A program made the position numbers and the translations under genes. From Fimbriimonadaceae bacterium (GTDB taxonomy: Bacteria; Armatimonadota; UBA10988): DNA of 64,000 nucleotides. The notes beneath the pieces are model-generated. The model made no database searches. It saw only the letters and a program-made list of their open reading frames with translations, and was not told the origin of the DNA. The stretch lies in NCBI GenBank assembly GCA_020850355.1, contig JADZEX010000044.1, positions 62,001 to 126,000 on the forward strand, in the 5' to 3' direction. The number at the start of each line of letters is the position of its first letter. The stretch's first letter is position 1. Shown here piece by piece: positions 1 through 64,000 of this stretch.

Positions 1-3000
1 CGTTACGAAGGTGGTGAGTGCGACCTGGGCCTGGTCGAGGTCGGCGCCGCTGGCTTCGAGCTGTGGGTCGACGACCGCTTTGCGCATCCCCCCGGCAACC
101 CCGGCCCGGGCTACTTCGATTACCTTCGCTTCCAGGCCCTGCCACGCGGCGCTGAGCAGTTCCAGCGTGCGGTCCCATGGGCCAGCTTCCCGGGTCAGAG
201 CGGCCCGGCGGTGCGGCGGCTGCTACCGGCTGACTGGCGTCTGACACAGTTCGAGACCGAGGGCAGCACCCTGCGGACTGGTGCCGCCGGCGCCACCGCC
301 GAGCATACCGTCCGGACCGCCGGCCAGGCCTGGCTGGCGATCCAGATGATCGACGACGCCGACGGCACCGAGCAGTTGGAGGTGCAGCTCAACGGCCGGG
401 CGCTGGGTGTCGCCGTCGGCGAGCAGAACACCGACCAACTGGCCTGTTTCCTGCTCCGCCCACCGCTCGACCTGCGGGTGGGCGACAAGCTGACCCTGCG
501 AACACAGACCGCCGTCGGGATGTATCGCATCGCGCAGGTGGTGCTGGCCCCGCAGCCGATCACGCCGCCAGCGGCAGCGCTGGGCGACCTGGCCGCCTGG
601 AGCCCGCGGCCCGGCGAGGTCCACCTTTGCTGGACCTCCACGGTGGCACTCGAAACTGGCCAGGCCGAGCTGCGGCGGGGCGAACAGGTGCTGCGACAAG
701 AGCTGCGGGGCAACCGCGCGCGGAACCACCGGCTGATCTTCCGCGGGCTGCCACCCGGGGTGAGCTGCACCGCCACGGTGCGCTCGGGTGACCTGACCGC
801 CGGGCCGCTGGAGCTGTCGACCAGCCCGCTGGTCAGCGCCAGGCCGACCACGCCGGCGAGCGTCGAGCTGACCGTCAGCGAACCGACCAGCCAGCCGCGC
901 CGCGGCTGGGCCACCACCGTCGGGGTCCCCTTCGCCCGCGGCGCGTTGCAGCAGACCGCCGATCTGGCCGTCCGCGACGCCGCCGGCCAGGTTCGCGGTC
1001 GCGGCGGCGAGGTGGTCTCGCGGTGGCCCGACGGCAGCCTGAAGTGGGTCGCGGTGACCTTCGCGGCGGATACCAGCGTTGGCCAACCGACGGCCTACCG
1101 CCTCGTGGCCCAGCCTGCCGGCGCCGCAGCGGAGGCCTGGCTGCGAGTCACCGAATCCGCGGCGGCCTGGCAGGTCGACGCGGGCGGGCTGGCCTTCGAG
1201 CTTGGCAAGCAGGTGCCGGCGCTCTTCAGCAAGCTCGCCGCCGACCGCAATCGGGACGGCGCGCTGACCCCCGACGAACAGATCGCCGCCACCCCGCTAG
1301 GCGCCAACGTGCGCCTGGAGAATGGCGACCAGGTCAACTTCACGCTCGGCCCGCCCAGCACACTCGACGTCGAGCGGCTGGCACCGGACCGCGCGGTGAT
1401 CCGCTTCGCCGGCCGCCTGCGCAGCGCCGGCACCGAGCCGGGGTGGGGCTATCTGGTGCGGCTGACCCTCTGGCCGCGGCAGCCCCAGATGGCGGTCAAC
1501 CTGTCGCTGCTCAACGACGAGCCGGCGCCGCGCTTCCGGGCGATCCGGGCGCTGGCGCTGCGGGTGCCGCTCGAGGCAGTTGGCGGCGTCAAGGGCAGCC
1601 TGGATGGCGGGCCGCTGGTCGCCGTGCCCGACGCCGAGGGGCTGTGGGCGCAGCAGGACCAGGACAACCTCTACCGTCGGCGCGGCGCTGGCGGAGAGGA
1701 GCGCGGCCAGCAGGGCGTTGGGGTGGCCGTCGCCCAGGACGACCGCTGGCGCGTCAGCGTCGCCATGAAGGACTTCGTCGAGGCCTATCCCAGCGGCTTC
1801 GCCGTCAAGCCTGACGGGGTGCATGTCCGCCTGCTGCCCTGGCTGCCGGCCAATGCCTACGCCGACGAGGCCGACCCGCAGACCTGGCTACGGCTGTACT
1901 CCTGGTGCCGTGACGGGCAGTACCTGCTGAAGGCCGGGCAACTGGTGCAGAAGGAGATCCTGGTCCGCTGGGACGACCCGGCGCAGGCGGCCGATCCGGT
2001 CGCCTGGGCGCGCTGGTACCAGCAGCCAGCCGTGCCGGCCGCCGCGCCGGCCTATGCCTGTGGCACCGCGGTGCTGGGACGCGCCGTCTTCCCGCGCACA
2101 GCCGGCACCTGGGACCGCTACGAGACGTACCTCGACCGCGGCTTCGCCGACTTCACCAAAGACCGCCAGACGCAGCGCAGCTACGGTTACCAGCACTTCG
2201 GCGACTGGTTCGGCGAGCGGATCTTCAACTACGGCAACAACGAGTACGACCTGCCCTGGGCGCTCGGCGTGCAGTACCTGCGCACGGGGGATGCCCGCTA
2301 CTGGGACCGCGGCGAGGAGATGGCCCGGCACCACAGCACCATCGACACCGCCTGGGGCGAGTTCACCAACAACTGGAACGGCCTGGTCTACGAGCACAGC
2401 TTCAACCACATCGGCGCCGACCTCAAGCTGGACGACCCACGGCTCCAGGCGCCGCTGGTCGCCAGCTACCTGAAGCAGTTCGGCACCGGCATGTTCGGCG
2501 GTGCCATCGACCGGCAGGGCCACGTCTTTCAGCCAGGTAACTGGATTGCGGGAGCCATCAGCGGCGACCCGTGGTACCTCGAAGCCGCGGCGCGGGTCTG
2601 CGACAACCAGGCCGAGAAACTGACCCCGAACTACGATTTCGGGATCGAGCGGGCCGGCGGATGGCCACTGATCAACATGAGCCTGGCCTATGCCTTCAGC
2701 AGCAATCCCTATTACCTCAACGCGGCGCGGCTGATGATCGAAAGGACGTTGGGACGCCAGGACCCCGTCACCGGCGGCTGGCTGCACCGCCCACCGCTGG
2801 ACGAGACCGACGGCGAGGAGGTGATGGGCGGCAAGGCCTTCGCCGTCGGCATCCTGACCCACGGCATCCTGCGCTACCTGGAGCAAGAGCCGCAGCCTCG
2901 CCCCGAGGTGCGGCGGATGCTCGTCCGCGGGGCCGACTGGCTGATGAACGAAAGCTGGAACCCCGGCCGGGGGTTCCGCTACATCTCCAACGCCAGAGCC

Positions 3001-4116
3001 TACCGCGACACCGGCGGCAAGGGGGTCACCTCGCTGCTCAACGTCGAGCCCGTGGTCTTCGCGTTCGAGGAGACCAAGGATGCCCGCTACCTGCACTTCG
3101 CGCAGGAAATGATCGCCGGCCAGTTGGACAGCAGCCCCGGCGGCATGGGCAAGAGCTACGCGATGGCGGTCCGCCAGACGGTCTTCGGCCTCGACCGGCT
3201 GCGGCTGGCGGGCGTCACCGACGCCGCGGCGCCGCCGAAGGTCGTCGTGCGTGACCGGCTCTGGGCCCGTGACGGCCAGGCCGAGCTGCGGGTGCTGCTG
3301 GTGAACCCAGGCCTGCAGCCCGTCGCCGCCAGCGCTCGCGTCAGCGCCGGCGGCACGGCGGTGCCGGTCGAGTGGCAGGCGCCGCCCGGTGGGGCGGTCA
3401 GCCCGCCGTTGCGGATCCGCTTGACCGGCGGCGACCTGGTGGTCGAAGCGGCCCTGGCCGGCGGGCCGTCACTGCGCCAGCGGGTGCGCCTGGTGACCCC
3501 ACCGGCGGGCACCGCACGAGGTCAGGGCGTGGCCTATGTCGGGCCAACCGAGCACCCCACGCGGCGGGGCCTGCGCGCTGCGGGGCTCGACCTGCCGTGG
3601 GTTGAGCAGCCCGCGACCGCCGAACTGGGACGCTACGCCGGCCTGATTGTGGCGGGCGACGCCTGGAAGAGCGCCCAGATCGATCTGCCGGCGGCGGCCG
3701 ATGCGCTGGCGGCCTTCGCCGCGCGGGGAGGCCGCGTGGCGGTCTTCCAGCTCAACGACGACTCCTGGCAGCCCGGCTGGCTGCCCGACGATCTCTTCGC
3801 CGACGACGCCGACACGACCTTGCAGAGCGTCGGCGCGCACCCGCTGTTCAGCCAGCCGCACCGCCTGCCGGCCTTGACCGGCGCCAAGAGCTACGACAGC
3901 CTGAGTGTGGCCGGGCCGGGCTGGACGGTGCTCGCCAAGGACGCCGCGGGACGGCCGGCGGTGGTCGAAGCGGTGGTCGGTGCCGGGCGGATCGTGGTGA
4001 TCGAGCCGAGCCTCGACCGCTACGCCGCGGGCGAGGCCGACGCGCCCGACGGCGCGGTCACGACGGCGGCGGCGCGGGACTTCCTGCGGAATCTGGCGGA
4101 CTATCTGGCGCGTTGA
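1..4116 (+). CDS. Large secreted YetA/PcRGLX-like carbohydrate-active protein (5' end beyond window)
   Basis: The frame is open to base 1, so the start lies outside the window; 1371 residues are visible. The first ~190 residues are beta-rich and look like a carbohydrate-binding or accessory domain, followed by a fibronectin-III-like stretch. Next comes a RIFT-barrel segment with RWPDGSLKWVAV, typical of the PcRGLX/YetA family, then a long Trp/Tyr/His-rich region like an alpha/alpha toroid. The last ~200 residues resemble a ThuA/glutamine-amidotransferase-like fold. An EF-hand-type loop (DRNRDGALTPDE, bases 1243-1278) is inserted after the RIFT barrel. Family members are rhamnogalacturonan-type lyases or uncharacterised proteins, so the substrate is unknown. 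Its 3' end overlaps the convergent gene by 59 nt. Confidence 0.75.
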   Translation, partial: RYEGGECDLGLVEVGAAGFELWVDDRFAHPPGNPGPGYFDYLRFQALPRGAEQFQRAVPWASFPGQSGPAVRRLLPADWRLTQFETEGSTLRTGAAGATAEHTVRTAGQAWLAIQMIDDADGTEQLEVQLNGRALGVAVGEQNTDQLACFLLRPPLDLRVGDKLTLRTQTAVGMYRIAQVVLAPQPITPPAAALGDLAAWSPRPGEVHLCWTSTVALETGQAELRRGEQVLRQELRGNRARNHRLIFRGLPPGVSCTATVRSGDLTAGPLELSTSPLVSARPTTPASVELTVSEPTSQPRRGWATTVGVPFARGALQQTADLAVRDAAGQVRGRGGEVVSRWPDGSLKWVAVTFAADTSVGQPTAYRLVAQPAGAAAEAWLRVTESAAAWQVDAGGLAFELGKQVPALFSKLAADRNRDGALTPDEQIAATPLGANVRLENGDQVNFTLGPPSTLDVERLAPDRAVIRFAGRLRSAGTEPGWGYLVRLTLWPRQPQMAVNLSLLNDEPAPRFRAIRALALRVPLEAVGGVKGSLDGGPLVAVPDAEGLWAQQDQDNLYRRRGAGGEERGQQGVGVAVAQDDRWRVSVAMKDFVEAYPSGFAVKPDGVHVRLLPWLPANAYADEADPQTWLRLYSWCRDGQYLLKAGQLVQKEILVRWDDPAQAADPVAWARWYQQPAVPAAAPAYACGTAVLGRAVFPRTAGTWDRYETYLDRGFADFTKDRQTQRSYGYQHFGDWFGERIFNYGNNEYDLPWALGVQYLRTGDARYWDRGEEMARHHSTIDTAWGEFTNNWNGLVYEHSFNHIGADLKLDDPRLQAPLVASYLKQFGTGMFGGAIDRQGHVFQPGNWIAGAISGDPWYLEAAARVCDNQAEKLTPNYDFGIERAGGWPLINMSLAYAFSSNPYYLNAARLMIERTLGRQDPVTGGWLHRPPLDETDGEEVMGGKAFAVGILTHGILRYLEQEPQPRPEVRRMLVRGADWLMNESWNPGRGFRYISNARAYRDTGGKGVTSLLNVEPVVFAFEETKDARYLHFAQEMIAGQLDSSPGGMGKSYAMAVRQTVFGLDRLRLAGVTDAAAPPKVVVRDRLWARDGQAELRVLLVNPGLQPVAASARVSAGGTAVPVEWQAPPGGAVSPPLRIRLTGGDLVVEAALAGGPSLRQRVRLVTPPAGTARGQGVAYVGPTEHPTRRGLRAAGLDLPWVEQPATAELGRYAGLIVAGDAWKSAQIDLPAAADALAAFAARGGRVAVFQLNDDSWQPGWLPDDLFADDADTTLQSVGAHPLFSQPHRLPALTGAKSYDSLSVAGPGWTVLAKDAAGRPAVVEAVVGAGRIVVIEPSLDRYAAGEADAPDGAVTTAAARDFLRNLADYLAR

Positions 4117-5419
4117 TGGTGGCCAGGGCGGTCAGCTCGCGGACTGCGCGCCGCCGCCAGAAGCTGCACCCGGCCAGGCGGCGCGACTCGTGGAAGGCCC
4201 GGACGGCGCCGTCGCGGTCGCCGCGGGCCAGCCGCGCCTGGCCGACGATCCAGGCTCCCTCGGCCGACCAGGGCTCGTACCAGGCGTCGTCGCAGGCCAG
4301 CCGCTCGGCACTGGCGGCATCGCCGGTGGCCAGCAGCGCCTGGGCCCGCAGCAGGCGCGCATAGCGCGCCCAGGCCTGCGGCACCAGCGCACCGTGACAG
4401 CGCAGCGGGAGGTCCTTCAGCCGTTCGGCGGCGGCCGCGGCGCGGCCGGTGCGCAGCTCCAGGCTGGCCTCGGCGATGCTCAGCAGGAGCTGGTCGTTGC
4501 GGTCCGGCGGGGCCAGCCAGTGCAGCGCCTGGAGGATCGACACGGCTCGTTCGAACGCTCCCCGCTCCGTCGCCGCGAGAGCTTCCAGCAACCAAAGCTG
4601 GCGCACCAGGGCGGGGTCCACAACGGCTCGGTCGGCCGCCCAACGCTCGCGCAGGCGGGGCGCCTGAGCCAGCACGGAGCCGGCTCGGCCGGTCCACAGG
4701 CGGACCATCAAGTGCAGTACCGCGGCCGGCGCGTCGAGGTTGCGGCGGGAGCGCCGCAGGACGCCATGGAGGGCTTCCAGGCGCCGCCCGAAAGGTCGTT
4801 CGGAGGCGTCGCGAAGCACCGCGCTGAGCCAGTGCGGCCCGGTCGGCAGGCCGCCGAGCAGCGTCCAGAGCGGCTGACTCCACCAGCGCGGCGGCTCCTC
4901 CAGCGGTGCCAGCAGCGGCCAGGGCTCGGGTGTGCCGCGCTGGGCCCGGAGCTGCTCAACCGCGAGCAGCAGCCAGCCGACCGCCCAGAGCGCGGCGATC
5001 AGGAGGCCGCTGCGGCCCCAACAGAAGAGCAGCGCGAACCAGCAGCGAGCCAGCCAGACCGCGGTCACCGTCACGGTGGAGCGCGGCTGGTCGAGACGGC
5101 CCCCTGGCCGGCGCTGCAGCAGGGCCTGGCCCCAGACGTGGACCAGGCCACAGAGCGCGGCGGCGACCAGCGGCCAGCGGGCGGTGGTGTCGTTGATCCA
5201 ATGGCCGAACGCGGTGGCCGCCGTCGCGGCGGCGAACCAGACGGCGTTGGTCCGCCAGCCGAGCAGCCAGGCTGGCCCGGCCACTGCCACGGCGAGCCAG
5301 CCGAAGTTGGCCAGAGTGGTGGTGCACAGCGCCAGCAGCAGCGCCACGCCGGCGCCGACCGCCTGCCCGGCCAGCAGGCGGCGACTCGGCGTAGACTCGG
5401 CGTGCGTCGGACTGGTCAT
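4058..5419 (-). CDS. Membrane protein with C-terminal TPR-like region
   Basis: About 453 residues. The N-terminal third has several hydrophobic segments. The C-terminal ~270 residues are Ala/Leu/Arg-rich helical repeats resembling TPRs, for example AFERAVSILQALHWLAP and ASAERLACDDAWYEPWSAEG. A role as a membrane-tethered scaffold is only inference and I do not recognise a named family. ATG 5419 has GGAG 11 nt upstream. A GTG at 5431 is an alternative and lies only 8 nt after a TATACT box, so it could be a leaderless start. The Pro/Ser-rich C-terminal tail overlaps the end of the convergent gene. Confidence 0.65.
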   Translation of the reverse strand: MTSPTHAESTPSRRLLAGQAVGAGVALLLALCTTTLANFGWLAVAVAGPAWLLGWRTNAVWFAAATAATAFGHWINDTTARWPLVAAALCGLVHVWGQALLQRRPGGRLDQPRSTVTVTAVWLARCWFALLFCWGRSGLLIAALWAVGWLLLAVEQLRAQRGTPEPWPLLAPLEEPPRWWSQPLWTLLGGLPTGPHWLSAVLRDASERPFGRRLEALHGVLRRSRRNLDAPAAVLHLMVRLWTGRAGSVLAQAPRLRERWAADRAVVDPALVRQLWLLEALAATERGAFERAVSILQALHWLAPPDRNDQLLLSIAEASLELRTGRAAAAAERLKDLPLRCHGALVPQAWARYARLLRAQALLATGDAASAERLACDDAWYEPWSAEGAWIVGQARLARGDRDGAVRAFHESRRLAGCSFWRRRAVRELTALATINAPDSPPDSAGSPAPPPS

Positions 5420-5431
5420 CGGGCGGGCCAC

Positions 5432-5716
5432 TCCGCGCGAGTATACCTGACCTGCTGGGAGTGCTCCGAGTCAATGGAAAGACGCCCCGGCGAAGGGCCG
5501 CCGGGGCGCTATGGGGCGGGACCCGAGGATCGCCGCCGATGAGCGGTTGTTCGCGGAAGACGAAGTGGCCTGGCCCCTCGTCGCGACTCATTGTAACCCT
5601 TCAACGGAACTGCCGCGCCCGTCCGGCGAGGCTGCCGTGTTACCATCGCGTGATGCGAACACGCTCTCGCCGCCCAGGACGCGGGCGCGGCGGGCCAGTT
5701 CGGGTGGGAGGCAGCG
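5432..5716. other. Intergenic region with GC-rich hairpin; no clear gene
   Basis: A 9-bp hairpin (5483-5491 with 5500-5508) is followed on the minus strand by TCTTTCC, which resembles an intrinsic terminator. A TACAAT box lies on the minus strand at 5590-5595, so a ~110-nt minus-strand RNA ending at the hairpin is possible but unproven. On the plus strand a TACCAT box (5642-5647) precedes a 26-codon ORF (5654-5733) that overlaps the start of the next gene. I recognise no known RNA family here. Confidence 0.35.
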
Positions 5717-7519
5717 GTGCCGGCCGTCACTGATTTCGTGCTCCGCGGCACGCTCCGCGGCCGGCCGCCGCAGGAGCCTCTGCTGCAACTCGTCGCCGAC
5801 GATGGCCGGCCGCTGGTGCAGTTGAGCGGGGCGCTGGTGGCGGGCGCCGCCGGTCTGCGTGCCGAACTGCAGTACGACTGGCCGCATCCACGGAACGACC
5901 GGCCGCTGGTGCTGGAATGGCCGCTGCCGGCGGCTGCAGGGCCGCTCGAGTTCGTCCTGCGTGGCGCCGCCGCGACCGTCGACGCGGTGCTCTGCGGCGT
6001 GCTGGTCGACCAGGAGTGGCCGGTCGGCGGGCTGCCGTTGGCGACGGACCCGCTGCGGCTGTTGCCGGCCGCAGCGGCCTGTCTGCACCGGGTTACCTTC
6101 CAACCCGGCGCGACCCCGCCCGCCCCGTGGCCGACGCCGGCGCCGCTACGGAACTACTGGCGCCCGCCGGGGCACAACGTCGGAGTTTACGACATCATGC
6201 CGTTCTGCGACGGCGAGCGGTTCCATCTGTTCTACCTTTACGACCGGCGTGCGCATCGTAGTAAATGGGGGCTGGGAGCGCACCAGTGGGCGCACGCCGT
6301 GACCGCGGACCTGCGCACGTGGGAGCATCTGCCGTTGGCCGTCGGCCTCGACGACCCGGCCGAGGGCTCGATCTGCACCGGCTCGGCGATCCGCGTCGAC
6401 GCCGAACTGTGGGCTTTCTACGCCGTCCGCGCCGTCGACGGGTCGCCCGCGCGGCTGACCTGGGCGCGCAGTTTGGACGGGCGGAGCTTCGCCAAAGCCA
6501 CCGTCGGGCTGACGCTGCAACCGCCCTACGAGCCCTCCTCGGCGCGCGATCCGGTGGTCCTGCGGCTGGCCGATGGGCGGTGGCACATGCTGGTGACCAC
6601 TTCGCTGCTGGACCCGCCCTTGCCCGGCCGTGGGGGCTGCCTGGCACACCTCAGCAGCGCCGACCTGGAGCACTGGGCACAGCACCCGCCGTTTCTGGTG
6701 CCGGGCCATGGTGACCAGCCGGAGTGTCCCGACTGGTTCGCCTGGGGCGGCCGCTGGTACCTGATCCACAGCCACCACGGCGTGGCGCGGTACCGCCTGG
6801 CCGACCACCCGGAGGGCCCCTGGCGCCGGCCGCGGGTTGACACCTTCGATGGTCCGCAACTGCGAGTGCTCAAGACCGCGGCTTTCGGCGCACGGCGAAT
6901 CGGGGTCGGCTGGCTGCCCGACCAGCATGGTCGGTTCGGCGGGCAGATGGTCTTCCGCGAGCTCCACGCCGCGGCCGATGGGGAGCTGACCACCAGCTTC
7001 GTGCCGGAGCTGCGGCCGGCCTGTGGGCCGCCGGCGGGCGCCGCGCCGGAGTTGCTGGCAGGCCAGCTTGAGCATCTCCCTGACGGCTGGCGTCTGACTG
7101 GCGCGGCGACCGTCGCCGCGGCCGACCTCGGACCGCTGCCGCCGGCCGGCCGGTTGCAGGTCGAGCTGACGCTGGCGGCCGCCGCCGGGCTGCTGTTGCG
7201 TTGCGGGTCGCGCGCTGGCGGCGGCTGGGAGCTGCGGCTCGACCCCAGACGCGGCACCGTCGGCTGGCGCTGGCCGCTCGCCAGCAGCCTGAGCTACGCC
7301 GACGCCACGGCCCTCGAGGGCGTCGACCTGGCGGGTCGAGTGCGGCTCGACCTGTACCTGGTCGACGATCTGTTGGACCTCTGTGTGAACAGCTGCCGCA
7401 CCCTGGCGGTGCGCTGCCCGGCGGAGGTCAGCGGCGACCGGCTGGCCTTGTTGGCGCACGATGGGCCGGTGGTGGTACACTCGCTGCGCGTGGCCCCGGT
7501 GCTCACGGGGGAGGTCTGA
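5717..7519 (+). CDS. GH32-like glycosidase (five-bladed beta-propeller)
   Basis: 600 residues. It matches the GH32 pattern: HLFYLYD followed by QWAHAVTADLRTWEHLP, GSICTGSAI, the ARDP stabiliser motif, and ECPDW carrying the acid/base Glu. A C-terminal beta-sandwich follows from about residue 430. The usual WMNDPNG nucleophile motif is replaced by VYDIMPF, which keeps an Asp. Fructan specificity is therefore uncertain. No signal peptide is visible. GTG start with GGGAGG 5 nt upstream. Its stop overlaps the next gene in CTGA. Confidence 0.75.
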   Translation: MPAVTDFVLRGTLRGRPPQEPLLQLVADDGRPLVQLSGALVAGAAGLRAELQYDWPHPRNDRPLVLEWPLPAAAGPLEFVLRGAAATVDAVLCGVLVDQEWPVGGLPLATDPLRLLPAAAACLHRVTFQPGATPPAPWPTPAPLRNYWRPPGHNVGVYDIMPFCDGERFHLFYLYDRRAHRSKWGLGAHQWAHAVTADLRTWEHLPLAVGLDDPAEGSICTGSAIRVDAELWAFYAVRAVDGSPARLTWARSLDGRSFAKATVGLTLQPPYEPSSARDPVVLRLADGRWHMLVTTSLLDPPLPGRGGCLAHLSSADLEHWAQHPPFLVPGHGDQPECPDWFAWGGRWYLIHSHHGVARYRLADHPEGPWRRPRVDTFDGPQLRVLKTAAFGARRIGVGWLPDQHGRFGGQMVFRELHAAADGELTTSFVPELRPACGPPAGAAPELLAGQLEHLPDGWRLTGAATVAAADLGPLPPAGRLQVELTLAAAAGLLLRCGSRAGGGWELRLDPRRGTVGWRWPLASSLSYADATALEGVDLAGRVRLDLYLVDDLLDLCVNSCRTLAVRCPAEVSGDRLALLAHDGPVVVHSLRVAPVLTGEV

Positions 7520-8886
7520 CAACGCGCTGCTGGCGCGCCCTCGGGTGGTTGCTCTGTCTGCTGGCCCCGCTCGCGGCCGAGCCGCTGGTGCTGGTCCATC
7601 TGAACGACTGGCACGGCCAACTGGAGCCGAGCCGCGACGCCGCCGGCCGTGACCGCGCCGGGATCGCGCAACTGGCCACCTACGTCCGCCAGGAACGCGA
7701 GGCTGCCCCGGGTCGGGTGCTGCTGCTGCACGCTGGCGACGAGCTGTCGCGCGGCGGACCGCTGACCGCCTGGTTCGGCGGCGCGCTCGATTTCGAGATC
7801 CTCCGTCAGCTTGGCTGTGCGGCCTTCACACCCGGCAACGGCGAGTGGTACTTCGCCACCGGCCGGCTGCAGCACCTCGCCAACACCGGCGGCGTGCCCT
7901 GGCTGCACGCCAATGTCCTCCGCGGCGATGGCCGGCCGGTTTTCGAACCCACCCTGCGTTTGACCGTCGCCGGGCGGCGGATCGGCGTGCTCGGCCTGGG
8001 CTTCGCTCGCATGGAACACCCGGCCGTACGCGGCTTGCGCTGGCGCGATCCGGTCGAAACCGCCCGCGAGTGGGTGCCCCGGCTGCGGCCGGAGGTCGAC
8101 CTGCTGATCGTCCTCAGCCACCTCGGCCTGCCGGCCGACCGCGCGCTGGCGACGGCCGTGTCGGGGATCGACCTGATCGTCGGCGGACACACCCACACGC
8201 TGCTGGCGACACCGCAGGTGGTGTCCCACAATGACGGTCAGACGGTGATCGCGCAGGCCGGCGAGCACGGCGACGTCGGTCGTCTGGAGCTCGACCAGGC
8301 GGCCGGCCGCTGGGCGATCCGGGGTGGGGCAGCGGCGCTCGACCCGGCCCTGCCGCCCGACCCGGCGATCACCGCGCTGCTGGCGCCCCGGCAGGCCGAA
8401 CTGGCCGCGCCGTTGGCGGTCTGTCGGCAGGCTGTGCCGCACCCGGCCACGGGCCACAGCCCGCTGGCTCATCTGGTGGCCGAGGCGCTGCGCTGGGCGG
8501 CCCAGACGCCGCTGGCGCTGATCGACCGCGGCGTGGTCAACGGGGGTCTGGCCGCGGGTCCGGTCACCCGGCGGCGGATCGCCGAGCTGCATCCGTGGGG
8601 CAACGCGGTGCTGCGGGTGCGGGCGACGGCCGGGCAGGTGCGCTCGGCGCTGGCGCAGCCCGAGGTCGTGGCGGCGGGCGGCCGCCTTGGCACGACCGCC
8701 GCTGGGGAGGGCTGCCTCTTGCTGGACGGCCGCGCGGTGGCTGATGAGACACCGCTGGAGCTGGCGATCGGCGACTTCTGCTGCGGCAACAGCCCGACCC
8801 TCCGGGATCTGCCCGCCACGGCCACCGGCCTGACGGTCGACCATGCCTTCGCCGACTACTTGCAGCGGCCGGGAGTCCTGCGCTGA
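7516..8886 (+). CDS. 5'-nucleotidase/UshA-like metallophosphoesterase, non-canonical start
   Basis: About 456 residues: a signal-peptide-like start (ALGWLLCLLAPLAA), an N-terminal metallophosphoesterase domain and a C-terminal 5'-nucleotidase domain. Metal-site motifs LNDWHG, HAGD, LSHLG and GGHTHT are present. The GNHE-F-D motif reads GNGEWY, so the catalytic His and Asp known in UshA appear to be missing. No ATG, GTG or TTG lies in frame near the signal peptide. CTG 7516 overlaps the upstream stop as CTGA just after GGGGGAGG; ACG 7522 is an alternative. TTG 7549 would remove the charged part of the signal peptide. The family acts on periplasmic nucleotides. Confidence 0.7.
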   Translation: MTTRCWRALGWLLCLLAPLAAEPLVLVHLNDWHGQLEPSRDAAGRDRAGIAQLATYVRQEREAAPGRVLLLHAGDELSRGGPLTAWFGGALDFEILRQLGCAAFTPGNGEWYFATGRLQHLANTGGVPWLHANVLRGDGRPVFEPTLRLTVAGRRIGVLGLGFARMEHPAVRGLRWRDPVETAREWVPRLRPEVDLLIVLSHLGLPADRALATAVSGIDLIVGGHTHTLLATPQVVSHNDGQTVIAQAGEHGDVGRLELDQAAGRWAIRGGAAALDPALPPDPAITALLAPRQAELAAPLAVCRQAVPHPATGHSPLAHLVAEALRWAAQTPLALIDRGVVNGGLAAGPVTRRRIAELHPWGNAVLRVRATAGQVRSALAQPEVVAAGGRLGTTAAGEGCLLLDGRAVADETPLELAIGDFCCGNSPTLRDLPATATGLTVDHAFADYLQRPGVLR

Positions 8887-9890
8887 TCCTGTGGGCACTG
8901 CTGCTGGGCGCAGCTCCGGCCAACCCGCAGGCCAGCCCGGCGACGGCCGCGGTCTACCGGTTGCTGACCGAGTTGCCGCAGCGGCCGGATCACCGGCTGA
9001 TCTGGGGCCAACACTGCGGCGGGCAGCGGCAACTGGCGCGCCGGCAGGCCGCGACGGTGGGCCAACTGCGCGAGCAGACTGGCCGCCAACCGTGGTTGCT
9101 GGGCAGCGACCTGATCGGCGGCTGGTCGCCCGAGGCCACCGCGCTGCTGGCGGCCCACGCCCGGACTGGCGGGCTGGTGACGATCTGCTACCACGCCCCC
9201 AACCCCTGGACCGGCGGCCCCTCAGACGACCGCCAGATCGGCGACCTGGCCGAGTTGACGACACCCGGGACGGCGGCCTACGCGGCCTGGCAGCAGACGC
9301 TGACCGCCGCGGCTGGCTGGCTGCGCGAGCTGCGCGAGGCAGGGGTGGTGGTCCTCTGGCGGCCGTTTCACGAGATGAACCTGCCGGGCTCACACTGGTG
9401 GGCGAGCCGCGACCGGGTCGCGTTTGTGGCGCTCTGGCGGCAGATGTTCGACCGCTTCAGCCGCGTTGAGGGCCTCGACAATCTGCTGTGGGTCTACTCG
9501 CCCAACGCCGAGTGGACAGCGCCGACCCGCGCCACGCGGCCGACCGCCGAGTACTACCCGGGCGGCGACTGCGTCGACCTGGTGGGCTGCGATCTCTACA
9601 CCCGCGGCCCGCTCGACCTGGCGACCGCCGGCTGGCCGGCGCTGCAGGCGCTGGGCAAACCGCTGGCGCTCTGCGAGTTTGGCCCGCGCGGCCCGGCCGG
9701 CGAACGCGAGCCGCCCGACCAGACCTACGACTACCGCGGCCTGCTGCAGCAGATCCGCGAGCAGTATCCGGAGCTGGTCTACGTGATGTGCTGGATGGAC
9801 AGCTTCGCGCTGGCCCGCCAGCAAGGCGCGGCCGAGGTGCTGGTCGACGAGTGGCTCTGGCGACCGCCCCCGGCCGCCGGCGCGCGGTAG
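8883..9890 (+). CDS. GH26 beta-mannanase-like secreted hydrolase, probable CTG start
   Basis: About 335 residues. The GH26 signature is clear: WRPFHEMN with the acid/base Glu, ALCEFGPRG with the nucleophile Glu, and SHWWASRD. The family hydrolyses beta-1,4-mannans and related glycans. Residues 1-17 (LILWALLLGAAPANPQA) look like a short signal peptide, which needs the CTG at 8883. That CTG overlaps the upstream stop in CTGA and has GGGAG 7 nt upstream. The first canonical start in frame, TTG 8961, would delete the signal. It completes a coupled trio with the GH32-like and nucleotidase genes. Confidence 0.8.
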   Translation: MILWALLLGAAPANPQASPATAAVYRLLTELPQRPDHRLIWGQHCGGQRQLARRQAATVGQLREQTGRQPWLLGSDLIGGWSPEATALLAAHARTGGLVTICYHAPNPWTGGPSDDRQIGDLAELTTPGTAAYAAWQQTLTAAAGWLRELREAGVVVLWRPFHEMNLPGSHWWASRDRVAFVALWRQMFDRFSRVEGLDNLLWVYSPNAEWTAPTRATRPTAEYYPGGDCVDLVGCDLYTRGPLDLATAGWPALQALGKPLALCEFGPRGPAGEREPPDQTYDYRGLLQQIREQYPELVYVMCWMDSFALARQQGAAEVLVDEWLWRPPPAAGAR

Positions 9891-9907
9891 CCGCCGGGCC
9901 GGGCTAC
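9887..9907. terminator. Small hairpin between convergent genes
   Basis: A GTAGCC/GGCTAC stem spans the stop codons of two convergent genes. There is no T-tract on either side, so termination is only a possibility. Confidence 0.25.
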
Positions 9908-10631
9908 TGCTGGCAGTACTCCTTGGTTCGGGGCGTATTGAGCAGGCCGAGGAAGATCAGTCCAAAGCCGATCCGACCCACCGCCCGAGTCACGTTCTCG
10001 CCCTGCATGGCCGCGAACAGGCCGCCGGCCAGGTTGAGGATCTGAAACACTATCAGGGTGATCCGCGCCCAGTTGCGACCCTTCCAGAGCTGGCCGTACA
10101 GCAGCCCCACCAGGATGGCGACCACCACCACCACGCCTCCGGCCACGGCCAGGAGGCCGACCGCGGCGCCAGTGGCGCCGGGCGGCAGCCCGCGCGCGTG
10201 GCGGGCAGCGGACGCCGCTGCTGGGCCGACGAAGACGAGCGCCACGCCGATGACCACCATCAACACCATGCCCAGCCAGCCCAGGACGCACAGCACCGTC
10301 ACCTCAGCCGGCCGCGGCACGAAGTCGCGCATCCAGGAGCGGTCACGGTCGTGGTACAGCGTACCGGGCAACGGGGCGGCGGGAGCCGCCGCCGGCGTGC
10401 TCTGCCAAGTGCTGGGATCGTTCGGATCGGCCCCACCGGCAGCAGGTCAAGCGCCGGGGCCGGCTGCTCGACTGGCTTGGGCGGCGGCGGGGCAGCGGCG
10501 GCGATGGGTGCGGCGGCCGCCGGCGGCACCTTGATAGCTTGCCCACAGGAGCACTTACCCGTGGCGCCAGCCCGTTCGTCGGGCACGGTGTGCTGCTTGC
10601 CGCAGGCGGGGCAGGAGAACTTGATGGACAC
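9904..10631 (-). CDS. Zinc-ribbon plus transmembrane protein, split by a one-base frameshift
   Basis: The N-terminal part (from GTG 10631, GGGAGG 6 nt upstream) encodes a zinc ribbon with CPAC and CSC ligands and then a Pro/Ala-rich linker. The C-terminal part (to 9904) encodes a DPNDPSTW stretch and three to four hydrophobic segments. The two halves are in different frames. One extra G in the GGGG run at 10431-10434 (CCCC on the plus strand) would join them into one protein of ~242 residues. This may be a sequencing error or a recent mutation. Function unknown. The membrane half alone could start at TTG 10371. Confidence 0.6.
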
Positions 10632-10774
10632 CAGACACCTCCCAGACGGCGTTGACCTCGCAGTTACGCCATTGTGACATGCGGCCGGACCCGGCGCCAG
10701 GGGTGGCCGCCGGCCGGGCGCACAGCAGGAGCGGGGCCGCCGGCCTCTAACTGCCACCCGCAGGAGTCAGACTC
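10632..10774. other. Divergent intergenic region
   Basis: This stretch separates the minus-strand zinc-ribbon gene from a plus-strand secreted fragment. A weak plus-strand promoter candidate, TTGACC with 17 nt to TGACAT, starts near 10650. No other element is visible. Confidence 0.3.
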
Positions 10775-11080
10775 GTGGCGCTCCGACGTGGCTGGGTCCT
10801 GCTCGCCTTGGTCACCCGGGCCGGCGCGGCGGCGGTCAGCATCGCGACTTTCGATCCTGCCGAACCGTTCGGCGAGCGCTGGGCGGCGCAAGGCCAGCTC
10901 ACCGCTCGGCGGGTCGAGCTGCCGCGACCGGCTCCGGCTGGCGGCGGGCCGAGCGGTCCGTGCGTCGAACTGCGGGCCGCAGCGCAGCCGGTCTTCATGA
11001 CGAAGCGCGGCGTGGTGCCGGCCGACTGGCTTCGAGGCCGCCTGGCAAGCCGAGTGTCAACGGATCGCCGGCGGCGGTGA
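10775..11080 (+). pseudogene. N-terminal remnant of a secreted carbohydrate-related protein (putative)
   Basis: 101 residues from GTG with AGGAG 8 nt upstream. The N-terminus has an RRGWVLLALVTRAGAAA signal peptide. The segment after it (ATFDPAEPFGERW ... VVPADW) resembles the beginning of large secreted carbohydrate-binding proteins. It then turns into Arg-rich sequence and stops 16 nt before the 3' end of the convergent thrB. The length and abrupt ending suggest a truncated remnant. A genuine small secreted protein is the alternative. Confidence 0.4.
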
Positions 11081-11096
11081 GTTGTAGGCTGGGGCC

Positions 11097-12008
11097 TTAG
11101 GCAAGGCTGGCGACGGTGCCTTGTTTGGCGATGGCCAGCACGTCGACCTGGGCGGCGATATGCTGCGCGGCCCACGCTTCGCGCATCGCCGTGGCGACTG
11201 CAGCGGCCCGCGCGGGACCTTCGACGAGGGCCAGCAGGCTGGGGCCGGAGCCGCTCAGCACCGCGCCCAGGGCGCCGGCAGCCAACGCGGCGTCCAGCAC
11301 CGCGGTGCTGCCCGGCACCAGCGGCAGGCGGTACGGCTGGTGGATCCGGTCGCGCATCGCCAGGCCCAGCAGGTCATGGCGGCCGGCCGCCAGGGCCGTC
11401 ACCAGCAGCGCGGCGCGGCCGACGTTGTAGGCGGCGTCCGGGCGCTCGTAGTGCGCTGGCAGGGCCTGCCGCGCGACGGCCGTCGGGAGTTGCTGGTCGG
11501 GCGTGGTGACCACGGCGCACAGCTCCGGGCTGTGCGGCACACGCAAGGCGTGGACTTCACCGCCCTCCACGACCGCCACCACCAGCCCACCCAGCAGGCA
11601 CGGGATGACGTTGTCGGGGTGGTGTTCCAGCTCGACACAGAACCGCATCAGGGCCGATTCGTCGAACGGGTGGCCGCACAACGCGTTGGCCGCCACCAGC
11701 CCGCCGACCTTGGCGGTGGCGCTGCTGCCCAGCCCGCTGCAGAGCGGTACTCGATTGACCAGTTGCAGCCGACAGCCGCGGGGCGCGCCGGGGACCTGCT
11801 GGAAGAGGTGGCGCATCGCCACCGCCACCAGGTTGCCGGAGTTGGCCGGCAACTGCCCGGCGCCGGCGCCGCTAACGGTAACCTCCCAACGGGCCTCCGG
11901 CAGCGCCTCGGCGACGATGCTGTTGCGCAACTCCAGCGCCAGGCCCAGGCAATCGAAGCCCGGGCCCAGGTTGGCCGAGGTCGCCGGCACCTCCACCCGC
12001 ACGATCAT
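11097..12008 (-). CDS. thrB: Homoserine kinase
   Basis: 303 residues, full length for the family. GHMP-kinase landmarks are the N-terminal VPATSANLGPGFDCLGLAL, the ATP loop VPLCSGLGSSAT and the C-terminal SGSGPS. It phosphorylates homoserine with ATP in threonine synthesis, in the cytoplasm. It starts 4 nt after the pheT stop; the SD GGGAGTAG includes that stop codon. It is the last gene of the thrS-infC-rpmI-rplT-pheST run, an unusual place for thrB, linking threonine synthesis with threonyl- and phenylalanyl-tRNA charging. Confidence 0.92.
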   Translation of the reverse strand: MIVRVEVPATSANLGPGFDCLGLALELRNSIVAEALPEARWEVTVSGAGAGQLPANSGNLVAVAMRHLFQQVPGAPRGCRLQLVNRVPLCSGLGSSATAKVGGLVAANALCGHPFDESALMRFCVELEHHPDNVIPCLLGGLVVAVVEGGEVHALRVPHSPELCAVVTTPDQQLPTAVARQALPAHYERPDAAYNVGRAALLVTALAAGRHDLLGLAMRDRIHQPYRLPLVPGSTAVLDAALAAGALGAVLSGSGPSLLALVEGPARAAAVATAMREAWAAQHIAAQVDVLAIAKQGTVASLA

Positions 12009-12012
12009 CGAG

Positions 12013-14154
12013 CTACTCCCGCAGCGCCGCGCCGCACTGCTCCCGGACTGCCGTCACCACCGCGGCCATGCACTCGTCCACTTCGCCATCGGTCAGCGTG
12101 CGCTGCGGATGGCGGAAGCGCAGGTTGTACGCCAGCGACCGCGTTCCTGCCGGCAGACCCTTGCCACGATAGACGTCAAACAGGCGCAGCTCTTCGAGCC
12201 ACGAGCCGGCGGCGCTGGTGAGCACCGCGGCGACCGCCGTCGAGGGCACCTCCAGCGGCACCGTCAGCGCGATATCGCGGAGCGCCGCGGGCTGGCGGGG
12301 CAGCGCGCTGAAGACACGCCGCGTGTCGGCCTGCTGCAGCAGCCAGCCGAGGTTGACCTCGAACAGCATCAGCGGCTCGCGGATGTCGTACCGCTGACGG
12401 ACCTCAACGGCGACCTCGCCGAAGACTCCGACCAGTTGGTCGCCGTGCCACCAGGCGCCAGCGCGCCCTGGCTCGAAGACCGCCTCGGGCCGCGGCTCGA
12501 CGCGCAGGCCGCTGATCCGGAGCTCGGTCAGGACCAGCTCGACGATCCCCTTTGCCTCGAACAGCAGCTCCTCGGCCGTCGGCGGGGTCGTGTTCCAACC
12601 TCCGCAGACCGCGCGGCCGAGCAGCGCGCCGCCCAACGTGCGCTCCTCGGTGCAGGGCAGCGGCAGGCTGCTGGCGGTCTGGCCGGTGCTGACCCGCGAC
12701 GCCGCGCGGGCCTGCTGGTCGGTCACCGTGACGTCCAGCCCGGCGTAGGTGCGGCCGACTTCGAACAGGCGGACCGGCTCGGTGTGCTGCGCCTGGTTGC
12801 GGCTGACCACTTCCAGCAGGCTCGGGAGCAGGCTCCACCGCAGCATCGCGAACTCGGCACTGAGGGCGTTCTGCAGCACCAGCGCCCCGATCTCAAGCGG
12901 ATCGGCGACCAGCCCAGCCTTGGCCATCGCCGGGGCGCTGGTCAGGCTGAAGGTCTGCACCTCGTTCAGCCCGGCGCCCAGCAGCAACTCGCGGACCCGC
13001 CGTTCGAGCCGCTGCGAATCCGTCAGCCCGCCCGCCGACTGCGTCGCCGGGGGCGGCGTCAGGGGCAGGTTCTGGTAGCCGTGCAGCCGGGCGACCTCCT
13101 CGATCAGGTCCACCTCGCGCTCGATGTCCGGTCGCCGCGTCGGGACCAGCACCTGCAAGATGCCGTCGGCCTCGCCGACCTCGAAGCCCAGCGCGCGCAG
13201 GTAGCCCGCCATCTGGGCACTGCTCAGCGCCGCGCCCAGGAAGCTGTTGCAGCGCCGCACCCGCAGCGTGATCGGCCGCGGCGCCAGGGCGGCGGCCTTG
13301 ACATCGATCACGCCGCTGGCGACGGTGCCGCCGGCGCATTCGGCCAGCAGTTGCGCGGCGCGGTCCAACGCCAAGAGTGGCAGGTTCGGGTCGACCGTTC
13401 GGGCAAAGCGGTATGAGCTCTCGCTCTCCAGCCCCAGCCGCCGGGCGGTGCGGCGGATGTTTGGGCCGTAGAAGTGCGCTGCCTCCAGCACCACGTCGCG
13501 GGTCGCGGAGCTGCACTCGCTGTCGAGGCCACCCATCACGCCGGCCAAGGCCACGGGTTCGTGGCCGTCGGTGATCAGGAGCTGCTCGCGAGTCAGGTGC
13601 CGCTTCTGGCCATCCAGGGTGACCATCAGCTCGCCCTCTGTCGCCCGGCGGACCACCACCGTGTCACCCAACTTGGCCGCATCGAAGGCGTGCAGCGGCT
13701 GTCCGAGCTCGAACATGACGTAGTTGGTGACGTCCACCAGCACGTCGATCGGCCGCTGCCCCATTGCCACCAAGCGGTCCTGCAGCCATTGCGGCGACGG
13801 CCCGGGCGTCAGCCCGGTGACCAGCCGCGCGGCGTACCGCGGACACAGCTCGGGGTCCTCGACCCGCACGGTCAGCCGGTCGGCGATCCGGACCGCCGGG
13901 TCCTCGGCGACTTGTGGCGCCGGCAGCCGGACCGTGCGGCCGGTTGCCGCGGCCACTTCGCGGGCCATCCCGAGCAGCGACAGCAGGTCGCCGCGGTTCG
14001 GGGTGATCTCGGTCACCAGCAGATCGCCGCCGAGGCCCGGAGCGGTGAGCTGCTCCTCGACCCCAACGCCGAGGTCGATCAGCAACTCGGCCAGCTCGTC
14101 GGCGGAGCGGTCGAGGTCGACATAGTCAGTCAGCCACTTGAGCGGAACGCGCAT
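12013..14154 (-). CDS. pheT: Phenylalanyl-tRNA synthetase beta subunit, short form
   Basis: 713 residues. Recognised by MRVPLKWLTDYV, TEITPNRGD, RPIDVLVDVTNYVM with GQPLHAFD (B3/B4 editing region), RRPDIEREVDLIEE (B5), and a C-terminal anticodon-binding domain ending in TLTDGEVDECM. Bacterial PheT is usually near 790-800 residues. Here the text runs from GVGVEEQLTAPG almost directly into TEITPNRGD, so the N-terminal OB-fold (EMAP-type) tRNA-binding domain of about 100 residues appears to be absent. Forms (alpha-beta)2 PheRS with PheS, encoded 21 nt upstream. Confidence 0.93.
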   Translation of the reverse strand: MRVPLKWLTDYVDLDRSADELAELLIDLGVGVEEQLTAPGLGGDLLVTEITPNRGDLLSLLGMAREVAAATGRTVRLPAPQVAEDPAVRIADRLTVRVEDPELCPRYAARLVTGLTPGPSPQWLQDRLVAMGQRPIDVLVDVTNYVMFELGQPLHAFDAAKLGDTVVVRRATEGELMVTLDGQKRHLTREQLLITDGHEPVALAGVMGGLDSECSSATRDVVLEAAHFYGPNIRRTARRLGLESESSYRFARTVDPNLPLLALDRAAQLLAECAGGTVASGVIDVKAAALAPRPITLRVRRCNSFLGAALSSAQMAGYLRALGFEVGEADGILQVLVPTRRPDIEREVDLIEEVARLHGYQNLPLTPPPATQSAGGLTDSQRLERRVRELLLGAGLNEVQTFSLTSAPAMAKAGLVADPLEIGALVLQNALSAEFAMLRWSLLPSLLEVVSRNQAQHTEPVRLFEVGRTYAGLDVTVTDQQARAASRVSTGQTASSLPLPCTEERTLGGALLGRAVCGGWNTTPPTAEELLFEAKGIVELVLTELRISGLRVEPRPEAVFEPGRAGAWWHGDQLVGVFGEVAVEVRQRYDIREPLMLFEVNLGWLLQQADTRRVFSALPRQPAALRDIALTVPLEVPSTAVAAVLTSAAGSWLEELRLFDVYRGKGLPAGTRSLAYNLRFRHPQRTLTDGEVDECMAAVVTAVREQCGAALRE

Positions 14155-14175
14155 GGTCTGTTCTCCGGCGGCTGC

Positions 14176-15195
14176 CTAGAACTGCCCGCTGAAACGCAGG
14201 TCGTTTTCGAAGAAGAGCCGAATGTCGTCGATGCCGTACTTCAGGATCGCCAGTCGTTCGAGCCCGACTCCGAAGGCAAACCCCGTGTACTCCTCGCTGT
14301 CGTACCCGACGTTGGCGAGCACCTGGGGATCGACCATCCCACAGCCCAGGATTTCCAGCCAACGGCCGGCGGGATCTTTCGGATCCGTGCAGATCCCGTT
14401 CGGTCCGCGCCAGATGCCCATCTGGGCGCTGGGCTCGGTGAACGGGAAGTAGTCCGGCGTGAAGCGCGCGATCACACCTTCGCCAAACAACCCGCGCGCC
14501 AGGGCGTAGAGGATGCCCTTCAGATCGGCGAAGCTGACGCCGCGGTCGACCAGCAGGCCTTCGACCTGGTGGAAGGTGTGCGAGTGCGTCGAATCGACGG
14601 CGTCGCGGCGGTAGACCCGACCGGGCGCGATGATCCGCACCGGCGGCTCGTGGGTCTCCATGTAGCGCACCTGCACCGCAGAGGTCTCGGTCCGCAGCAC
14701 GACGTCCTGGTTGATGTAGAAGCTGTCCCGATCGTCGCGCGCCGGGTGGTCTTCCGGAATCGCCAAGGCCGTGAAGTTGTAGTAGGAGAGCTCGACCTCC
14801 GGCCCGTCGACGACCTGGAAGCCGAAGCCGGCAAAGATGTCGACCAGCTCGTGCAACACCAGCGTCAGGGGATGCCGGCGACCGGGCGTCGGCACCCGGC
14901 CTGGCAGGCTCAGGTCGAGGCTGGTGGCGGCCCGGGCGGCCTCGCGGGCGGTCGCCTCGAAGGCCAGTCGGCGGCTGCTGAGCGCCTCTTCGACGCCCTG
15001 CCGGAGGCGGTTGGCAAGCTGTCCCACGAGACGCTTCTGGTCGGCGGGCACGTCCCGCATGTTGGGCAGGCCGAGGGTCACGGCGCCCTTCTTGCCGACC
15101 AGCTTGATGCGCACCTCTTCCAGCGACGCCAGATCGGTCGCCGCCGCAATCGCGGCCAACGCCTCCGCCTCGAGGCGAAGCAGGGTCTCTTCCAC
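14176..15195 (-). CDS. pheS: Phenylalanyl-tRNA synthetase alpha subunit
   Basis: 339 residues. Class II aminoacyl-tRNA synthetase catalytic core: SAVQVRYMETHEPP, STHSHTFHQVEG (motif 2 area) and TGFAFGVGLERLAILKYGI (motif 3), after an N-terminal coiled-coil region. It activates phenylalanine and charges tRNA-Phe together with PheT. The chosen GTG at 15195 has GGAGG 7 nt upstream and lies just after the T-box terminator. A longer frame to 15303 would run into the T-box leader and is rejected. Confidence 0.93.
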   Translation of the reverse strand: MEETLLRLEAEALAAIAAATDLASLEEVRIKLVGKKGAVTLGLPNMRDVPADQKRLVGQLANRLRQGVEEALSSRRLAFEATAREAARAATSLDLSLPGRVPTPGRRHPLTLVLHELVDIFAGFGFQVVDGPEVELSYYNFTALAIPEDHPARDDRDSFYINQDVVLRTETSAVQVRYMETHEPPVRIIAPGRVYRRDAVDSTHSHTFHQVEGLLVDRGVSFADLKGILYALARGLFGEGVIARFTPDYFPFTEPSAQMGIWRGPNGICTDPKDPAGRWLEILGCGMVDPQVLANVGYDSEEYTGFAFGVGLERLAILKYGIDDIRLFFENDLRFSGQF

Positions 15196-15213
15196 GATGC
15201 CACCTCCGGGGGA

Positions 15214-15431
15214 CGCCCCCAAACAACAAAGCGCCGCGGCTCTCGCAGGACGAAAGCCGTGACGCCTCCGCGGTACCACCCGCGTTGCTGCCGAAGCAGC
15301 CACTTGCTGGCTCGCTATCGGGAGCCACCCGCCGCCGGGCTCGGGAGGGAACTTCGGCCACCGGGCGCAGGGGTCGGCTCGCAGTCGGGGCCGACCTCCC
15401 TGGACCTGCGCAGGTTCCGGGGCTTACTCAA
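15214..15431 (-). promoter_or_regulatory. Phe-specific T-box leader of pheST
   Basis: On the minus strand the conserved T-box GGGTGGTACCGCGG occurs at 15268-15285. It is followed by a GC-rich terminator hairpin and TTTGTTGTTT (15221-15262). An AGTA element opens stem I at 15425-15428, and a GAAG-TTC context gives a UUC (Phe) specifier at 15349-15351. The UGGU in the bulge would pair with an ACCA tRNA end. The leader begins at the stop codon of the upstream methyltransferase gene, so it probably controls read-through within the operon: uncharged tRNA-Phe would allow pheST transcription. Confidence 0.85.
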
Positions 15432-16204
15432 TCTCCGTCGCTGCCCGCGGGCAGACCATGTTGTCGAACCAGTTCGTACAGCGCCAGGCTGCCGGCGACC
15501 GCCGCGTTGAGCGACTCCGCCCCAGCGGCCATCGGCAGGCAGCGAGTCGGCCAGACCGCCCACTCCGGCCCCGCGCCGTGGCCCTCGTTGCCCACCACCA
15601 ACGCCAGCGTCGGTGGCAGCGCCGCACCGTAGAGCGACGGCCCGCCGGCGGCCAGCACCAGCACCGCCCGGCCATCGCGCTGCAGCCAGTCTACCACGTC
15701 CGGCGCTTTCGCGCACCACCAGGGCACCCGTACCACCGCGCCAGCACTGGCCCGGACGACCTTCGGCGAGAGCGGGTCGGCGCAACCACCGGCCAGCACC
15801 AGCCCGGCCCCAGCGGCATCGGCGGTGCGCAGCAAGGTCCCCACGTTGCCCGGATCGCGGACCTCGGCCAGGACCAGCAGTCGGTCCGGGAGCGCGGCGG
15901 GGGTGCTCTGCGCGGGACTGCGGACGATGGCCGCCAGCGGCCCGGGGGTGACGGTCTGGACGATCCCGGCCAGCAGGCCCGCCTCGAGCGGCACCAGCCG
16001 CGCCCCACAGCTCGCGGCCAGCGTCAGCACCGCAGCGTCGGCGGCGGGCTCGTGCAGCACGGTCTGCACTGCGGCTCCCGCCTCCAAGACGGTCTGCAGG
16101 GCGCGTTGGCCCTCCACCAAAAAGCAGCCCGAGCGCTCCCGGCCACGCCGGTCGAGGAGCGCTCGGGCTTGCTTCAGCAGAGCGTTATGCGGGCTGCGCA
16201 ACAC
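15428..16204 (-). CDS. TrmH/SpoU-family RNA 2'-O-methyltransferase
   Basis: 258 residues with an N-terminal substrate-binding domain ([17 protein letters not shown]) and a SPOUT catalytic domain. SPOUT motifs are [26 protein letters not shown] and [15 protein letters not shown], whose knot binds S-adenosylmethionine. It most likely methylates ribose in rRNA; the exact target cannot be told. It overlaps the end of rplT by 20 nt and sits between ribosomal protein genes and pheS, a frequent arrangement in bacteria. The pheS T-box begins at its stop codon. Confidence 0.88.
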
Positions 16205-16556
16205 GCTGCAACGCCGCCTTGGCGATCTCGGCCACGGCCGTGAAGGCGGCCGGGTCGTGGATGGCCAGTTCGGAGAGCTGCTTGCGGTCGATCTCGATCG
16301 CGGCCTTCTTGAGCCCGTCGATCAGCCGGCTGTAGCTCAGCCCCGCCAGCCGCGCGGCGGCGTTGATGCGGGTGATCCAAAGCCGGCGCAAGGCCCGCCG
16401 ACGATTCCGCCGGTCACGGTAGGCGTACTGCCCCGACTTCAGCAACTGCGTCATCGCGGCGCGGTACTGCTTGCTCTTGGCGCCCCAGTAGCCCTTGGCC
16501 TGCTTGAGCACCTTCTTGCGGCGCCGAGCGCCGACGATTCCACCTTTGACTCGCAT
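16185..16556 (-). CDS. rplT: 50S ribosomal protein L20
   Basis: 123 residues, slightly longer than the usual ~118. It starts with [22 protein letters not shown] and contains [17 protein letters not shown] and [16 protein letters not shown], all diagnostic of L20, an early-assembly 23S rRNA-binding protein. ATG with AGGAG 10 nt upstream; that SD begins within the rpmI stop codon. L20 is known in other bacteria to repress its own operon. No operator was identified here. Confidence 0.96.
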
Positions 16557-16569
16557 GGTTGGCGCTCTC

Positions 16570-16767
16570 CTAGCCGGTGATCATCTTGCGGATGTTCGGC
16601 GCATCGGCGGGCGAGACTTCCTCGGCCCGGCCAGACGCCCGCTTGCGCGTGCTCGACTTCTTGGTCAGCAGGTGCGCGAAGCGACCCTTGCGGCGCACGA
16701 CTTTGCCGCTCCCGGTGAGCTTGAACCGCTTCTTGGCGGCGTTGCGAGTCTTGCCAGTCTTACCCAC
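16570..16767 (-). CDS. rpmI: 50S ribosomal protein L35
   Basis: 65 residues, the normal length. Diagnostic sequence: [18 protein letters not shown] followed by [15 protein letters not shown]. The start is a GTG with AAGGAG 8 nt upstream. It lies in the classic infC-rpmI-rplT order, 82 nt after infC and 13 nt before rplT. Confidence 0.95.
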
Positions 16768-16849
16768 GTCGCTTGCTCCTTCCTCGCGCCGTGCGGCGCG
16801 GCACCACTGGACAGGCGGACATGGGTGCCTGCCAGCGGTCTCCCGATCT

Positions 16850-17563
16850 TCAGCTCGCGCTGTCGGCCGGGTCGGGCTCCGCGCTGGGAGCCACACTGCT
16901 CTCCGCCGGCGGCGGCGGATCGACGACGTCATCGTCGTCGTCGTCATCCTGGTCCAAGGCGCCGCTGGCCTCATCGGCGGCCAGCGCGGCCTGGTCGGCC
17001 TCGGTCATCGCCGTGCCGATGATCTCGGCCAGCGGCGCGAAGGTCATGAACATCCGCTTGCCTTCGAGCACGGCCTGCTGCTCGATCTCGCCGATGTTCT
17101 CGAGCGCCGTCGCCAAGCGGTCAAGCATCTGCTGCCCGAGTTCGCGGTGCGTGATCTCGCGGCCTCGGAAGCGCAACTCGATGCGCACCTTGTGACCGTC
17201 GCGCATGAACGACTCGGCCTTGCGGCGGATCACCTGGAAGTCGCCGACGCCGGTCGAGGGTCGCAGCCGCAAGCCCTTGACCTCGCCGACCTTCTGCTTC
17301 CGGCGCTGGTCCCGCTCGCGCTGCTTCTGCTCGTACCGGAAGCGGCCCCAGTCCATGATCCGGCAGACCGGCGGATCGGCGTCCGGCGCCACCTCGATCA
17401 GGTCGAGGCCGGCGTCATAGGCCGCATCCAGGGCATCACGGAGACGCAGGACCCCCATCTGGTTGCCCTCTTCTCCGATCAGGCGCACTTCGTGTGCACG
17501 AATCTCGTTGTTCCGGCGCGGTCGCCGCTCGGGCGCTTCCGGACGCACTTGCCTTCGTCTGAT
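16850..17563 (-). CDS. infC: Translation initiation factor IF-3, AUC start, acidic C-terminal tail
   Basis: 237 residues. The IF3 core is clear: RRNNEIRAHEVRLIGEEGNQ, VCRIMDWGRFRYEQ and the C-terminal domain up to KRMFMTFAPL. About 55 extra C-terminal residues contain an Asp run and a Pro run. The best start is ATC at 17563, which has a perfect AGGAGG 8 nt upstream and yields the expected N-terminus. The GTG at 17548 has a poor site with 3-nt spacing. Rare AUU/AUC starts are known in infC, where IF3 discriminates against them to regulate its own synthesis. Forty nt after thrS. Confidence 0.93.
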   Translation of the reverse strand: MRRRQVRPEAPERRPRRNNEIRAHEVRLIGEEGNQMGVLRLRDALDAAYDAGLDLIEVAPDADPPVCRIMDWGRFRYEQKQRERDQRRKQKVGEVKGLRLRPSTGVGDFQVIRRKAESFMRDGHKVRIELRFRGREITHRELGQQMLDRLATALENIGEIEQQAVLEGKRMFMTFAPLAEIIGTAMTEADQAALAADEASGALDQDDDDDDDVVDPPPPAESSVAPSAEPDPADSAS

Positions 17564-17602
17564 GGCCGGTTCCTCCTGATGGGCGCCTGCCCATCGGCAC
17601 CA

Positions 17603-19531
17603 TTATAGCGGCGGGAACTGCGCGGCGGGTGCGATTTCGGCGAGGAATCCGGCAACCGGCACCACGCCACGGTCGATCATCCCGCGGGCGCGCACGGCGA
17701 CCGTCCCGGCCTCCGCTTCACGTCCGCCGCACACCAACATAAAGGGCACCTTCTTGGCCTCTGCCAAGGCGATCTTGGCCTGCATTCGTTCGGCCGAGGC
17801 GTCCACGGTGACGCGCAGCCCGGCGGCTCGCAACTGCGTCGCCACGCTCTGGGCGTACTCGGTGAAGCGCTCGCCGACCGGGATCACACGGACCTGTTCG
17901 GGCGCCAGCCAGAGCGGGAAGGCCCCGGCGGTGTGCTCGATCAGGATCCCCAGGAAGCGCTCCAAGCTGCCCAGCAGCGCGCGATGCACCATCACCGGCC
18001 GCTGCCGCTGGTCGGCCGCGTCGATGTAGGCCAGGTCAAAGCGCTGCGGCAACTGAAAGTCGAGCTGGCAGGTGCCGAGCTGGTGCCGCCGGTGCAGCGC
18101 GTCGGAGACCATGAAGTCGATCTTCGGGCCGTAGAACGCACCTTCGCCAGCCGCCACCGTGAACTCGACGCCGCGGGCCCGCAGGGCCTGGTCCAAGCGC
18201 TGCTCGGCCTCGGTCCATTCTGCAGCCGTGCCGACCGCCTTGGCGGGTCGGGTGCTCAGATCGATGTGCACATCGCTGAAGCCGAAGAGCTGGTAGACCT
18301 CCAGCAGCATGTCGATGAAGGCTCCGACCTCGGCCTCGATCTGGTCGGCGCGGCAGAAGATGTGGGCGTCGTCCTGACAGAACGAGCGGACCCGGGTCAA
18401 GCCGGCGGTGACCCCCGACGCCTCGTAGCGGTGCAGCCTCCCGAAGTCGGCGTAGCGTACCGGCAGCTCACGGTAGCTGTGCAGCCGCGAGCCGTACATC
18501 AGACAATGCGCCGGGCAGTTCATCGGCTTGACGGCGTACTGCTGGCCGTCCAGTTCGACGAAGTACATGTTCTCGGCGTAGTTGTCCATGTGGCCCGAGG
18601 TCTGCCACAAGCTGACGTCCATCACCTGCGGAGTGATCACCTCGTCGTAGCCGTACTTGCCATACTGCGCGCGGATCAGGTCGACCAGTTTGGTGTAGAG
18701 GTGCGCCCCCGCCGGGAAGAAGAACGGCGAGGCCGGCGCGACATCGTGGAACCAGAACAGGTCCAGCTCGCGCCCGAGTTTGCGGTGATCGCGCTTCTCG
18801 GCCTCTTCGCGCAGCCGCAGCCACTCGTTGAGTTCCTTGGCGTCGGGGAACGAGATGCCGTAGATCCGTTGCAGCATCTTGTTGTTGCTGTCGCCGCGCC
18901 AGTAGGCCCCGGAGCTGGTGAGCAGCTTGACCTGCCCGATCCGCCCGGTGCTCGGAACGTGTGGCCCGCGGCAGAGATCCCGCCAGGGGGTCGCGGCCTG
19001 GTTCAGGTAGACCGAGACGGTCTCCCCCTCGGGAATCGCGTCCAACAGCTCGATCTTGTAGGGCTCGCCGAGCTCGGTGAACATCGCCCGCGCCTCGTCG
19101 CGCGAGCACTTCAGACGCTCGATCGGCTGGTCTTCGGCGATGATCCGGCGCATCTCGTCTTCGATCTGCGCCAGCACCTCCGGCGTGAACGGCTGCGGGG
19201 TGTCGAAGTCGTAGTAGAAGCGGCCGTCTTCCAGCGCCGGACCGATGGTCACCTTGACCTCGGGCAGCAGCCGCTGCACGGCCTGGGCCAGGATGTGCGC
19301 GGTGCTGTGGCGGTAGACCAGCTTGCCCTCGGCGTCGCGCCAGGTCAAGAAGGTGACCGCCGCGCTGCGCTCCAGGACGGTGTCGAGGCCGACCAGTTGG
19401 CCGTCCACCTTGGCGGCCAGCGCGGCCTGGGCCAGCCGCGGCCCGATGGCTGCGGCGACCGTCGTCAGGGCCACTCCCCGGTCAAAGGACAAGGCGGAGC
19501 CGTCGGGTAACGAGACAGTGATCGAGGCCAT
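17603..19531 (-). CDS. thrS: Threonyl-tRNA synthetase
   Basis: 642 residues, typical full length. Domains in order: TGS (ITVSLPDGSALSF), the editing domain with HSTAHILAQAVQRL, a class II catalytic core with MNCPAHCLMYGSR and RYEASGVTAGLTRVRSF, and the C-terminal anticodon-binding domain. It charges tRNA-Thr and edits mischarged Ser-tRNA. Two ATGs compete: 19540 touches the SD, while 19531 has GGAGG 9 nt upstream and is preferred. Preceded by its own promoter and an attenuator-like leader. Confidence 0.95.
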   Translation of the reverse strand: MASITVSLPDGSALSFDRGVALTTVAAAIGPRLAQAALAAKVDGQLVGLDTVLERSAAVTFLTWRDAEGKLVYRHSTAHILAQAVQRLLPEVKVTIGPALEDGRFYYDFDTPQPFTPEVLAQIEDEMRRIIAEDQPIERLKCSRDEARAMFTELGEPYKIELLDAIPEGETVSVYLNQAATPWRDLCRGPHVPSTGRIGQVKLLTSSGAYWRGDSNNKMLQRIYGISFPDAKELNEWLRLREEAEKRDHRKLGRELDLFWFHDVAPASPFFFPAGAHLYTKLVDLIRAQYGKYGYDEVITPQVMDVSLWQTSGHMDNYAENMYFVELDGQQYAVKPMNCPAHCLMYGSRLHSYRELPVRYADFGRLHRYEASGVTAGLTRVRSFCQDDAHIFCRADQIEAEVGAFIDMLLEVYQLFGFSDVHIDLSTRPAKAVGTAAEWTEAEQRLDQALRARGVEFTVAAGEGAFYGPKIDFMVSDALHRRHQLGTCQLDFQLPQRFDLAYIDAADQRQRPVMVHRALLGSLERFLGILIEHTAGAFPLWLAPEQVRVIPVGERFTEYAQSVATQLRAAGLRVTVDASAERMQAKIALAEAKKVPFMLVCGGREAEAGTVAVRARGMIDRGVVPVAGFLAEIAPAAQFPPL

Positions 19532-19555
19532 CGCAGCCATCCTCCTTTCCGGGCG

Positions 19556-19672
19556 GACCCGAGAAATGACACACCCTCCGACGACGCTCGGAGGGTGCCT
19601 GAGGCCACGATGCTGTCGCGCGACCGGACCACCGACCTCCCGCCGTCGGGCGCGCGGACTCCCCGCGCCAGT
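19556..19672 (-). promoter_or_regulatory. thrS leader with terminator/attenuator hairpin
   Basis: Between the thrS promoter and start codon is a ~140-nt leader. A perfect 10-bp hairpin with a 6-nt loop lies at 19572-19597, followed on the minus strand by TGTCATTTCTC. Upstream are GC-rich stems, including GGACT/AGTCC and a GGTGGTCC element that only partly resembles a T-box. No Thr-rich leader peptide was found. The structure suggests transcription attenuation of thrS; the signal sensed is unknown. Confidence 0.5.
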
Positions 19673-19677
19673 AGTCC

Positions 19678-19706
19678 AGGATAGCACGGAGTCAGTTGGG
19701 CGGCAA
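19678..19706 (-). promoter_or_regulatory. thrS promoter
   Basis: Minus-strand TTGCCG (19701-19706), a 17-nt spacer and TATCCT (19678-19683). This predicts a transcript start near 19671, just before the attenuator leader. Confidence 0.6.
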
Positions 19707-19729
19707 CACTCTGAATCTGCTGCGCGCCC

Positions 19730-20518
19730 CTAGATCCAGAGCTCGCTGAGGTGCTCCACGGTCCATTCGACGGTGCGCTCGTCGAGCCGTTTGACCGCCG
19801 GGTTGCGCCCCAGGTAGCCGTCGACACTGCAGTCGGGCAGCACCCGGCTCTCCATGGTGTACGGCCCCGCCAGCACCGCCGGCGCGATGTCGTGGCGCCG
19901 GCGCACCGCCAAGGCCACGGCGGCGCGGATCTCGGAGCGCACCTGGGCCACCGGGCGGTGCAGCGCCAACTCGATGCCCAGCCCCACCTTGGTGTCGACG
20001 GTGACGATCTCCGGCACCAGCGCCCGTGCCTCGGCCGAGGCCTGGTCGTCGCCCGCCAGAAAGACGGTCGGCACGCCGTAGGCCCCGGCCAGATAGGCCC
20101 GGCAGCCGAACTCGCCGAGCCGCTGGCCGTTGATCTGGTAATACTCGACGGTCTTCGAGCTGTAGGTGTGGCAGAGCGGCGCGTTGGGGGTGCCAGCCAT
20201 GGCATGCTGGCCGATGAAGATCTGCGCGTCGTAACTCTCGTCGAGGGTGTAGGGCGCCCGGATCCCGCGGCCGTGGGCCAGCAGCCAGGCCTGCGGGTGG
20301 AACTGCGCGTTGTCGATGCCGCCCGAGCCGTGGCCGTCCCAGACCACCACGGTCGCCGCCGGGTCGACATCCAAGACGCCATCGACGGCCGCGTTGACCT
20401 CGGCGGTCAACATCGTCATCGCGAACTGCTTGGCCGGCGTCAGCTCACTGACCCGGGTCTGTTCCCAGCGGTTGACCTGGCAGGGGCCCTCCAGGTCGGT
20501 CATCACGAAGACCTTCAT
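19730..20518 (-). CDS. M55-family D-aminopeptidase (DppA-like)
   Basis: 262 residues. It has the family features MKVFVMTDLEGPCQV (metal-binding Asp and Glu), VVVWDGHGSGG and FIGQHAMAGTPNAPLCHTY with conserved metal-ligand His residues. DppA enzymes are cytoplasmic zinc decameric aminopeptidases acting on D-amino-acid peptides. ATG with GGGAG 7 nt upstream. It follows prs by 61 nt with no clear promoter of its own, so the two are probably cotranscribed. Confidence 0.85.
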   Translation of the reverse strand: MKVFVMTDLEGPCQVNRWEQTRVSELTPAKQFAMTMLTAEVNAAVDGVLDVDPAATVVVWDGHGSGGIDNAQFHPQAWLLAHGRGIRAPYTLDESYDAQIFIGQHAMAGTPNAPLCHTYSSKTVEYYQINGQRLGEFGCRAYLAGAYGVPTVFLAGDDQASAEARALVPEIVTVDTKVGLGIELALHRPVAQVRSEIRAAVALAVRRRHDIAPAVLAGPYTMESRVLPDCSVDGYLGRNPAVKRLDERTVEWTVEHLSELWI

Positions 20519-20579
20519 CGCACCGCTCCCAGTTGGCCGGTTCGCCAGCCGGTCGCGGCCTCCTGCCGGCCAGCGCGGC

Positions 20580-21548
20580 TCAGTACATGCTCGGCTTCGG
20601 CTCGAACAGCGCACTGACCGACTCGCCGTGGTGGATCCGGCGGATCGCTTCGGCCAGCAGCGGCGCCACCGAGAGGACCTTGATCTTCTCGATGTTGGCG
20701 CCCTCGCGCAGGGGCACTGTGTCGGTGACCACCAACTCGCTGACTTCGGGCCGGGTCAGCCGCTCCAGGGCGTTGCCGGTCAACAGCGGATGAGTCACCG
20801 CAATCCGGATGTCGGGCTGGGCGCCGTTCGCCAGCAAGGCATCGATCCCGGCGACCAGCGTCCCGCCGGTCGAGACGATGTCCTCGAAGATGATCGGTCG
20901 CAGGCCCTTCAACTCGCCAGCGATGTGGGTCACCTCGGCGACCTGATGCCGCGGCCGGTGCTTGTGCAGCACGGCCATCGGCAGGTCCAGCAGGTTGGCC
21001 AGCTTCTCGGCCGCTTTGGCGCGGCCGGTGTCGGGCGCCACCACGATGCTCTCGGTGAGGTCGCAACTGCGGAAGTAGTCGGCGACCATCGAGAGCGCCG
21101 TGAGGTGGTCGCTGGGGATGCTGAAGAAGCCCTGAATCGCGCCGGCGTGGAGGTCGATGGTGACCAGCCGATGCGCTCCCGCGACCTCGATCATGTCGGC
21201 CACCAGACGGGCGGTGATCGGTTCGCGGGCGGCGTCTTTCTTCTCTTGGCGGGCGTAGCCGTAGTACGGCACGACCGCCGTGATGCGCTCCGCCGAGGCG
21301 CGCTTGAGGGCGTCGATGATGATCAACAGCTCCATCAGGTTGTCGTTGACCGGCGGCCCGGTAGGCTGGATCACGAAGACATCGGCCCCGCGGAGATTCT
21401 CTTCGGACTGCACGAAGATCTCGCCGTCGGTGAACTTCTTGGTGGTCCAGCGGCAGAGCGGCTGCCGCAGATACTCGGCAATCGCCTGACACAGCCGCGG
21501 GTTGGAGGTCCCGGCAACCAGTTTGTAGCCCACGTAGCGCCCCGGCAT
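20580..21548 (-). CDS. prs: Ribose-phosphate pyrophosphokinase
   Basis: 322 residues, normal for class I PRPP synthetase. Signatures: FTDGEIFVQSEENLRGADV, YARQEKKDAAREPITARLV, TIDLHAGAIQGFF and the C-terminal PRPP loop FEDIVSTGGTL. It makes PRPP from ribose 5-phosphate and ATP for nucleotide, His and Trp synthesis. The usual DDxxDTxGT loop here reads EDIVSTGGT, which keeps the acidic pair. ATG 21548 is preferred over longer in-frame starts because the promoter lies at 21571-21599 and the N-terminus then matches the family. Confidence 0.94.
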   Translation of the reverse strand: MPGRYVGYKLVAGTSNPRLCQAIAEYLRQPLCRWTTKKFTDGEIFVQSEENLRGADVFVIQPTGPPVNDNLMELLIIIDALKRASAERITAVVPYYGYARQEKKDAAREPITARLVADMIEVAGAHRLVTIDLHAGAIQGFFSIPSDHLTALSMVADYFRSCDLTESIVVAPDTGRAKAAEKLANLLDLPMAVLHKHRPRHQVAEVTHIAGELKGLRPIIFEDIVSTGGTLVAGIDALLANGAQPDIRIAVTHPLLTGNALERLTRPEVSELVVTDTVPLREGANIEKIKVLSVAPLLAEAIRRIHHGESVSALFEPKPSMY

Positions 21549-21570
21549 CTGGGTTCTCTCAGCGGGCCTG

Positions 21571-21599
21571 AGGATACCCTGCGGCTGGACCGCCGTCAA
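21571..21599 (-). promoter_or_regulatory. prs promoter
   Basis: Minus-strand TTGACG (21594-21599), exactly 17 nt, then TATCCT (21571-21576), 22 nt upstream of the prs start. It matches the other sigma-70-type sites proposed in this window. Confidence 0.7.
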
Positions 21600-21651
21600 G
21601 CGCGCAGGGGCGGCGCGTGGGGCGTCGAAGCTCCGACCGGAGGACGGCAGC

Positions 21652-22644
21652 ATGGCCTTGGGATGGGGTATCAGCGGCACCGGTGACATCATCCGGAAGG
21701 CCGTCGCACCGGCGATCTGCGCCCACGACGGCAGCCGGCTGGTTAGCTTCTACAGCCGCACCGCGGCCCGGGCGACGCAGTTGGCAAGCGATTTCGGCGC
21801 CTGCCGGGCGACCGCCGACTTTGACGCGCTGCTGAGCGACCCGCAGGTCGACATCGTCTATGTCGGCGGCGAGGTGGCGCGGCACGCCCCGGAGACCATC
21901 GCCGCGGCGGCGGCCGGCAAGCATGTGCTGGTCGAGAAGCCGATGGCCCTGACCGCTGCCGAGGGTCGCCAGATGATTGAAGCCTGTGCCCACGCCGGGG
22001 TGCAGTTGGCGGTGGCCTACTATCGGCGCTACTACCCCCTGGCGCAGCGGCTGCAGGGGCTGGTGGCCGAGGGCGCCATCGGCACGCCGTTGCAGGCGAC
22101 CATCGACATGGCCAGCTACTACAATCCCGCGCCAGACGACCCGAAGTACTGGCGCGTCGCGGCGGCCGGCGGTGGTGGGGCCTTGCAAGACATCGGCAGC
22201 CACCGCCTGGACGTGCTCTGCTGGCTGCTCGGCGAGCCGGCGCAAGTGGCTGGGTTCACCGGCCATCGCGTGCTCGACTATCAGGCGCCCGACACCGAGA
22301 CGCTGCTGGCGCGGTTCGTCAACGGGACGCACGCCACCTGTCGCTGCACTTGGGGCGCGGGCGCCAATGTCGACACCTTCTGCGTGACCGGCTCAGCCGG
22401 CGCGTTGCAGGTCGGCGCGTTCGAGGATCCCAGTTTTGTGCTGCGGCGGCGCGGGCAGCCGGACCAGGTGATCGAGGTTCCGGCGGTGGCCGCGAACCGC
22501 CACTTCCCGTTGATCGAGGATGTCGCCACGCGGTTGCTGGCCGGGCAGGCGGTGCGCCACGACGGGCGCGCCGGCTGGCAGGCGACGCGGCTGATCGATG
22601 GCTGCTACCGCTCCCAAGCCAGTGGGCTGGTGATCGCGGTGTAG
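21652..22644 (+). CDS. Gfo/Idh/MocA-family oxidoreductase
   Basis: 330 residues. The N-terminal Rossmann domain begins WGISGTGDIIRK, and the diagnostic EKPMALT follows at about residue 110; the catalytic-domain motif GGGALQDIGSHRLDVLCWLLG is clear. Such enzymes oxidise or reduce sugars, inositols or bile pigments with NAD(P). The substrate is unknown, but the next genes encode a sugar-acid dehydratase-like protein, a glycosidase and a sulfatase. ATG with GGAGG 8 nt upstream. First gene of a plus-strand operon divergent from prs. Confidence 0.88.
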   Translation: MALGWGISGTGDIIRKAVAPAICAHDGSRLVSFYSRTAARATQLASDFGACRATADFDALLSDPQVDIVYVGGEVARHAPETIAAAAAGKHVLVEKPMALTAAEGRQMIEACAHAGVQLAVAYYRRYYPLAQRLQGLVAEGAIGTPLQATIDMASYYNPAPDDPKYWRVAAAGGGGALQDIGSHRLDVLCWLLGEPAQVAGFTGHRVLDYQAPDTETLLARFVNGTHATCRCTWGAGANVDTFCVTGSAGALQVGAFEDPSFVLRRRGQPDQVIEVPAVAANRHFPLIEDVATRLLAGQAVRHDGRAGWQATRLIDGCYRSQASGLVIAV

Positions 22645-22662
22645 GTTGGCAGGAGATGGCGG

Positions 22663-23898
22663 ATGGCAGCGTTGACGATTCGCGCGGTGCGGTGCATCCT
22701 GACCGCCCCCGGACCCAGCAAGCTCAGCCCCGGTGGCGGCGCGCTGCAACGGCGGCTGATTGTGGTGAAGGTCGAGACCAGCGAGCCGGGGCTCTACGGC
22801 CTCGGCTGCGCCACCTTCACGCAGCGCCACCGCGCCGTGCAGACGGTCGTCGAGGAGTACCTGGCGCCGTTGCTGATCGGCCGTGATCCACGCCAGATCG
22901 AAGACCTCTGGCAGACGCTGCACGTCAACGCCTACTGGCGCCACGGGCCGGTCGTCAACAACGCCATGTCGGGGGTCGATCAGGCGCTCTGGGACATCCT
23001 CGGAAAACTGGCCGGGCTGCCGGTCTACCAGTTGCTCGGCGGGCAGTGCCGCGCCGGAGCCGCGGTTTACCGCCACGCCGACGGCCGCGACCCGGTCGAG
23101 GTCGAGGACAACGTGCGGCGCTTCGTCGAGCAGGGCGTGCGGTATGTGCGGGCGCAGATGGGCGGTTACGGCGGCCGGGCCGCGCTCCCGGCCGGGCCGC
23201 AGGGCAAGCCGGCGGGACACTACTACGACCCCGACGCTTACGCCACCAGCGTGCCGCGGCTCTTTGCGCATCTCCGCGACAAGCTCGGTGACGAGGTGCA
23301 GTTGCTGCACGACGTCCACGAGCGGCTGGTGCCCATCACCGCCGTGCGCCTGGCGAAGGAGCTGGAACCGTTCCGGCTGTTCTTCCTGGAGGACCTCCTG
23401 CCGCCGGAGCAGCTCGAGTGGTTTCAGATGGTCCGCCAGCAGTGCAGCACGCCGCTGGCGATGGGCGAGCTGTTCGTCAGCCCGCTGGAATGGCGCCCAC
23501 TGGTCAGCGGCCGGTTGATCGACTTCATCCGCTGCCACCTCTCCGACCTCGGCGGGCTGACCCCGGCGCGGAAGCTGGCGACGGTCTGCGAGACCTTCGG
23601 CATCCGCACCGCCTGGCACGGGCCGGGGGACGTCTCGCCGATCGGCCACGCCGTCAACATTCACCTCGACCTGGCCGCGCCGAACTTCGGGGTGCAGGAG
23701 TGGGCCGGCTTCAACGAGGTCGAGCTGGAGATGTTCCCGGGCTGCCCCGAACTGCGGGATGGCTACGTCTATTTGAGCGACCGGCCGGGCCTGGGGATCG
23801 ACTTCAACGAGGAGCTGGCGGCCCGCTATCCGTGCCCCGACGGCGTGCTGGAGTGGACCCAGACCCGCCTGCCCGACGGCACGGCCGTGGCGCCCTGA
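22663..23898 (+). CDS. Enolase-superfamily sugar-acid dehydratase (RspA/mannonate dehydratase-like)
   Basis: 411 residues of the mandelate-racemase/RspA subgroup. Metal and catalytic residues are visible in LLHDVHERL, FFLEDLLPPE, LAMGELF and AWHGPGDVSPIGHAVN. RspA-type members dehydrate D-mannonate or D-gluconate with Mg2+; which sugar acid is used here is inference. ATG has AGGAG 7 nt upstream. It is 18 nt after the oxidoreductase gene and 12 nt before the glycosidase gene, consistent with breakdown of released sugars. Confidence 0.87.
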   Translation: MAALTIRAVRCILTAPGPSKLSPGGGALQRRLIVVKVETSEPGLYGLGCATFTQRHRAVQTVVEEYLAPLLIGRDPRQIEDLWQTLHVNAYWRHGPVVNNAMSGVDQALWDILGKLAGLPVYQLLGGQCRAGAAVYRHADGRDPVEVEDNVRRFVEQGVRYVRAQMGGYGGRAALPAGPQGKPAGHYYDPDAYATSVPRLFAHLRDKLGDEVQLLHDVHERLVPITAVRLAKELEPFRLFFLEDLLPPEQLEWFQMVRQQCSTPLAMGELFVSPLEWRPLVSGRLIDFIRCHLSDLGGLTPARKLATVCETFGIRTAWHGPGDVSPIGHAVNIHLDLAAPNFGVQEWAGFNEVELEMFPGCPELRDGYVYLSDRPGLGIDFNEELAARYPCPDGVLEWTQTRLPDGTAVAP

Positions 23899-23910
23899 GC
23901 GGAGGACGCG

Positions 23911-26220
23911 ATGCTCTGGTCACCGGTGGGTGTGCTGCTGCTGGCGGCCGGCAATCTGGTGGTTGACGGCGACTTCGAGCGAGCCGACCTGAAGCTGCTG
24001 CCGGCGAGCGACCCGGTTGGCGTTTGGCAGCAGATCCGGCCGGCGGACTCCGGGGCCAGCTTCACCCTGGAGGCCGGCGCCGGGCGGCAGGGCTCACGGG
24101 CGATCCGCTACCAGAAGGCCAGCGCCGGCAACTCCAACAGCCACCTCGACCAGCTCGTGCCGGTGCAGCCGGAGACCTTCTACGAGGTCCGTGCCTGGGT
24201 CCGCGGCGACGGCAAGCTGCAGCCGGTGTGCAGCGTCGCGACGCGCCACTGGCGGCAGTTGGTGGTCCACGCCGTGCCGCCGTCGACCGACTGGCAGGAG
24301 GTGCGGCTAGTGGTCCACAGCGGCGCCGAGAGCGTGCTGCGGCTGGAGTGGTTCGGGGGCAGCGACGGCCAGCTCTACCGTGGTGTCGCCGGCCAGAGCT
24401 GGCTCGACGACGTCAGCGTGGTGGCACTGGCGGAGGCCTCGCCGGTGCTGCAGCAGGCCTTTGCGGTGAGCCGGCCGCAGGCCGCCGCACTGGTCGACCC
24501 GGCCAAGGTACAGCCCGGCGCGATCGGCCCCGCGGCGCCGCTGCGACCGATCCGCCGCCGCGACGGCGTGCTGGTCTACCCCGACGGCAGCGAAGTGGCC
24601 CTGTGGGGCGTCAACCTGCAGACCGCGCTGTCGTGGGAGTGGCAGGGCCGCCTGCGGCCTGCGGGCGTGCCGTTGACGGCCGAGGCGCTGCAGGGCGTCA
24701 CCGACCGCAACCTGGCCGACCTGCGGCTGCTGGGCCTCAACCTGCTGCGGCTGCACCTGCTGCCGGCCGACTTCAGCGGCCCCGACGGCGCGCTGCGCGA
24801 CAGTGTCTACCTCGACGCCCTGGACCATCTGCTGGCGCGCTGCAACGAACAGGGGCTGTACGTCTATCTGACGCTGGTCAACGAGATGAACACGCGGTTC
24901 CAGGAGGACAGCTTCATGCTGCGCTCCAGCCGCGAGCAGTGGGTCTGCGACCCGGCCTTCAGTGCGCCGATGGCACGCTACACGCAGGGCCTGCTGCAAC
25001 ACGTCAACCGCTACACCCAGCGCGCCTACCGCGACGAGCCCTGCCTGGCGCTGCTGGAGCTGATCAACGAGCCCGCCTATCCGGACTACGCCCAGTTGGC
25101 CGCGCAGCCCGAGCTGGCTGGCTGTCGGGCGGCGTTTGAGGCCTGGCAGCGGCAGCAGGCACCCGCGGACCCGCCGGCCAGTGTCTACGCCGCCTGGCGC
25201 TACCAACGGACGAAGCAGTTCCTGACCGAGCAGGTCGCCGCCGTGCGTGCCGCCGGGGCGACGCAACCGGTCTTCTGGAACTGCAACTGGCCCAACATGA
25301 TCCGGGGCCGCGAGGAGGTCTTCCAGGCCATCGCCGAGAGCCCCGTCGACGGGGTCAGCTTCTGCCTCTACCCCGGCCAGTCCGATCTGCCGAACCCCTT
25401 TTGGGCCCACCCGACCGAGCTCTCCGACCGCGACTACCTGCCCTACGTGACCAAGGTCGGCGCCGAGTACGAGCAACTGCGCTGGCTGCTGGGCCAGCGC
25501 TTCGCCGGCAAAGCCAAGGCGGTCTACGAGTTCGAGACGATGTACCAGCAGTCGCGCTATCTCTACCCGGCGATGGCCCGGCAGTTTCGCGCACTTGGCG
25601 CCCAGGCTGCGACGATGTGGCAGTACACTCTCAGCCCGGTCGCCGAGTTCCACGGCGGCTCGCACTACCTCAACGTCGCCACCACCCCCGAGAAGGCGGT
25701 GAGCTTCCGGATCGCCGGCGAAGTGTTCGGCGCGACGCCCCGCCTGGCGGCCTTTCCGGCGGTGCACGAGCAGCAACTGGGAGAACGCGGCTGGGTCAGC
25801 TCCCAGGCCCACAACACGGCGCTCTGGCGACACGACGGGCAGTTCCTGCACGCCGGCCCGGTGGATTGGTGTCCGCTGCCGCTGGATGGCCCGCTGACGC
25901 GGATCGTCGGCGTCGGCAGTTCGCCCTACGTGGAGTACGCCGGCGCCGCGCTGTACAGCCTGGAAATCGAGCCACAGACGGCCACCTTGACCGTGCTGCC
26001 CACACCGCGCTTCACGCGGCCGCTCTGGCAGCGCGCCACCGGGCAGCGGCTCTGCACCCTCGACGGCGAGGTCGCCGAGCGGTTCGTCGCCAAGCTGCCC
26101 GGCTGGGCTGGCCTGGCCCGCGTGCAGCGGATCGATGGCGAGCAAGCGGTTGACGTGCCGCTGGACGCGGCGGGCGGGTTCCCGGCGCGAGCTGGCAGCT
26201 ACCGCCTGTTGCGCCGCTGA
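23911..26220 (+). CDS. Secreted clan GH-A (GH5-like) glycoside hydrolase with N-terminal CBM-like domain
   Basis: 769 residues. A short signal peptide (LWSPVGVLLLAAG) is followed by a jelly-roll domain like CBM4/9 (NLVVDGDFE ... SWLDDVSVV, ~residues 15-175). Then comes a TIM barrel with NLLRLHLLPADFSG, ELINEPAYPD (acid/base Glu) and AVYEFETMY (probable nucleophile Glu). A beta-rich C-terminus of ~150 residues ends the protein. Assignment within clan GH-A is not certain and no substrate can be read. It is probably periplasmic or extracellular and works with the neighbouring sulfatase. Confidence 0.78.
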   Translation: MLWSPVGVLLLAAGNLVVDGDFERADLKLLPASDPVGVWQQIRPADSGASFTLEAGAGRQGSRAIRYQKASAGNSNSHLDQLVPVQPETFYEVRAWVRGDGKLQPVCSVATRHWRQLVVHAVPPSTDWQEVRLVVHSGAESVLRLEWFGGSDGQLYRGVAGQSWLDDVSVVALAEASPVLQQAFAVSRPQAAALVDPAKVQPGAIGPAAPLRPIRRRDGVLVYPDGSEVALWGVNLQTALSWEWQGRLRPAGVPLTAEALQGVTDRNLADLRLLGLNLLRLHLLPADFSGPDGALRDSVYLDALDHLLARCNEQGLYVYLTLVNEMNTRFQEDSFMLRSSREQWVCDPAFSAPMARYTQGLLQHVNRYTQRAYRDEPCLALLELINEPAYPDYAQLAAQPELAGCRAAFEAWQRQQAPADPPASVYAAWRYQRTKQFLTEQVAAVRAAGATQPVFWNCNWPNMIRGREEVFQAIAESPVDGVSFCLYPGQSDLPNPFWAHPTELSDRDYLPYVTKVGAEYEQLRWLLGQRFAGKAKAVYEFETMYQQSRYLYPAMARQFRALGAQAATMWQYTLSPVAEFHGGSHYLNVATTPEKAVSFRIAGEVFGATPRLAAFPAVHEQQLGERGWVSSQAHNTALWRHDGQFLHAGPVDWCPLPLDGPLTRIVGVGSSPYVEYAGAALYSLEIEPQTATLTVLPTPRFTRPLWQRATGQRLCTLDGEVAERFVAKLPGWAGLARVQRIDGEQAVDVPLDAAGGFPARAGSYRLLRR

Positions 26221-26232
26221 GAGGAGCTTCGG

Positions 26233-27861
26233 ATGGACCGTCGGACTTTCCTAGGCACCTGCGGCGCCAGCGCCGCGCTGGCCGCGGGAGCGGCGCGGGC
26301 CCAGGCGCCGGCGCGGCCGCCGAACATCGTGCTGTTCTACGCCGACGACCTGGACTTCGACGAGGTGCCCGGCTGGGACATGCTGCGGGTACCCTGTTAC
26401 ACCGCCGCGGCGCACGCCAAGGACCCCGCCGTAGCGCCGCCGAAGCTGCACCTGCCGCACTTCGAGCGGCTGCTGCGCGAGGGCCAGGCGATGGATCGCT
26501 GCTACATCAGCAGTCCCGTCTGCACGCCGGCGAGGTACAGCATCCTGACCGGTCGGCAGGCGCAACGCAGCACCTGGTTCCGGCGCAGCAACCCCGACAG
26601 CGGGCCGGCCAACATCATGTGGAACACCCACCTCGACGCCAGCGAGAGCAACATTGCCAAGGCGTTGGGCGCGCTGGGCTATCGCACCGGCATCGTTGGC
26701 AAGTGGCACAACGGCCTGCCCGGCGGCGAGGTCCGTGGTGTCGCCGAGCTGACCGACCCGCGCGACCCGCGGGTCACCGCCGCTTGCCAGGAGGCCCAGG
26801 CCAGACGGGCGAGGTACCTCACGACGCAGATCGGCTGGACTTGGGCCGCGCGCATCCATCATGGCAACAAGGAAGAGGAGAAGATCCCGGCCGCGCTCAA
26901 GGTGCATAACCTGGGCTGGCTGGCCGACGGAGCGGTCGAGTTCCTGACCCAGCGGGACCCGCGACCATTCTTCCTCTACCTGCCGGTGACCATCCCCCAC
27001 GCGCAGTACTTCCCCGGCCTGCTGAAGGACGATCCCTGCGCCTCGGTCGGCGGCTGGCTCGCCGCCGAGCCCCACAGCACGCCGCCCAAGTCGACGGTCG
27101 CAGCGCGCGCCACGGCGGCCGGGGTGGCACCCCGCAACCACGCCGGTACCTGGCTCGACGATTGCCTCGGCGCGGTGCTGCGAACTCTCGACGAGACCGG
27201 CCAGGCCGAGCACACCGTGGTGGTCGTGATCGGCGACCACCAGAGCCGCGGCAAGTACACCTGTACCGAGGCGGCGCGGACGCCGGCCGTGGTGCGCTGG
27301 CCGGGGCGCGTCGCCCCCGGCTCGCGCAACGCCACGCTGATGGCCAACCTGGACCTGCCGGCCACCTTCTGTGAGATCGCCGGCGGGCAGGCGCCCGAGG
27401 ACATGCGCACCGACGGTCGCAGCCTGGTGGAGAGCTGGACCACCGGCCGAACGCCAGCGGGCTGGCGTAGCGAGCTGTTGCTGAGCATCACCACCTGCCG
27501 GGCGGTGGTCTCGGAACGCTGGAAGTACATCGCCGGCCGACCCGACGAGGCGATCCGCGGCAAGTTGCAGGCCGATGCGGCGGCCGCCCAGGCGGCCGGG
27601 CGGGCGCGGACGATCGACTGGTCGGGCCATGCCACCGACCGCCCGCGCGCCGATGGCGGCGGCGTGCGCTACAACGCCGACCTGGACTTCCCGGCCTACT
27701 TCGACGCCGACCAGCTCTACGACCTGCAGGCCGACTTCCTGGAGCAGCGCAACCTGGCCGCCGACCCGGCCTACGCCGCGACCCTGCGCCAACAGCAAGA
27801 GCTGCTGCGGCACCAGTTGGCGAGCCTGCCGCATCCCTTCGGCGAGTTCAAGACGGCCTGA
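26233..27861 (+). CDS. Tat-secreted formylglycine-dependent sulfatase
   Basis: 542 residues. The N-terminus MDRRTFLGTCGASAALAAG is a Tat-type signal. PNIVLFYADDLDFDE carries the metal-binding Asp pair. CTPARYSILTGR is the CxPxR sulfatase signature whose Cys is matured to formylglycine. VVVIGDHQSRGKYTC is the second metal/substrate motif. It probably removes sulfate from a polysaccharide handled by the adjacent hydrolase. No maturase gene is seen in the window. ATG 12 nt after the hydrolase stop, with an AGGAG-type SD. Last gene of the plus-strand sugar operon. Confidence 0.9.
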   Translation: MDRRTFLGTCGASAALAAGAARAQAPARPPNIVLFYADDLDFDEVPGWDMLRVPCYTAAAHAKDPAVAPPKLHLPHFERLLREGQAMDRCYISSPVCTPARYSILTGRQAQRSTWFRRSNPDSGPANIMWNTHLDASESNIAKALGALGYRTGIVGKWHNGLPGGEVRGVAELTDPRDPRVTAACQEAQARRARYLTTQIGWTWAARIHHGNKEEEKIPAALKVHNLGWLADGAVEFLTQRDPRPFFLYLPVTIPHAQYFPGLLKDDPCASVGGWLAAEPHSTPPKSTVAARATAAGVAPRNHAGTWLDDCLGAVLRTLDETGQAEHTVVVVIGDHQSRGKYTCTEAARTPAVVRWPGRVAPGSRNATLMANLDLPATFCEIAGGQAPEDMRTDGRSLVESWTTGRTPAGWRSELLLSITTCRAVVSERWKYIAGRPDEAIRGKLQADAAAAQAAGRARTIDWSGHATDRPRADGGGVRYNADLDFPAYFDADQLYDLQADFLEQRNLAADPAYAATLRQQQELLRHQLASLPHPFGEFKTA

Positions 27862-27872
27862 GCCGCCGCGGG

Positions 27873-29096
27873 CTACGGGGCTTTGACGCTGTCCTGGGCC
27901 ACGTGACAGAGCGCGCACCAGGCTTTGGTGTGGCAGTTCAGGCAGAACGACCGCTCGCTGTGGCTGGCCTCGCCGCGGTGGCCGTCGACGTAGTCGGCGG
28001 GGTGTGGCATCGTGGTACCGTGACAATCACGGCAACTGCTGGCGGTGTGGCAGCGTCCACAAACCTGCGGATCGCGCTGCGCCGCGGCGCCGTGCTGCCG
28101 GCGGAAGGCCGCGGAGTGGGGCATCGCCAGACCGTGGCAGCCGGCGCACTCGGCCTGCTGGTGGCAGCGCGCACAAACCGCCCGATCGCGCCGCGCCGGC
28201 TGGCCGTGGCGACGCTCGAAGTCGGCCGGATGCGGCATCGCCAGCCCGTGGCAGTTCTGGCAGGTTCGGCTGCTGTGGCAAACCGCGCAGCGCTCCGGAT
28301 CCGCTTCGGCGGCCGGCCCGTGGGCGCGCCGGAAGCCGGCCGGGTGCGGATTGCGCGAGCGGTGACAGGCCTGGCAGTCGCCGGCGGCGTGACACTTGCC
28401 ACAGAGCCGCTGGTCACTGTGCCCGTGGGTCGCCTTGAAGTCTGGCGGGTGCGGCAACGTCAGGCCATGGCACTGCGTGCAGCCGGCCGGCTCGTGACAA
28501 GTGGCGCAGACCTTTGGGGTCTCCTTGGCCAACTGGCCGTGGCGGCTGCCGAAGCCGGCGGGGTGGGGCAGTTCCAGGCCGTGGCAGGACTGGCACCAAG
28601 ACGCTTCGTGACAAGTGCGGCAGGTGGCCTGCGCCGAAACGTCGCGGCCGTGGTCCCGGGCGAAACTCGGCCGCTGGTGATTCGTCGGCTTAACCCGCTG
28701 CATCTCGGCGTGACAGGTGCGGCAGTCGGCACTGGCCTGCCGGCCGTCGTGACAGCGTAGACAGCCGCCGGCGATGCCCAAAGTGTGGGGCGCCGTGCCG
28801 GCCGGTAGCGGTTGGTGGTCCCAGGTCCCATGGCACTCGTTGCAGTGCGTGCCCCGCTCGGCGTGCTGGGCGTGGGAGAAGCGGATGCCGCGGGAGCCGT
28901 CGCCCGAGAGGGGGTTGTGGCAGTTGAAGCAGGGCAACCCAACGACGCGCGCCCGACCGGCGCCGGCCACGGCCGCGGTCGGCGCGCTGCGCGGTGCGGC
29001 CGGCGGCGACGGGCGACTACACCCCGCCGACAGCCCCACCAGAATCGTCGCTGTCAGCAGCAGCCAGCGGTGATGCCGCCGGCTGAGGGCTGTCAT
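27873..29096 (-). CDS. 18-heme c-type cytochrome lipoprotein
   Basis: 407 residues with 18 CXXCH motifs. The N-terminus RRHHRWLLLTATILVGLSAGC ends in a lipobox Cys, so an exported lipid-anchored protein is expected. From about residue 165 it consists of repeats of ~40 residues with the pattern CxxCHxxxxCxxCHGLxxPHPAxF and a following HG. The last two motifs are SFCLNCHTKAWCALCH. ATG with GAGG 6 nt upstream; the start overlaps the end of the b561 gene by 80 nt. As the terminal gene of the multiheme operon it is a candidate periplasmic wire or surface cytochrome. No catalytic domain is visible. Confidence 0.88.
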   Translation of the reverse strand: MTALSRRHHRWLLLTATILVGLSAGCSRPSPPAAPRSAPTAAVAGAGRARVVGLPCFNCHNPLSGDGSRGIRFSHAQHAERGTHCNECHGTWDHQPLPAGTAPHTLGIAGGCLRCHDGRQASADCRTCHAEMQRVKPTNHQRPSFARDHGRDVSAQATCRTCHEASWCQSCHGLELPHPAGFGSRHGQLAKETPKVCATCHEPAGCTQCHGLTLPHPPDFKATHGHSDQRLCGKCHAAGDCQACHRSRNPHPAGFRRAHGPAAEADPERCAVCHSSRTCQNCHGLAMPHPADFERRHGQPARRDRAVCARCHQQAECAGCHGLAMPHSAAFRRQHGAAAQRDPQVCGRCHTASSCRDCHGTTMPHPADYVDGHRGEASHSERSFCLNCHTKAWCALCHVAQDSVKAP

Positions 29097-29784
29097 CGTG
29101 CGCCTCGCTCTGCTCGGCAGCCTCGAGTGCCGCCAACTCCTTGGGGTGATGATGCCGCATCTCGGTGGCGCTGAGGGTGCCGCTCAGCCAGAGGCGGTTC
29201 ATTGGGAAGACGTCCCGCCGCAGATGGGCGTGGTACATGTGCCAGATGGCGATCGAAAGGGCTGCCAGAACCGCCTCATAGCCATGCACGACCTTCGCCA
29301 GGTCGATGCCCAGGGCGGTCACCCAGCCTGCCGCGCCGACCGGGAACCAGAGGATGAAGCCCGTCGCGACCATCACGACGCTGCCCCAGACCACGGCCCA
29401 GTACTCGAACTTCTCGATGAAGTTGTAGCGGCCGTAGCGCGGTTCGGGCGCCCGGGGATCGAAGAGCCAGCGGAAGGTGTCCCGGACCTCGACGAGATCC
29501 TCGCGGCTGGGCAGCATGGCCGTGCTCAGTTGCCGGCGGCGCCAGCGACCAAGCAGGTAGACGCAGTGCCAGAGGCTGCAGACGATCAGTCCGACGGCGG
29601 CGATGCGGTGGACCAGGCCGGCCATGCTGGCGCCGCCGAGGTGTTGCGCCAGCACCTGCGAGGTGGCGCTGCCGGCGTACCGCAGGGGCAGGCCGGTCGC
29701 CACCAGCAGGCTGAAGGAGACCATCATCAACTTGTGCTGCCGCACCTGCGAACGATCCCAGCGTTGGTAGCGGCGTTCGCTCAT
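29017..29784 (-). CDS. Cytochrome b561/formate-dehydrogenase-gamma-like membrane cytochrome
   Basis: 255 residues with four transmembrane helices. His residues fit two b hemes: HKLMMVSFSLLVATG, LVHRIAAVGLIVCSLWHCVYLL and VHGYEAVLAALSIAIWHMYHAHL. The last ~50 residues are a soluble Glu/Asp/His-rich tail. Such proteins take electrons from menaquinol or deliver them to it. Start overlaps the stop of the membrane-anchored 7-heme gene by 4 nt (ATGA), so the two products probably form one complex, comparable to the fused diheme-b/multiheme-c CbcL of Geobacter (analogy only). Confidence 0.85.
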   Translation of the reverse strand: MSERRYQRWDRSQVRQHKLMMVSFSLLVATGLPLRYAGSATSQVLAQHLGGASMAGLVHRIAAVGLIVCSLWHCVYLLGRWRRRQLSTAMLPSREDLVEVRDTFRWLFDPRAPEPRYGRYNFIEKFEYWAVVWGSVVMVATGFILWFPVGAAGWVTALGIDLAKVVHGYEAVLAALSIAIWHMYHAHLRRDVFPMNRLWLSGTLSATEMRHHHPKELAALEAAEQSEAHDDSPQPAASPLAAADSDDSGGAVGGV

Positions 29785-30686
29785 GCGTGGCTCCCCGGCG
29801 GGTTCAGCCGGCGGCGGCGGAAGTCGAGCAGCATGTAGCCGAGCATGCCGCCGATGGTGCCGACAATCGCCAGCCGGTAGAACCAGCTCACCCAGAAGAC
29901 CACGGGCGCGGTGGCCGTGGTGGGGACCTGGTGGCTGAAGGCCTGGGCGAACTGCGGCCCCGCTCCGGGGTGGCAGCTCGGCTGGCCGCAGGTCACGGCC
30001 ACCCGGGCGGGATTCACCCGCGACAGCGGGTCCTCGTGGCGGCGGATGTCGTGAGTACCATGGCAGGAGGTACAGACCGCCGCCTCGCGGCTGCCAAGCG
30101 CGGACTTCTCGCCATGGAAGCTGGTCTCGAAAGTCTGCACGACGTTGGTCTGCGCGTTGAAGCTGGCCATCACCGTGGAGTCCGCATGGCAGCGCGCGCA
30201 AGTGGCCGGCACATTGGCCGGATTGGTGGAACTCTCCAGCTCGTCGTGCGGCGTGATGTAGTGGCTGCCATGGCAGTCCTGGCAGAGCGGCACCTGCTGG
30301 TCGCCGGTGGCCGCGGTCTGCGCATGCACCGACTGGACGTAATCGGCCGCCTGGCTGCGGTGGCAACGCACGCAGTTGGCCACCGCGCTGCGGGCGGCCA
30401 GCGAGCGCTCGCGCAGAATGTCGGGCCACGGCTCCGGCAGGTCGGCCACCGGCGGATCGCCGTGCGGGCCCACCCCGAAACCGGCATGGCACTCCAGACA
30501 GCCACGCTTGCCGTGGACACTGCTCGCGAAACGGTTCGCGTCGACGTACCTCGAGCGCACCTGGCCGTCGGGCTCGATCACCGCCAGCTCCCGCGAGCTG
30601 TGACAGACCAGACAGCCGGCATCGCCGGTGGCGGCCGCCAGCCGGCTCCCGATCAGTAGCAGCACCGCCAGCGCTCGCCCGCTCAT
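29781..30686 (-). CDS. Membrane-anchored 7-heme c-type cytochrome
   Basis: 301 residues with an N-terminal signal (ALAVLLLIGSRLAAA). There are six CXXCH motifs and one CX4CH (CGQPSCH). One C-terminal transmembrane helix (residues ~267-290) is followed by FRRRRLNPPG, so the heme domain should face the periplasm. It probably receives electrons from the b561 encoded next. It overlaps both neighbours by 4 nt (ATGA), indicating tight translational coupling. Confidence 0.87.
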   Translation of the reverse strand: MSGRALAVLLLIGSRLAAATGDAGCLVCHSSRELAVIEPDGQVRSRYVDANRFASSVHGKRGCLECHAGFGVGPHGDPPVADLPEPWPDILRERSLAARSAVANCVRCHRSQAADYVQSVHAQTAATGDQQVPLCQDCHGSHYITPHDELESSTNPANVPATCARCHADSTVMASFNAQTNVVQTFETSFHGEKSALGSREAAVCTSCHGTHDIRRHEDPLSRVNPARVAVTCGQPSCHPGAGPQFAQAFSHQVPTTATAPVVFWVSWFYRLAIVGTIGGMLGYMLLDFRRRRLNPPGSHA

Positions 30687-31570
30687 GGCGCCGCCTTCCC
30701 GACCGGCGCGGGCACCGCCTCGTGGCAGAGCTTGCAGTAGGCCTCGTCGTGGCACTTCAGACAGCTAGCCGGCTGCTTCTGGCAGGCCTCCTTGTGCTCG
30801 GTCGCGAAGTCGGGCGGGTGGGGTAGCGGCACCGCGTGGCAGGTGTCGCAGAAGCTCACCTGGTCATGGCACATGCGGCACTCGTCCTGGTGCCCCTTGG
30901 CGTCCCCGCCGTGCTTCAGCTTGAAGCCCGCCCGTCCATGCGATTCCGGCTGCGGGACATCCTCACCGTGGCACTCGCCGCAGCCGGCAGCTTGCGGCAG
31001 TTTCAGGAGATGAGGTTCCCGAGAGCCGTGGAAGGCGTGGCACATGTCGCAGGTCAGGGCCCCGTCGGCCAGCGTGTGGTGGCGCTTCGCCGCCGCCTCG
31101 GCGGCCAGTGTCTGGTGGCACGGCTGGCAGTCCTGGCCTTCCGGGCGGCGCAGCAGCTTGTCGCGCTCCGACTTGCGGTGCACCGCGTGACATTGGTCAC
31201 AGGACACCTTCTGGTCGTGCGGACCAGCCCGCCAGAGCGCCGCCGGCACCTGCTCCTGATGGCAGGCCAGGCAGACCCCGTTGGCCTCGGGCGGCGGCAG
31301 CGTGCGCCAGCGCACAATCTGCTGCCGCTGGCCAAAGCTGTGTGCGCCACCCGGACCGTGGCAGGCCTCACAGCCCCGTTTCTCCGGAGGCAGGCGCTCT
31401 GCCGCCATCGCCTTGCTGTGGTCCAGCGCCGCCCATTGCCGGGCGTAGTCGATGTGGCAGCGCAGACAGACCGCCGTGCCGACATAGGCGGCCGGCGCCG
31501 CGCCGGTCTGCGAACCGGCCACCGCGAGCAGCAACATCAGGGGAAGCCCTGCCTGCCAGACTAGACGCAT
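30683..31570 (-). CDS. Periplasmic 11-heme c-type cytochrome
   Basis: 295 residues with a signal peptide (WQAGLPLMLLLAVAGSQTGA) and 11 CXXCH motifs. The N-terminal part (YVGTAVCLRCH ... KRGCEACHGPGGAH) resembles DmsE-type cytochromes. The C-terminal four motifs (CRMCH, CDTCH with PLPHPPDF, CLKCH, CKLCH) match the repeat module of the 18-heme lipoprotein, suggesting module exchange within the locus. A soluble electron carrier or wire is the simplest role. It starts 41 nt after the 7-heme gene. Confidence 0.87.
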   Translation of the reverse strand: MRLVWQAGLPLMLLLAVAGSQTGAAPAAYVGTAVCLRCHIDYARQWAALDHSKAMAAERLPPEKRGCEACHGPGGAHSFGQRQQIVRWRTLPPPEANGVCLACHQEQVPAALWRAGPHDQKVSCDQCHAVHRKSERDKLLRRPEGQDCQPCHQTLAAEAAAKRHHTLADGALTCDMCHAFHGSREPHLLKLPQAAGCGECHGEDVPQPESHGRAGFKLKHGGDAKGHQDECRMCHDQVSFCDTCHAVPLPHPPDFATEHKEACQKQPASCLKCHDEAYCKLCHEAVPAPVGKAAP

Positions 31571-31610
31571 CGTGCGCTCCAGCGCGCTCGGACCGCAGTC
31601 GCCGCCCGGG

Positions 31611-32567
31611 TCAGCCCTGCGGGACGATCGTCTTGTCGAAGAGGTGCCGTCCATCCGGCATGTGGCAGGTGGCGCAAGTGGCCCCGGCCGGCAACGCGTG
31701 CTTCTTGGCCTTCACATGCTCTTCGATGCTAGGGACCGTCGTCTTGTGACACTGCAGGCAGGTCTCGTTGATCGGCAAGACCAGTTGGTAGGGCTGTGCG
31801 GTGTCGCCATGCGGATCGTGGCACTTCTCGCAGACGACGCCCGCCTGCCAGTGCTTCGGGCTCTGCAGCATCTCCGAGTATTGCTGGTTGCGGCCGGGCT
31901 TGGTCGGCCTGGCGTCGGTGAAGACTTCGGCCAGGTCGGTGTTCAGCCGGTAGCCATGTGGGTAGGCCAGCTTGCCGTCCTTGCTGCGACCCAGGCTGTG
32001 GCACTGTCCACAGCTCGCCGCCTGCAGCGCCGGCGTGAAGCTGCTCGGTATCGCGATGGTCGACTTGCGGTCTTCTTTCTTGGCGGTGTTGTGCTTGCTG
32101 GCCGGGCCGTGACAGCGCTCGCAGCCCACCCCGAACATGCTGTCCTTGAGCTCGCGCGTCTCGGGGTTGAAGCCGGTGGTGTGGCAGCCGAGGCACTCGG
32201 TCACGGCATCGACAGGCTCGTGCGGGAGCCACTTCTTGGCATCGACATCCCAGACGCCCGGAAGCACCTTGAGGTCGGCGTCGAGGTAGGCCTGCTCATG
32301 CCGGCCCGTGGCAAGGACCAGTGTGATCTTGTCCTTCGTGAACGGGGCGTTGGTGAAGTCGGCTTTGATGACCTCATCGGTCGGCTTCAAGATCGCCCGC
32401 GCGTGGGCCGTCTTGGGGTAGGCCGTCACGATTTTGGCATGGTTGGCGCGATGGCAAACGAGGCAGAGGCGGTTCCCGGTGTAGGTCGCCCCATCCACCT
32501 GGCTGTGCGCCGCGACGGCCAGCAAGGCCACGGTGGCAGTCACTGCGACGACACGTGTCAGCTTCAT
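31611..32567 (-). CDS. Periplasmic 7-heme c-type cytochrome
   Basis: 318 residues. Signal peptide VVAVTATVALLAVAAHSQVDG, then seven CXXCH motifs: CLVCH, CLGCH, CERCH, CGQCH, CEKCH, CLQCH and CATCH. The architecture (YTGNRLCLVCHRANH, TECLGCHTTGF, VGCERCHGPASKH) resembles cytochrome c554/hydroxylamine-oxidoreductase-related multiheme proteins, but no enzymatic residue can be assigned. ATG with GGAGG 5 nt upstream. Likely an electron carrier between the inner-membrane module and the outer-membrane conduit. Confidence 0.86.
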   Translation of the reverse strand: MKLTRVVAVTATVALLAVAAHSQVDGATYTGNRLCLVCHRANHAKIVTAYPKTAHARAILKPTDEVIKADFTNAPFTKDKITLVLATGRHEQAYLDADLKVLPGVWDVDAKKWLPHEPVDAVTECLGCHTTGFNPETRELKDSMFGVGCERCHGPASKHNTAKKEDRKSTIAIPSSFTPALQAASCGQCHSLGRSKDGKLAYPHGYRLNTDLAEVFTDARPTKPGRNQQYSEMLQSPKHWQAGVVCEKCHDPHGDTAQPYQLVLPINETCLQCHKTTVPSIEEHVKAKKHALPAGATCATCHMPDGRHLFDKTIVPQG

Positions 32568-32737
32568 CGCGCCCTCCGAAGGCTGTCGCATCTACCGCGC
32601 CGACGAGCAGCCTTCGTCCCGTCGCGCAGGTCCGACCAAAGCAGAGCGCGTTCACCCCGCCGCCGACTTCGGACTTCCTCGCGGGAGTCCTCGTCATCCG
32701 CTGGTTGGACGACGACGGCGGGGCGAACGTGCCAGGA
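32568..32737. other. Intergenic region with 13-bp inverted repeat
   Basis: A 170-nt gap within the multiheme operon. Arms at 32650-32662 and 32716-32728 (GTTCACCCCGCCG and its near reverse complement) could form a long-range hairpin. No gene is seen. It may be a processing or partial termination site. Confidence 0.35.
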
Positions 32738-34333
32738 TCAGAAGGGACTGGCGAAGCTGAAGTTCAGGATGTTCGTATCGTAGCGCAGCCCCGGCAGCAG
32801 CGTGCTGTCGAGGTCCTGCAACTGGTACGTGAACCGCAGCTCGCGCCCTCCACCCAGGGCGGTGGTGAGGCCAGCGTTGACGTAGTGCTGGTCGGTGTCG
32901 TCGCCGTAGTACGATTCGCTGAGGTTGTAATCGGCCCACAGGCGCCATTTCAGCGACGGCTGCCAGGCGATCCCGGCGTGCAGCACCAGGCCGTCGGCAT
33001 CGAGGCCGGTGAGGGTGGCGCTGCTGACGCTGAGGTCCCGGAAGTAGACGTCTCCCGACAGGGAGACCTGCGGGGTCAGGGCGTAGCTGTAGCCGAGGCC
33101 GTAGCTCTGCATCGTCTCGCCGAAGCCGCGCGCTTGCGCCCGGCGGTAGCGGTGCTGGAAGAAGCCGTAGGCCATGCCACTGGGCCCGAGGTTGAGGCTG
33201 CCGCGCATCTTCAGCTTGTGCTCGGTGTCCAGGAACAACGGCCGGGCATCCCCGATCAGCGGCGCGGCGCTGTTGTCGAGGTTGTTGACCGTCTTGAACT
33301 GGTACTCGCCGCTGACCCGCAGGTTGTGCTTCGTGCGGAAGTCTAGCCGGGTCCAGGCCCGGGTCTCGTGAGGCTTCTCGACCGCGCTCTGGATGGCGTT
33401 GTAGCGCTCCAGTTGCTGCCGCTCCAGGCCGCCGCGCCAGGTGATGGTGGTGGACGGCTTCCAGATCAACGACAGCCCGCCACCGAGGCTCTTCGTCACG
33501 TAGGCGTTGGCGGTCGGGCCGAGGTCGATGTCGCGGAGGGTGAAGCGCGCCTCGGTCCAGAGGTTCTTGGCCGGCTGGTAGCTGGCCATCGCACCGGCCT
33601 GGAACAGCTCACTCCCGGCCAGGCCGGGCTGCCGCAGCAGCGTCCACTGCGCCGCGCCGCCGAACAGCCAGCGGCTGCCCAGCACGGCGTGGTAGCTGAT
33701 GTCGTACATCTGGGTCTGCGACGGCAGGCGACCAGCGACGCGCTCGCGGAAGGCCAGCGAGTTGGCCTTCAAACCGAGCACGCCCGGGCCGAGCGGCAAG
33801 TCGAACGAGCCGCCGAACTCCTCGGTCGAGTAGCTGTAGGCGCCTTCCCGGATCTGCGTCGGATGGTTGACCCGCTCCTGCTTGAACCAGGTGCCGACCC
33901 GCGAACCAAGCCCCGGCCGGACCCGCAGGTCGTAGGCCGTGTTGGTCCGCCGGCTGAGCCCCGGCAGCGGCGCCAGCGGTTCGTTGAAGAACATCGCGCG
34001 GTCCCAGGTCGCCCGCAGCATCATCGGCAGGGCCGGGTTCCAGAGGGCCACCATGGCGTCCGAGCGTTCGCCCAGGAAGTCGCGGGTCCAGACGTCGATC
34101 ACGTCGTAACCCTTCGGCGTCCGCAGGTCGAAGCGCTCGATGTCCAGGGTCACCCCGGTCCACGGGGCGACGTACTGGCCGGCCCGGGGACGGAAGCCGT
34201 CGGTGCCCTGCAGGCGCCAACCCAGCGTGACCACCGCGGCGGCCTCGGGCGGCGCCGTGATCACCGGTTTCTCAGCCGCCATCACGGGTGCGACGGTGAT
34301 CACCGCCAGCAGCCAAGGCAGTTTTGCTCGCAT
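32738..34333 (-). CDS. Outer-membrane beta-barrel protein, probable MtrB/PioB-like porin
   Basis: 531 residues. A signal peptide (LPWLLAVITVAPVMAA) is followed by alternating amphipathic strands rich in aromatic girdle residues. The C-terminus NFSFASPF ends in Phe, the usual BAM signal. It is immediately downstream (11 nt) of the MtrA-like decaheme gene, the order seen in porin-cytochrome conduits. It is shorter than Shewanella MtrB (~680-700) and lacks its N-terminal CXXC, so homology is inferred from context and fold. It should sheath the decaheme protein across the outer membrane. ATG with AGGAGG 7 nt upstream. Confidence 0.75.
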   Translation of the reverse strand: MRAKLPWLLAVITVAPVMAAEKPVITAPPEAAAVVTLGWRLQGTDGFRPRAGQYVAPWTGVTLDIERFDLRTPKGYDVIDVWTRDFLGERSDAMVALWNPALPMMLRATWDRAMFFNEPLAPLPGLSRRTNTAYDLRVRPGLGSRVGTWFKQERVNHPTQIREGAYSYSTEEFGGSFDLPLGPGVLGLKANSLAFRERVAGRLPSQTQMYDISYHAVLGSRWLFGGAAQWTLLRQPGLAGSELFQAGAMASYQPAKNLWTEARFTLRDIDLGPTANAYVTKSLGGGLSLIWKPSTTITWRGGLERQQLERYNAIQSAVEKPHETRAWTRLDFRTKHNLRVSGEYQFKTVNNLDNSAAPLIGDARPLFLDTEHKLKMRGSLNLGPSGMAYGFFQHRYRRAQARGFGETMQSYGLGYSYALTPQVSLSGDVYFRDLSVSSATLTGLDADGLVLHAGIAWQPSLKWRLWADYNLSESYYGDDTDQHYVNAGLTTALGGGRELRFTYQLQDLDSTLLPGLRYDTNILNFSFASPF

Positions 34334-34344
34334 CACGGCACCTC

Positions 34345-35241
34345 CTACTGGATCAACAGCCGGTTGACGTTGGAGCCATGCAGACGGCTGTGGCAGCCGG
34401 CCTGGTAGCAGCTTCCGGCGCGCGGCAGGTGCGCCGGGTCCGCGGCGATGTCGCCATGGCACTGCAGGCAGATGGCGTTGCCGAACATCTCACCGAGCTT
34501 CGGATTCGGCGAACCGTGCGGCCGGTGGCAGGTCATGCAACCCTCATCACCGGTGCCGGTGCTGGTGGCGTGCTCGAACACGAACGGCCCGCGCTTCTCC
34601 AGATGGCAGCGCACGCAACTGTCGTTGCCCGCCTTCAGCAAGGCGCCCGCGCCGGCGCCCGCCTGGTGCGGGTCGTGGCAGTCGGAGCAGTCCATCCGCT
34701 TTTCGAGCACCGGGTGGTGCGAGTTCATCCGGAACTCTGCCGCCTGGTCCGGATGGCAGCTCAAGCACAGCTCATTGGTGCGGTTCTTGAGCATGTACGG
34801 GCCCTTCGGCTCGTTGTGGGTGTCATGGCACCCGCCACAGCCCAGGCCAGCCTTGGCGTGCGACGTGTTGAGCCACAATGGCGCCTTGATGTCGGTGCCG
34901 TGGCAGGCCAGGCAACTGCGCACCGCCGGCAGCCCGACCATGGTCTTGAGGTGCCGGATGTTGCGGAACTCCGGGTCCTCCAAGTGTTTGCTGCCCGGCC
35001 CGTGGCAGCCCTCGCAACCGCGTTGTTCGGGCGGCAGCTTCTCGCTCTGCAGGTTGGCGTTGTGCCGGGTGGTGCCCCACGCCGGCGCATATTGCGCATG
35101 GCACTCCAGGCAGGTCTCACTGCCGACCGGCTGGGCCGCCTCCGCCTCGTCTCCCTGCACCGGCCGCGGGCCCAGCAGGGGCACCAGCGATGCCAGCGTC
35201 ACCGCGAGAGCCACGCCTCCGACACGACACACCGGCCTCAT
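34345..35241 (-). CDS. MtrA/DmsE-like decaheme c-type cytochrome
   Basis: 298 residues with a signal peptide, nine CXXCH motifs and one CX4CH (CYQAGCH). Length and layout match the DmsE/MtrA family: QPVGSETCLECHAQY near the start, RGCEGCHGPGSKH, and a C-terminal CHSRLHGSN close to the family's terminal CHxxxHGSN. MtrA-type proteins sit inside an outer-membrane barrel and pass electrons across it. Start overlaps the ccmF stop by 4 nt (ATGA), and the barrel gene follows 11 nt later. Confidence 0.88.
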   Translation of the reverse strand: MRPVCRVGGVALAVTLASLVPLLGPRPVQGDEAEAAQPVGSETCLECHAQYAPAWGTTRHNANLQSEKLPPEQRGCEGCHGPGSKHLEDPEFRNIRHLKTMVGLPAVRSCLACHGTDIKAPLWLNTSHAKAGLGCGGCHDTHNEPKGPYMLKNRTNELCLSCHPDQAAEFRMNSHHPVLEKRMDCSDCHDPHQAGAGAGALLKAGNDSCVRCHLEKRGPFVFEHATSTGTGDEGCMTCHRPHGSPNPKLGEMFGNAICLQCHGDIAADPAHLPRAGSCYQAGCHSRLHGSNVNRLLIQ

Positions 35242-37421
35242 CGTGCGTTTCCTTTCGTGCCCGTCCCTTGTGTCCGCTCGGCGTTCCACCGACCACCCAG
35301 CGCCAACGCCCCACCCAGCAGGGCCAGCACCGTACCCACCCAGACCAGGGCAATCCCTGGCTTCCAGGTTACCTTCAGCACCAGTTGCAGCCCCTCCGGT
35401 TGCCCTGGTGGTGTGACCGTCACCCGCACCTGACCCTTGGTCGCCCCATGCCCGGGCATGATCTGCGTGACCCGCAGCGCATGGCCGTTGACCGTCTCGG
35501 GAGGGCTCTCGAACTCACCCTCGCCCTTGACCACGAACCGCGGCGTCACGTGGACGCTGTGGCCCGGCCACTCGGCCCGCAGCTTCGCGCCGACCGACAT
35601 GTCGCCGGCGCCGCTGCCATGGGTGCCCATTTCGAAGCTCACGAACTGCAGCCGCAGCCCACCCACGACCTTCGACTCACCCTTCGTGAGCACCGCTTCC
35701 AGCCCGCCGCCACCCTCTTCGACCTGGTCGGGCTCCAGGTAGAGGTCGCCCGTCAGGCGGTGGAAGATGGTCGGGTGGCGCATCACGCCCATGCTGGTCT
35801 CGTAGACCAGCGCGGTGCCCTGGCGCTCGCCGTGGGCCAGGGTCAGGGCCAGTTTGCCGTCCGGCAAGGTCGCCGACTCGACGAATCGCGCCTCGCCGCC
35901 GATCTGCTCCAGCGCGGCAGCGCGGCCCTCGGTCAACTGCACCGTGTCGACCCGCTGCCCGGCGCCGCTGTAGATCGCCCCGACGGCCAGCAGCGCCATC
36001 CCAAGGTGGGCCAGCCCGGCGCCGGCCTCAGGCCAGCGGCGGCCCAGCCAGCCGCGCCGCAGCCTGGTGCCAGCGGTGGCGGCCATCGCGCCGCAACTGG
36101 CCGCCACCAAGAGCAGCCCAATCCGGTCGCGGAGCGCCGGCAGTGCGCCCAGCAGACCGCCGGCCAGGCCAGCCGCCAGGGCCGCGGCGACACTGACCAA
36201 GACCACCTGCCGCTTGCCACGGGGCGGCAGCAGCAAGACCAGCAGCAGGCCGGCGAGGCCCAGACAGGCGCTCTGGGTCTGGTTGTAGAAGCCCTGCTGC
36301 ACCGCGCTGGGTTCGCCCAGCAGCTTGGTCACCAGTGGCGCCGAGGTGCCGCCGAGGACCAGCAGGGCCATCAGAATCAGCAGCCAGGTGGCCTGCGCCA
36401 GGCGCTCCAGATTGGCCGGCACGCCCGGTCGCTGGGAGCTCCGGCGGACCGTCCAAAGGAGGCCCAGGGCCGCCCCGACCGGCATCAGCACGAGGCCCAG
36501 CCAGACCGAGTTGACCTGCGTCCCGAGGCTCTCGAAGCTGTGCACCGAGAAGTCGCCGAGGACGCCGCTGCGGGTCAGGTAGGAGCCGTAGATCACAGTC
36601 GCGAAACTGAGCAGGGCCAGCACGTAGTTGGCCATCCGGAAGGCGCCGCAGCGGCGTTGCAGCAGGCAGCCGTGGAGCAGCGCGGTGGCGAACAGCCAGG
36701 GGATCAGCGAGGAGTTCTCCACTGGATCCCAGGCCCAGAAGCCGCCCCAGCCGAGGGTGATGTAGGCCCAGTACCCGCCGAGCATCATGCCGGCGCCGAG
36801 CAGCACCCAGCCCGCCAGCAGCCAGGGCCGCGCCACGTCCAGCCAGCCGTCGGGCTCGCGCCGGGCGAAGGCGCTGACGGCCCAGGCGAACGGCACGGTC
36901 AGCAGGGCGTAACCGGCGAACAGCACGGGCGGATGGATGATCATCCAGGGGTTGCGCAACAGCGGGTTGAGGCCGTGACCGTCGTCGGGCAGGCTGCCGC
37001 TGACCAGCGCGTAAGGACTGCGCACCAGCAGCAGCGCTCCGAAGCCGGTCAGGACCGCTGCCAACACGACGGTCGCCCCGCGGGCGCCGGGGCGCTGCGG
37101 ATCCCAGATGGCGGCCGCCACCACAAACAGCAGGAAGGTCCACAGCAGGACCGTGCCCTCCTGCCCGGCCCACAAGGCCGCCACGCGATAGGCGGTCGGC
37201 AGATCCCGCGAGCTGTGTCGCACGACATAGTCGATCGCGAAATCGTGCTGCAGCAGGCCGCGCCACAGCAGCCCCATCGCGGTGGCCGCCAACAAGGTCC
37301 CGCTCACCAGCGCGGGTCGCAACCAGGCGCGGCGGTTGAACAGCCCTGCCAGCAGCGCCACCAGCGCGCAGCCCAGCAGTGCCGCCAAGAGCCAATCCGC
37401 AGCCGGACGATCCGAAGTCAT
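35238..37421 (-). CDS. ccmF: Cytochrome c biogenesis protein CcmF (heme lyase subunit)
   Basis: 727 residues with many transmembrane helices. It carries the heme-handling WWD motif WGGFWAWDPVENSS and conserved HSSRDLPTAYRVAALWAGQEG, followed by a C-terminal periplasmic beta-rich domain. CcmF attaches heme to CXXCH apocytochromes in the periplasm (system I). It heads the multiheme operon and is coupled to the decaheme gene, which suggests dedicated maturation capacity for the 62 heme sites. No other ccm gene is in the window. ATG with GGAGG ~13 nt and GAG closer upstream. Confidence 0.9.
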   Translation of the reverse strand: MTSDRPAADWLLAALLGCALVALLAGLFNRRAWLRPALVSGTLLAATAMGLLWRGLLQHDFAIDYVVRHSSRDLPTAYRVAALWAGQEGTVLLWTFLLFVVAAAIWDPQRPGARGATVVLAAVLTGFGALLLVRSPYALVSGSLPDDGHGLNPLLRNPWMIIHPPVLFAGYALLTVPFAWAVSAFARREPDGWLDVARPWLLAGWVLLGAGMMLGGYWAYITLGWGGFWAWDPVENSSLIPWLFATALLHGCLLQRRCGAFRMANYVLALLSFATVIYGSYLTRSGVLGDFSVHSFESLGTQVNSVWLGLVLMPVGAALGLLWTVRRSSQRPGVPANLERLAQATWLLILMALLVLGGTSAPLVTKLLGEPSAVQQGFYNQTQSACLGLAGLLLVLLLPPRGKRQVVLVSVAAALAAGLAGGLLGALPALRDRIGLLLVAASCGAMAATAGTRLRRGWLGRRWPEAGAGLAHLGMALLAVGAIYSGAGQRVDTVQLTEGRAAALEQIGGEARFVESATLPDGKLALTLAHGERQGTALVYETSMGVMRHPTIFHRLTGDLYLEPDQVEEGGGGLEAVLTKGESKVVGGLRLQFVSFEMGTHGSGAGDMSVGAKLRAEWPGHSVHVTPRFVVKGEGEFESPPETVNGHALRVTQIMPGHGATKGQVRVTVTPPGQPEGLQLVLKVTWKPGIALVWVGTVLALLGGALALGGRWNAERTQGTGTKGNAR

Positions 37422-37924
37422 ACCCAGCGCTCCTCCAGGATGGCGCCGTCAGCGTTCCCCGCGCTCCGGCGTCCGCCACAGGCCGTGCCCATCTGGCGCG
37501 GCGACTGGTCTGGGTACTGCAACATTGCTGCCCGAAAACCACCCCGGCTGCCTGTCGGCAGGCCCTGGCGGACGAGCCGGGCGTCCGCCCCCAAGGCGCC
37601 TGCGCGGCAGTCGCCCGAACTACGCGGGCCGGTACGCGGGTACCTTGTCGGGTATCTCGGCAGCCAGGCGACGTATTTGCCGCCGCTGATACGAGCGGGG
37701 GCCATGACACTGGCGCCGGAGAGTCCCAAACACGGGGCACATGGAGAGCGCCGTGGGGCGCGCCGCGGGCCGGGCCGGTCGCTCCAAGCGCTGCCGCGAG
37801 GGCGTGGCAACAGCTTTGCAGAACCACCCTGCACTTGGCGTCCGGTGGCGTGGCGGCTGAAGGCCAGGAGGCTGGCGGCGCGTCGCGGACCGACGGGGAG
37901 ACTGCGGTGGTGAGGAGGCGAGCC
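37422..37924. other. Divergent control region of the multiheme locus
   Basis: 503 nt separate the divergent ccmF operon and the 9-heme lipoprotein gene. No protein fits it and no c-di-GMP, cobalamin or other riboswitch core was recognised. A near-palindrome CAACATTGCTG lies around 37520. No good sigma-70 promoter was found on either strand, so promoters may use another sigma factor or an activator. Confidence 0.4.
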
Positions 37925-39244
37925 ATGCTCGGCGGTCGACGATCCACGGTGATCGCGGTAGCAGCCATTTCGGGGCTCTTGGCGATCGGCTGTGGCAGCA
38001 GTAATGCCGGCGGTGGTGGAGGCGGTGGCGCGACGCGCGCAACCTATGTGGGCGCCGAGGTCTGCCGCGGCTGCCATGCGGAGTTGTTCGAGCACTGGGA
38101 GGGCACCGGCCATGCCGAGGCACTCGCCAGCTTGCAGGCGATCGGGCAGGGCGGCAACACGCGCTGCTTGGGTTGCCATACGACCGGGATGGGCCAGCCC
38201 GGTGGGTTCACCAGTGCCACGGAGACCGCCAACCTGGTGGACGTGCAGTGCGAAAGCTGCCACGGCCCGGCTGGCGAGCACGTCGGCAATCCGGAAGGCG
38301 TCGACTTGCCGGTGGCCATAGACAGCGCCGTCTGCGGCTCCTGCCACGTCGGCGCGCACCATCCGCAGTTCACCGAGTATGAGCAGTCGGTGCACTCAGT
38401 CTCGAAGCGGCACGGGGAGTCGAGCTGCCTGCCGTGCCACACGGCCGAAGGGTATGTCGATCGGCTGAACGGCCCAGGCCCGGTTGAGGAGCCCGCGGAC
38501 CGCCAGGTCGACGGCGAGGGCGAAGCGGCCACCACCGATACCGAGTGCTGGGCCTGCCACAACCCGCACCAGCGCCGCGACGACGCACCATCGCAGTTGC
38601 GCAAGCCGGCCGCGGAGCTGTGCCGCGATTGTCACACCTTCCGTGACGAGCGCGGCGTGCCGGGCACACGGGTGCACAAGCCGCAGGGTGAGGTGCTCAA
38701 TGCGACCGGCGCCTACGACTGGAATGGCACCACCTACGTGCCGCTCAGTCTGCCGGCCGGCAGTTCGACCCACGCCACCGCTACGGGCGGGGACTGCGCT
38801 GTCTGCCACGTCTACCAGGTACCGAACTCCACCATCACCGAGGCCAGCCCGCTGGTGACGGGGCACCTCTTCCTGCCCAACCTCAACGCCTGCGACGACG
38901 CCGGCTGTCACACGGACCTCGCCGCAGCGCGGCGACAAGAGGGTGAGGCGCCGGTGGTGATCGAAGATGGCAACATCGCCGAGGGCGCCAGCCAGGCGGT
39001 GATCGACTACGTCAACGCCACCAAGGCCGCCACGGTGACGCGCCTGCGGGCCATCAAGTCCAAGCTGGACAAGGTCAACCTGACCGCGCTGACCGTGCCG
39101 CAGAAGACGCAGTACGACATCGCCAAGTGGAACTACGACGTCGCCTTCAACGACGACAGCGACGGCTGCCACAACCTCGACTACGTCAACCTGATGCTCG
39201 ACGTAGCCGACCGGTTGGTGACGCCGCTGCCGCGCCGGCCATAG
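37925..39244 (+). CDS. 9-heme c-type cytochrome lipoprotein
   Basis: 439 residues. The signal AVAAISGLLAIGCGSS has a lipobox Cys and is followed by a Gly-rich linker. There are eight CXXCH motifs and one CX4CH (CDDAGCH). The last ~120 residues have no heme motifs and look helical. The lipid anchor, flexible Gly linker and position divergent from the conduit operon make it a candidate cell-surface terminal cytochrome, analogous to MtrC or OmcB in role but not visibly homologous. ATG has GAGGAGG 6 nt upstream. A strong terminator follows. Confidence 0.86.
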   Translation: MLGGRRSTVIAVAAISGLLAIGCGSSNAGGGGGGGATRATYVGAEVCRGCHAELFEHWEGTGHAEALASLQAIGQGGNTRCLGCHTTGMGQPGGFTSATETANLVDVQCESCHGPAGEHVGNPEGVDLPVAIDSAVCGSCHVGAHHPQFTEYEQSVHSVSKRHGESSCLPCHTAEGYVDRLNGPGPVEEPADRQVDGEGEAATTDTECWACHNPHQRRDDAPSQLRKPAAELCRDCHTFRDERGVPGTRVHKPQGEVLNATGAYDWNGTTYVPLSLPAGSSTHATATGGDCAVCHVYQVPNSTITEASPLVTGHLFLPNLNACDDAGCHTDLAAARRQEGEAPVVIEDGNIAEGASQAVIDYVNATKAATVTRLRAIKSKLDKVNLTALTVPQKTQYDIAKWNYDVAFNDDSDGCHNLDYVNLMLDVADRLVTPLPRRP

Positions 39245-39271
39245 GCGGCTGACTGTCAGGGTGGAACACGC

Positions 39272-39308
39272 ACTGGGCGGAGCCTGCGGGCTCCGCCCAG
39301 TCGTCTTT
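39272..39308 (+). terminator. Intrinsic terminator after the 9-heme lipoprotein gene
   Basis: A 12-bp perfect stem with a 6-nt loop (39272-39301) is followed by TCGTCTTT. It is the clearest intrinsic terminator on the plus strand of the window. The ~200 nt after it, up to gspF, show no gene. Confidence 0.8.
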
Positions 39309-39506
39309 GGGCCGCCGCTCTCGGGCCCGCTGGCCACCCGGGCAGACCACTGGATGGGCCGAACTGGCGGGTCCCCTCACGACAGCCTGGGTGCCGGGCG
39401 ACCTGACTCGCGGCGGCCGGCTGGGCGTCGGGAGTCCGGTGGAAGGGCCGGTCGGGGCTGCCGTCCGGCGAGGATCGCCGGGTGCCCTGAGGGTGGTCGG
39501 CGGGCG

Positions 39507-40727
39507 TCAGCCCAGGCCGGCGTTCATCTGGAAGATCGGCATCAGCATCGCGAACACGACGACGGCCACGACGCCGCCCATCACCAGAATGATCAGCGGC
39601 TCGACCAGCGCGATCAGCCCCTTCAGGGCATTGGCGACTTCGACATCGAAGGCGTCGGCGACCGTGTTCAGCGCCCCTTCGACGTCCCCGGTTTCTTCGC
39701 CGACCAGCATCATCTGCGCCAGCAGGGCGGGGTAGGCGCCAGTCTTGCGGGTCTCGTGCCCGAGACTTTCGCCCTCGCGGACGCCGTCGCGAATCTGGCG
39801 CAGGGCCTGCGCCAGGCAGGCGTTGTCGACCACGCCCTCGACCTGACTGAGGGCATCCAATATGCTCACGCCTCCGCGCAGCAGGGTCGCCAGCGTCCGT
39901 GCCAGGCGGGCCGTGGCGGAGCGGTGCTGCAGGCGCCCGAGCAGCGGCCAGCGCAATCGCCAGCGGTCCCAGCGGAGGCGGCCGGCCGGTGTGCGCAGCC
40001 ACTGCCGGTGGAGAAACCAAAGCACCGCCAGGGCCAGCGCCAGCGCCCAGCCGCGGTAGCGCAGGAAGTCGCTGACCGCCAGCACCAGTTGGGTGGTCAA
40101 CGGCAGCGCGCGGTCCACTTCCTCGAAGAGCACCCGGAACTTCGGGATCAGGAAGGTCACCATCCCGAAGATCACCAGCCCGCCGACGGTCACCAGCAGG
40201 CCGGGGTACATCAATGCGGCGCGAATCTGGCTGCGCCGTTCGAGGTCCTGCTCCAGGAAATCAGCCAGCCGGGTCAGCACGCCCGCCAGCTCGCCGCTGG
40301 CTTCGCCGGCCGACACCAGGCTGACATAGAGCGAGCTGAAGATGCGCGGATGGGCGCCCAGTGAGGCCGCCAGCGACTCGCCGCGGGCCACCTCCTCGCG
40401 GACGCCGCTGAGGACCTCAAACAGGCGGGCGTTCTCGGTGTTGTCGATCAGCGCGTCGAGCGTCCGTAGAATCGGGAGTCCGCCCGCCACCAGATTGGCG
40501 AGCTGCCGCGTGAACATCGTCAGGTCGGCCTGCTTGACGCGCCGGCCGCGCCGCTTCACCGAACTTCCCAGGCTGACGTCCCGCGACCCGCCGGCGGCCC
40601 GGACCTCCAGCGGGAAGAGCCCCAGGGCCTGGATCTGCACGGTCGCCGCGCGGGTGTCGTTGGCCGTCACCGTGCCATCGGCCGGCGAGCCCGCGCGGTC
40701 CAAAGCCTGGTAGCTGAAAAGCGGCAA
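39507..40727 (-). CDS. Type II secretion/type IV pilus inner-membrane platform protein (GspF/PilC)
   Basis: 406 residues with the duplicated GspF architecture: FTRQLANLVAGGLPILRTLD in the first half and LARTLATLLRGGVSILDAL in the second, plus three to four hydrophobic helices (LLVTVGGLVIFGMVTFLIP and LIILVMGGVVAVVVFAMLMP). It anchors pseudopilus or pilus assembly in the inner membrane and pairs with the ATPase encoded upstream. The N-terminus MPLFSYQALDRAG is family-typical. It starts at TTG 40727 with GGAG 6 nt upstream. Confidence 0.88.
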   Translation of the reverse strand: MPLFSYQALDRAGSPADGTVTANDTRAATVQIQALGLFPLEVRAAGGSRDVSLGSSVKRRGRRVKQADLTMFTRQLANLVAGGLPILRTLDALIDNTENARLFEVLSGVREEVARGESLAASLGAHPRIFSSLYVSLVSAGEASGELAGVLTRLADFLEQDLERRSQIRAALMYPGLLVTVGGLVIFGMVTFLIPKFRVLFEEVDRALPLTTQLVLAVSDFLRYRGWALALALAVLWFLHRQWLRTPAGRLRWDRWRLRWPLLGRLQHRSATARLARTLATLLRGGVSILDALSQVEGVVDNACLAQALRQIRDGVREGESLGHETRKTGAYPALLAQMMLVGEETGDVEGALNTVADAFDVEVANALKGLIALVEPLIILVMGGVVAVVVFAMLMPIFQMNAGLG

Positions 40728-40797
40728 ACCGAACTCCAGTCACGGCAGCGCCGCGGAGGATCGGCGACCCTCCGCGGCGGGAATGCCCGTGGTGCGC

Positions 40798-41523
40798 CTA
40801 ACGCTCGCGCTGCAAAGCCGCCAACTCGGCGTCGATCCGCAGCTCGTCCAAGAGCCGGCGGCTCGACTCCTGGGCTTCATGCTCTTCCCAAGCGCCAAAG
40901 TCGCCGAGCCCGCGGGTCGCAAACTGCAAGGTCTGCCGGGCATACCGCTCCGCGGTCTCGCGATGGCCGGCGCGGAAGTACGCCCAGGCCAGGGTGTCGA
41001 CATTGCAGGCGTTGCGGTCGTCGTTGACGCTCGAGAGCGCCAGCCCGAGCGCCTGGGGCGCCCGCCGCCCGGTCTGGGTGTAGTGCCACGCCAGGTTGTT
41101 GCGCAGCACGCCGCCGCCCAGCAGCATGTCGGCTTCGCGGACGTACCACTCGGCCAGGTCGTACTGACCATTGACCAGCAAGTGCTCGAACAGATCGTAG
41201 AGCACCTCCCGGTCGGACTCGTGGTTCAACCCGTGGCTGCGGTACCAGGCCACGGTCTCGCGGGCCAGGCCGCGCGCGGCCAACTCGGCGCCCTCGTGGC
41301 TGGCGGCCCGGTAGGTGAAGACCGGCCCGGCCGGCCGTTCGCGGCCGCGGTGGAAACCGTCGTGCAGGTCCCGCGCCCACCGGGCCAAGGCCGGGGCCAG
41401 CCCTGGCTGGTCGCCGACGCGGGCCCCCAGGCCGGCGCTGCCAACCGGCAGCACAATGCTGGCGAGCGCGAAGCAGAGCACGCTGCTGCCCGGTAGGAGC
41501 AGCCATCGCTTGTTGTGGATCAT
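40798..41523 (-). CDS. Secreted/anchored TPR-like protein of unknown function
   Basis: 241 residues. One N-terminal hydrophobic segment (WLLLPGSSVLCFALASIVLP) acts as signal or anchor. The rest is helical and TPR-like: LFEHLLVNGQYDLAEWYVREAD and LAWAYFRAGHRETAERYARQ. No named family is recognised. It lies between the gspE/pilB and gspF/pilC homologues, 17 nt after gspE, so an accessory role in the secretion or pilus machine is plausible. ATG with GGAGG 8 nt upstream. Confidence 0.7.
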   Translation of the reverse strand: MIHNKRWLLLPGSSVLCFALASIVLPVGSAGLGARVGDQPGLAPALARWARDLHDGFHRGRERPAGPVFTYRAASHEGAELAARGLARETVAWYRSHGLNHESDREVLYDLFEHLLVNGQYDLAEWYVREADMLLGGGVLRNNLAWHYTQTGRRAPQALGLALSSVNDDRNACNVDTLAWAYFRAGHRETAERYARQTLQFATRGLGDFGAWEEHEAQESSRRLLDELRIDAELAALQRER

Positions 41524-41540
41524 GTCAGGCACCTCCGCCA

Positions 41541-43286
41541 CTAGTCCGCGTGGCGAGCGTCATCCTCCCCAACGCCGAGGCGGGCCTCGTCTTCGTGCGT
41601 CACGCGAGTCACCTCCTCGATGCTGGTCATACCCTCCAGGACCTTCTGCCAACCTTCGTCGCGGAGGGTGGTCATGCCATTGCGCATCGCCGCCTCCTTG
41701 ATCTCCGAGCTGGCCGCCCGTTGCATCACCAGGCCTTCGATCACTTCGTCCACCGCCAGCAGCTCGTACAGGCCGACCCGGCCGAGGTAGCCCGTGCCGC
41801 GGCACTGCTCGCAACCCCCCGGGCGGTAGATGGTCGCGCCTTCGAAGCGCTCCCGCTGCGTGCCGAACTCCGCCAGTTCGGCGGCCGTCGGGCGGTACGG
41901 CACGCGGCAGTGCGGACAAAGCCGCCGCACCAGCCGCTGCGCCAGGACGCCCTCCACGCTGCTGGCCACCAGAAACGGCTCAGCGCCCATGTCGAGCAGC
42001 CGCGCCATCGCCGAGGAGCTGTCGTTGGTGTGCAACGTCGAGAACACCAGATGGCCGGTCAAGGCCGCGTGGATCGCGATATCGGCCGTTTCGCCGTCGC
42101 GGATCTCGCCAACCATGATCACATCCGGGTCCTGTCTCAGGATATGCCGCAAACCCTCGGCGAATGTCAAACCGATTTTCGGCCGGACGTGGATCTGATT
42201 CACACCGCCGAGCTGGTACTCGACCGGATCCTCGATGGTAATCACCTTGCGGGTCGGCGAGTTGACCAGTTGGAGTGCCGCATAGAGCGTCGTGGTCTTT
42301 CCCGAGCCGGTTGGTCCGGTCGCCAGGATGATGCCGTAGGGCGTCTTGAGCAGCCGTTGGAAGCGCTCCCGGGTGTGGGCCGGGAAGCCCAGGTCGTCGA
42401 GTCCCCGCAGGCCGGTCTCTTTGTCCAACAGGCGCATCACGACGCTTTCACCGTAGAGCGTCGGCACGGTCGAGATGCGCAGGTCGATCTCGCGTCCTTC
42501 GACCCGGACCTTGATCCGCCCGTCCTGCGGCAGCCGCCGTTCGGCGATGTCGAGCTCGGCGAGGATCTTGATGCGGCTGGTGATGGCGGCCTGATAGCGC
42601 TTCGCCGGCGCTGGCATGTCGCGCAGCACGCCGTCGATCCGGAAGCGTACCTTGAGGTCCCGTTCGAACGGCTCGATGTGAATGTCGCTGGCGCGCTCGC
42701 TGATCGCCTGGCGCAGCAGCAGGTTGACCAGCCGCACGACCAGCGCCTCGCGGGCCATGCTCTGGACGTCGCCGATGTCCTCGTCGTCGTCGGCCAGCAC
42801 CTCCACCGCGTCGGACGAGGCGGTGGTCATCATCTGGTGCAGGTAATGCTCTTCGACGAGCTGCCGGATCGCCTCGGCGTCAGCGACCACGGGCTCGATC
42901 CGGCGGCTGGTCGCAAACCGCAGGTCGTCGAGCGCCTCGATGTTGAGCGGGTCGCCGATCGCCACCACGAGGTGGTCGGCGGTGGCTTCGAGCGGCAAGA
43001 CCTGGTGGCGCCAGGCCAGGTCCGGCGGCACCAGCCGCATCACCGCGGCATCCAGCTCCAGATCGCGCAGGTTGCGCAGCGGCAGGCCGTACTGCTCGGA
43101 CAGGGCAACGGCGACGTCGCCCGCCCGGCAATGCCCCAGGCCGACCAGCAACTCGCCAAGTCGGCGGTGCTCGCCATCGGCGCGCTGCACTTCCAGCGCC
43201 TCGGCGATGCCCCCGGCGGTGACCGCGCCGCGGGCGATCAGGATGTCCCCCAGCAAGCGCTCCTGGACCACTTCACTCAACGCCAA
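41541..43286 (-). CDS. Type II secretion/type IV pilus assembly ATPase (GspE/PilB)
   Basis: 581 residues. Two N-terminal MshEN-like repeats (LLGDILIARGAVT and RLGELLVGLGHC), which in relatives bind c-di-GMP, precede the ATPase core. That core has Walker A GPTGSGKTTTLY, the Asp box DPDVIMVGEIRD and a His box near GHLVFSTLHTND. A CPHC ... CEQC zinc site is typical of PilB/GspE. It powers pilus or pseudopilus extension at the inner membrane. No ATG is available; TTG 43286 has GGGAG 6 nt upstream and gives a family-like N-terminus (MALSEVVQERLLG). Confidence 0.9.
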   Translation of the reverse strand: MALSEVVQERLLGDILIARGAVTAGGIAEALEVQRADGEHRRLGELLVGLGHCRAGDVAVALSEQYGLPLRNLRDLELDAAVMRLVPPDLAWRHQVLPLEATADHLVVAIGDPLNIEALDDLRFATSRRIEPVVADAEAIRQLVEEHYLHQMMTTASSDAVEVLADDDEDIGDVQSMAREALVVRLVNLLLRQAISERASDIHIEPFERDLKVRFRIDGVLRDMPAPAKRYQAAITSRIKILAELDIAERRLPQDGRIKVRVEGREIDLRISTVPTLYGESVVMRLLDKETGLRGLDDLGFPAHTRERFQRLLKTPYGIILATGPTGSGKTTTLYAALQLVNSPTRKVITIEDPVEYQLGGVNQIHVRPKIGLTFAEGLRHILRQDPDVIMVGEIRDGETADIAIHAALTGHLVFSTLHTNDSSSAMARLLDMGAEPFLVASSVEGVLAQRLVRRLCPHCRVPYRPTAAELAEFGTQRERFEGATIYRPGGCEQCRGTGYLGRVGLYELLAVDEVIEGLVMQRAASSEIKEAAMRNGMTTLRDEGWQKVLEGMTSIEEVTRVTHEDEARLGVGEDDARHAD

Positions 43287-43329
43287 AGCAAGCTCCCAAT
43301 GGGTATAACGCCGTCCGAGCAGGGGCGGT

Positions 43330-44856
43330 TCACTGCGCCGCACCGGCGGCCCAGACGCCGCCCGCGGTGGCTGTGGGGTGGTGCCGGTCCGGCAGGTCGA
43401 CCAGCGGAAAGAGCGGCGGGACATGCTGCCACTCGAGGCGCCGGTAGGCTCCGCTGGCGGCGCCGGGGCAATCGGCCAGCAACAGCTCGGCGGCGAACGG
43501 GCCGTAGTCGTGGCGGAAGCCGAAGGGCGATTTCACCACCACCGCCTGCGCCCGCGCCGGATCCAGGCCGAGACTGCGGTAGACCAGCGGATGGCTGCCG
43601 ATGGTGATGTGACTGGTCACCGCCAGCACCGCGGCGCCGCACTCGAAGGCCACCGAGAGGCCGGCATCGAAGGCGATGCCGCCAGCGCCGTGGCCGCGGA
43701 CCACGTAGCGCCCATCGCTGACCGCCCTGACGCGGCCGGTCAAGGTCAACGGCGGGCCGGTCCGCGGGTCGAGCTTGCCGCCGATCGGCAGCGTCAGCGT
43801 GGCTCCCACGCCGGCCCGGCCGGCCGCCTGGGCCGCCAGCGGGTCGACCACACTGACCAGCACCGGGCCGGGCAGATCGGCTGCCAGCAGCGCTCGCAGC
43901 AGAATCGTGCTGTCGCCCGGCGCGCCGCTGTTGGTGGCGTCGGCGACGTCGGCGATCACCACCGGCCAGCGCGGCGCCGCACGCACCCGAGCGACCACCT
44001 CGGCCGGCGCCAGGCCGGCCTCGCCGCAGGTGTCGCGCAGCTCCCAGAGGCGGTCGGCGAAAGTGTCCGCGAGACGGTCAGCGGTCGCCGGATCGCCATC
44101 GGTGGTGACGACGATGCTGCTGCCGAGGCCTGGCACATCGAGCCAGGGCTGGACCGGGTAGAGGCCGCAGTCGAGCGCCTCACCCGCTGCCTCGGCAGCC
44201 CGCAGGGATTCCGCCAGGGGCTGTAGCGGGCCGCTCTGGGTGCTGGCGCGCTCGACTCCCAGGATGGCGGGGACCTTGCGCAGCGCGGTCACCGGGCGAA
44301 TCCGACCGGCGATCCGGCGCGCCAGCAGATGCGCCGCGCGGGCGCCGGTCTCGACCAGGTCGACATGCGGAATCTCGTGGTAGCCGACCACCAGGTCGGC
44401 GCTGCGGACCAGGGCCGCCGTGACATTGGCGTGGCAGTCGAGGGTCACCGCCAGCGGGACTTGCGGCCCGACCAGCGCCCGAACCTCACCGGCCAGCGTC
44501 CCGGCGACGTCGGGCACGCTGACCGCGGCCGTGGCGCCGTGCAGGCTCAACAACACGCCATCCACCGGCAGCACCGCCCGCAGGCCGTCCAGCAGGTCGC
44601 GGCTGAGCCGCTCGTAGGCGACATCCTCCAGGCAGCCCCCCGACCAGGCCACCGCGCGCAGCAGCGGCAGCGGCTTGATGCCGGCGGCGGCGAAGGTGCG
44701 GAAGACGCCCGCTAGTTCGTCGACCTCGCCGTAGAGCTGCCGGATCTGCTCCGGATCGCGCGAGAGGCCGAAACGATGGTAGGCCGCCAACCCGGTGAGG
44801 TTGGGGTTGTGGGTGTTGGTCTCTTGTCGCCACTGGGCGACTGCCACACGTGGCAC
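43330..44856 (-). CDS. M81-family metallopeptidase (MlrC-like)
   Basis: 508 residues. VAVAQWRQETNTHNP at the start, LSLHGATAA, VTLDCHANVT and GYHEIPHVD are the M81/MlrC landmarks, with zinc ligands in the DCH and HEIPH segments. The C-terminal MlrC domain has IADVADATNSGAPGDST. MlrC cleaves linearised microcystin in sphingomonads, but most family members have unknown substrates. GTG start with only a weak SD. Its own promoter lies at 44878-44906, and it is divergent from the isomerase gene. Confidence 0.88.
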   Translation of the reverse strand: MPRVAVAQWRQETNTHNPNLTGLAAYHRFGLSRDPEQIRQLYGEVDELAGVFRTFAAAGIKPLPLLRAVAWSGGCLEDVAYERLSRDLLDGLRAVLPVDGVLLSLHGATAAVSVPDVAGTLAGEVRALVGPQVPLAVTLDCHANVTAALVRSADLVVGYHEIPHVDLVETGARAAHLLARRIAGRIRPVTALRKVPAILGVERASTQSGPLQPLAESLRAAEAAGEALDCGLYPVQPWLDVPGLGSSIVVTTDGDPATADRLADTFADRLWELRDTCGEAGLAPAEVVARVRAAPRWPVVIADVADATNSGAPGDSTILLRALLAADLPGPVLVSVVDPLAAQAAGRAGVGATLTLPIGGKLDPRTGPPLTLTGRVRAVSDGRYVVRGHGAGGIAFDAGLSVAFECGAAVLAVTSHITIGSHPLVYRSLGLDPARAQAVVVKSPFGFRHDYGPFAAELLLADCPGAASGAYRRLEWQHVPPLFPLVDLPDRHHPTATAGGVWAAGAAQ

Positions 44857-44877
44857 CGCACACCTGCCTTGGACCGG

Positions 44878-44906
44878 AGTCTAGCAAGCCCTGGCGGCGC
44901 CGTCAA
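44878..44906 (-). promoter_or_regulatory. Promoter of the M81 peptidase gene
   Basis: Minus-strand TTGACG (44901-44906), 17 nt, TAGACT (44878-44883), ending 21 nt before the GTG start. It has the same -35 and spacing as the prs promoter. Confidence 0.6.
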
Positions 44907-44965
44907 ACCGCGGCCGCGGAGGATTCGGCGCGGTGGCCGTGAAGCTCGGCCTGAGGAGACAGGCA

Positions 44966-46003
44966 ATGGCAGGCAGCTACCGCTTCAGCGTCGGGCCGTG
45001 GAACATCCACGAGGGCGCCGACCCGTTCGGGCCGACGGTTCGGGCCTCCGTGCCGTTCGCCACGAAGATGGCCGCGGTGCGGGCCCTCGGCTACGAGTCG
45101 GTGATGCTGCACGACGACGACGCCGTGCCGGAGCTGGAGCGCCTTTCGCCGCAACAGATCGCCAGCGAGGCGGCGGCGCTGAAGGACAGCCTGGCCAACC
45201 TCGGCCTGACCGTCGAGCTGTCGGCGCCGCGGCTCTGGGAGGGCGGGCAGTGGGTTGACGGGGGCTACACCGCCAACGACCCGACCGTCCGCGCCGCGGC
45301 CCTCGAACGCACCAAGCGCTGCATCGACGTCTGTCGTCACCTCGGCACCGACCTGATGGTGCTGTGGCTGGCCCGCGAAGGCACTTACGTGCGCGAAAGC
45401 AAATCCGCGGTGCGCAGCGTCGAGTTGCTGCTCGAGGCGATCAACGCGATGCTGGCCTACGATCCCGACATCCGCATCGCGATTGAGCCGAAGCCGAACG
45501 AACCGATGGACATCGCCTATCTCCCGACCATCGGGCATGCGGTCGCCATCGGCTACCGCAGCGCCGATCCCAGCCGGGTTGGGGCCCTGGTCGAGAGTGC
45601 CCACGCGATTCTGGCGGGGCTCGATCCGGCCGACGAGATGGCCTTCGCACTGAGCGCCGGCAAGCTCTGGAGCGTCCACCTGAACGACCAGAACGGCCTG
45701 AAGTACGACCAGGACAAGTCCTTCGGGGCGGCCAACCTGCGGACCGCCTTCGACCAGGTGCTGGTGCTCGAAGACGCTGGCTACGGCAGCCGCGGCGAGA
45801 TGGTGGCCTTCGACGTCAAGGCGATGCGAACCACTCGGCCGGAGCACCAGTTGCAGCACCTCGCCAACAGCCGCGAGATCTTCCTGGCGCTGGTCGACAA
45901 GGCGCGGAGCTTGGACCGGGCGACGGTCGCCAGCCTGGCCGCGGCGCGCGACTACGAGGGCCTGGACCGGCTGGTCCTGCGCCACCTGCTAGGTCTCGAC
46001 TGA
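44966..46003 (+). CDS. Xylose-isomerase-like TIM-barrel sugar isomerase
   Basis: 345 residues, near the short actinobacterial XylA type. Landmarks: FSVGPWNIHEGADPFG, LHDDDAVP (catalytic His and Asp), IEPKPNEP (metal Glu and Lys), ESAHAIL (Glu/His of site 2), LKYDQDKSFGA (Asp pair) and FDVKAMRT. The conserved HIDLNGQ stretch reads SVHLNDQN, so one metal-ligand Asp appears to be His. Isomerisation of an aldose is likely, but xylose itself is uncertain. ATG has GAGGAG 7 nt upstream. Divergent from the M81 gene. Confidence 0.82.
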   Translation: MAGSYRFSVGPWNIHEGADPFGPTVRASVPFATKMAAVRALGYESVMLHDDDAVPELERLSPQQIASEAAALKDSLANLGLTVELSAPRLWEGGQWVDGGYTANDPTVRAAALERTKRCIDVCRHLGTDLMVLWLAREGTYVRESKSAVRSVELLLEAINAMLAYDPDIRIAIEPKPNEPMDIAYLPTIGHAVAIGYRSADPSRVGALVESAHAILAGLDPADEMAFALSAGKLWSVHLNDQNGLKYDQDKSFGAANLRTAFDQVLVLEDAGYGSRGEMVAFDVKAMRTTRPEHQLQHLANSREIFLALVDKARSLDRATVASLAAARDYEGLDRLVLRHLLGLD

Positions 46004-46025
46004 CCCCCCGGCCGCGGCGCGGAGC

Positions 46026-46055
46026 CTGACAGCGGGCGCCTGCCGGTGGTACGAT
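46026..46055 (+). promoter_or_regulatory. Promoter of the PocR-GAF kinase gene
   Basis: CTGACA (46026-46031), an 18-nt spacer and TACGAT (46050-46055), 27 nt before the start codon. Confidence 0.5.
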
Positions 46056-46081
46056 GAGAGCCAGGGCGGCGGGCGAGACGG

Positions 46082-47920
46082 ATGGAGCAGCGGAGCTTCT
46101 TCGGCGACGTCATCGAGCGGGCGGAGTGGCAGCGGATCCAGGATCTGCTGGCGACGGCGCTGCGCATGGAGGTGCGCACCTTCGGCCCGGACGGCACCGA
46201 GCTGTGCCATGCCAGTGGGCAGTCCGAGTACCGGCTGCTGCTGGCCAACTCGAGCAGCTTTCGTGAAGCCGTCCGGATGAGCCGGCCGCTGCTGATCCGC
46301 AGTGCTGGCGAGCAGAACGAAATCAAGGTCGTCAACACCCCGACCGGCCGGCTGCGGTTCAGCGTGCCCTTCTTCCTCGACGGCCAACACATTGCCACCA
46401 TCGCCGGCGGTGGGGTGGTCGAACGGCCGCTGCCCGACCACCAGGTAATCGCCTACGCCAAGCAGTTTGGCGTCGACGCCCGGCTGCTGGTGCAGGCCGC
46501 CAAGAAGCTGCCCCTCTCCAGCCGCCAGGCCTGCCTCTCCGCGGCGCACCTGGTGGCCGCCTTGCTCGACCAGATCATCACCGCCGTCGAGAACCGCCGC
46601 AGGGCGGAGATCCGCACGTTGCGCCTGAAGGTGCTGGCCGAGGTCGGCCACGCCGTCAGCGACAGCCTCGACCTGCTCCGCGTGCTGGACACCGTCGCCT
46701 CGGCGATTCCGCAGGTCATGCTGGTCAAGGCAGCGGTCGTCGCATTGGTCGAGGACGACGGCGTGACCTTGCGGATCCAGGCCGCCAGCGGGCTCTCCGA
46801 CGAGTCCTGGCAGACCCCGTTCGAGGTCGGCACGGGGCTGCTGGGCCATGTCGCGGCCACCGGCGAGGCGGTCAACGTGCCCGACCTGCTGGCTGACCCG
46901 CGCAACGCCTACCACGCCTTCGACGAGCACGAGGGGATGCGCTCGATGTTGGCGGCGCCGCTGCGCGATGGGGAGCAGGTGGTCGGCGTGGTGGCCGGCT
47001 TCCACGGCGCCACGCGGGGCTTCACCGGCGGCGACGAGCAGGTCCTGGAGTCGCTCGCCGACTTCGCCGCGTCGGCGGTCCGCAACGCGCGCCTGTTCAC
47101 CCGTCTGAACCAGGCCTACCGCGAGCTCGGGGTCTCGACCCGCCGGCTCCGCGAGGTGCAGGAGCGGCTGTTCCACGCCGACCGGCTGGCGACCGTCGGC
47201 CAAATGAGCACCGTCACCGCGCACGAGATGAAGAACAGCCTGGGCGGCATCATCGGCGCCGCGGCGACGGTGCGCGACCAACTGCACCAGCTCAGCGACG
47301 GCGACGTGCGCGAGCTGCTGGCAGCCATCGCCGAGGAGGGCTGGCGGCTGCGTGACACCATCGAGACTGTTCGCTCCTACAGCAAGCCCACCCACTACGG
47401 CACCGGCGTTTACGCGGCCGCGGAGGTGTTGCAGGATGTGGTGCGGCTGCTGCGCTTCGACAAGAGCTTCCGCGGCGTCAAGGTCGAGGTCGAGGTGCCC
47501 GAAGCATGCTCGTTCCGAGCCGACCGCGACCGCTTCAAGCAGGTGCTGTTGAACCTGCTGCGCAACGCTGCCGAGGCCTTCACCGGCGTCACCGGCCGGA
47601 CTCCGCGGATCGTGCTGGCTGCGCGGCCGGTGGCCGACGAGGTCGCCATCACGGTCAGCGACAATGGCGTTGGGATTCCCGATGAACTGCTGACCCGCAT
47701 CTGGGAGCCGTTCTTCACCACCAAAGGCGAGGCCGGGACCGGGCTTGGCTTGGACGCGGTGCAGCAGATCGTGCAAGGACTTGGCGGCAGCATCGCCGTC
47801 GACAGTGAGGTTGGGGTGGGGACCACCTTCACGGTGCGCTTGCCCCAGGCCAGCCCCGCGACCCCGACCGCAGCGGCGGCGACAGGGACCACGCCGTCAG
47901 AGAGGCAGACCGAGACGTGA
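46082..47920 (+). CDS. PocR-GAF sensor histidine kinase
   Basis: 612 residues, no transmembrane segment. Residues ~10-165 resemble a PocR ligand-binding domain (VPFFLDGQHIATIAGGGV). A GAF domain follows (~180-340, GTGLLGHVAATGEAVNVPDL), then a HisKA domain with the phospho-acceptor in TAHEMKNSLGG and a HATPase with NLLRNAAEAF, DNGVGIP and TGLGLDAVQQIV. It should autophosphorylate in response to a soluble cytoplasmic ligand; PocR domains often bind small hydrocarbon derivatives. No response regulator is adjacent. Its stop overlaps argC in GTGA. Confidence 0.85.
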   Translation: MEQRSFFGDVIERAEWQRIQDLLATALRMEVRTFGPDGTELCHASGQSEYRLLLANSSSFREAVRMSRPLLIRSAGEQNEIKVVNTPTGRLRFSVPFFLDGQHIATIAGGGVVERPLPDHQVIAYAKQFGVDARLLVQAAKKLPLSSRQACLSAAHLVAALLDQIITAVENRRRAEIRTLRLKVLAEVGHAVSDSLDLLRVLDTVASAIPQVMLVKAAVVALVEDDGVTLRIQAASGLSDESWQTPFEVGTGLLGHVAATGEAVNVPDLLADPRNAYHAFDEHEGMRSMLAAPLRDGEQVVGVVAGFHGATRGFTGGDEQVLESLADFAASAVRNARLFTRLNQAYRELGVSTRRLREVQERLFHADRLATVGQMSTVTAHEMKNSLGGIIGAAATVRDQLHQLSDGDVRELLAAIAEEGWRLRDTIETVRSYSKPTHYGTGVYAAAEVLQDVVRLLRFDKSFRGVKVEVEVPEACSFRADRDRFKQVLLNLLRNAAEAFTGVTGRTPRIVLAARPVADEVAITVSDNGVGIPDELLTRIWEPFFTTKGEAGTGLGLDAVQQIVQGLGGSIAVDSEVGVGTTFTVRLPQASPATPTAAAATGTTPSERQTET

Positions 47921-48957
47921 TCAACGCGAAGGTGATCGGCGCCACCGGCTACGGCGGCCTGGGCATTCTGGAGGGCCTGCTGCGCCATCCCGCCGCGCGG
48001 GTGACTTCGCTGGTGGCCCGGCAGGACGACACCCGGCGGATCGACGAGTTCTTTCCGCACCTCCGCGGACATTGCGACCTGCGGGTGCAAGTGGCCGGCC
48101 AGGAGGTCGACGACGGGACCCCCGACGTGGTCTTCTTCGCGACGCCGAACGGTGTCGGCATGGCCGAGGCGCGGGCCTACCTCGAGGCCGGCGTCAAGGT
48201 CATCGACTACAGTGGCGACTTCCGCTTCAAAGACCCGGCGGTCTACGAGCAGTGGTATGGCGCCGCCCACACCGCGCCGGATCTGCTGGCCGAGGCGGTC
48301 TACGGCCTGCCGGAGTTCTACCGCGCGCAGATCGCCGGGGCCCGCCTGGTCGCCAACCCGGGCTGCTTCGTGGTGGCGGCGGTGCTGGCGCTGGCGCCGG
48401 CCGTGAAGGCAGGGCTGATCGAGCCGAGCGGGATCATCGTCGACGGCAAGTCGGGCATCAGCGGCGCCGGCAAGTCGCCGAAGCCGACCTTTCACTTCCC
48501 GCACCGCAACGAGAACGTTGAGGCCTACCGCATTGTCGAGCACCAACACACCCCCGAGATCGAGACCTACGTCGGCGACTTCGGTGGGCAGCCGGTGACG
48601 GCCACCTTCGTGGCGCACATCGTGCCGACCAGTCGGGGCATTCTCGACACCTGCTACGGCCGGCTGCGGCAAGACGTCAGCGCGGCCGAGGCGCGCGAGG
48701 TCTACCTGGCGGCCTACGCCGACGAGCCGTTTGTGCGCGTCAGTCGTGACGGGACCTGCCACGGCACGGGCGTCGTGCTGGGCAGCAACTTCGTCGACCT
48801 GGCAGTCAATGTCAACCCGCGGACGCGCCAACTGGTGGTCACTGCGGCGGTCGACAACCTGGTCAAAGGCCAGGCGGGCTCGGCGCTGCAGAACATGAAC
48901 GTGCTGTTCGGGCTGCCCGAGGACCAGGGGCTGGAGCGCTTTGGACTCTACCCTTGA
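47917..48957 (+). CDS. argC: N-acetyl-gamma-glutamyl-phosphate reductase
   Basis: 346 residues, normal length. NADP-binding VIGATGYGGLGILEGLLRHP, VVFFATPNGVGM, the active-site Cys in LVANPGCFVVAAVLAL, and GKSGISGAGKSP with the catalytic-region HxPEIE-like HTPEIETYV. It reduces N-acetylglutamyl phosphate in arginine synthesis. GTG start overlapping the kinase stop (GTGA), an unusual coupling of an amino-acid enzyme to a sensor kinase. No other arg gene is in the window. Confidence 0.93.
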   Translation: MINAKVIGATGYGGLGILEGLLRHPAARVTSLVARQDDTRRIDEFFPHLRGHCDLRVQVAGQEVDDGTPDVVFFATPNGVGMAEARAYLEAGVKVIDYSGDFRFKDPAVYEQWYGAAHTAPDLLAEAVYGLPEFYRAQIAGARLVANPGCFVVAAVLALAPAVKAGLIEPSGIIVDGKSGISGAGKSPKPTFHFPHRNENVEAYRIVEHQHTPEIETYVGDFGGQPVTATFVAHIVPTSRGILDTCYGRLRQDVSAAEAREVYLAAYADEPFVRVSRDGTCHGTGVVLGSNFVDLAVNVNPRTRQLVVTAAVDNLVKGQAGSALQNMNVLFGLPEDQGLERFGLYP

Positions 48958-49771
48958 GCGGCCGCGATCCGGCGGGTTGACGTTGCTGCAGGCCGCCGTG
49001 GCGGCGGCCTGGCTCTACGTAACGCCCAGCGTCTGCGGCAGCGAGGGGTGGGGGGCCTACGACCCGCGCTGGTGGCAGTTGGCGGCCGGCTTCTGCGTCG
49101 GCCATGGCCTGTTGCTGGCCGCGGTCGCCGCGGCGCTGCGCGACCCGTGGGCGCCGCTGGTCTGGGTCTGGCCGGCGGTGCTGCTCAAACCGGCCGCCGC
49201 CGCGGGCGCGGTGCCGCCGCTGCTGGCGCTGGTCCCCGCGGCTGCGCTGCTGGCCGCGCTGGCGGCCGGCGGGCTGCCCGTTACGCGCCGCCGGCGGGTT
49301 GGGCTGAGTCTGCTGTTCGCGCTGACCGGCGCCCTGCCCTGGCCGTGGTTGCGGCAGGCCGAACTGCGGGCGATGGGGAAGGTGATCGCGAGCGGTGAAG
49401 TCGAGCTGCTGCTGCGGGACCTGGCCGGCCAGATTGCCGACGACACCGCCGCCCACGGCCTGCCGCCGGCCGATGGGGGCCGCTGGCTGCGTGATCGGCT
49501 GCGGGCACCCGGCTGGCAGGAGCACGACGGCGAGTGGTGGTGGGCCCCAGCGGCGGGGGTCCGCGACAGCGCCGTGCGGCTGCGCTACCTGGCGCCCAGC
49601 AGCGACAGCCCGGCGGCGCCGCTGCTGGAGAGCATCGCGCCGCCGCGGCCGCTTGCCACGGCGCGGCGCTTCACCGCGGTGATCAGCGTCGATGGCGCCA
49701 TCAGTTGGAGCTGGCCGGACGGTCCACCCCCCGCCGTCGCGGCGCGGCGGGCGGCAGCGCCGCGGCCCTAA
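48941..49771 (+). CDS. Membrane protein of unknown function
   Basis: 276 residues. Four hydrophobic segments in the first half (for example VWVWPAVLLKPAAAAGAVPPLLALVPAA, given in part) are followed by a soluble Trp-rich region (EHDGEWWWAPAAG). No family is recognised. TTG start with GGAG 4 nt upstream, overlapping the argC end by 17 nt, so it is likely cotranslated with argC. An internal TTG at 48977 is an alternative start. Confidence 0.55.
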   Translation: MDSTLERPRSGGLTLLQAAVAAAWLYVTPSVCGSEGWGAYDPRWWQLAAGFCVGHGLLLAAVAAALRDPWAPLVWVWPAVLLKPAAAAGAVPPLLALVPAAALLAALAAGGLPVTRRRRVGLSLLFALTGALPWPWLRQAELRAMGKVIASGEVELLLRDLAGQIADDTAAHGLPPADGGRWLRDRLRAPGWQEHDGEWWWAPAAGVRDSAVRLRYLAPSSDSPAAPLLESIAPPRPLATARRFTAVISVDGAISWSWPDGPPPAVAARRAAAPRP

Positions 49772-49778
49772 GCTCGCC

Positions 49779-50138
49779 TCAGCGTCCGCCGGTGACTTCC
49801 TTGAGGCCCATCAACCCGCCGCTGTAGACCTTGACACCCTCTTCGGTCACCAACCAGAGGTTCCCGCGCGAGGAGGTCACGGCGGTGATCTTCGACCGGC
49901 CCAGGTTGTGGTCCAGGCTGCCGGCCTGCTTCCAGCCGCCCAGCCCGTCCTTGTAGAGCGTCACGCTGCGTCGCCCGATCACCCAGACCCCCTCGTCGTC
50001 GTTGGTGACGACCTGCGGGGCGTAGTTCCAGTCCTGGGCCTGCGCTGGCGTCGGCCGCACCAGCCAGGTGCCCAGCGCCAGGCCGGCCAGCAGACCAACC
50101 ACCAGCAGCATCGCCCGCCCACCACCTACCAGTTTCAT
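49779..50138 (-). CDS. Small secreted protein with beta-strand repeats
   Basis: 119 residues. Signal peptide AMLLVVGLLAGLALG ... TPAQAQ with an AQA cleavage site. The mature part has short repeated beta elements (DEGVWVIGRRSVTLYKDGL and RGNLWLVTEEGVKVYSGGL) like one or two blades of a propeller. Function unknown. ATG with AGGAG 6 nt upstream. Follows the phosphoesterase gene by 20 nt. Confidence 0.7.
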   Translation of the reverse strand: MKLVGGGRAMLLVVGLLAGLALGTWLVRPTPAQAQDWNYAPQVVTNDDEGVWVIGRRSVTLYKDGLGGWKQAGSLDHNLGRSKITAVTSSRGNLWLVTEEGVKVYSGGLMGLKEVTGGR

Positions 50139-50158
50139 GAACGGCTCCTATCCACAAC

Positions 50159-51037
50159 TCAGACTACCAGGCGGCGCGGCCAGCGGCGGGCGCGGTCGCC
50201 TGGCTGGCCGGCCACCCACGGTCGGCCCAACTCCTCAGACGCAGGTGTGGGCAGCACTGGCAACGTCTCGACGATCCAGTCCGTCGCGGAGAGGGTGATC
50301 CGCCGCCAGCAGCACGGTGGCTCGACCAGGGCCCCGCCGGCGAGGTGCCAGAGACCGGCTCGCGATTCGAGCTGCTGCACGTGGGCGTGACCACCCAGCA
50401 GCAGCTCGACCTGCTGGTGCCGCGCCAGGATCGCCAGCAAGTCCGCCGAGGCCGCACGGGGCGGCAGATGATCGTCGCTGCCACCGGTCACCCGCGCGAC
50501 GACCGGGATCGCCAAGGGGTGGTTGAGCACCACCGTGGGCAACCCGGCGTGGGCCGCCAGATCGGCGTCGAGCCAGGCGAGCTGTTCGTCGGGCACCTGC
50601 CAAACGCAGCCGGCCGCCGGCACCCAGTAGGGCTGCGGCTCGCCAGCCAGATCGCACCACCAGCTCTGCAGGACGACGAAGTGGACGCCGCAGTGGGTGA
50701 AGCTGTGATGCAGCTCGGCGGCGCCGAAGGCCTGCGGCAGGGCGTCGGGCCAACGTTCGCGATCGCCCGGCTGCAGCGCATCATGGTTGCCCAGGGCGAC
50801 GTAGAGCGGCGGCCAGTCGGCCACCAGCGCGGCGAAGGCGCGTTGCTGCTCCCAAGTACCGGCATCGATCAGGTCACCGCCGTGGAGCACCAGTTCGCAG
50901 CCCGCCAGATCCGTCGCCAGCCGGCGCAGCCGGGGTGCCACGCCTGCCGCGTCGGCCGCGTTGTGGACGCCCCGGCCGCCGGCATGGCCGAGGTGCGTGT
51001 CGGTCACGAAGCCGAAACTCCAGTCGCCGCCGCTCAA
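50159..51037 (-). CDS. Calcineurin-like metallophosphoesterase
   Basis: 292 residues. Metal-binding motifs in order: FVTDTHLGH (D-x-H), LHGGDLID (GD), ALGNHD, VLNHPL and GGHAHV, all canonical. No signal peptide, so cytoplasmic. The substrate is unknown; the family includes cyclic nucleotide and phosphoprotein phosphodiesterases. TTG start overlapping the upstream PHP gene stop in TTGA with no clear SD, implying translational coupling. Confidence 0.83.
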   Translation of the reverse strand: MSGGDWSFGFVTDTHLGHAGGRGVHNAADAAGVAPRLRRLATDLAGCELVLHGGDLIDAGTWEQQRAFAALVADWPPLYVALGNHDALQPGDRERWPDALPQAFGAAELHHSFTHCGVHFVVLQSWWCDLAGEPQPYWVPAAGCVWQVPDEQLAWLDADLAAHAGLPTVVLNHPLAIPVVARVTGGSDDHLPPRAASADLLAILARHQQVELLLGGHAHVQQLESRAGLWHLAGGALVEPPCCWRRITLSATDWIVETLPVLPTPASEELGRPWVAGQPGDRARRWPRRLVV

Positions 51038-51828
51038 GCTGGGCGCCGGGCCGCCGGCGGCTGGCGCCAGGCCGGCTCGGCGAAATCGGCTGCCTGCAGC
51101 CCAAGGGCCGCGGCCACCTCCAAGGTCCAGCCAAATGCGCCGACGTCCCGCGGACTGTGGGCGTCCGAGGCCATCACCAGACGGCAGCCGGCGTCGAGCG
51201 CGGCCTGCATCAGATCAGGATAGGTGTCGCGGTGCCGCGGGGTGAGCTTCTTGACGGCCAGCTCATTGAGTTCGATCAACGTGTTGTGCGCGGCGGCCGC
51301 CGCGAAGACGCCCCGGAAGCCGTCCAACACGGCACCCGCAAAGGCCGGCGTGAGGCCATTTCGGGACAGGAAGATGCCCGGGTGGGCCAGCGTGTCGACG
51401 ACGGGATTGCTGACCAGTTTGGTGGCCCAGGCGAACCAGCGCTCGACCACCGCGGCCCGCTGGTCAGGGCCGAGCACCGGGTTGTCGTACCACCAGTCCT
51501 TGCCGCCAGGGAAATGATGCGTGCTGGCGATGACGTACGCCAGGCCGTCGGTGTGGGCCACCAGGGAGCCGTCCTCGGCCAGGCCGTCGGCATCGATCTC
51601 CGCCCCGACGTAGACGTCGCAGGGCACCTGGTCGGCGACTCGCCGCAGATCGGTCTGAATCCGGTCGACCCGCGCGCGGTGTTGCGGCACGTGCAGGTGC
51701 TCCGTGATCGCCACCGCGCGCAGCCCCCGAGCCGCGGCGGCGCGGAGCAGATTGGGCACCAGCATGTCCTCCGCGGCATGACCGCAGTAGACCGTGTGCA
51801 GATGCGTGTCAAACGACGGCGCGTCCAC
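51034..51828 (-). CDS. PHP-domain phosphoesterase (histidinol-phosphatase-like)
   Basis: 264 residues. PHP-fold metal motifs: FDTHLHTVYCGHA, AVAITEHLH, VGAEIDADG, ASTHHFPGG, TLAHPG and MASDAHSP. Similar proteins hydrolyse histidinol phosphate or other phosphomonoesters. GTG 51828 has GGGAG 6 nt upstream. The longer open frame upstream lies across the rhodanese promoter and is rejected. It is coupled to the metallophosphoesterase gene. Confidence 0.83.
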   Translation of the reverse strand: MDAPSFDTHLHTVYCGHAAEDMLVPNLLRAAAARGLRAVAITEHLHVPQHRARVDRIQTDLRRVADQVPCDVYVGAEIDADGLAEDGSLVAHTDGLAYVIASTHHFPGGKDWWYDNPVLGPDQRAAVVERWFAWATKLVSNPVVDTLAHPGIFLSRNGLTPAFAGAVLDGFRGVFAAAAAHNTLIELNELAVKKLTPRHRDTYPDLMQAALDAGCRLVMASDAHSPRDVGAFGWTLEVAAALGLQAADFAEPAWRQPPAARRPA

Positions 51829-51882
51829 GGCAGACTCCCGCTGCGTGCTTCCAATCGACAGCCGTTTCTCCTCCCCCGGAAC

Positions 51883-51911
51883 TGGACACCCCCGCGACGA
51901 CGTTGCATAAT
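51883..51911 (+). promoter_or_regulatory. Promoter of the rhodanese gene
   Basis: TGGACA (51883-51888), 17 nt, CATAAT (51906-51911); each hexamer has five of six consensus bases. A minus-strand extended -10 (TGG-TATTAT, 51907-51915) for the PHP gene overlaps it. Confidence 0.65.
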
Positions 51912-51926
51912 ACCAGTAGGGGTATT
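51909..51926. promoter_or_regulatory. Palindromic CsoR/CstR-like operator
   Basis: AATACCAGTAGGGGTATT is an inverted repeat (AATACC/GGTATT) resembling the ATACCnnnnnGGTAT sites of CsoR-family repressors. CstR, the persulfide-sensing member, controls rhodanese genes elsewhere. The site overlaps the -10 boxes of both divergent promoters. No CsoR-family gene lies in the window. Confidence 0.55.
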
Positions 51927-51946
51927 CGGGAACGCGGGAGATGGTG

Positions 51947-52513
51947 ATGGCGCAAGCGATTGCGAAGCAGGACGGGCCCCGGGATGTCGATGCGGCGACG
52001 CTGAAGAACTGGCTGGACGCCGACCAGGCCGTGCTGATCGATGTCCGCGAGCCGGCGGAGTTTGCGGCGGGGCACATCCCTGGCGCGCTGCTGCTCCCGA
52101 GCAGCCGCTTCGAGGTGGGGCAGGTGCAGCCGGCGCCGGGCAAGATGCTGGTGCTGCACTGCGCCTCGGGCATGCGTGCGGGGGGCGTCTGCGAGAAGCT
52201 GTTGGCGGCCGGGTTGAGCGATGTGTTCATCTACCGCCCTGGGCTGAAGGGTTGGCAGGACGCCGGCTTCGCCGTCGAGGGCACCGGCCGTGGCCCGTTG
52301 CCGGTGATGCAGCAGACACAGCTCACGGTGGGGGTGATGGTCCTGTTGGGCCTGGCCCTTGGAGTGACGGTCTCGCAGTGGTTCCTGTTGCTGCCCGCGA
52401 TGGCGGGTGGCGGTCTGCTGCTAGCCGGCGCCACGGGCAACTGCCCGTTGGCCAACGGCCTTGCCAAACTGCCCTGGAACCAGGGCTGCGGCGGCGGAAG
52501 CTGCACGCGCTGA
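51947..52513 (+). CDS. Rhodanese fused to DUF2892-type membrane domain (YgaP-like)
   Basis: 188 residues. The rhodanese domain (~10-105) has LIDVREPAEFAAGHIPGA and the active-site loop LHCASGMRAGG with the persulfide-carrying Cys. A C-terminal domain with two hydrophobic helices ends in TGNCPLANGLAKLPWN, like the DUF2892 membrane part of YgaP. It transfers sulfane sulfur at the membrane. ATG 51947 (GGGAG 6 nt upstream) is preferred over 51941, which touches the SD. The operator over the promoter suggests persulfide- or metal-responsive control. Confidence 0.88.
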   Translation: MAQAIAKQDGPRDVDAATLKNWLDADQAVLIDVREPAEFAAGHIPGALLLPSSRFEVGQVQPAPGKMLVLHCASGMRAGGVCEKLLAAGLSDVFIYRPGLKGWQDAGFAVEGTGRGPLPVMQQTQLTVGVMVLLGLALGVTVSQWFLLLPAMAGGGLLLAGATGNCPLANGLAKLPWNQGCGGGSCTR

Positions 52514-52531
52514 GCTGGCTCGAGCGGTCAC

Positions 52532-52560
52532 GAAGCAGCCGGCGCCCGGCCGGCTGCTTC
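52532..52560. terminator. Hairpin between convergent genes
   Basis: An 11-bp perfect stem (GAAGCAGCCGG at 52532-52542 with 52550-52560) lies between the rhodanese and response-regulator 3' ends. There is no T-tract; it could act as a bidirectional terminator or mRNA end protector. Confidence 0.5.
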
Positions 52561-52924
52561 AGGCTGCCAGCAGGCTCTGTTCGAAGTCGCGGAGCAGCCC
52601 CAGGAGCTGGTCCAACTCGACCGGCTTCTCGACCACCGAGAGCACATTGGGGTGGCGCAGCAGCATGTCGGGCTCGTCGACGAAGGCCGACAGGACCACC
52701 ACGCCCGGCGCGGCGGGCATGCTGCGGAGCTGCTCGAGGACTTCCCAGCCGGTGACGTGCGGCATCAGCAGGTCCAGCAGCACCAGCGCCGGCTGGTACA
52801 GCTCGATCGCCGCGACCACGGTATCTCCGTCGGCGACCTCGATCACGTCGTGGCCCCCTTCGCGCAGCACATGGCAGAGCGTGAAGCGGACCAGTCGATC
52901 GTCGTCGGCAACCAGGACCTTCAT
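52559..52924 (-). CDS. Single-domain response regulator
   Basis: 121 residues, receiver domain only. MKVLVADDDRLVRFTL holds the acidic cluster, LVLLDLLMP the phospho-acceptor Asp, VVLSAF the Ser/Thr switch and VEKPV the conserved Lys. With no output domain it may relay phosphate or act by protein contact, as in CheY. ATG with GGAGG 5 nt upstream. The partner kinase is unknown; two kinases are encoded nearby. Confidence 0.88.
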   Translation of the reverse strand: MKVLVADDDRLVRFTLCHVLREGGHDVIEVADGDTVVAAIELYQPALVLLDLLMPHVTGWEVLEQLRSMPAAPGVVVLSAFVDEPDMLLRHPNVLSVVEKPVELDQLLGLLRDFEQSLLAA

Positions 52925-52990
52925 GGCGGCCTCCACCGGATGGGGCGTTGTCCCACCCGGAGTGCCAGGGCCTCCGGCCGGTGCAGTGCA

Positions 52991-53024
52991 ATGATGGACG
53001 TCAAAGCCCCCCTTTGACCATCAT
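52991..53024. repeat. Imperfect inverted repeat between two response-regulator genes
   Basis: Left arm 52991-53006 and right arm 53012-53024 (CTTTGACCATCAT) pair over 13 bp with a 3-nt insertion. A second repeat, GCTGTCA/TGACAGC, flanks about 24 nt at 53041-53078. They lie in the 210-nt gap between two regulator genes and could be operators. No T-tract follows. Confidence 0.45.
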
Positions 53025-53134
53025 GAAGCCAGATCGGTGATGCTGTCAGGCAGCGTTTGCGTGGTAACTTGGTGACAGCTCTTGCGCTGCCGTGACGAGG
53101 CGAGCCGCAGCGCGGGTGAGGGAGCGCCGGAGAC

Positions 53135-53866
53135 TCACTCGCTGATCGGCTCAGGCTGCACCACATCGAGGATCCCGGCGTTCAGCAAGTACCCGCGATA
53201 GCGGCGGGTCTCGAGGTGCTTACCCAGTCCGCCGGCCTGGTCGAGCTTCTTGCGGAGCCGGTAGATGTGAACTTCGAGGGTCTTCGATTCCGCCTCGACA
53301 TCGCCCTCCCAGACCAACTGCGTCAGGCGGTCTTTCGACATCAGGGTGCCGATGTTGGTGCAGAGGCTCAGCAGCAGGTCGAACTCTTTGCCCGGAAACT
53401 CGATCACCTGACCGAACACGGTAACGTTCTGCGAGCGGGTGTCGATATGGAGCGGGCCAAAGGTCTTGAGGTGACCCTCGCTGGGCGCCTGGCGCTCGAT
53501 ACTGACGCGGCGCAGCACGGCCCGTACGCGGCCGACCACCGATTCGCGCTGGAATGGTTTGGTGATGAAGTCATCGGCACCGGCCTCGAGGCCGACGATC
53601 TCGTCGTAGAGCTGGTCGCGCGCCGTCACGAAGATGATCGGAATGCGGCTGAACTGCCGGATCCGCCGGCAGCACTCGAAGCCATCGACCTCCGGCATCA
53701 TGATGTCGAGGGTCACCAGCTCGTACTCGCCACGGCGCAACATGGCGATGGCCTCTTCGGCGTTGAACGCCTCGTCGACCGTATAGCCGGCCGCGCGCAG
53801 GATGATTCGTAGCAGTTCGCGGGTGTTGGGATCGTCGTCGACGACCAGCACACGACCCTCGCTCAT
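53135..53866 (-). CDS. OmpR/PhoB-family response regulator
   Basis: 243 residues. Receiver domain: VLVVDDDPNTRELL, VTLDIMMPEVDG with the phospho-acceptor Asp, FVTARD and TKPF. The C-terminal winged-helix DNA-binding domain has FPGKEFDLLLSLC, WEGDVEAESKTLEVHIYRLR and RRYRGYLL. It is a transcription factor controlled by phosphorylation; targets unknown. ATG with GGAGG 5 nt upstream, 15 nt after the small membrane protein gene. Confidence 0.92.
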   Translation of the reverse strand: MSEGRVLVVDDDPNTRELLRIILRAAGYTVDEAFNAEEAIAMLRRGEYELVTLDIMMPEVDGFECCRRIRQFSRIPIIFVTARDQLYDEIVGLEAGADDFITKPFQRESVVGRVRAVLRRVSIERQAPSEGHLKTFGPLHIDTRSQNVTVFGQVIEFPGKEFDLLLSLCTNIGTLMSKDRLTQLVWEGDVEAESKTLEVHIYRLRKKLDQAGGLGKHLETRRYRGYLLNAGILDVVQPEPISE

Positions 53867-53880
53867 GGGTGCCTCCGGAT

Positions 53881-54150
53881 CTATCCGTCCCGCTTCAGCT
53901 CGCTGAGCACCCGCAACGCCCGTTGCACGGCCAGGGACCCGACTCCGACCAGCAGCCAGCTCAACACAGTCATCCCCAGAAAGCTCCTGCTGGCCACTGC
54001 CCAGGATCGCGCCATCGCCTCATCACCGGCCTGCCGTGTGGTCTGCTTCTGGAACCAGCAGTAAGTCGCCAGCAGCGGCAGCCCCAACAGCAGCAATCCG
54101 CCGCCCCAGAGCATCCAGCGCAGCCAGTGTAGCGGTTCTGGTCCGTCCAT
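53881..54150 (-). CDS. Small two-helix membrane protein
   Basis: 89 residues with two transmembrane helices (WGGGLLLLGLPLLATYCWF and GMTVLSWLLVGVGSLAV) separated by a soluble loop. Function unknown. ATG with GGGAG 5 nt upstream and its own promoter. It is the first gene of a two-gene unit with the OmpR-type regulator, so a sensory or accessory role is possible. Confidence 0.65.
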   Translation of the reverse strand: MDGPEPLHWLRWMLWGGGLLLLGLPLLATYCWFQKQTTRQAGDEAMARSWAVASRSFLGMTVLSWLLVGVGSLAVQRALRVLSELKRDG

Positions 54151-54180
54151 CGCTGCTCCCGTGGGGCCGCGCCAGCCCCC

Positions 54181-54209
54181 AATCTACCACACGCCACGCC
54201 CGCCGCCAA
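54181..54209 (-). promoter_or_regulatory. Promoter of the membrane-protein/response-regulator unit
   Basis: Minus-strand TTGGCG (54204-54209), 17 nt, TAGATT (54181-54186), about 30 nt before the ATG. Confidence 0.5.
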
Positions 54210-54237
54210 ATGCGCCACCTGACCGCTGCGTGAACGC

Positions 54238-55461
54238 TCATTCGGCAGCCAGCGGCGGGACCTCCTGGGCCAGGGCCGCCAGCAGCCCGGCGACCCGCGC
54301 GCGCAGCTCCGTGGTGACGGCCGTCACCGCCGCTCGCCGGTCCTGTTCGTACGCGGCCAGGTGGTCGGCCAGGTGGATCGGCTCGCCGACCCGGACGATG
54401 GCCCGCCGCGGGCCGTAGACCAGATCGCGGCCGGAGACTTCCTTCTCCAGACGACCGATCACATCGAGGTACCGCTCGGCGGAGGGGTAGGACTTGACGT
54501 ACTCGTCGCGCACCGCCTGGAAGGTCTGCAGGCAGGCCAGATCGCGGTACACCTGCTGCCAGAAGGCCCGCCGGCTGGCCGGCAGACTGGCCGCGTCGAG
54601 GCGCTCCTCGAGGGCGTTGAAGAGCCGCCGCAGCCGTTCGGGGGTGGTCTCGTGCGGCAGCGGGCGGACCTCCAGAGCGGCCGAGTGGCGGCTCAGCAGC
54701 TCGCGGTAGAGCCGCTCCAGGCGGTGATCGAGGGTTTCCTGCTCGGCCACCGCCAGCCCACTGCGACGCTCCAGGCGCGACAGCACGGCCTGGCCCACCC
54801 GGCGCAGGCGGTCGTACCGCCCGAGCCGTAGCGGCGGCAGCCGCAACTGCTCCTCGAGCCGCGCCAGACGCGCGTCGATCACCGCCGTCATGTCCTTCAG
54901 GTAGGCATACTTGATGGCGATTGGCAGCAGCTTGACATCCGCCCCGAGGCCCGCCTTCTGGCGGTCCTGAGCACCCCAGAAGCCGAGCTGCGCGATGCCC
55001 TCCTGGAAGGCGATCAGGGTGTCGTTGAGGCCGTAGGTCTCGCCCTCGGGGAACGCCAAGATCGCCCGCCCGTCGCGCAGGTGCTCGCGGGTCGCGGCGA
55101 ACGCGGCCCGGTCGGTCGTGCCCCGGCGGATGCTGTAGCCGCCGATACCCCGCAGAAACGGGATCGCCCAGACGACGTCCTGCATCGTGCTCGCCGCGAT
55201 CATGTAGCGTGCCTGGGCGCTGACATGGTCGAGCTGCTCGAACACCAGCACCGGTTCGTGCAGCGACGGGTGGTTCGGGCAGATCAGCGCCGGCCCGCGG
55301 GTGACCGCCTGGAGCCGCGCCAGGTCCGGCGGATCGAGCCGCACGTGGTGGATGCGCATCCAGAACTTCTTCAGCCCCGGCACCACGACAAACCGCGCGA
55401 AGGCTTTCCACAGCAGGCTCGGCTGCGGTCCGAGGTACTTGAAGCGCGCTCGACCAGCCAC
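54238..55461 (-). CDS. PlsC-like acyltransferase with long C-terminal extension
   Basis: 407 residues. The 1-acylglycerol-3-phosphate acyltransferase fold is shown by ALICPNHPSLHEPVL (the NHxxxxD motif with Glu for Asp) and AILAFPEGETYGLND. About 200 extra helical residues follow, which short PlsC enzymes lack. It may acylate a lipid other than lysophosphatidate. GTG 55461 has GGAGG 5 nt upstream. The longer frame to ATG 55533 has no SD and would overlap the divergent kinase gene. Confidence 0.75.
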   Translation of the reverse strand: MAGRARFKYLGPQPSLLWKAFARFVVVPGLKKFWMRIHHVRLDPPDLARLQAVTRGPALICPNHPSLHEPVLVFEQLDHVSAQARYMIAASTMQDVVWAIPFLRGIGGYSIRRGTTDRAAFAATREHLRDGRAILAFPEGETYGLNDTLIAFQEGIAQLGFWGAQDRQKAGLGADVKLLPIAIKYAYLKDMTAVIDARLARLEEQLRLPPLRLGRYDRLRRVGQAVLSRLERRSGLAVAEQETLDHRLERLYRELLSRHSAALEVRPLPHETTPERLRRLFNALEERLDAASLPASRRAFWQQVYRDLACLQTFQAVRDEYVKSYPSAERYLDVIGRLEKEVSGRDLVYGPRRAIVRVGEPIHLADHLAAYEQDRRAAVTAVTTELRARVAGLLAALAQEVPPLAAE

Positions 55462-55531
55462 GGCCCCCTCCAATCCGAGTTCACTTTGGAGTCGCCGAGA
55501 CGTGCCAGAGGCTCGGCATATAACCCATACC

Positions 55532-56515
55532 ATGAGTACCTACCAGGCCGTTCTGCAAGTGTCCGATCCCGATCTGGCCGCACTCGCGCAGCAGGCGCTG
55601 AGCGAGCTCGGGATGGCAGTGCTGCGCGAGCCGGGCGATCCGGCGGTGGTGGGCATCGCCGATGGCGACCCGGCCACGGCCCGCGCGGCGCTCGGCAGCG
55701 AGTTGCCGCTGCTGCTGCTGGGTGGCGCCCCCGAAACGGCCGACGACTCCACCGAAGTGCTGGCCGGCGTCGCCAGCGTGCGGCGGATCCGCCGCCTGGC
55801 GGCCGCCCTCTGCGAGCGCTCGCCGCGCGAGCTCCGCCGGCTGACGCAGGTGGCCGGTCTGCTCCACGACGTGCGGCTGGCCTGGTGCCAGACGCTCGGC
55901 TACCTCGATGTCCTCGCCCTCGCCGAGCCGTCGCTGCCGCGGGCGCAGCTCGCCGACCTGTCACAGGCGCGGTACGCCGCTCGGCGGGCCGCGGCGCTGT
56001 TGGACGGCATGTTGGACCTGCTCCGACAGACTGCCGGCGCGCCGCCGCGGTTGGAGCGTTGCGATCTGGCCGAGCTGGCCGGCGAGACGCTGGCCGTCGC
56101 CGGCGGCTCGGGGAAGCTCGCCCAGATCACCCTGCAGCTCGATGCCGGGCGGGGCGACTGGGCCGTGCTGGCCGACCGCGCGGCGCTCGAACGGATCCTC
56201 CTGAACCTGGTCGACAACGCGATTCGCCACTCGCCGCCGCAGGGCCAGGTGAGCGTCACGCTGAGCGAGGCGGACGACGACTTGGAGCTGGTGGTGGCCG
56301 ACCAGGGGCGCGGTCTGAGCGGGGTGGGGGACGACCTCTTCCGACCGTTCCAGAGCGGCGGCCGCGGGGCTGGGATCGGCCTCAGCATCGCCCGTGACCT
56401 GGCTCGCCAGGCGGGCGGCGACCTTCAGGCGTCGAACCGGCCTGGCGGTGGCAGCGCCTTCACGCTGCGCTGGCCACGGCTGCTCACCAGCCCCGAGCGA
56501 CGTCGCGCACGCTGA
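55532..56515 (+). CDS. Histidine-kinase-like protein with degenerate receiver-like N-terminus
   Basis: 327 residues. The first ~95 residues (AVLQVSDPDLAALAQQAL ... LLLLGGAPE) look like a receiver-type fold without phosphorylation residues. A HisKA-like helix contains LLHDVRLAWCQTL, a poor match to an H-box. The HATPase domain is good: NLVDNAIRHSPPQG, VADQGRGLS and GAGIGLSIARDLAR. There is no SD. A TATAAC box (55519-55524) ends 7 nt before the ATG, so the mRNA may be leaderless. Its 3' end overlaps rseP by 32 nt. Confidence 0.75.
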   Translation: MSTYQAVLQVSDPDLAALAQQALSELGMAVLREPGDPAVVGIADGDPATARAALGSELPLLLLGGAPETADDSTEVLAGVASVRRIRRLAAALCERSPRELRRLTQVAGLLHDVRLAWCQTLGYLDVLALAEPSLPRAQLADLSQARYAARRAAALLDGMLDLLRQTAGAPPRLERCDLAELAGETLAVAGGSGKLAQITLQLDAGRGDWAVLADRAALERILLNLVDNAIRHSPPQGQVSVTLSEADDDLELVVADQGRGLSGVGDDLFRPFQSGGRGAGIGLSIARDLARQAGGDLQASNRPGGGSAFTLRWPRLLTSPERRRAR

Positions 56516-57929
56516 CCAGCACCATCAACAGCAGCAGCAGCACCAGCCCGACAGCGTGGATGTAGCCTTCGATCTGGCGCACCAACCGCGCGCTGGCTTC
56601 CTTGAACCCGACCAGCCGCAGCGCCCGGCGCGCGACGGGGGTCAGTAGCACGAAGATAATCCGTCCGCCGTCGAGGGCCGGCAGCGGCAGCAGGTTGAAG
56701 ACGCCGATCATGATCGACAGCAGCCCCGCCCAGTTGATCAGATCCCAGGCCCCCAGGAAGGCCTGCTCCGAGAGCAACTTGACGATCTGCACCGGCCCGC
56801 CGACCTGATCGAACTTGCGTCCAGTGAACAGATCGACAATGGAGCGCAGCACGTTGTGCAGCACTTCGTAGCTGGTGCGGCACCCTTCGACCAGCGCCGC
56901 GCCGGCGCCCAGGCGGTGGAACTCCCGTTGCAGCGCCAGCCCGGCTTCGCCCAACAGGTACGTCTCGACCCGGCGGTCGTCTTCGTTCTGGCCTGGCTGC
57001 AGCTTGGCCAGCCGCTGGTCCTTGCGGGGCCGCGGCACCACGGTCAGGTCGTGGAGCTGGCCGCCGCGAGCGACCTGCAGGACCACCCCCGGCAAGGTCA
57101 CCTCGCCGGGATCGCGCAGTTCGTCGGCCTCCGGGACCTGTTGCAGGGCCAGCAGGATGTCGGTGGGCTGGGCGACTGGCGTGCCATTGACGGCGACGAT
57201 CCGGTCATCGGGCAAGAGCCCGGCCTGCCGCGCCGGACCCGCCGGCTCGGTGTGGCTGACCACGGGCAGATAGACCCGGTCGGCGAACTCGACCCCAATC
57301 TTGTAGCCGCTGCCGGTCCGCCCGGCCTGGGGCGTCAGCGTCACGGCGCGAGTCAGCTCGCCCTGCTGCAGCGTGACCTGCAGCGGTCGCCCGCCCGACT
57401 GCTGGACCGCCGCCTTGACCTGGTCGGGCTGCTGCGTCGGACGGCCGTCGACCGCTGCGATCCGCCAGCCGGGCGCGACCCCAGCGACGTCGGCGGCCGA
57501 CCCTGCGACCACCTTGGCGACCGTCGTGTCGGGCCGCGGCGGGACGCCCCAGAGGCCGAACAGCAGACAGAAGATCACCACCGCCAAGAGCACATTGAAG
57601 GCCGCGCCCGCCACCAGCGTGGCGACCTGCTGGTAGACCGGCCGCGCGTAGAAGGTGTGCGGCGCCACCTCGGCGGTGGGCTCCCCCTCCAGGCCGCGAA
57701 TCCGGACGTAACCCATGAAGAGGAACGGGCAGACCCGGTACAGCGTCTCGCCGCGACGGCGCGACCAGATGGTCGGACCAACGCCGACCGCGAACTCGTC
57801 GACCTCCATCCGCGACCACTTCGCGACCAGGAAGTGCCCGAGTTCGTGGATCAGGATGATGCCGCCGAGCACGCAGACGATCTGCAGGCCGCGCAGCAAC
57901 TTGAACCAGATGGCGTGGTCTTCGAACAC
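56484..57929 (-). CDS. rseP: Site-2 intramembrane metalloprotease (RseP-like)
   Basis: 481 residues. The zinc motif HELGH lies in the first transmembrane helix, followed by two PDZ-like domains (GWRIAAVDGRPTQQPDQV and DDRIVAVNGTPVAQPTD). The second active-site motif NLLPLPALDGG is near the C-terminus, before the last helix. RseP cleaves anti-sigma factors and signal-peptide remnants in the membrane. Its place after dxr is conserved widely. GTG start overlapping the region just after the dxr stop, with AAGAGG 10 nt upstream. Confidence 0.9.
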   Translation of the reverse strand: MFEDHAIWFKLLRGLQIVCVLGGIILIHELGHFLVAKWSRMEVDEFAVGVGPTIWSRRRGETLYRVCPFLFMGYVRIRGLEGEPTAEVAPHTFYARPVYQQVATLVAGAAFNVLLAVVIFCLLFGLWGVPPRPDTTVAKVVAGSAADVAGVAPGWRIAAVDGRPTQQPDQVKAAVQQSGGRPLQVTLQQGELTRAVTLTPQAGRTGSGYKIGVEFADRVYLPVVSHTEPAGPARQAGLLPDDRIVAVNGTPVAQPTDILLALQQVPEADELRDPGEVTLPGVVLQVARGGQLHDLTVVPRPRKDQRLAKLQPGQNEDDRRVETYLLGEAGLALQREFHRLGAGAALVEGCRTSYEVLHNVLRSIVDLFTGRKFDQVGGPVQIVKLLSEQAFLGAWDLINWAGLLSIMIGVFNLLPLPALDGGRIIFVLLTPVARRALRLVGFKEASARLVRQIEGYIHAVGLVLLLLLMVLVSVRDVARGW

Positions 57930-57931
57930 CC

Positions 57932-59074
57932 TCAGCTCACCTCTTGGGCCGCTCGGCGGGCCCAGGCGTCGGCCGCCAGCAGCGTGGCCAGATCGCTGGC
58001 GGCCTGTACCTCATGTTGGTGCATCACGGTCTCGACGGTCTCTGCAATCTGCAAGAAGCGCAGCTCACCGGCCAGGAACCGGTCGACAGCCACTTCGTTG
58101 GCGGCGTTCATCACCGCCGGCAGGGTGCCCCCGGCGCGGGCCGCCGCATAGGCCAGGCCGAGACAGGGAAAGGCGTCGAAGTCCGGCGGCTCAAAAGTGA
58201 GCTGTCCGACGGCCGCCAGATCGAGCCGCCGGCGCGGACTGACCTGGCGCGCGGGGAAGGTCAGCGCGAACTGGATCGGCGTGCGCATGTCGGGGTAGTC
58301 CATCTGCGCCAGCACACTCCCGTCGCGAAACTCGACCATCGAGTGAATGATGCTCTGCGGGTGGAGCAGCACGTCGACTTGATCCACCGGCAGTCCGAAC
58401 AGCCACCGCGCCTCGATCACCTCGAGCCCCTTGTTCATCAAGGTGCTGCTGTCGATGGTGATCTTCGGACCCATCTTCCAGGTCGGATGCGCCAAAGCCT
58501 CGGCCACGCCGACCGCGGCCAGGTCTGCCCGAGTCTTACCCCGGAACGGACCGCCCGAAGCAGTCAAGATCAGACGCGCCACGCTGGCGGGATCTTCACC
58601 GCGCAGGCACTGGTAGATCGCCGAGTGCTCGCTGTCGATGGGAACCAGCGGCTGGCCGTTACGGCGGCTCAGCGCCATGATCAGCTCGCCCGCGATCACC
58701 AGCGGTTCTTTGTTGGCCGGAGCGACGCGCTTGCCGGCCTGCAGCGCCGCCAGAATCGGCGGCAGCCCGAGCGCGCCGGTGACCGCGGCGACCACCAGCT
58801 CGGCCCGGGCGACGGTGGCCACGGTCAGCAGGCCCGCCGGCCCGACCTCGATGGGCGTGGACCGCCCGACGCGCTCGATCAGCGCGGTGCGGCTGGCCTC
58901 GTCGGCGACGGCCACCAGCTCGGGCCGCAACAGCCGCATCTGCGCCGCCAGCAGCTCGACATTGCGGCCGGCCGCCAGGGCGACCACCTGGTATTCGTCG
59001 CCCAGGCTCTGCACCACATCGATGGTCTGCGTGCCGATGGAGCCGGTCGACCCGAGCAGCGCGATTCGCGTCAT
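57932..59074 (-). CDS. dxr: 1-deoxy-D-xylulose 5-phosphate reductoisomerase
   Basis: 380 residues, normal length. NADPH-binding ALLGSTGSIGTQTIDVV, the metal/substrate site VPIDSEHSAIYQCL, TASGGPFRGK, WKMGPKITIDSSTLMNKGLE, and HPQSIIHSMVEF with the C-terminal LAYAAARAGGTLPAVMNAANE. It makes MEP, the committed intermediate of the non-mevalonate isoprenoid pathway that supplies UppS encoded upstream. ATG overlaps the preceding stop by 4 nt (ATGA). Confidence 0.95.
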   Translation of the reverse strand: MTRIALLGSTGSIGTQTIDVVQSLGDEYQVVALAAGRNVELLAAQMRLLRPELVAVADEASRTALIERVGRSTPIEVGPAGLLTVATVARAELVVAAVTGALGLPPILAALQAGKRVAPANKEPLVIAGELIMALSRRNGQPLVPIDSEHSAIYQCLRGEDPASVARLILTASGGPFRGKTRADLAAVGVAEALAHPTWKMGPKITIDSSTLMNKGLEVIEARWLFGLPVDQVDVLLHPQSIIHSMVEFRDGSVLAQMDYPDMRTPIQFALTFPARQVSPRRRLDLAAVGQLTFEPPDFDAFPCLGLAYAAARAGGTLPAVMNAANEVAVDRFLAGELRFLQIAETVETVMHQHEVQAASDLATLLAADAWARRAAQEVS

Positions 59075-59964
59075 CCCAGGAATCCCTGTACCGCCAGCCA
59101 CGCCAGACAGAAGCCCGGCGCCAGCGGCAGCATGTAGTCGGTCGCCCCGCCGGCGAAATGGCGGTCGTAGAAGCCCTGGCAGACCGCCACCTGCGCCGGC
59201 AGGTTGGCCCGCAGCGTGTCCAGGTCGCTCCAGTGCGCCAGCCGCACCAGCAGCTCCTGACCCACCACCAGGCCGAGGCCCATCAGCAGCCCGGCCGCCG
59301 CCAGGGCGCCGAACGAGTAAGCCGCGCCGCCCGCGCCAGCGGCACCGGCCGCCGCCAGAATCACCGCCGGCAGGACCACCCGCACCAGCCGTCCCCGCGG
59401 CGTCGGCCGGCGGTAGCGCGCCGTCTGCGGCAACCCGTCGAGCTGTGCCCCGAGGCCCTGCGCCAGCCAGGCGGCGCCGAGCAGCAAGACCACCAGCGCG
59501 GTACCGGACGGCGTGACCCGGCCTGCTCCGGCCACCTGCAACAACAAGGCCCCGGCCAGGCCGCCGGCCACCAGCAGCGGCAGCAGCAACGCCAGGAGCA
59601 GCGAGGGCAGCCACTGCCCGCGCTGGCGCTCCTTCAGCTCGGTGGTCACCGCCGCGGCCAGCACCAGCGTGAACATCGACAGCACCACGGCGTTGACCAG
59701 CTCCAGGAACGGCGACTCGAGGTCACACCGGAAGTAGGCGACATGCCCCAACACGATGCAGCAGACCATTTCCATGACGGGTGCCGAAAGGTACTGCTCG
59801 CGCCGGGCGGCGGCGGCGGCCAGCTCCCGCGCAATCTGTGTCGACGCCGCCAGCAGCACCAGCAGCAGCGGTGCCCCGCGCAACGCGGGGACGCCATCAG
59901 CGGCGCACAGCGCCAGCAGCAGCACGGCCCCGATGGCGGGTCCAAGACGACTAGGTTGTGGCAT
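59071..59964 (-). CDS. Polytopic membrane protein in the cdsA position, degenerate CdsA-like
   Basis: 297 residues with about eight hydrophobic segments, the size and topology of phosphatidate cytidylyltransferase, in the conserved uppS-cdsA-dxr-rseP slot. The CdsA signature (KRxxxxKD ... PGHGGxxDRxD) is not present. The matching region reads VRLAHWSDLDTL ... CQGFYDRHFAGG, which keeps only a G-x-x-D-R core. It may be an inactive or strongly diverged CdsA. ATG overlaps uppS by 14 nt and the stop overlaps dxr, so it is translated with essential genes. Confidence 0.7.
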   Translation of the reverse strand: MPQPSRLGPAIGAVLLLALCAADGVPALRGAPLLLVLLAASTQIARELAAAAARREQYLSAPVMEMVCCIVLGHVAYFRCDLESPFLELVNAVVLSMFTLVLAAAVTTELKERQRGQWLPSLLLALLLPLLVAGGLAGALLLQVAGAGRVTPSGTALVVLLLGAAWLAQGLGAQLDGLPQTARYRRPTPRGRLVRVVLPAVILAAAGAAGAGGAAYSFGALAAAGLLMGLGLVVGQELLVRLAHWSDLDTLRANLPAQVAVCQGFYDRHFAGGATDYMLPLAPGFCLAWLAVQGFLG

Positions 59965-60814
59965 CGCTGACCAATCCCCCGAAGCGTCGCTCGCGGGTCT
60001 GATACTCGGCTATTGCGCGGTACACGTCGACCGGCCGGAAGGCCGGCCAGAGCGTCCCGGTCACCCACAGCTCGGCGTAGGCGATTTGCCAGAGCAGGAA
60101 GTTGCTGACGCGCAGGTCGCCGCCGGTCCGGATCAGCAGCTCCGGGTCCGGCACGTCGGGCGCATAGAGCCGCGCGGCGAAGGCCGCTTCGTCAAGCTGC
60201 GCGGGATCCAACTCGCCGCGCTGCGCCGCGGCGGCGATCTCCCGCGCGGCGTCGACGATCTCGCGGCGGCCGCCGTAGTTCAGGGCCAGGTACAACCGCA
60301 TCCGGGAGTTGGCCGCGGTCGCTTCGACGTCACGCTCCAGTTCGCGGCGTAACGAGGCCGGCAGGTCGTCGGCGCGGCCGAGCAGCCGCACGCTGACCTC
60401 GGACTCCAGCATCTCCGCCAGGTTGGCGTGCAACTGGTCCTCGATCAGCCGCATCAGCCCGCCGACTTCGTCCTCGGGCCGCGACCAGTTTTCGTTGGAG
60501 AAGGTGTACAGGGTGAGGTGTTCGACCCGCCCCAGACCGGGCTCCACGGTCACCCCGGCCTCGGCCAGCCGCGTCGGCAGGTGGCGGCAAGCCCGGATGA
60601 TCAGCCGGGTGGTCTCGGCGCCCCGCTGGTGCCCGACAATCCGCGGCAAGTGCTGCTGCCGGGCCCAGCGGCCGTTGCCATCCATGATCACCGCGACGTG
60701 CCGCGGCACGCGCGTCGGGTCGATGCGACTCAGCCAGCGCTGCTCGTCGGCATCGATCGGCGGCAGCTCATAGGTCGTCGCGGCGCTGGCGCTGCGGGCT
60801 CGCGGGTCGGTCAC
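59951..60814 (-). CDS. uppS: Undecaprenyl diphosphate synthase
   Basis: 287 residues. VAVIMDGNGRWARQ (catalytic Asp), RIVGHQRGAETTR, LTLYTFSNENWSRP, LNYGGRREIVDA and the C-terminal LLIRTGGDLRVSNFLLWQIAY are all diagnostic of cis-prenyltransferases. It makes the C55 lipid carrier for peptidoglycan and other envelope polymers. GTG 60814 overlaps the frr stop in GTGA. About 30 residues precede the core, somewhat longer than usual. Confidence 0.94.
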   Translation of the reverse strand: MTDPRARSASAATTYELPPIDADEQRWLSRIDPTRVPRHVAVIMDGNGRWARQQHLPRIVGHQRGAETTRLIIRACRHLPTRLAEAGVTVEPGLGRVEHLTLYTFSNENWSRPEDEVGGLMRLIEDQLHANLAEMLESEVSVRLLGRADDLPASLRRELERDVEATAANSRMRLYLALNYGGRREIVDAAREIAAAAQRGELDPAQLDEAAFAARLYAPDVPDPELLIRTGGDLRVSNFLLWQIAYAELWVTGTLWPAFRPVDVYRAIAEYQTRERRFGGLVSDATT

Positions 60815-61377
60815 TCCGACATCAGCTCCTCTTCCTTGGCCTTCACCAGCTTGTCGATCTTGGCGATGTACTGGTCCGTCAGCTTCTGGATGTCGTCCTG
60901 CCCGCGGTGCAGTTCGTCTTCGGAGACAGCGCCTTCCTTTTCCATTTTCCGGAGGTGGTCGATGGCCTCGCGCCGCACGTTGCGGACCGCCACGCGGCCC
61001 TTTTCGGCGGTGTGCTGACAGCCCTTCGCCAGCTCGCGCCGGCGCTCTTCGGTGAGTGGTGGGATGCCGATCCGGATCAGCTTGCCGTCGTTCTGCGGGT
61101 TGAGCCCCAACCTGGCGTCGGCGAGGGCCTTCTCGATCGCCCGGATCAGCCCCTTCTCCCACGGCTCGATGGTCAGCAGCCGGGCTTCGGGGGCGCGGAT
61201 CATCGCCAGTTGCTGCAAGGCTGTCGGAGTCCCGTGGTAATCCACCTTGATCTCTTCGACCAGGGCCGGCGAGGCGCGGCCGGTGCGCACCAGGCTGAAC
61301 TCGTGCTCCGTCGCCTTGACAGTCTTTTCCATGTGGTCTTCGGCTTCGAGCAAGACCTCGGCGGTGGCTTCACTCAT
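60811..61377 (-). CDS. frr: Ribosome recycling factor
   Basis: 188 residues. [50 protein letters not shown] and [20 protein letters not shown] are typical RRF motifs. Recycles ribosomes after termination with EF-G. ATG 61377 has AGGAG 8 nt upstream; GTG 61383 is too close to it. The start overlaps the end of pyrH. Confidence 0.95.
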
Positions 61378-62104
61378 GGTCACTACTCCTTACGATGGTC
61401 CCGACTGCTTCGCCCTGACAGATCCGCTGGAGGTTGTCCAGCTCGGCGAAGTCGAACACGATGATCGGCAGGCTTTGCACCTTCGCCAGCGAGGTGGCGG
61501 TGGCGTCCATCACCGCCAGCGGCAGCAGTTGGTCGTAGCTGAGATGCTCGTATTTCTGCGCCTCGGGGTGGGTCCGCGGATCGGCGCTGTAGACGCCGTC
61601 GACCCGGTGCTTCGCCATCAGCAGGGCATCGGCGTCGATCTGGCAGGCCCGCAGTGCGGCGGCCGTGTCGGTCGAGAAGAACGGATTGCCGGTGCCCGCC
61701 GCGAAGATCACCACGCGGCCCTGCTCGAGATGCCGCAGCGCGCGGCGCTGGATGAACGGCTCGGCCACCTCGTGCATCTCGATGGCCGTCTGCACCCGCA
61801 CCTGCAGCCCTTCGGCCTCCAGCGCGCTCATCAGCGCCAGGGCGTTGATGACGGTGGCGAGCATGCCCATGTGGTCGCCCGTGACGCGGTCGATGCCCCG
61901 CTTCTCCCCGGCGACGCCCCGGAAGATGTTGCCGCCACCGACCACGATGGCCAGCTCGACACCGACCGCGACGACCCGCCGGAAGTGCTGCGCGATCGCC
62001 GCCAACAGCTCGTCGTCGATGCCGTAGGGCTGGCCTCCCATCAGCGCCTCGCCGCTCAGCTTGAGCAGCACGCGGCGATACTTCAGCGCGGCGCAGTCGG
62101 CCAT
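61370..62104 (-). CDS. pyrH: UMP kinase
   Basis: 244 residues. [67 protein letters not shown] (in part) and [11 protein letters not shown] match bacterial hexameric UMP kinase of the amino-acid-kinase fold. It phosphorylates UMP to UDP. ATG 62104 has AAGG 8 nt upstream. Upstream GTGs touch the SD and are less likely. It lies in the usual tsf-pyrH-frr order. Confidence 0.95.
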
Positions 62105-62208
62105 GCCCACCACCTTTCCGGGCGGTCCAGCAGATACTGCGGGAGCCGCCGCGGGGCACCTCTTCGTGCCTGCGCGCGCGGCTCCTGTTGCAGGGATCCG
62201 AAAATGGG

Positions 62209-63051
62209 CTACTCTTGCCCGACCTCGAGGCGCAGGAAGCGCCGCACCGCGAGGCTGCCACCGGCCGCCTTGGCGGCCTCGGCGACGTACTGCTGGACGG
62301 CCTTCTTGTCGTCCTTGGCGTACGGCTGGTCCAGCAGGCAGACCTCGCTGAAGAACTTGCCGAGCCGACCCTCGATGATCTTCTCGCGGATGTTCTCGGG
62401 CTTCTTGGCCATGTCCTCAGCGTTGCGCAGCACTTCCTTCTCGCGCTCCAGCAGGTCGGCCGGGACGCCGTCGCGGTCGACGCAGAGCGGCCGCATCGCC
62501 GCCACCTGCATCCCGAGTTCCTTGGCGACTTCGGCCAGCGCGGGCTGCGCCACGCCGGCTCCGGCGACTTCCACCAGCACCGCGACGCGGTGCGTCGCCG
62601 TGTGCAGGTAGTAGCCGACCAGCCCGTCGGCGCCGGCCGTCCAGCGCACCAGGCGGCCGACCCGGATGGCTTCGCCGATCCGCGACACGGCGTTGGCGAT
62701 GGCGTCGTCGCCGCCGACCGCCTCGGAGGTCTCCGCGCCACTGGCCAGCGCGGCGTCCGCGAGGCTCTGCGCCAGCGCCCGGAAGTCGTCGCTGCGGCCG
62801 ACGAAGTCGGTCTCGCAGTTCAGCTCCAGCGCCAGCGTGGTCTGCCCGTCGGGGCTGCTGGCCAGCGCGATGCACCCTTCGCCGGTGGTCCGCCCGGCGC
62901 GCTTCTCACCCTTCGCCAGCCCGTGCTGCCGCAGGATGTCCTTGGCCTTCTCAACATCGCCCTCGGCCTCGGCCAGCGCGCGCTTGCAATCCATCATGCC
63001 CGCCCCGGTCGCGTCCCGGAGGGCCTTCACATCGGCTGCTGCAATCGACAT
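62209..63051 (-). CDS. tsf: Elongation factor Ts
   Basis: 280 residues. N-terminal UBA-like [21 protein letters not shown], the conserved core [13 protein letters not shown], and the C-terminal [18 protein letters not shown]. It exchanges GDP for GTP on EF-Tu. ATG with GGAGAAG 5 nt upstream. A GC-rich stem-loop region without a T-tract occupies the ~100 nt between tsf and pyrH. Confidence 0.95.
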
Positions 63052-63079
63052 CGTCGCTTCTCCGTCCTCTCGCCAGCCC

Positions 63080-64000
<921 letters not shown>

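Follow-up and report, generated by a model that had tools for sequence, protein, structure and literature searches.

The window analysed here is the whole 64,000-nucleotide stretch G000:C45:62001-126000 from the MAG of an uncultured Armatimonadota bacterium (assembly of 6.67 Mb in 117 contigs), and it contains a locus that we read as an MtrAB-type conduit of unfamiliar composition. We put at about three in four the probability that this locus encodes such a conduit across the outer membrane and supplies the components at the inner membrane and the cell surface as well. It occupies positions 27873-39244 and groups six multihaem cytochromes with a CcmF, a β-barrel and a b561 in one cluster. The nine genes described in an earlier note on this DNA, eight on the minus strand and a divergent lipoprotein gene on the plus strand, are all present:

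35238..37421, minus strand: CcmF-like haem lyase, 727 aa (PF01578, 98.9 bits; GGFWAWD and HPP motifs)
34345..35241, minus strand: MtrA/DmsE-family decahaem cytochrome by sequence, 298 aa (TIGR03508 above cut-off; ten motifs; match to solved MtrA)
32738..34333, minus strand: predicted 26-strand outer-membrane β-barrel of MtrB-like fold, 531 aa, terminal Phe (AlphaFold model and Foldseek)
31611..32567, minus strand: h7, 7-haem periplasmic cytochrome, c554-type (PF13435, PF09699)
30683..31570, minus strand: h11, 11-haem periplasmic cytochrome, distantly DmsE/NrfB-like (TIGR03508 107 bits, below cut-off; PF22678)
29781..30686, minus strand: h7m, 7-haem cytochrome with C-terminal membrane anchor (haem motifs and C-terminal hydrophobic helix)
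29017..29784, minus strand: b561, b-type cytochrome, formate-dehydrogenase-gamma-like (PF01292; 1kqf_C, FdnI)
27873..29096, minus strand: h18, 18-haem lipoprotein, di-haem ladder (lipobox LSAGC; motif spacing)
37925..39244, plus strand: h9, 9-haem lipoprotein, c554/OcwA-like, putative surface cytochrome (lipobox, Gly-rich tether, 6i5b_A/6qvm_A)

The locus genes hold 62 c-type haem motifs, the number given previously, consisting of 59 CxxCH and three CX4CH. These are divided among h18 (18), h7m (six plus one CX4CH), h11 (11), h7 (seven), the decahaem cytochrome (nine plus one CX4CH) and h9 (eight plus one CX4CH), and each of the six proteins has at least as many non-motif histidines as haems. 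The rest of the window contains a single stray CxxCH in stop-to-stop frames of at least 60 aa; thus, the cluster of haem motifs is not due to chance. The minus-strand genes overlap or almost touch, resulting in an operon-like arrangement: ccmF/decahaem, h11/h7m and h7m/b561 share 4 bases each, and wider gaps separate the barrel from h7 (170 bases) and h7 from h11 (40 bases). The open frame of h9 begins at 37379, and its lipoprotein start most likely lies near 37925. Elsewhere in the source genome, the sole match to PF09699 is a 4-haem protein on contig C34, and a single-family profile search of the genome gave no match to PF02085.

The decahaem cytochrome and its barrel

By sequence, the decahaem cytochrome belongs to the MtrA/DmsE family. 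The search against DmsE/MtrA models proposed in the earlier note gives 200.4 bits for TIGR03508, above its curated cut-off of 192.2, and a PDB sequence search aligns the protein with solved MtrA (6r2q_A) across 255 residues with an E-value of 4.9e-35. Membership of the MtrA family is established computationally in this way. The tenth haem is attached to the CX4CH motif, which is conserved in 9 of 9 aligned decahaem sequences. The Armatimonadota sequences group together in a tree whose deep branches are insecure and whose branches are long.

The corresponding search of the barrel against MtrB/PioB, also proposed earlier, had a mixed outcome, with no match by sequence family and an MtrB fold by structure comparison. 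A Pfam scan at E 0.001 found no family for the barrel, which also matches no curated MtrB/PioB model, stays under the cut-off of NF041027 (GSU2204; E 6e-8), and returned nothing useful as a query in a PDB sequence search. Its AlphaFold model, built from an alignment of 17 relatives (pLDDT 84), has 26 strands, and the best Foldseek match in the PDB is MtrB (6r2q_B, E 9.5e-14, TM 0.77), followed by a runner-up with a TM of 0.54. The MtrB barrel likewise consists of 26 strands, with a small helix lying between the first two (PMC7198977), and the model shows this helix. The C-terminus reads ...FASPF. Thus, the barrel is MtrB-like in its predicted fold, which computation establishes, and lies outside the MtrB/PioB family by sequence model.

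In almost every locus read, the decahaem gene is immediately followed by a long barrel-type ORF, an order that spans Armatimonadota, Nitrospirota, Verrucomicrobiota and Pseudomonadota. Furthermore, five genomes from three Armatimonadota families (L169, L170, L171, L172 and L181) encode both as a single protein of ∼980–1050 aa, with a full decahaem part and a barrel part that retains the terminal Phe. The decahaem part exceeds the TIGR03508 cut-off in all four fusions scanned, and the fused barrels match the family of the window barrel by profile (97.8%). These natural fusions, a computational demonstration of pairing, support the prediction that the decahaem cytochrome of the window pairs with its barrel, which we describe as a 26-strand MtrB-fold barrel adjoining, or in relatives fused to, an MtrA. 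The suggestion that the barrel might be an unrelated porin fails on the strand number, the MtrB helix, the lead of MtrB over the next structural match, and the fusions.

Conservation in Armatimonadota

At a threshold of E 1e-25, the decahaem profile matches 98 of the 291 Armatimonadota species genomes searched. The match extends to haem 10 in 84 genomes, or in 90 with the six fusion-type genomes (one of which, G102, is counted from its profile match, its locus not having been read), placing MtrAB-type conduits in roughly 30% of the sampled Armatimonadota species. A strong ladder match occurs in 19 genomes, of which 17 also have the decahaem cytochrome or the fusion, a co-occurrence uncorrected for relatedness among the genomes. 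In most of the Armatimonadota loci, a relative of h9 lies next to the decahaem and barrel genes.

Three of the genomes (G001, G002 and G003) are from the same family as the source genome. The genes of G001 and G003 are distributed over three separate modules: ccmF directly followed by h7; h9 with the decahaem-barrel pair; and h11-h7m-b561-h18. The window locus joins all three, and more remote families combine them in other orders. As the modules are split or reordered among relatives, the gene set is conserved and the gene order is not, and the dispersal in G001 and G003 indicates that a single operon is not required. The genome comparison establishes conservation of the set, which in the nearest genera is not kept together in one cluster; the earlier description of a self-contained locus thus applies to the source genome and not to the family. 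The overall reading of the earlier note, a quinone-to-surface electron route, is supported: of the two outcomes named there as fatal to it, an unrelated, unpaired barrel and a set not conserved together, both were sought and neither overturned it.

Electron carriers and direction of flow

By profiles and PDB comparison, b561 is closest to formate dehydrogenase gamma subunits, and six of its histidines are invariant in 14 relatives. In seven relatives (L040, L123, L136, L169, L170, L177 and L178), h7m and b561 form one polypeptide, which establishes computationally that the two belong together. A comparable architecture is known from Geobacter, where CbcL, a quinone oxidoreductase of the inner membrane, combines a nine-haem portion with a b-type portion in the membrane (PMC9129911). 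The fusions and the CbcL-like architecture support a putative role of b561-h7m in quinol oxidation. Both kinds of natural fusion, decahaem with barrel and h7m with b561, reveal partners and make the two pairings directly testable.

The haem motifs of h18 are spaced alternately by 9 and about 29 residues. Homologues in other families carry 28, 30 or 32 haems, or 20 in the case of two genomes. In the majority of these homologues, the N-terminus consists of a membrane helix plus a head resembling NapC/NrfH, which scores above the PF03264 cut-off on the ladders of L034, L122, L123 and L133. A Pfam scan found no such NapC/NirT/NrfH head on h18 of the window, and in its family the head is replaced by a lipid anchor. 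Thus, h18 is, judged from its sequence, a short form of the 28-32-haem ladder; its structure prediction (pLDDT 35) is too poor to show a shape. These very long, even-numbered ladders bear on how electrons cross the periplasm. We tentatively propose, as a possibility rather than a probability, that h18 and its longer relatives form a new class of wire: built as modular di-haem ladders and fed directly from quinol through a NapC-like head, these proteins would span the periplasm, dock on MtrAB-type conduits and replace small soluble shuttles. The high haem density of h18, one per about 20 residues, and the variation in ladder length from 18 to 32 haems would also suit an electron store, i.e., a capacitor rather than a wire. 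The even haem counts, the strict repeat and the quinol head of the relatives suggest a directed path, and we regard storage as quite unlikely; this alternative concerns the ladder only.

In h9, the lipobox precedes a stretch rich in glycine. The solved structures that match this protein best are 6i5b_A (E 5.3e-21) and 6qvm_A (4.3e-11), which we take to be OcwA of Thermincola and a Carboxydothermus surface cytochrome, respectively. OcwA, like h9, carries nine haems. Both PF22113 (MtrC/MtrF domain) and PF13435 score above cut-off, and TIGR03507, the OmcA/MtrC surface cytochrome model of MtrCAB systems, gave no match to h9. The protein has 12 spare histidines, so that all nine haems could be bis-His ligated.

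In the route that we infer, including the order of the carriers and the membrane that holds the ladder, b561 would oxidise quinol and hand the electrons to membrane-anchored h7m. From there, h11 and h7 in the periplasm, together with the lipid-anchored ladder, would carry them to the decahaem cytochrome, which would sit inside the 26-strand barrel and pass them outside to h9. Exposed at the surface, h9 would reduce an external acceptor, for example a mineral of Fe(III) or Mn(IV), humic substances or a second cell. Haem attachment would fall to the linked CcmF. Outward flow is the most likely direction in our prediction, ahead of inward transfer by about three to one; both the modules on the quinol side and the resemblance of the surface protein to OcwA favour it.

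Were the conduit to run inward, as in PioAB/MtoAB, Fe(II), Mn(II), a cathode or a partner cell would donate electrons to the bc complex and the cbb3 oxidase. Comparable decahaem-barrel pairs do serve Fe(II) oxidisers (PMC4245776), and the MtoA-like gene reported earlier from Armatimonadota grouped nearer to PioA/MtoA (PMC9671151). The genome encodes COX1 with FixO (cbb3-type oxidase) and a Rieske protein with cytochrome b (bc-type complex), and oxygen respiration with inward flow would therefore be possible. Against this, RuBisCO, which was the one carbon-fixation route searched for, was not found in the genome, b561/h7m are of a quinol-oxidising type, and the ladders of relatives bear NapC heads. 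In addition, h9 is nearest to 6i5b and 6qvm, which are presumably reductases. We regard inward transfer as unlikely. We find it still harder to credit that h9 itself reduces a small soluble compound such as nitrite or selenite and has no mineral role, after the manner of DmsEF in DMSO reduction. DmsE does belong to the family of the decahaem cytochrome, and h9 and h7 share a cytochrome c554 domain, but the annotated neighbouring genes include neither a molybdopterin subunit nor any other catalytic subunit of known type, and the possible bis-His ligation throughout h9 makes an open catalytic haem less likely.

Related systems and haem maturation

The gene set was described earlier as unlike those of Shewanella, Geobacter and Rhodopseudomonas, and this holds. 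The locus and MtrAB(C) of Shewanella oneidensis have in common the curated decahaem family, the 26-strand barrel fold and an adjacent surface-type multihaem lipoprotein. They differ in phylum, in the shorter window barrel (531 aa) without a Pfam match, in the CX4CH of haem 10, in a c554/OcwA-like surface protein outside the OmcA/MtrC model, and in the presence of b561/h7m, a ladder and CcmF in place of CymA. The Geobacter pair GSU2203-GSU2204 (NF041028/NF041027) is also a decahaem-barrel pair whose barrel profile is partly matched; however, the window pair is below both curated cut-offs and its barrel lacks CXXCH, and the fused relatives are nearer to the Geobacter pair. CbcL is alike by architecture, its multihaem c-type and b-type parts being fused as in several Armatimonadota, whereas h7m and b561 of the window are separate genes with seven haems rather than nine. 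The NapC/NrfH/CymA quinol cytochromes resemble the PF03264 heads of the relatives' ladders, and h18 of the window has a lipid anchor in that place. OcwA and the 6qvm cytochrome, the nearest solved proteins to h9, presumably come from Gram-positive bacteria and work with no outer-membrane conduit, unlike the setting of h9.

These loci extend the MtrAB-type conduits to Armatimonadota, a phylum of Bacillati from which the open-access literature had yielded just one MtoA-like gene, in a MAG (PMC9671151). Unassigned membrane multihaem cytochromes have been reported in an Armatimonadota MAG (PMC11788075). A survey that required mtrC, mtrA and mtrB together listed 148 species belonging to three phyla, with no mention of Armatimonadota or of fusions (PMC8805035). 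We found no report of an MtrA-MtrB fusion, or of Armatimonadota in mtrCAB surveys, in the open-access literature, where absence is not proof.

The locus CcmF combines the Cytochrom_C_asm domain (PF01578) with GGFWAWD as its tryptophan-rich WWD motif, and scores 254 bits, below cut-off, for TIGR00353. A second CcmF, 36% identical, is encoded in a Ccm operon on contig C19. The CcmE of this operon has a Cys in its KCPSKE motif, at a position occupied by His in classical CcmE. The locus CcmF forms a clade with the G001 and G003 copies, a lineage linked to h7. Its candidacy as a paralogue dedicated to CX4CH haems is weakened, since G001 possesses only this lineage. In the fusion families, the locus holds a System II pair instead, consisting of a CcsA/CcsB-type protein (TIGR03144 above cut-off) and a partner that we read as ResB-like. 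The loci of Chthonomonas and Fimbriimonas relatives contain yet another CcmF. Thus, with several CcmF lineages and the System II pair inside these loci, haem-lyase genes recur there.

Decahaem cytochrome and its fusions to the barrel

Haem 10 of the decahaem MtrA/DmsE-family protein (window 34345-35241, minus strand) is bound by a CX4CH motif at residue 278, which is also found in the majority of the decahaem relatives from Armatimonadota, Nitrospirota and Verrucomicrobiota, whereas the Pseudomonadota relatives read have CxxCH. This haem is the one contacting MtrC in the Mtr structure.

Natural fusions of MtrA-MtrB type (~980-1050 residues), combining the decahaem protein with the barrel, are spread over three Armatimonadota families, and their barrel part contains one additional CXXCH.

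Decahaem-barrel fusions (locus:coordinates)
L169:5733-8891
L170:5297-8329
L171:7322-10273
L172:11851-14796
L181:7730-10675

Long multihaem proteins

Members of one protein family (L138-L151, L158, L159) consist of a NapC/NrfH-like head followed by di-haem repeats, with a haem number that is even throughout (20, 28, 30 or 32). The 15-haem proteins of L161-L166 (~760-800 residues), from one family, join a CxxCH domain resembling mono-haem cytochrome c to a ladder-like part. Immediately ahead of the 11-haem cytochrome gene in G002, an ORF running open at the contig end (L119:1-3108) encodes 24 haems plus one CX4CH-type. In L176 (G259:C66), multiple sets of b561, membrane-anchored 7-haem cytochrome and ladder protein adjoin one another over ~15 kb.

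Secretion-type genes and CcmE

The 9-haem lipoprotein gene is adjoined by T2SS/T4P-type genes, which possibly provide an export or pilus connection to surface cytochromes.

Window 39507-43271: platform protein (T2SSF) and ATPase (T2SSE, MshEN), with a TPR protein gene in between

CcmE at L087:12578-13102 carries KCPSKE at the position usually occupied by a His motif, and this type recurs in G004 (L195:6411-6920).

Follow-up and report, generated by a model that had tools for sequence, protein, structure and literature searches.

In extracellular respiration, the way in which electrons get across the periplasm is still debated, whether by diffusing shuttles, by contacts between proteins or along a continuous wire. 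The stretch of DNA analysed here (the window), 64,000 nucleotides from a Fimbriimonadaceae bacterium of the Armatimonadota, leads to the same question, for it encodes a protein, P0001, in which 18 heme motifs follow one another in a single chain: what does such a string of hemes do, and in which part of the cell? Our reading, to which we give a probability of roughly 60%, is that P0001 is a covalent heme cable of the periplasm, laid between a CbcL-type menaquinol oxidase and an MtrAB-like conduit. The string of hemes is probably a built-in cable that carries respiratory electrons outward from the inner membrane; we infer both the geometry of this cable and its location in the cell. The gene and its repeat are placed as follows.

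27873..29096, minus strand: 18-heme wire protein P0001, with a lipobox-like N-terminus, one heme motif and a c7-like part, and seven CX2CHX4CX2CH pairs
27903..28700, minus strand: two-heme repeat region of P0001 (residues 133-398), seven units with their preceding linkers

The ORF runs from 29096 to 27873 on the minus strand and encodes 407 amino acids. It contains exactly 18 CXXCH motifs, the number given in a preliminary description of the locus, starting at residues 56, 85, 112, 125, 159, 168, 197, 206, 232, 241, 270, 279, 308, 317, 346, 355, 385 and 394. The chain opens with a hydrophobic stretch closed by C26, the sole non-heme Cys, which is followed by the heme motif at C56, the c7-like part and the seven close pairs. 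While the first four motifs lie outside the two-heme repeat, those from residue 159 onwards are arranged in seven pairs whose two motifs start 9 residues apart, at pair-to-pair distances of 38, 35, 38, 38, 38 and 39. Between the pairs lie six full linkers of the form PHPAxF...HG, each with two spare His eight residues apart. The tandem two-heme unit and its linker had thus been recognized in the preliminary description, whereas its figure of about six repeats has to be replaced by seven units and six full linkers. The repeat part is very dense, with about 19 residues per heme, and 21 other His follow the first heme, to be compared with 18 hemes in the whole protein.

The repeats align beyond their heme motifs, contrary to the first outcome that the preliminary description had named as a refutation. 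When units 2-7 of P0001 were compared with the CXXCH motifs and linker His masked, 137 of 415 non-ligand positions were identical (33%), and the mean unit-pair score was 23.2 against -14.4 (s.d. 1.9) for 500 shuffles, none of which reached 23.2. The same unit recurs in relatives of the same phylum, from which 46 repeat-bearing ORFs, P0001 included, were extracted on the criterion of four or more close pairs; three of them are cut by contig ends, and all were read from stop to stop, some N-termini being too long. Their heme counts are 8 in one cut ORF and then 10 up to 32. Exactly four residues separate the motifs in 329 of the 368 close pairs, 290 of 322 repeat periods measure 35-43 residues, and every one of the 307 linkers shorter than 50 residues holds at least two His, which are 8 or 9 apart in 294 of them. 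Spacing and linker His together fit a self-contained unit of two hemes, with presumed bis-His ligation.

The nearest homologues, at loci L041 and L042, have seven pairs and 18 hemes as P0001 does, with 49 and 46% identity to it, and a third, at L043, shares 48% in an ORF cut by a contig end. Units of P0001 find their best match in the same-numbered unit in 5 of 7 cases for L041, 5 of 7 for L042 and 3 of 7 for L043, which indicates that much of the duplication predates the wire family. In an alignment of 11 members (A3), most differences in length amount to whole units, and with the counts over the 46 ORFs the repeat number is seen to vary between relatives by whole two-heme units. Array length changes between families while much of the array is older. 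There is therefore good support for P0001 as a heme array that arose by internal duplication and is probably linear, and such growth, as suggested for it earlier, agrees with both the similarity of the units and the gain or loss of whole units between homologues. A scan of genome contigs for relatives gave one weak match, an open frame of Actinomycetota (L040; 2406 aa, 45 CXXCH, no close pairs), and none was found in the viral contigs scanned.

Known families and structures account for the front of the protein. P0001 matches no NCBIfam family at 0.001 or at 0.01, and none of the Pfam and NCBIfam matches is a family specific to the repeat region; a literature search over titles and the beginnings of abstracts found no published description of the two-heme repeat. 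The c7-like stretch falls in a PF14522 match in the Pfam search, and a family profile run against the PDB aligned the N-terminal stretch of the wire family with c7/PpcA structures. With the same profile, the best partial match of the repeats is a nine-heme cytochrome c (E 0.002, first units only), and no solved relative of the later two-heme units appeared at E up to 0.01. AlphaFold2 on the single P0001 sequence gave a mean pLDDT of 37.9, too low to inform on the fold. A heme-dense, repetitive chain also brings to mind the extracellular filaments of the OmcS/OmcE/OmcZ sort, into which P0001 chains would polymerise, and the preliminary description had proposed a search for such similarity; however, the PDB returned no filament cytochrome, either for the single sequence (E up to 1) or for the family profile (up to 0.01), and relatives bear anchors and fusions to inner-membrane heads, as described below. 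We consider polymerisation most improbable.

The wire gene is the last of a run of co-directional genes, mostly overlapping or abutting, that extends on the minus strand from 37421 to 27873 and presumably forms one operon. Its order is CcmF, DmsE-type decaheme, barrel candidate, c554-like cytochrome, DmsE-like cytochrome with 11 CXXCH, multiheme c with TM, cytochrome b and wire. Read backwards from the wire, with a divergent ORF at the far end, the genes are:

29017..29784, minus strand: cytochrome b of the b561/FDH-gamma type, b half of a split CbcL-like oxidase (PF01292 over cut-off)
29781..30755, minus strand: c half of the split CbcL-like oxidase, a multiheme cytochrome whose C-terminus carries a TM (6 CXXCH + CX4CH)
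30683..31654, minus strand: DmsE-like cytochrome with 11 CXXCH (TIGR03508 at 106.8 bits, below cut-off)
31611..32591, minus strand: c554-like cytochrome with 7 CXXCH (PF13435 over cut-off)
32738..34462, minus strand: weak candidate for an MtrB-like outer-membrane barrel, GSU2204-like (NF041027 at 31.4 bits, cut-off 350)
34345..35289, minus strand: DmsE/MtrA-type decaheme cytochrome (TIGR03508 at 200.1 bits, cut-off 192.2)
35238..37421, minus strand: CcmF/NrfE-type heme lyase (PF01578 over cut-off)
37379..39244, plus strand: divergent c554-like ORF with 8 CXXCH, possible outer cytochrome of the conduit

The cytochrome b also matches TIGR01583, below cut-off. In its multiheme partner the CX4CH occupies residues 256-262, where relatives have CX2CH or CX4CH, and the listed start of this gene is probably too far upstream. 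The decaheme cytochrome has 9 CXXCH and one CX4CH in its sequence; the barrel candidate, positioned after it, matched no Pfam family. The wire-type unit also occurs singly in the window, since the C-terminus of the 11-CXXCH cytochrome, with two close pairs, ends in one such unit. Downstream of the wire, a convergent ORF (26233-27861, plus strand) looks by eye like a secreted sulfatase.

The most constant neighbour of the repeat is the CbcL-like quinol oxidase of the inner membrane. A b or c gene of this pair is present in 18 of the 20 loci of a first set, the two others, L052 and L057, being contigs of 3.2 and 3.1 kb, and in 14 of the 19 wire loci of a second set (the match in L084 is weak), the loci without it being L070, L071, L073, L079 and L083; the twentieth locus of this set, L067, was chosen for its cytochrome b and not for a wire. 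The c and b genes form one ORF in L046, L047, L049, L050, L051, L056, L059 and L060, and likewise in L068, L074, L076, L077, L080, L081 and L082; PF01292 and c-type families are found within one ORF in L050 and L051 and are split in the window. A multiheme c part fused to a b-type membrane part is the layout of CbcL, as described in PMC9129911 and PMC6295460. In L069 and L072 a single wire is preceded by a tandem arrangement of two c parts and two b parts from CbcL-like oxidases.

Across the 291 genomes of the phylum that were swept, the wire is matched at 1e-15 in at least 49 (at least 30 of the 194 good genomes) and the cytochrome b at 1e-20 in 86, both being matched in at least 43, raw counts that ignore kinship. 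Wire and b lie within 10 kb on one contig in 38 of the 49 wire genomes and within 1.5 kb in 32, kinship again being ignored. Three observations count against a cable fed by this oxidase: 43 of the 86 cytochrome b genomes have no wire among the matches listed, six wire genomes have no cytochrome b match, and in genome G250 (L067) the 16 kb that were read contain a close split oxidase and no wire.

How the array is held in the cell can be approached through its N-termini. That of P0001, MTALSRRHHRWLLLTATILVGLSAGC, passes as a lipoprotein signal under the broad lipobox rule of PROSITE, whereas a stricter pattern gave no flag. Judged from its sequence, what looks like a lipoprotein anchor would be silent on which membrane, or which face, it holds. 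As read from alignment A3, a Cys follows the hydrophobic stretch in 6 of the 11 members, and the other 5 have signal-anchor-like N-termini without Cys; in L041 and L042 the Cys follows a residue that would be out of the ordinary in a lipobox. Members of A3 continue from the N-terminal anchor into a heme motif and the c7-like part, and L053, L055 and L070 have an anchor without a visible c7-like part.

Besides these lipoprotein or signal-anchor starts, the repeat occurs in two other N-terminal contexts. In one, it follows a single TM helix and a NapC/NirT-like multiheme part, PF03264 passing its cut-off in L044 and L065:14634-17006 and not in L065:3557-5659 or L071:953-2509, further members being assigned by eye. 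In the other, the head consists of a cytochrome b/b6 and a monoheme c, both ORFs tested, L060 and L083, containing PF00033 and PF00034, and L060 also matching cytochrome b6 chains in the PDB; here too the remaining members were assigned by eye. NapC/NirT-like and cytochrome b/b6 heads are presumably inner-membrane proteins, as their known families are, which places the repeats of those relatives in the periplasm. A single locus, L065 (G251:C66:28000-47000), holds three repeat wires (20, 26 and 32 hemes), three cytochrome b genes and several multiheme c genes within 19 kb.

A periplasmic array could also be an electron store, a capacitor rather than a path, and many hemes in one chain would suit such a role, which is stated for GSU1996 in PMC10138318. 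The constant linkage or fusion to quinol oxidases and the membrane anchors nevertheless favour a fixed path, and storage and conduction are not mutually exclusive; we hold a P0001 that stores and does not conduct to be quite improbable. From the heads it is tempting to generalise, tentatively and with more doubt than conviction, that the two-heme unit, ~38 residues long, serves as a plug-in element of heme cables and, in up to 13 pairs and behind three kinds of quinol-oxidising head (anchors adjacent to CbcL-like oxidases, NapC/NirT, cytochrome b/b6-c), would provide covalent periplasmic wires of their own lengths, replacing diffusing shuttle cytochromes within one phylum.

What the cable would lead to is suggested by the other end of the gene run. 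In L044, one strand carries a DmsE-like cytochrome (just below cut-off), a barrel candidate, a lipoprotein-type cytochrome, the c part, the b part and a 32-heme wire with a TM/NapC-like head. Close to the wire, MtrB-like barrel matches are rare among relatives: blastp gave one in L044 only, to which two fused ORFs are added. These, L050:2297-5326 and L048:15854-18796 (1010 and 981 aa), hold an over-cut-off DmsE-type decaheme followed by a GSU2204-like barrel match and are apparent MtrA-MtrB fusions, with cytochrome and porin in one chain. The linkage and fusion to quinol-oxidising heads and the over-cut-off DmsE decaheme of the run support the cable reading; the rarity of barrel matches near the wire and the weak one of the window itself count against it.

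The same decaheme and barrel candidate would accommodate a P0001 placed outside the outer membrane, lipid-anchored there as the terminal cytochrome of an MtrAB-like conduit in the stead of MtrC/OmcA, and its lipobox-like start points the same way. Yet P0001 has no MtrC/OmcA match (TIGR03507, PF22113; at 0.001), close homologues carry the signal-anchor-like N-termini without Cys, relatives fuse the repeat to inner-membrane heads, and a better candidate for the outer position lies beside the conduit: the lipoprotein-type multiheme ORF 37379-39244, which would begin with a lipoprotein signal (LLAIGC) if started at an internal Met and whose homologue sits inside the co-directional run in L044. We regard this outer placement as unlikely. 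With an inner-membrane oxidase as the most constant neighbour, five of 11 anchors without Cys and those fusions, the earlier suggestion of a surface or polymer-forming protein is probably wrong.

If P0001 is the periplasmic cable that we favour, each unit of ~38 residues would hold two c hemes and contribute two spare His, so that all hemes may be bis-His and packed in file. The adjacent CbcL-like pair would oxidise menaquinol and load the wire via its multiheme c part, and the wire would hand electrons outward to the DmsE-type decaheme in the MtrB-like barrel, which would amount to extracellular electron transfer; flow might also be reversed along the same path, for electron uptake. The step from heme to heme in known cytochromes is ~9-12 Å, at which a file of 18 could reach across some 16-20 nm, a distance comparable to the width of a periplasm. 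In relatives, the cable would differ in its number of units and in the quinol-oxidising head that bears it. The interest of the family lies in this natural variation of both unit number and head between genomes: with a countable unit, varying numbers of it and fusions to oxidases, distance, rate and unit number become testable against each other.

For the phylum of the host, Acidobacteriota was considered and dropped after a 16S signature for it matched 0 of 121 genomes; the genome of the window gave no 16S match. In MAGs of the Armatimonadota, both MtoAB-like genes and multiheme cytochromes carrying at least six motifs are already on record (PMC9671151), and such genes are therefore not new in this phylum; the repeat family of P0001 is not described in the portion consulted of that report. 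Among known systems, MtrAB/MtoAB conduits resemble the window in that an over-cut-off DmsE/MtrA-type decaheme adjoins a barrel candidate, and differ in that the barrel match of the window is weak and that such a wire is not known to be part of these conduits. CbcL/MtoC/MtrH have the same two parts as the neighbouring c and b genes, which are one ORF in many relatives (CbcL/MtoC/MtrH in PMC9129911 and PMC6295460), whereas the genes of the window are split and a separate heme wire follows; the likeness described here is one of layout. With c7 cytochromes of the PpcA type the wire family shares its N-terminal stretch, through PF14522 and the structures matched, but the match is limited to the part before the repeats.

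Closest in working are the periplasmic nanowires of hemes of Geobacter sulfurreducens, which are likewise monomeric many-heme chains of repeated domains. According to PMC10138318, they comprise GSU1996 and GSU0592 (12 hemes each) and GSU2210 (27 hemes), the hemes of GSU1996 form a linear, crescent-shaped file, and the repeated unit of this type is a c7 domain of three hemes, one of them His-Met. Membership of P0001 in the GSU1996 family was considered and rejected, as TIGR04257 (nanowire_3heme) does not match it at 0.01, nor anything in genome G000; the same model matches 5 of the 11 homologues, at best with 3.5e-8. Where the Geobacter unit is a three-heme c7 domain, that of P0001 has two hemes in 38 residues and two spare His, and these two linker His for every two hemes suggest that all of its hemes may be bis-His.
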